Shown in pieces: positions 1 through 12,296 of a stretch of 12,296 bases of DNA. The stretch covers positions 4,335 through 16,630 of the forward strand of contig NHGH02000003.1 in the NCBI GenBank assembly GCA_002172355.2. The letters are read 5' to 3'. Source of the DNA: Euryarchaeota archaeon TMED132 (GTDB lineage: Archaea; Thermoplasmatota; Poseidoniia; Poseidoniales; Poseidoniaceae). The notes below the pieces were generated by a model. It worked only from the letters and a program-made list of their open reading frames with translations. It had not been told where the DNA came from and did no database searches. A program made the translations under genes and the position numbers. How positions within the stretch are numbered: the stretch's first letter is position 1; every line of letters begins with the position of its first letter.

Positions 1-468
1 GTTGCTAAGAAGAGAGTAGATTCTGCTAGAAAATCACGTGGTGAAAAACCAGCAAAATACGTTGAAGCCATCGCCGAATCAATACCTCTTCCTGACGACT
101 CTTTCGATAGAGTATTTTGCTTATTTTCATTTAGGGACTTCCAGGATAAAAAGAAGGGTCTTCAAGAAATATTTAGGGTACTGAAACCCGGAGGTCAGCT
201 TGTAATTTGCGATGCGGGCAAAGCCAATTGGTTTCATGGCTTAGCAGGGCGAATATGGATGGCCACAGTTGTACAAATCATCGCTAGAATAATTACCAAA
301 GAAAAAGATCACCCTTGGAAAGGTTTAGCCCGGACATATTCTCATTATGGTACAAATGGTTATTATCGTAAAGTCATGAGGGAAGTTGGATTTGAAGATG
401 TCCAAGGAAGGCTTTTGTTACCATTTGGTATGTCGAGTCGGTTTAGGGCATTTAAGCCTAAACGATGA
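1..468 (+). CDS. UbiE/MenG-like class I SAM methyltransferase, 3' part (5' end outside window)
   Basis: The reading frame is open from base 1 and stops at 466-468, giving the last 155 residues of a protein whose N-terminus, including the SAM-binding GxGxG motif, lies outside the window. The visible part has the later class I methyltransferase motifs: an acidic PDDSFD strand at fragment residues 31-36, the FSFRDFQDK region at 42-50 that resembles the F(G/S)xRN(V/F)xD signature of UbiE/MenG/COQ5 enzymes, and RVLKPGG at 59-65. The C-terminal part (HYGTNGYYRKVMREVGFEDV) resembles the substrate-side region of these enzymes. The family methylates the quinone ring in menaquinone or ubiquinone synthesis. 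For this archaeon a menaquinone-type substrate is inferred, and another small-molecule substrate is possible. It lies 107 bases before the ATP synthase operon and is probably a separate transcription unit. Confidence 0.8.
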   Translation, partial: VAKKRVDSARKSRGEKPAKYVEAIAESIPLPDDSFDRVFCLFSFRDFQDKKKGLQEIFRVLKPGGQLVICDAGKANWFHGLAGRIWMATVVQIIARIITKEKDHPWKGLARTYSHYGTNGYYRKVMREVGFEDVQGRLLLPFGMSSRFRAFKPKR

Positions 469-504
469 CTACAGGCGCAATTATCTAATCTTCGGGATTG
501 TTAT

Positions 505-547
505 GGAAGGAGTGTTTAATCACTACACTCATAAACCCCCTATAATT
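505..547 (+). promoter_or_regulatory. Possible operon promoter with inverted repeat upstream of atpH
   Basis: The 107-base gap before atpH holds a perfect 6-bp inverted repeat, GAGTGT at 510-515 and ACACTC at 525-530, separated by 9 bases. Its left arm and spacer include a TATA-like TTTAAT (515-520), preceded by a purine-rich GGAAGGAGTG that could serve as a BRE. Initiation about 25 bases downstream would fall near 541-545, leaving a leader that still contains the atpH Shine-Dalgarno. A second TATA-like sequence, TATAATT (541-547), would start transcription too close to atpH to keep that site. The dyad could be an operator over the TATA box or merely the 3' hairpin of the methyltransferase transcript. 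Confidence 0.3.
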
Positions 548-558
548 CGGAGAAATGT

Positions 559-565
559 AGGTGAT
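559..565 (+). promoter_or_regulatory. Ribosome binding site that fixes the atpH start
   Basis: AGGTGAT is a strong match to the archaeal anti-Shine-Dalgarno. It lies 10 bases before the ATG at 576. An in-frame GTG at 561 lies inside this site, so it is unlikely to be the start. Confidence 0.75.
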
Positions 566-575
566 TTACTTGGGT

Positions 576-887
576 ATGTCCGACGTTCTTCGTAAAATCA
601 AGCAAACTGAGCGCGATGCAGCAAAGAAACTTGCTGATGCGCAAAGCGAAGCATCAAAAATTATGTCCGATGCTAGAAAGCAGTCTAGCGAAATCGTATC
701 TAGTGCGGCAGATGATTCTGTCTCGAGCACTCAAGCGAAACTCGATACGGCACGCGAAGGTGCAGATAAAGAAGCAAGTAAAGTCCAAAAGACAGGTTCG
801 AAGGAAGTTGATTCCATTGAATCAAATGCTACAAAGAATTTAGACAAGGCTGTTAAAGCAATCTTGGATACAATGACTACATTTTAA
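576..887 (+). CDS. atpH: A-type ATP synthase subunit H (peripheral stalk)
   Basis: Predicted 103-residue, highly charged Ala/Lys/Ser-rich protein that looks like one continuous coiled coil, without membrane segments. Subunit H pairs with subunit E to form the peripheral stalks that hold the A3B3 head against the membrane subunit I. The length is usual for archaeal H (about 100-110 residues), and first position before subunit I is the classic archaeal order. The ATG at 576 is chosen over an in-frame GTG at 561 because the AGGTGAT site at 559-565 overlaps that GTG and is correctly spaced only for 576. The stop ends 9 bases before atpI. The assignment rests mainly on context and coiled-coil composition, since H diverges quickly. 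Confidence 0.88.
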   Translation: MSDVLRKIKQTERDAAKKLADAQSEASKIMSDARKQSSEIVSSAADDSVSSTQAKLDTAREGADKEASKVQKTGSKEVDSIESNATKNLDKAVKAILDTMTTF

Positions 888-896
888 GGTGTTATT

Positions 897-3227
897 ATGC
901 TTGAAATGTCCCGATTAACCGTCGCTGCACCAGTCGGTAATTTGGAAGAAGTAATTCGTCAATGCACCAACTTAGGCTGCGTCCATATCGAAGAATACAG
1001 TAATTTCGAAGATGGAATTGGAATAGGTTCTTCGATAAAAAGCGAAGGCTCAGAAATTGTCAGCAGGCTGCTGACAAAAGTTCGTTCACTCCAGTCTGAA
1101 GTCAACGCTATCAACATGGATGGTCCAACTACACGTGAAAACGTAATAGGGATTCTAGATGGATTTGAAGCAAAGGTAGACAATGCTCTTGAGTTTATTG
1201 AAACAATTAGAGATTGTGAATCTGAAATCTCTTCCTTAGAAGAGCAATTAAAGGCGCTGACAAGAGTTGCTCCATTGAATATTCCTCTAGAATTAATGTC
1301 TGGCTATGAGGGTGTAGAGATTTACTTGGCTGAAACCAGCAAGGCATCAAAAGCTCAAGTTGTTTTCAGCGACATTATCAATGATATTGAACTCAAAGTT
1401 TCAAAGGGAATTATTGCTGTTGCATGCCAACCTAAAGATGGAGCAGCCGTCCAAATTGCATTAGCTGAACTGGGTTCTAAAGCCGTTCAAATCCCTAGTG
1501 GCGAAGGCACTCCCTCCGAGAGAATGTCAGAGATAGAAGCGACGATTAGGAATCTACATTCCAAGAGCGAAGATACTGTCGAATCTCTAGAAGGCTGGGC
1601 AAAATCCAATGGCTCTGATCTCGTAAGAGTCAAAGAACACCTTGAAAGAGAGGAACAAATTTTCACGGCGCCAACCTTGGTAGCGGTCAGTAATCAAGCC
1701 TTCGCACTCGATGCTTGGGTTCCTACAAACAAAGCAGATGAAGTTAGTGCTAAACTATCTAAATGTGCTTCCCATGTTTCTATAGAAGAGTACGTTGATT
1801 CACATCATCATCACGAAGAAGACCATGAGGAGCATCATTCAGAAACTCCAAAAGAACTGATAATGCTTTCTCAGCATCTGGAATCTTCAGGGCAGAGCGT
1901 TTTCCAATTTTTCAAGTCGATGGATCTTGATGATTCAGGAGACCTAGACTTCAAAGAAATAGAAAAAGCCATGAAATCCGCTGATATAGGCGATATGCCA
2001 CCTTGGAATATGGCTAAGTTCTTGGCTGCGATTGACATAAACAGAGATGGAAGAATTAACTTACCTGAACTAGATATCGCATTAGCGAATGTTTCATCTT
2101 CTGATTCACACTCTACTCATGATGATGCAGTCCCGCCAATTGAATTTGTCAACGGTAAGGCTACTGAGCCATTTGAACTATTGGTTGATTTGGTTGGAAG
2201 GCCAAAGTATGGGACATATGATCCTTCGATGCTTCTAATGATGACTTTCCCTCTTTTCTATGGGATGATTTTGGGGGATTGGGGATATGGCCTTCTAATC
2301 TATCTACTTGCCGTATTCTTAGGCTCTAAACCATTCGCCAAAGACCCACTTGCGCAAAATGGAATTACTATCCTCAAGTGGATGGGTGCTTGGTGTATTA
2401 TTTGGGGAATAATTTTCGCTGAAGGATTTGGGTTTGTTTGGGATGATACAGGTCAATTAGGAAATTCATCGCCATTCGATGCATTTTATGATTGGACGTA
2501 TGCTAATGTCCACGTCCCTCATGCTATTGCTGACTTGCTTAACCTTGGTGGATTGCACATGCCATTCCACAGGGCAAGCCCAGGACATGGTTTGCAAGAA
2601 TATGTAGTTCTTTCAGTTTACATCGGTATTGCACACATTTTCCTAGGGCTAGTTATTGGTCTGGTGACAGTTTTCAAAGCACATGGCGCAGCAGCTGCAT
2701 ACTTCGAAAAAGGTTCTTGGTTACTTATTTTAACCGGCGGTTCGATGCAAGCAAGAAATATGGTAATGGGATACAATGGTCTTTTCGACATACAAATTTG
2801 GACATTCCTAATCATTATTGGACTGGCAAGTTTAGTGGTTGGTTTGGCCGTCTACGAAAAGTTCGGATGGGTTGGTGGCCTGATAATGGGTCCAATTGAA
2901 ACATTCGGACTACTAGCTAATACTCTTTCATATCTTAGAATAATGGGAGTAGGTGTCGCTGGTGTTAAAATTGCTGAAGTTTCAATTACTATGGGCTGGG
3001 AAAAAATCGGTCCAGCACTTGATTCAGGAGATGTAGTTTCACTATTACTTGGAGTTATTCTCTTTGTTTTGATTCAGTTATTTGCTATAGCACTGGGAAT
3101 TCTGTCCCCTACAATTCACGCCGTCCGTCTACACTTTGTAGAATGGATGGGCAAGTTTTACGACGGCTCGGGTAGCGCTTTTGCGCCGCTTGGTGGCCGC
3201 ACCCTACACGTAGAGGGTGAATCATAG
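897..3227 (+). CDS. atpI: A-type ATP synthase subunit I (membrane stator, a-subunit homologue) with EF-hand insertion
   Basis: 776-residue stator subunit; archaeal relatives are commonly about 620-690. Residues 1-300 form the cytoplasmic arm with coiled-coil stretches. Residues 413-776 start with the family's PP...N...PFE lead-in and form the polytopic membrane domain that carries ion half-channels beside the c-ring. The FPLFYGMILGDWGYGL signature lies at 451-466. The essential channel arginine is R681 in SYLRIMGVGVAG, and R744 in HAVRLHFVEW matches the second conserved arginine. Between arm and membrane domain, residues 301-411 are an extra module: a His-rich linker, two canonical EF-hand loops (343-354 and 380-391) and a second His/Asp linker. 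AAGGTG at 886-891 overlaps the atpH stop and is spaced 5 bases from the ATG at 897; an ATG at 906 is a weaker alternative. Subunit identity is secure; the function of the insertion is unknown. Confidence 0.97.
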   Translation: MLEMSRLTVAAPVGNLEEVIRQCTNLGCVHIEEYSNFEDGIGIGSSIKSEGSEIVSRLLTKVRSLQSEVNAINMDGPTTRENVIGILDGFEAKVDNALEFIETIRDCESEISSLEEQLKALTRVAPLNIPLELMSGYEGVEIYLAETSKASKAQVVFSDIINDIELKVSKGIIAVACQPKDGAAVQIALAELGSKAVQIPSGEGTPSERMSEIEATIRNLHSKSEDTVESLEGWAKSNGSDLVRVKEHLEREEQIFTAPTLVAVSNQAFALDAWVPTNKADEVSAKLSKCASHVSIEEYVDSHHHHEEDHEEHHSETPKELIMLSQHLESSGQSVFQFFKSMDLDDSGDLDFKEIEKAMKSADIGDMPPWNMAKFLAAIDINRDGRINLPELDIALANVSSSDSHSTHDDAVPPIEFVNGKATEPFELLVDLVGRPKYGTYDPSMLLMMTFPLFYGMILGDWGYGLLIYLLAVFLGSKPFAKDPLAQNGITILKWMGAWCIIWGIIFAEGFGFVWDDTGQLGNSSPFDAFYDWTYANVHVPHAIADLLNLGGLHMPFHRASPGHGLQEYVVLSVYIGIAHIFLGLVIGLVTVFKAHGAAAAYFEKGSWLLILTGGSMQARNMVMGYNGLFDIQIWTFLIIIGLASLVVGLAVYEKFGWVGGLIMGPIETFGLLANTLSYLRIMGVGVAGVKIAEVSITMGWEKIGPALDSGDVVSLLLGVILFVLIQLFAIALGILSPTIHAVRLHFVEWMGKFYDGSGSAFAPLGGRTLHVEGES
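1797..2129 (+). other. EF-hand pair with His-rich linkers inserted in subunit I
   Basis: This part of atpI encodes residues 301-411. It opens with HHHHEEDHEEHH (303-314) and a short helix-like stretch. EF-hand loop 1 (343-354) has D343, D345, S347, D349, D351 and E354 at coordinating positions 1, 3, 5, 7, 9 and 12, with G348 at 6 and L350 at 8. EF-hand loop 2 (380-391) has D380, N382, D384, R386, N388 and E391, with G385 and I387. Each loop is followed by a helix-like segment. The module ends in a Ser/Asp/His linker with H405 and H408. The frame is continuous and base composition does not change obviously. By comparison with the a/I family it lies in the linker just before the membrane domain, so on the cytoplasmic side. 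Calcium binding is predicted from the motifs. Confidence 0.88.
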
Positions 3228-3237
3228 TCCAATGGAC
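3200..3237 (+). other. Two small RNA hairpins around the atpI stop, before atpK
   Basis: CACCCT (3200-3205) pairs with AGGGTG (3214-3219) across 8 bases, inside the last codons of atpI. GTCC (3227-3230) pairs with GGAC (3234-3237) across AAT, beginning at the last base of the atpI stop. The second ends 7 bases before the atpK Shine-Dalgarno. Both are short and the first lies in coding sequence, so either could be chance. They gain interest from the stronger hairpins at the other end of atpK. Confidence 0.35.
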
Positions 3238-3244
3238 AATAAAT

Positions 3245-3250
3245 GGAGGT
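3245..3250 (+). promoter_or_regulatory. Ribosome binding site that fixes the atpK start
   Basis: GGAGGT lies 7 bases before the ATG at 3258. An in-frame ATG at 3243 shares a base with this site and cannot use it, so translation should begin at 3258. Confidence 0.85.
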
Positions 3251-3257
3251 AGCAAAA

Positions 3258-3581
3258 ATGAATAATAATACCCTGAAAATGAGCCTAAGAACACTGATCG
3301 TATTGTTGGTACTGACCTTGGTTGCACAAGGTGTTGCAGCACAAGATGCAGCAACGACTGACGACGATTCGAACGACATAACTGGAGACATCGGCATGAT
3401 CGGTGTTGGACTAGCACTTGGTCTTGCGGCCATTGGCGCTGGTTTCTCCCAAGCTGCTATTGGTAGCGCTGCTGTCGGAATGCTTGCTGAAGATGGAAGC
3501 AAGTTCGGTGTTGCGCTTATCTTTACAGCGTTGCCAGAATCTATCGTGATTCTTGGTGCATTGCCGCTCTTCCTTCAATAA
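3258..3581 (+). CDS. atpK: A-type ATP synthase subunit K (c-ring proteolipid)
   Basis: 107-residue proteolipid that forms the rotating membrane ring. Residues 1-28 look like a cleavable signal peptide: a basic start, the hydrophobic LIVLLVLTLVAQG, then AA before QD. An acidic linker follows (QDAATTDDDSNDITGD, 29-44). The mature part is a two-helix hairpin: helix 1 is glycine- and alanine-rich (about 45-73), the polar loop is AEDGSKFG (77-84), and helix 2 (about 85-105) carries ALPES with the ion-binding carboxylate E94. The tyrosine that follows this motif in well-studied Na+-binding c subunits is leucine here, which leans towards H+ coupling without settling it. A signal-like leader is known in some other archaeal c subunits, such as that of Sulfolobus. 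The start at 3258 follows from the GGAGGT site. RNA hairpins flank the gene at both ends. Confidence 0.95.
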   Translation: MNNNTLKMSLRTLIVLLVLTLVAQGVAAQDAATTDDDSNDITGDIGMIGVGLALGLAAIGAGFSQAAIGSAAVGMLAEDGSKFGVALIFTALPESIVILGALPLFLQ

Positions 3582-3621
3582 GGAAGATCATTCGTAATCC
3601 TATTTAATTTAGGATTTCGAA
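3568..3621 (+). other. Tandem RNA hairpins at the 3' end of atpK
   Basis: The first hairpin is a perfect 8-bp stem, TCTTCCTT (3568-3575) with AAGGAAGA (3580-3587), closed by the 4-base loop CAAT. The atpK stop codon (3579-3581) lies in its loop and 3' arm. The second has a 7-bp stem, AATCCTA (3596-3602) with TAGGATT (3610-3616), and a 7-base loop. It extends past one T-T mismatch by four more pairs, TTCG (3591-3594) with CGAA (3618-3621). No T-run follows, and the atpE Shine-Dalgarno begins 9 bases later, so a simple terminator is unlikely. RNA processing, protection of the 3' end or translational uncoupling are better guesses. Confidence 0.65.
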
Positions 3622-3629
3622 AGATGTTT

Positions 3630-3634
3630 GGAGG
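3630..3634 (+). promoter_or_regulatory. Ribosome binding site that fixes the atpE start
   Basis: GGAGG followed by 8 purine bases leads to the ATG at 3643. An in-frame TTG at 3628 shares its last base with this site and is not a credible start. Confidence 0.85.
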
Positions 3635-3642
3635 AAAAAAAG

Positions 3643-4206
3643 ATGACGCTAGAAACATTAGCAAAGGATATCGCAGCATCAGCTGACGCTGAAGCGAAAG
3701 CGATAATTAAGAAAGCTAAAGCCGAGGCCAATGAAATTTTATCAGAGGCAGAAAGTAAAGCAGAAAGTATTCGTAGTGAAGCAGATGCAAGAGCAGAAAG
3801 AGAATCTGTTCAGATTGCTAGAGAAGTAGTCGCAAGCGCTCGCCAGGCCAATCAAAAGGAAATTTTGATTGCCAGGAGAAAGGTTTTGGACGCTACTCAT
3901 GATGCTGTTAAGCAACAATTAGCAGACCCTGGATTCAAAGGACGTGCTAGTATGCTAAAGTCTATGATGACAAATGCTGGAAAAACGGCTGGTGCTGATT
4001 ATATCATAAGACCGGTAGAAGTTGACCGAAAGGCCTTAGATGGCATTAAGGGCAAGAGAAAAATCGGAGAATCAGTCGATGGACTTGGAGGTTTTATCCT
4101 CGAAGCACCCGATGGTTCAATTTCATATGATATGAGATTTGATACCCTTTTAGAAAATGCTTGGAATGATTCACTGTCTTCAGTGAATTCAATATTGTTT
4201 GGTTAG
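3643..4206 (+). CDS. atpE: A-type ATP synthase subunit E (peripheral stalk)
   Basis: 187-residue protein, the usual length for subunit E (about 185-205). Residues 1 to about 90 are a long Ala/Glu/Lys-rich helix that pairs with subunit H in the stalk. Residues from about 105 form the globular domain that binds the top of a B subunit, with the family signature DGLGGFILEAPDGSI at 146-160 followed by the FDTLLE segment. The ATG at 3643 follows a GGAGG site, giving MTLETLAKDI. The 61-base gap before it is the widest inside the operon and contains the second atpK hairpin. The stop is immediately followed by the atpC start region, which suggests coupled translation of E and C. Confidence 0.95.
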   Translation: MTLETLAKDIAASADAEAKAIIKKAKAEANEILSEAESKAESIRSEADARAERESVQIAREVVASARQANQKEILIARRKVLDATHDAVKQQLADPGFKGRASMLKSMMTNAGKTAGADYIIRPVEVDRKALDGIKGKRKIGESVDGLGGFILEAPDGSISYDMRFDTLLENAWNDSLSSVNSILFG

Positions 4207-4211
4207 GTGAT
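4206..4211 (+). promoter_or_regulatory. Ribosome binding site that selects the GTG start of atpC
   Basis: GGTGAT, preceded by A, overlaps the last base of the atpE stop and lies just before the GTG at 4216. The arrangement matches GGTGttatt-ATG at atpI. An in-frame GTG at 4207 lies within the site and is less likely. Confidence 0.65.
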
Positions 4212-4215
4212 TATT

Positions 4216-5250
4216 GTGTTTGGTAATACTGCTTATGTTGCTTCGAGGGCTAAATCCCGTCGAAATAAACTTGCAGATTTGGCGCGTATGCGACAATTGA
4301 TTCACCAATCACCTGATCAGTTGACTGTAGCAGTAAGTAACATCGGATATTCCGATGAAATCAACTTATATGCTGGGAAATTCAATGGAGGAGACCTTGT
4401 TGAAGCTGCACTGACTCACAACCTTGAGTCAGAACTTGAAGAAATAGTTTCAATGTGTAATGGTAAAGTCAAATCATTGGTAGAAGTTTATACTTCTAGA
4501 TTTGAGTATCAGAATGCAAAAGTAGTTTTACGAGCGGTAATGAATGATGTAGACTTGGACAAAGTATCTCATTCCATATTACCAGAGTTAAACCAAATCA
4601 ACACACCTTGGTTGAAGATAATCGAAAATTCAGATGATTTACGTTCTGCAGTTACCCAAATGCGCAGGAAATCATTTGGCTCTTCATTGATGGCTTTGCC
4701 AGAAGATGCTAGATTATCTGATTATGAAGATGCCTTGGATAGGCATTACTTCTCAGTAGCGACAAAGGCATTATCTTCTACTAAGCCTTCAACAAGATAT
4801 CTAAGAAATTATCTTGCTATGGAAATAGATCATCGTAATATTTTGAATATTTTAGAAGCGCAGTCAGTTGGAATTAATTCAGAAGATATATCTGAACTAT
4901 TAATCCCAGGTGGCAGAATGCTCCCTAGTAGTTCCTTTTCATCCATTGCTGCCGGTGGAAAGGATTCTATGATGGACATTTTAAGGTCTTCAAGTAAGTT
5001 AGACTTTGCAGAATTTGAACAACTTCTTTCTCGCTCTAAAGATGTTAGAAGTTTAGACCCAGTAATTACTTGGTTCAAGAACCAAGAGCATAAATTCATG
5101 CAAAGGATGAGTTATTTACATCCAGTATCTGCATTACCGATCATTCATTACATTTGTATGAAAGTTCAAGAGGTTGCAGATTTGAGAATTATAGTTAGAG
5201 GTAGGCTTGCGGGTCTTCCAGAAGATGTGTTAGAGGCACACATAATGTGA
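4216..5250 (+). CDS. atpC: A-type ATP synthase subunit C (central stalk, c-ring adaptor)
   Basis: 344-residue soluble all-helical protein, a homologue of eukaryotic V-ATPase subunit d. Subunit C sits as a funnel on top of the c-ring and couples it to the D/F shaft. Its N-terminus (FGNTAYVASRAKSRRNKL) and the region around residues 95-110 (VEVYTSRFEYQNAKVVLR, containing the family's Y..RFE..N.K) fit the family, and the length agrees with about 330-360 in other archaea. The start is the GTG at 4216, placed by the GGTGAT site; a GTG at 4207 would add three residues (M-I-I). It is separated from the atpE stop by 9 bases and from atpF by 10, so translation is probably coupled. Confidence 0.93.
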   Translation: MFGNTAYVASRAKSRRNKLADLARMRQLIHQSPDQLTVAVSNIGYSDEINLYAGKFNGGDLVEAALTHNLESELEEIVSMCNGKVKSLVEVYTSRFEYQNAKVVLRAVMNDVDLDKVSHSILPELNQINTPWLKIIENSDDLRSAVTQMRRKSFGSSLMALPEDARLSDYEDALDRHYFSVATKALSSTKPSTRYLRNYLAMEIDHRNILNILEAQSVGINSEDISELLIPGGRMLPSSSFSSIAAGGKDSMMDILRSSSKLDFAEFEQLLSRSKDVRSLDPVITWFKNQEHKFMQRMSYLHPVSALPIIHYICMKVQEVADLRIIVRGRLAGLPEDVLEAHIM

Positions 5251-5260
5251 AGGTGAAGAT

Positions 5261-5560
5261 ATGGATTTAGCAGTTATAGGTTCACCTGAATTCACTTTAG
5301 GATTCCAGCTTGCTGGAATTTCTAATATCACTAATCCAGAGAATGATGATGAAATGGCTTCAGCCTTGAAATCTCTTCTCAATGATAAAAATGTAGGTAT
5401 TGTGGTTATCGACTCCGTAATACTTGCAGCATTGCCAGATCGCTTGAGAAACAGGCTTTCGGCATCAGTAACCCCTACTGTGCTTGGAATTGGTACAGAA
5501 GAGGATACAACCTTGCGTGATACAATTCGTAAGGCAATAGGAGTCGACTTATGGAAATGA
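5261..5560 (+). CDS. atpF: A-type ATP synthase subunit F (central stalk)
   Basis: 99-residue protein with the Rossmann-like alpha/beta pattern of subunit F. It opens with DLAVIGSPEFTLGFQLAGI (residues 2-20), the family's conserved first strand and loop. A second core strand is VGIVVIDSVIL at 45-55. F binds subunit D in the rotating shaft and in related enzymes affects catalytic activity through its mobile C-terminal segment, which here is short (TTLRDTIRKAIGVDLWK). The ATG at 5261 has AAGGTGA at 5250-5256, starting on the last base of the atpC stop, so C and F are tightly linked. The length is normal and nothing appears truncated. Confidence 0.95.
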   Translation: MDLAVIGSPEFTLGFQLAGISNITNPENDDEMASALKSLLNDKNVGIVVIDSVILAALPDRLRNRLSASVTPTVLGIGTEEDTTLRDTIRKAIGVDLWK

Positions 5561-5587
5561 TATTCCAACAAAAATGGAGGAAAAAAT

Positions 5588-7327
5588 ATGAGTAATGAAG
5601 GAGTAATATACCGAATATCCGGTCCTGTTGTGACCGCAACTGGAATGAAAGCAGCGATGTATGACGTCGTTAGAGTTGGAGAAGAAGGACTGATGGGTGA
5701 AGTAATTGAATTACACGGCGATAAAGCGGTAATTCAAGTATACGAAGATACGTCTGGAATTAGACCTGGTGAACCAGTTCTGAATACCGAAGAAACACTT
5801 TCTGTATCTTTAGGTCCAGGTCTTTTGACACAGATTTATGATGGAATCCAAAGACCACTGGCAACCCTCGAAGAAGTAATGGGTGTATTCATTACAAGAG
5901 GAGTTGATGCTGATGCATTCGATTTAGAAAAGGTTTGGAAGTTCGAACCTACAGTCGCAAAAGGCGACTCGGTAGAAAGTGGACAAGTCATTGGGAATGT
6001 CCAAGAGACAGAGACAATCGTTCACAAAATCATGGTACCTCCAGGCATGAGTGGAAAAGTAAAGTCAATCGAATCTGGAGATTTCAATGTTACTCAAACC
6101 GTTTGTGTCCTCGATGATGGTTCTGAATTACAGATGATGCAGAAGTGGCCGGTTAGAACGCCTCGTCCTTACCGCCAAAAGTATGCACCTGATACTCCCC
6201 TAGTTACTGGTATGAGAATTCTTGATTTCTTGTTCCCACTTGCTAAAGGTGGGGCGGCTGGAATTCCTGGGCCATTCGGGTCTGGTAAGACAGTTACACA
6301 ACAATCTCTAGCAAAGTACTCTGACGCACAACTGGTTGTCTATATTGGATGTGGTGAAAGAGGAAATGAGATGACTGAAGTTCTTGACGAATTCCCTCAC
6401 TTGATTGACCCTAACACAGGTAAGCCATTGATGGAACGTACCGTTATGATTGCAAATACATCAAACATGCCTGTTGCTGCACGTGAAGCATCTGTGTATA
6501 CTGGAATTACTATTGCTGAGTATTTCCGTGACATGGGATACGATGTGGCTTTGATGGCAGATTCAACCTCCAGATGGGCTGAAGCAATGCGTGAGATTTC
6601 ATCACGACTTGAAGAAATGCCTGGTGAAGAAGGATATCCTGCTTACTTATCTTCAAGAATCGCAGAATTCTATGAAAGAGCAGGCCGTGTTGAAACTTTG
6701 AATGGCGATGATGGTTCAGTTACTGTTATCGGTGCTGTATCCCCACCAGGTGGAGATATTTCTGAACCTGTATCACAAGGTACTTTGAGAATTGTAAAGG
6801 TTTTCTGGGGCCTAGATGCAGGTCTTGCAAGACAAAGACACTTCCCAGCGATTAACTGGTTGAATTCTTATTCTCTTTACCCACAAAGTCTCGACCAATG
6901 GTTTAGAGATAATATCGCACAGGACTTCCCTGAAGTTAGAACTCAAATCAGCGGTCTATTACAAGTTGAAGCCGAATTACAAGAAATTGTACAATTAGTA
7001 GGTTCAGATGCTCTGCCAGTAGATCAACAACTAACTCTAGAAGTTGCAAGAATGATTCGTGAGTTCTTCCTACAACAGAATGGTTTCCACGAAGTTGATG
7101 CATATTGTGACATACACTTGCAATACAAGATGGCTAAAGCTATCCTATCTTTCCAAGATGCAGCAAAGTCTGCAATGGCTAATGGTGGACAACTCAATGA
7201 TGTAGTAAACGTTCCAGCAAGAACTGACTTGATGAGAGGAAGGTTCGAGAAGGGATACGTAGACACCATCGAAGGAATGATAAAATCAATGAATGAAGAA
7301 ATCGCCAATACGGTGGAGGAGAACTAG
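5588..7327 (+). CDS. atpA: A-type ATP synthase catalytic subunit A
   Basis: 579-residue catalytic subunit that binds and makes or hydrolyses ATP in the A3B3 head. The order is a beta-barrel (residues 1 to about 75), the A-specific bulge insertion (about 110-190), the RecA-like nucleotide-binding core, and a helical C-terminal domain (from about 440). The P-loop is GPFGSGKT (228-235) with K234 and T235. GERGNEM (256-262) carries the catalytic glutamate E257. The Walker B strand is [14 protein letters not shown] with D325. Several archaeal A subunits carry an intein at the P-loop; this one is uninterrupted. The GGAGG site at 5576-5580 supports the ATG at 5588. atpB follows after 11 bases. Confidence 0.99.
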
Positions 7328-7338
7328 GAGGGATAATT

Positions 7339-8718
7339 ATGAGTGGAAAAGAATACCGAACAATTACTGACGTTAAAGGGCCATTGGTCTTTTTGAATAA
7401 AACTGAGCCTGTAGCATTTGGTGAAATTGTCACCCTAAGGCTATCCAATGGTACCATCAAGAATGGACAAGTTCTTGATACATCTGATGATCTTGTTATC
7501 GTACAAGTTTTCGAAGGAACAGCTAAGATTGACAGAGAAGCAGGAGTTACTTTCATGGGAGATGTGTTTAAACTTCCAGTTAGTACCGAACTTGTCGGAA
7601 GAATTCTCGATGGAGCAGGTAGGCCAAGAGATGGTGGACCTCAAATCGTTGCTGATGAGAAAGCTGACATTATCGGCGCTGCTATCAATCCATACAGTCG
7701 TCAAAGCCCGCACGATTTCATTCAAACTGGAATTTCGGCAATCGATTGCTGTACAACATTAGTTCGTGGACAGAAACTACCAATTTTCTCAGCATCTGGA
7801 CTTCCTCACAATGATATTGCTCTTCAAATTGCACGTCAAGCAAAACTAAAGGGTTCTGATGAAGAATTTATTGTAGTATTTTGTGCTATGGGAATAACAG
7901 CTGAAGAATATAATTTCTTCCGTTCTGACTTGGAAAGAACAGGCGCTCTAGAGAATGCTGTACTGTTTGTTAACCTTGCAGATGACCCTGCGGTTGAGAG
8001 AATCATTACACCTCGTCTTGCTTTGACAGCTGCAGAGTACTTGGCTTTCGAGAAAGATTACCACGTACTTGTTATCTATACTGATATGACAAACTATTGT
8101 GATGCCCTAAGACAAATTGGTGCAGCACGTGAAGAAGTTCCAGGTAGAAGAGGTTACCCAGGATATATGTATACAGATTTGGCAATGCTTTACGAGCGTG
8201 CTGGAATTGTTAAGGGCAAGAAGGGTTCAATCACTCAATTCCCGATTTTAACAATGCCTGGTGACGATATTACTCACCCAATTCCTGACCTTTCAGGATA
8301 TATTACTGAAGGACAGATTGTTATTTCTCGTGAATTACACCAACAAGGAATTTATCCTCCGATCAATGTATTACCTTCATTGTCTCGTTTGATGGGTTCA
8401 TGTATTGGCGAGAAAACCACTAGAGAAGACCACAAATCAGTATCTGACCAAATGTATGCTGCTTATGCTCAAGGTCGTGAACTAAGAGGTTTAGTTGCAA
8501 TTGTTGGTGAAGATGCTTTGAATGAGCGTGATAAGCAATTGCTTGACTTCTCTGGTGTCTTTGAAGATAAGTTCCTAAGGCAAACTAGAGACGAAGACCG
8601 TTCTATAGAAGAAACTCTAGATCTTTGCTGGTCTTTGATGTCATCTATTGATACCAAGTATCTAGTACGTCTTGACCAAAAATGGATTGAGAAGTATCAT
8701 CCTGAAAACAAAGAGTGA
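7339..8718 (+). CDS. atpB: A-type ATP synthase non-catalytic subunit B
   Basis: 459-residue regulatory subunit that alternates with A in the hexameric head and completes the catalytic sites at the A-B interface. It has an N-terminal beta-barrel, a RecA-like core and a helical C-terminal domain. As expected for B, the P-loop is replaced by SASGLPHND (151-159). The conserved arginine that reaches into the neighbouring catalytic site is R350 in LPSLSRLM. The length is typical (about 455-465). The ATG at 7339 is preceded by GGAGGG at 7327-7332, which begins on the last base of the atpA stop, so A and B are probably translated together, in line with their equal copy number. Confidence 0.99.
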
Positions 8719-8743
8719 GCAAAACAAATTGAGGTGATTTTTC

Positions 8744-9361
8744 ATGGCTTTGGATATTAAACCAACAAGAAGTGAACTAATCAAGCTCAAGGCTAGGATT
8801 AAGCAGACTAAGAATGGATATAAACTTCTAAAAATGAAGAGGGATGGTCTATTCCACGAGTTTAGACAACTATTGTCCAAGATGATTGAAGCAAAGCGTG
8901 ATTTGACTGAATCATATCGTTTGGCAAAGCAAAGAATTGATTTGGCTAATGCGATTGAAGGCGGTTTGGCAGTTAGGGCTGCTGCAATTGCAAACAGCGC
9001 TCATCCTGAAGTTGAGGTTGAGCGAAGAAACATCATGGGTGTTGTAGTTCCTAGCGTCAGTGGCTCTAATTTGAAATCAACATTTCAAGAGCGCGGTGTA
9101 GGATATATTGGTTCTTCACCATATATTGATGAAGCCGGTGATTCATTCAGTGATTTGATTGGAAAGATTGTAACCGCTTCAGAAATGGAAGCCACTCTGA
9201 AGAGATTACTGGAAGAAATTGAAGCAACAAAGAGACGTGTAAATGCTCTTGAATTCAAGGTTATACCAGAACTTGAGGAAGCAAGAGTGTTTATTCAACT
9301 AAGACTTGAAGAGATGGAAAGAGAAGAAACATTCCGTCTCAAGCGTTTCAAGAATAAGTGA
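8744..9361 (+). CDS. atpD: A-type ATP synthase subunit D (central rotor shaft)
   Basis: 205-residue protein of the V/A-type D family, the counterpart of F-type gamma. It opens with the family signature PTRSELIKLKARIKQTKNGY (7-26), continues as LLKMKRDGL, and ends in a long charged helix. The two terminal helices form the antiparallel coiled coil that turns inside the A3B3 head, and the base contacts subunits F and C. GAGGTGAT at 8731-8738 supports the ATG at 8744. It is the last ATP synthase gene here. No subunit G gene follows, but that gene occurs only in some archaea such as Methanosarcina. Confidence 0.97.
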   Translation: MALDIKPTRSELIKLKARIKQTKNGYKLLKMKRDGLFHEFRQLLSKMIEAKRDLTESYRLAKQRIDLANAIEGGLAVRAAAIANSAHPEVEVERRNIMGVVVPSVSGSNLKSTFQERGVGYIGSSPYIDEAGDSFSDLIGKIVTASEMEATLKRLLEEIEATKRRVNALEFKVIPELEEARVFIQLRLEEMEREETFRLKRFKNK

Positions 9362-9377
9362 TTATAATTTTAATCAT
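9358..9377 (+). terminator. AT-rich hairpin at the atpD stop, possible end of the operon
   Basis: TGATTA (9359-9364, including the atpD stop) pairs with TAATCA (9371-9376) across TAATTT, with a G-T pair possible outside. The stem is AT-rich and weak, and only short T-runs are nearby. It is the best candidate for the operon's 3' end before the next gene, but the same TTATAATT could equally be a TATA box for that gene. Confidence 0.25.
9362..9369 (+). promoter_or_regulatory. Possible TATA box for the site-2-protease-like gene
   Basis: TTATAATT lies about 70 bases before the ATG at 9435. Initiation about 25 bases downstream would leave a leader of roughly 45 bases containing the GAGGA ribosome binding site (9424-9428). 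The evidence is only base composition and position, and it overlaps a possible terminator hairpin. Confidence 0.25.
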
Positions 9378-9434
9378 CAATCCGCCGATGGTTAAAGTAG
9401 GGATGGGCTCACAGGGTTATACCGAGGAAGTCGT

Positions 9435-12002
9435 ATGTCGAGCCCTAGTGATTCCAAGAGCGACGACTCCGAGGGTGTAGACCAACTGATTGCTCAAAAG
9501 AAATCATGGGACCAAAAACAGTTGCTTGAATCAATTTTAAAGAGATATTTCCACCTTTATGGGGAAATAGGTGGGAGTCGATGGCCAATTTGGAAAGCGG
9601 ATGCCAAAGAGGATCAAGATGTCCATGATAGTTTGCAAGACGCCAATGAATATTTACAGAAACTAGGTTGGATGATAAAATTAGATTTTGGAGATCCTTG
9701 GGTTTTGCAGGTTCTTCCACTTCCTGAAAGACAATTCCCGTCTTCCAAGAGTTTAATCGCCATGTGGTCATTGACAGTTGTTTCATTGACCTTGGCAGGC
9801 ATGTATTGGATGGAGGGTTCCATTCCAGATGGTGGATGGTTCCACGAGTCTCTATTTGTTGATGCTGTTTTAGGATATGTTTTACCAGTGGTAAGTATAA
9901 TGTTGATTGCATCATTTGTTCAAAAGAAGTGGGCCGAACGCCATGGAATTCGTGTTGGCCACCTATTACCGCTTCCAGAGCCAACCATCGCTTTGTTTAG
10001 TTTAGGATTTTTATCCAAATCTTATCTTGTTTGGCCATTTGGTTTACTATTGATTCCATCACTGCCAAGAATGGATGCACGTCCATGGAAAAATCGCCAT
10101 TCTTTAGGTTGGGTTTCTCTTTCAGTTCCTTTGATATTCATATCAGTTGGCTCTTTTTTGTGGATTTTAGGTTTATTCATGACGCCTGAGTTTGTAGAGA
10201 TTACCTCTATGCAATATGTTTCTGATTCTCCATTATTGGTCAACCTGATAAGTATAATGACATTTGATGATTTATCCGTTAGATTATTATGGGCGCATCC
10301 ATTTACTAAAGCAGGTACTTTGTTATGTTTTTATGGTTGGATTTCACTTCTTCCAATCCCAACCTTCCCCGGAGGACGTATTCTTGTGGCTCGTGTGGGT
10401 CTAAATGATGCCAGAAATTCTTCCAATCAGTTCTTTCTATTCATGATAATACTGGTCTTTGCATGGATGTTTGATGCATTTGATGGATTTACAATTTGGT
10501 TACCTATCCTTGGTGTAATTATCCCATTATTGCTATTCATGGGTTCAGATAAGAGAGTTCCAATAGTCTTGGATGAAGCGAAAGGTATTGAGCCGGAATC
10601 TGTGTCTAAAATGGGTATGGTTTTATTCTTAATTTTTATGATTTCTTTACCAAGTCAAACTCCGTTTTCAATGGATGAAGATTGGGATGAGTCTATTGAG
10701 TATCAATTCGATGACCAAATCAAAATTATGGAAAAAGATGGTATTTGGTACGGCCATTTGGAAGTAGAAGTCTTGAATCCATCTGCAATAACTCAACACT
10801 GGACTATAGATTTGGCAAGAATCAATGGAGTTGCCTCCACTAAATGGGATGCTAATTGGTTGTGCAGTGACGATGATTCAATTTCGATTGAAGATTTAGG
10901 TTGTGGCGACGATATATTGCCTGGCAAGAAATCATCTGCAATTCTAAACCTAACATGGAATGTTTCTGGATATGAGCCGATAGCAGAAGAATTCTATTTG
11001 ATAACATATATAGATTCTAAAGCCCAATTCGATACTATACTAGCTTCCCCTGAATTACCAGCATACCCTCTTTCAGGCTGGGAATTAATCAACTCTAATG
11101 GGGAAATAAAACGCTGTCTAAGCCTTTCAATTGATTCTGAAGAGCCGGTAAACATTTCTTTCCCACAATCTTCTTCGGTTGATTTTCAAACACGAATGTA
11201 CTGGATTGATGGTCACCAAGGGCTGGAAACTTCATTAGAGTCAGAGGATGATTCACTTTGTATTCGAGGTCAAGATGCTATAATCTTAATGCGTTCGACA
11301 GAATTGAATGTAATTAAATTAGGTGACTCATTATTTATTCCTGATCAGCCTATTCTGTCTAATAGAGCGATTATTCCTTCCACAGGTTGGGAGATTAATA
11401 ATTCGTTAGAATATGGATGGGGAATAATAATCAGTCCAGGCCAAATATTGTCAACATCTACAGATTACTGTTTATTAGATTCTAAGGTTAGTACCCCTGC
11501 CAAACCACTTACTGAGAACGAGTCATGGATTTGGGATATGGAATATAGGGATATCGCACAGGTTCCAAGTATCAAAGAAAATTCATCAATAATCCTCAAG
11601 GTTCCAGACTTTGAAGAATTATCAATTTGTTCTAATCCAAACCATCCATTGCCACAAGACAACATATCTGTAGAAAGAGGCCCAGAATTAGTTTTGACTC
11701 GAGAAGGTATCGCCCATCGATTATGGACAAATATTTGGGCAGCATCGATGAATGGGACACTACTACATCCTGAGATGGCTGACTTTGAGATTCATAATCC
11801 TTCAAATGAATCGATTCCAGTTAATATTATTCAAACTACTTTAGGAGACGGCGCCGAAGAATGGAGCATTGTTGAATCAACAGCGATACTTGAACAAGGA
11901 ATGAATAATTTCGAATTCTCACCTTCAAACAGCACTTTCTCAACAATGCGCCTTGACCATCAAGATGGCCAAGTTTACATTTATTTGGGAAGTTATATGT
12001 GA
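9435..12002 (+). CDS. Site-2-protease-like (M50, EGY type) membrane pseudoprotease with large ectodomain
   Basis: 855-residue membrane protein. Residues 1-105 are a charged domain ending in a GDPWVLQVLPLP strand pair like the pre-membrane domain of EGY-type site-2 proteases. About eight membrane helices lie between 106 and 405. In the core, AERHGIRV (167-174), R212-M213 with P217 and N220-R221, HPFTKAG (288-294) and SLLPIPTFPGGRIL (304-317) line up with the EGY pattern (ARRYGI, RMxSPxPNR, HPLAxAG, NLLPxGxLDGG). Both zinc motifs are lost: ASFVQ (159-163) sits where HExGH belongs, and P312 replaces the LDG aspartate. Residues 406-855 form a probable external beta-rich domain with six cysteines (C477, C490, C561, C609, C679, C732) and ten N-x-S/T sequons. 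The function is not known; a non-catalytic chaperone or sensor role is inferred. The start at 9435 has GAGGA at 9424-9428. Confidence 0.75.
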   Translation: MSSPSDSKSDDSEGVDQLIAQKKSWDQKQLLESILKRYFHLYGEIGGSRWPIWKADAKEDQDVHDSLQDANEYLQKLGWMIKLDFGDPWVLQVLPLPERQFPSSKSLIAMWSLTVVSLTLAGMYWMEGSIPDGGWFHESLFVDAVLGYVLPVVSIMLIASFVQKKWAERHGIRVGHLLPLPEPTIALFSLGFLSKSYLVWPFGLLLIPSLPRMDARPWKNRHSLGWVSLSVPLIFISVGSFLWILGLFMTPEFVEITSMQYVSDSPLLVNLISIMTFDDLSVRLLWAHPFTKAGTLLCFYGWISLLPIPTFPGGRILVARVGLNDARNSSNQFFLFMIILVFAWMFDAFDGFTIWLPILGVIIPLLLFMGSDKRVPIVLDEAKGIEPESVSKMGMVLFLIFMISLPSQTPFSMDEDWDESIEYQFDDQIKIMEKDGIWYGHLEVEVLNPSAITQHWTIDLARINGVASTKWDANWLCSDDDSISIEDLGCGDDILPGKKSSAILNLTWNVSGYEPIAEEFYLITYIDSKAQFDTILASPELPAYPLSGWELINSNGEIKRCLSLSIDSEEPVNISFPQSSSVDFQTRMYWIDGHQGLETSLESEDDSLCIRGQDAIILMRSTELNVIKLGDSLFIPDQPILSNRAIIPSTGWEINNSLEYGWGIIISPGQILSTSTDYCLLDSKVSTPAKPLTENESWIWDMEYRDIAQVPSIKENSSIILKVPDFEELSICSNPNHPLPQDNISVERGPELVLTREGIAHRLWTNIWAASMNGTLLHPEMADFEIHNPSNESIPVNIIQTTLGDGAEEWSIVESTAILEQGMNNFEFSPSNSTFSTMRLDHQDGQVYIYLGSYM

Positions 12003-12012
12003 GGATGATAAA

Positions 12013-12296
12013 TTGAATGTTGCAGTATTAGGTGCCGGCTCTATCGGTTCTTTACTCGCTGCTAAGATCTCTCAATATGGAGTAGATAATATTTTGATAC
12101 ATGCTAGAGGCGAACATGGTTCTGCTATGGCTCTAAGTGGCATTGAAGTAATAGGAGAAGATTCTTTTGTAGTCAAAGATGATTCAATGATAATTTCATT
12201 GGAAGAAGTCGGTTTTTACAATGGATTACAAAATCAAATAGATGTTTTATTTATCACTAGTAAAGCCAATGACGTGGTTTCATTAATGGAGAAATC
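12013..12296 (+). CDS. Ketopantoate reductase-like (PanE/ApbA family), 5' part
   Basis: The first 94 residues of a NAD(P)-dependent reductase, cut by the window end. MNVAVLGAGSIGSLLAAKI has the Rossmann GAGSIG loop at residues 7-12, and the strand IDVLFITSKANDVV (76-89) carries K84 at the lysine conserved in this family (VKA motif). Ketopantoate reductase makes pantoate for coenzyme A in archaea. Related members act on other 2-keto acids or have unclear roles, so the exact substrate is uncertain. The start is a TTG at 12013, giving the family's N-terminus with no spare residues; a GGATGAT sequence (12003-12009) overlaps the preceding stop and could be the ribosome binding site. The 10-base gap suggests cotranscription with the preceding gene. 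Confidence 0.85.
   Translation, partial: MNVAVLGAGSIGSLLAAKISQYGVDNILIHARGEHGSAMALSGIEVIGEDSFVVKDDSMIISLEEVGFYNGLQNQIDVLFITSKANDVVSLMEK

Follow-up and report, generated by a model that had tools for sequence, protein, structure and literature searches.

Does the ATP synthase of a marine archaeon carry an EF-hand calcium-binding pair on its stator, and if so, where might the pair have come from and what might it do? The question is raised by a 12,296-nucleotide stretch of DNA from Euryarchaeota archaeon TMED132 (hereafter, the window), in which the gene for ATP synthase subunit I contains two EF-hand loops. The source genome is incomplete (74.55% complete, with the window on contig C14). We find that the module in subunit I is real, conserved, seen in one genus, and part of a wider sharing of one EF-hand module type among respiratory machines.

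The EF-hand pair of subunit I and its operon

The window holds an A-type ATP synthase operon in the order H-I-K-E-C-F-A-B-D, with every gene on the + strand. The peripheral stalk gene atpH (570..884, + strand) matches the AhaH profile TIGR02926 at 50.5 bits, against a cut-off of 48.5. It is followed by atpI (897..3227, +), which was identified by Pfam and Foldseek and encodes A-type ATP synthase subunit I, a protein of 776 residues with an EF-hand pair. The gene for the c ring subunit, atpK (3243..3581, +; PF00137), comes next and encodes the motif LPESIVI, and the remaining genes of the operon, atpE-C-F-A-B-D, occupy positions 3628..9361 (+) and were assigned from profile matches. No Rfam family matches at gathering score anywhere in the window. 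In the main text of PMC6336850, LPESIVI in the c subunit is presented as an MGIIa motif, with Na+ coupling inferred and H+ also allowed; word searches of that main text and of PMC6461757 returned neither EF-hand nor calcium.

Subunit I matches the V_ATPase_I family (PF01496) with an E-value of 4.3e-28 and 98.2 bits (cut-off 30.7), and the solved structures closest to it are I/a subunits of V/A-ATPases, with Thermus subunit I (6r0z_N, E 1e-16) as the top Foldseek match. The N-terminal stator domain (residues 1-300; 897..1796, +) has the subunit I fold. The membrane domain (residues 413-776; 2133..3224, +) contains two arginines, R681 in SYLRIM and R744 in HAVRLHFVEW, which are invariant in the alignments and align to SYLR and HALRLH of a solved chain. 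We take them to be the counterparts of the essential half-channel arginines of subunit a. The likeness to known A/V-type subunits I/a (PF01496; Thermus 6r0z_N and 3rrk) covers the position in the operon, the stator domain at the N-terminus, the membrane domain and the conserved arginines. Unlike the window's protein, the solved a/I entries name no EF-hand, and in the two best alignments the matched stretches of the solved chains skip residues 310-400.

The EF-hand pair occupies this skipped region. One ATG-initiated frame, 897-3227, holds both loops, as a preliminary description of this DNA had stated. From Pfam, AF2 secondary structure and alignment, the module spans about residues 320-403 (1854..2105, +). 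Loop 1, DLDDSGDLDFKE, comprises residues 343-354 (1923..1958, +) and loop 2, DINRDGRINLPE, residues 380-391 (2034..2069, +); both are canonical and have invariant ligands. An alignment of 95 subunit-I proteins defines an upstream linker rich in His, Glu and Asp, HHHHEEDHEEHHS (1803..1841, +), and a downstream linker rich in His, Ser and Asp (2106..2132, +), the least conserved of the segments compared. The preliminary description had also placed the pair in the linker that precedes the membrane domain, and this placement is seen in the alignment. Its span of 1797-2129 does enclose the module but takes in both His-rich linkers as well.

The pair profile EF-hand_7 (PF13499) matches subunit I with an E-value of 3.1e-6 and 27.9 bits in hmmscan, just below the 30-bit cut-off, and with 32.3 bits in a genome-wide search, above it. 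AF2 secondary structure over the module is helix-loop-helix twice, at a low pLDDT of 53-73, and the linkers on either side fall below 50. The subunit-I model as a whole is weak (mean pLDDT 58.6, pTM 0.35) and does not fix the placement of the module. Its weakness may also be why the 50 PDB structural matches listed include no clearly named EF-hand chain. As in other EF-hand pairs (PF13499; centrin and calcium-dependent kinase chains), there are two 12-residue loops of canonical form, each with E as its twelfth residue, and a predicted helix-loop-helix order; here, the protein has just two EF-hands, and they sit in a His-rich linker of a rotary ATPase stator. The predicted cytoplasmic location of the module follows from homology with the solved a/I subunits. 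A profile match to the effector XopAW, at 25 bits against a cut-off of 120, reflects the common EF-hand, and that identity was rejected.

Distribution of the module and its history in the genus

We searched 292 genomes of the class with subunit I, and 280 matched in some part. The window's genus, g1, is represented by 57 genomes. The module is present in subunit I of 46 of these and absent in six whose sequences were read (G283, G238, G103, G097, G164 and G216); five more (G232, G248, G249, G267 and G270) were left uncalled, with the gene missing or cut. The 46 carriers comprise 44 aligned sequences, G151, which was read, and G220, called from an unbroken match to residues 3-464. Outside g1, subunit-I sequences were read from 22 genera, 45 in all, and every one is without the module; no match from another genus spans the module among the matches listed in the class-wide search. 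When presence is mapped on the phylogeny, as the preliminary description had proposed, carriers fall in g1 only among the genera read. Among the genera seen, the module in subunit I is specific to this one (46/52 called genomes). A query of the EF-hands plus linker was also run against a set of 5.8 billion proteins, and the best 120 of 154 matches are all subunit-I fusions; the search relies on shared words, and distant analogues could escape it.

The 95-protein alignment shows the module inserted within the His/Asp/Glu-rich linker and absent from 51 EF-less homologs. Most of these homologs have the His/acid-rich linker too, for example HHHHHDDDHGHHEEP in L054; it is absent in three homologs of family f3. 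The alignment suggests that the His/acid-rich linker came first and that the module was inserted into it, probably once, in g1 or its ancestor.

Trees differ on the position of the six EF-less congeners. In the whole-gene tree, built with the linker and module columns taken out (667 columns left), the 44 carriers among the 95 rows form one clade with a support of 0.995, and the six are its sisters. In the membrane-domain FastTree the six are nested among carriers (supports 0.993 and 0.887), which means that loss may have been easy. An IQ-TREE test on the membrane domain scored the nested tree higher (p-AU 0.801) and did not reject a single EF+ clade. Trees of the N-terminal domain group the six with genus g2 (support 0.903, or 88 in a second analysis), and one g1 clade was not rejected there (p-AU 0.391). 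Genomes uncalled for the module also nest among the carriers, so that a further test of one EF+ clade has no force. Late gain of the module and its secondary loss would both account for the six genes, and the tests favour neither decisively. A recombinant origin of these genes was considered and is not claimed.

Related modules on complex I and on an oxidase-like protein

The preliminary description dealt with the ATPase alone. Relatives bear modules of this kind on subunits of complex I and on a further membrane protein, protein X, so the module is reusable rather than peculiar to one ATPase. The best reading of these sequences is a putative Ca2+-responsive cassette, reused on ion-coupled respiratory machines.

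In g2 (Poseidonia), the complex I subunit NuoL carries the module in a His-rich loop between the helix ending ASGAVIHEVHH and the motif MENMGGL. It is present in all 26 called genomes (27 were searched; G209 is uncalled), and 24 of 25 modules have two canonical loops, one further row having been dropped for unknown residues. The identity of the protein (L106) is clear from PF00361 (E 4.4e-58), PF00662 (E 1.8e-8) and its top match among solved chains, NADH dehydrogenase subunit 5 (6hum_F, E 5.8e-76). From complex I topology, we take the module site to be the cytoplasmic TM11-TM12 loop beside the broken helix TM12. In g1, the three NuoL sequences read have this His-rich loop but no module in it, and split matches agree. 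A His-rich target loop is common to NuoL and subunit I, and one small domain appears to have moved between respiratory machines by shuffling into corresponding His-rich loops.

In genus g19, of the sister family, the corresponding NuoL loop holds a divergent EF-hand pair in 8/8 genomes drawn, with G6 of loop 1 replaced by R in all eight; two further g19 genomes fell outside the NuoL draw. Before NuoL lies a NuoJ-like ORF with a C-terminal module of the common type, found in 3/3 loci that hold the ORF. In L155 this ORF is truncated at the end of the locus, matches PF00499 at 19.8 bits (cut-off 33.2), and adjoins NuoL and a 102-aa NuoK-like ORF that was named by reading.

Subunit-I queries in relatives also drew other proteins that match the module alone. 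Protein X, of about 650-860 residues, is rich in membrane helices and ends in an EF-hand pair. Copies with the module were read from each of the family's 11 genera, and 254 of 284 genomes match X in some part, module-only matches included. Of the six f2 rows listed, four stop short of the module, at X residues 499-506; the other two reach 535 and 557, and some f2 X proteins may carry the module. Database names, where given, are hypothetical protein or EF-hand domain-containing protein. Pfam offers no named family for the membrane part, and X has no sequence match to PF00115 (COX1). The AF2 model of X (pLDDT 63.9, pTM 0.61) has cbb3 subunit I as each of its best seven Foldseek matches (TMt 0.71-0.77, E 3.8e-8 to 1.6e-7), at 13-16% identity. 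Histidines that could hold heme or Cu were sought in 11 diverse X rows, and no core column is all-His; the best are H84 (8/11) and H268 (6/11), both of which are kept in 22/22 close relatives. H553 is present in 10/11 rows but lies after the last membrane helix. Judging from the predicted fold and these columns, X reads as an oxidase-like protein that probably lacks hemes.

The modules of X vary in their loops. Those of g1, with one row each from g10 and g11, are canonical in 45/46 cases, the exception being the g10 row; outside these three genera, 4/14 are not fully canonical. Together with the lost glycine of g19 NuoL, this means that not every module need bind two Ca2+ ions. X and subunit-I modules are up to 84% identical. 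As a counterpoint to X as the donor, the window's own module is only 58% identical to the best X module.

We built two trees of the modules. Dropping the soluble and g19 NuoL modules left 134, and removing near-copies left 93, aligned over 82 columns. In this tree the g2 NuoL modules form one group (92/87). The subunit-I modules stand in several places and need four label changes, a single clade for them was not rejected (p-AU 0.458), and the 82-column tree is too short to fix the donor. The second, a FastTree of 150 modules with a soluble EF-hand root, was made after 11 loci with repeats, near-copies or unknown residues (15/165 modules) had been dropped. Its deep branches are X of several genera and g19 NuoL, with low supports, and it splits the g2 NuoL modules of the first tree's single group into 23 and 2. 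X is the likeliest donor, since it carries the module across the family and the other hosts have narrower ranges. The subunit-I module most likely derives from the X C-terminus, one of a pool of similar EF-hand modules in these genomes.

Conservation and possible roles of the module

Both loops fit the canonical ligand pattern in 45/45 g1 subunit-I modules read. Residues D343, D345, S347, G348, E354, D380, D384, G385, N388 and E391 are invariant in a 37-sequence alignment, and the codons for the invariant ligand residues differ synonymously across 44 genes. Mean pairwise identity over the 44 proteins is 0.797 for the loops and 0.654 for the module, compared with 0.619 for the N-terminal domain and 0.746 for the membrane domain. 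The module has a ratio-of-sums dN/dS of 0.062, against 0.091 in either flanking domain; the comparison is rough, with high dS values and unequal sets of pairs (69 EF, 135 NTD and 176 TM comparisons, from pairs with a membrane-domain dS of 0.2-1.5 and a region dS of 0.1-3).

The reading that we put first, tentatively and as one that could well prove wrong, is that subunit I holds a functional EF-hand pair, gained once from the module pool (likely from X), which acts as a Ca2+-responsive switch on the stator. Cytosolic Ca2+ would be kept low, and Na+/Ca2+-exchanger-type proteins are encoded. A rise in Ca2+, for example upon a drop in the ion gradient, would fill both loops. The loaded pair would open a hydrophobic face and bind a stator helix or a partner, and the bound pair would alter the link between the stator arm and the membrane half and so change coupling or reverse hydrolysis. 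The preliminary description had suggested coupling, stalk attachment or proton leak as what Ca2+ could modulate. The genomic context is consistent with calcium handling. EF-hand_7 matches (E up to 0.001) number 8-17 in six of seven genomes and two in the seventh (G010); in controls they occur in 1/14 genomes (Caulobacter), and in none of the four archaea seen among the controls. PF01699 proteins of the Na+/Ca2+-exchanger type occur in 8/8 genomes and also in 11/14 controls, and so show no more than that Ca2+ export is plausible.

Calcium may thus tune energy production in these marine archaea. Tuning of ATP synthesis by Ca2+ is a theme of mitochondrial biology, and we know of no settled case for prokaryotic ATP synthases or complex I. 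In eukaryotes, EF-hands regulate DUOX, NOX5 and external NADH dehydrogenases. The likeness is that of a Ca2+ module in a membrane enzyme; those are eukaryotic redox enzymes, whereas the present cases are an archaeal ATP synthase and complex I, seen at the level of sequence. A broader proposal, which we regard as doubtful, is that Poseidoniales place oxidative phosphorylation under cytosolic Ca2+ control through one interchangeable EF-hand cassette in His-rich loops. Different machines would be fitted in each lineage (the ATP synthase stator in g1, complex I antiporter subunits in Poseidonia and g19), which would make a prokaryotic counterpart of Ca2+-tuned respiration, arrived at by domain shuffling. 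The stator module is conserved and genetically separable, EF-less genes in the same genus are natural controls, and a similar module stands on complex I of a sister genus; the calcium question is therefore directly testable.

The preliminary description knew of no a/I subunit with an EF-hand, and among the matches listed from the open-licence literature we found no report of one in ATP synthase subunit I. The open-licence literature likewise yielded no report of an EF-hand on archaeal NuoL, of the MGIIa-L1 ATP synthase, or of EF-hands in Thermoplasmatota. Poseidoniales-specific protein sets include calcium-binding domains, in the portion of PMC9258230 consulted; these families belong to the same order, and neither an ATP synthase nor complex I nor an oxidase-like protein is named there in connection with them. 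PMC9263379, on the V-ATPase regulator mEAK-7, mentions an EF-hand; mEAK-7 is a separate mammalian TLDc-domain partner, not a domain of subunit a.

Among the alternatives to a switch, the most credible, though on balance unlikely, is a structural Ca2+ site. The pair would always be loaded and serve as a rigid, Ca2+-stabilised spacer or as a buffer, with no sensing. Seawater is rich in Ca2+, and the canonical ligands of both loops, the low-confidence linkers on either side (pLDDT below 50) and the six congeners that do without the module are all compatible with such a site. A spacer would not need every ligand kept in 45/45 modules, however, and the EF-less relatives have a short linker, so that evidently no spacer is required. 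Similar modules also recur on other ion-coupled machines, and this sharing suits a spacer less well than it does a sensor and a docking tag alike.

Docking, an improbable alternative that we consider next, would have the module recruit a putative shared partner in a Ca2+-dependent manner or tether the ATP synthase to other membrane proteins, instead of acting on the rotary enzyme. It draws on the presence of similar modules on three kinds of membrane energy protein and on their position next to acidic or His-rich linkers, as would suit a binding tag. Against it, the searches showed no genome whose subunit I and NuoL both carry the module, a result that comes mostly from the match pattern rather than from reading both genes. 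Tethering of the ATP synthase to NuoL by paired modules is therefore unlikely.

We give very little weight to passive insertion, in which a neutral domain is tolerated in a loop. The site is indeed a variable linker, with a mean pairwise identity over the 44 proteins of 0.468 upstream and 0.372 downstream of the module, and six congeners lack the insertion; but 46/52 called g1 genomes carry it with invariant ligands, and its dN/dS is not above that of the rest of the gene.

An assembly chimera (the concern raised in the preliminary description) or contamination has practically no chance of being correct: most carrier records are titled metagenome-assembled genomes, but the insertion is found in 46 of the 52 called g1 genomes, across many independent assemblies, with a full-length continuous frame in dozens of them. 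Both loops are canonical in 129/129 database proteins fetched, a likeness to be expected of proteins picked by similarity. The same fusion is present in G002, a single-contig genome of 2,064,136 bp that we take to be CM001443.1 ('MG-II chromosome') and a closed chromosome, and in AG-333-I22 (taken as G237), a single-cell genome; an assembly fault was rejected on this evidence. Two long apparent inserts in the membrane domain (L045 and L046) proved to be runs of N.

EF-hand modules on complex I subunits

EF-hand pairs are also found on complex I of relatives of g1, the genus of the window. In Poseidonia (g2), the NuoL subunit carries an EF-hand pair in a His-rich loop (loci L106 and L130-L154), and NuoL of g19, a genus of the sister family, has an EF-hand pair in the same loop (L155-L158 and L209-L212). 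Since the g19 pair is divergent, the NuoL loop may have been used twice as an EF-hand site, in two separate genera. A NuoJ-like complex I subunit of g19 has an EF-hand module at its C-terminus (L155, L156 and L157).

EF-hand modules on other proteins

Protein X, found at L115 (contig C39 of genome G000), L159, L112 and other loci, is predicted to adopt a cbb3-oxidase-like fold and has no invariant histidines in its core. Its C-terminal end is an EF-hand pair, and some copies also end in a SAP domain. A gene for a YchF-like GTPase, named by reading the sequence, adjoins that of protein X in L099-L101.

Several EF-hand pairs, identified by reading and by profile matches, are present in proteins of 614-726 aa (L121 on G000:C19, L117 and L118). 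By reading, these proteins also have zinc-ribbon-like cysteine pairs and stretches of hydrophobic residues, and their tail is strongly acidic. Separately, a 628-aa protein in a bin of genus g11 (L105, G245:C7) has an EF module close to those of g1; its presence there may reflect bin contamination.

Histories of subunit I genes

The membrane domain of the six EF-less g1 subunit I genes (L047-L052) clusters with their own genus, and in domain trees their N-terminal domain tends to cluster with Poseidonia. The six may be recombinant genes, on evidence short of significance. The subunit I genes of genomes G010 (L072) and G030 (L080) are very different, though both genomes are coded g13, family f2. 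The G010 gene clusters with two genera from another family, f1 (g4 and g7), and could have been acquired by gene transfer.

Window genes beside subunit I

Directly downstream of atpD, window positions 9435-12002 encode an 855-aa protein with hydrophobic stretches, for which a Pfam search returned no match. The c-ring subunit K (window 3243-3581) has, by reading, an N-terminal extension resembling a signal peptide. It also contains the LPESIVI motif, which one paper links to MGIIa and Na+ coupling (PMC6336850).
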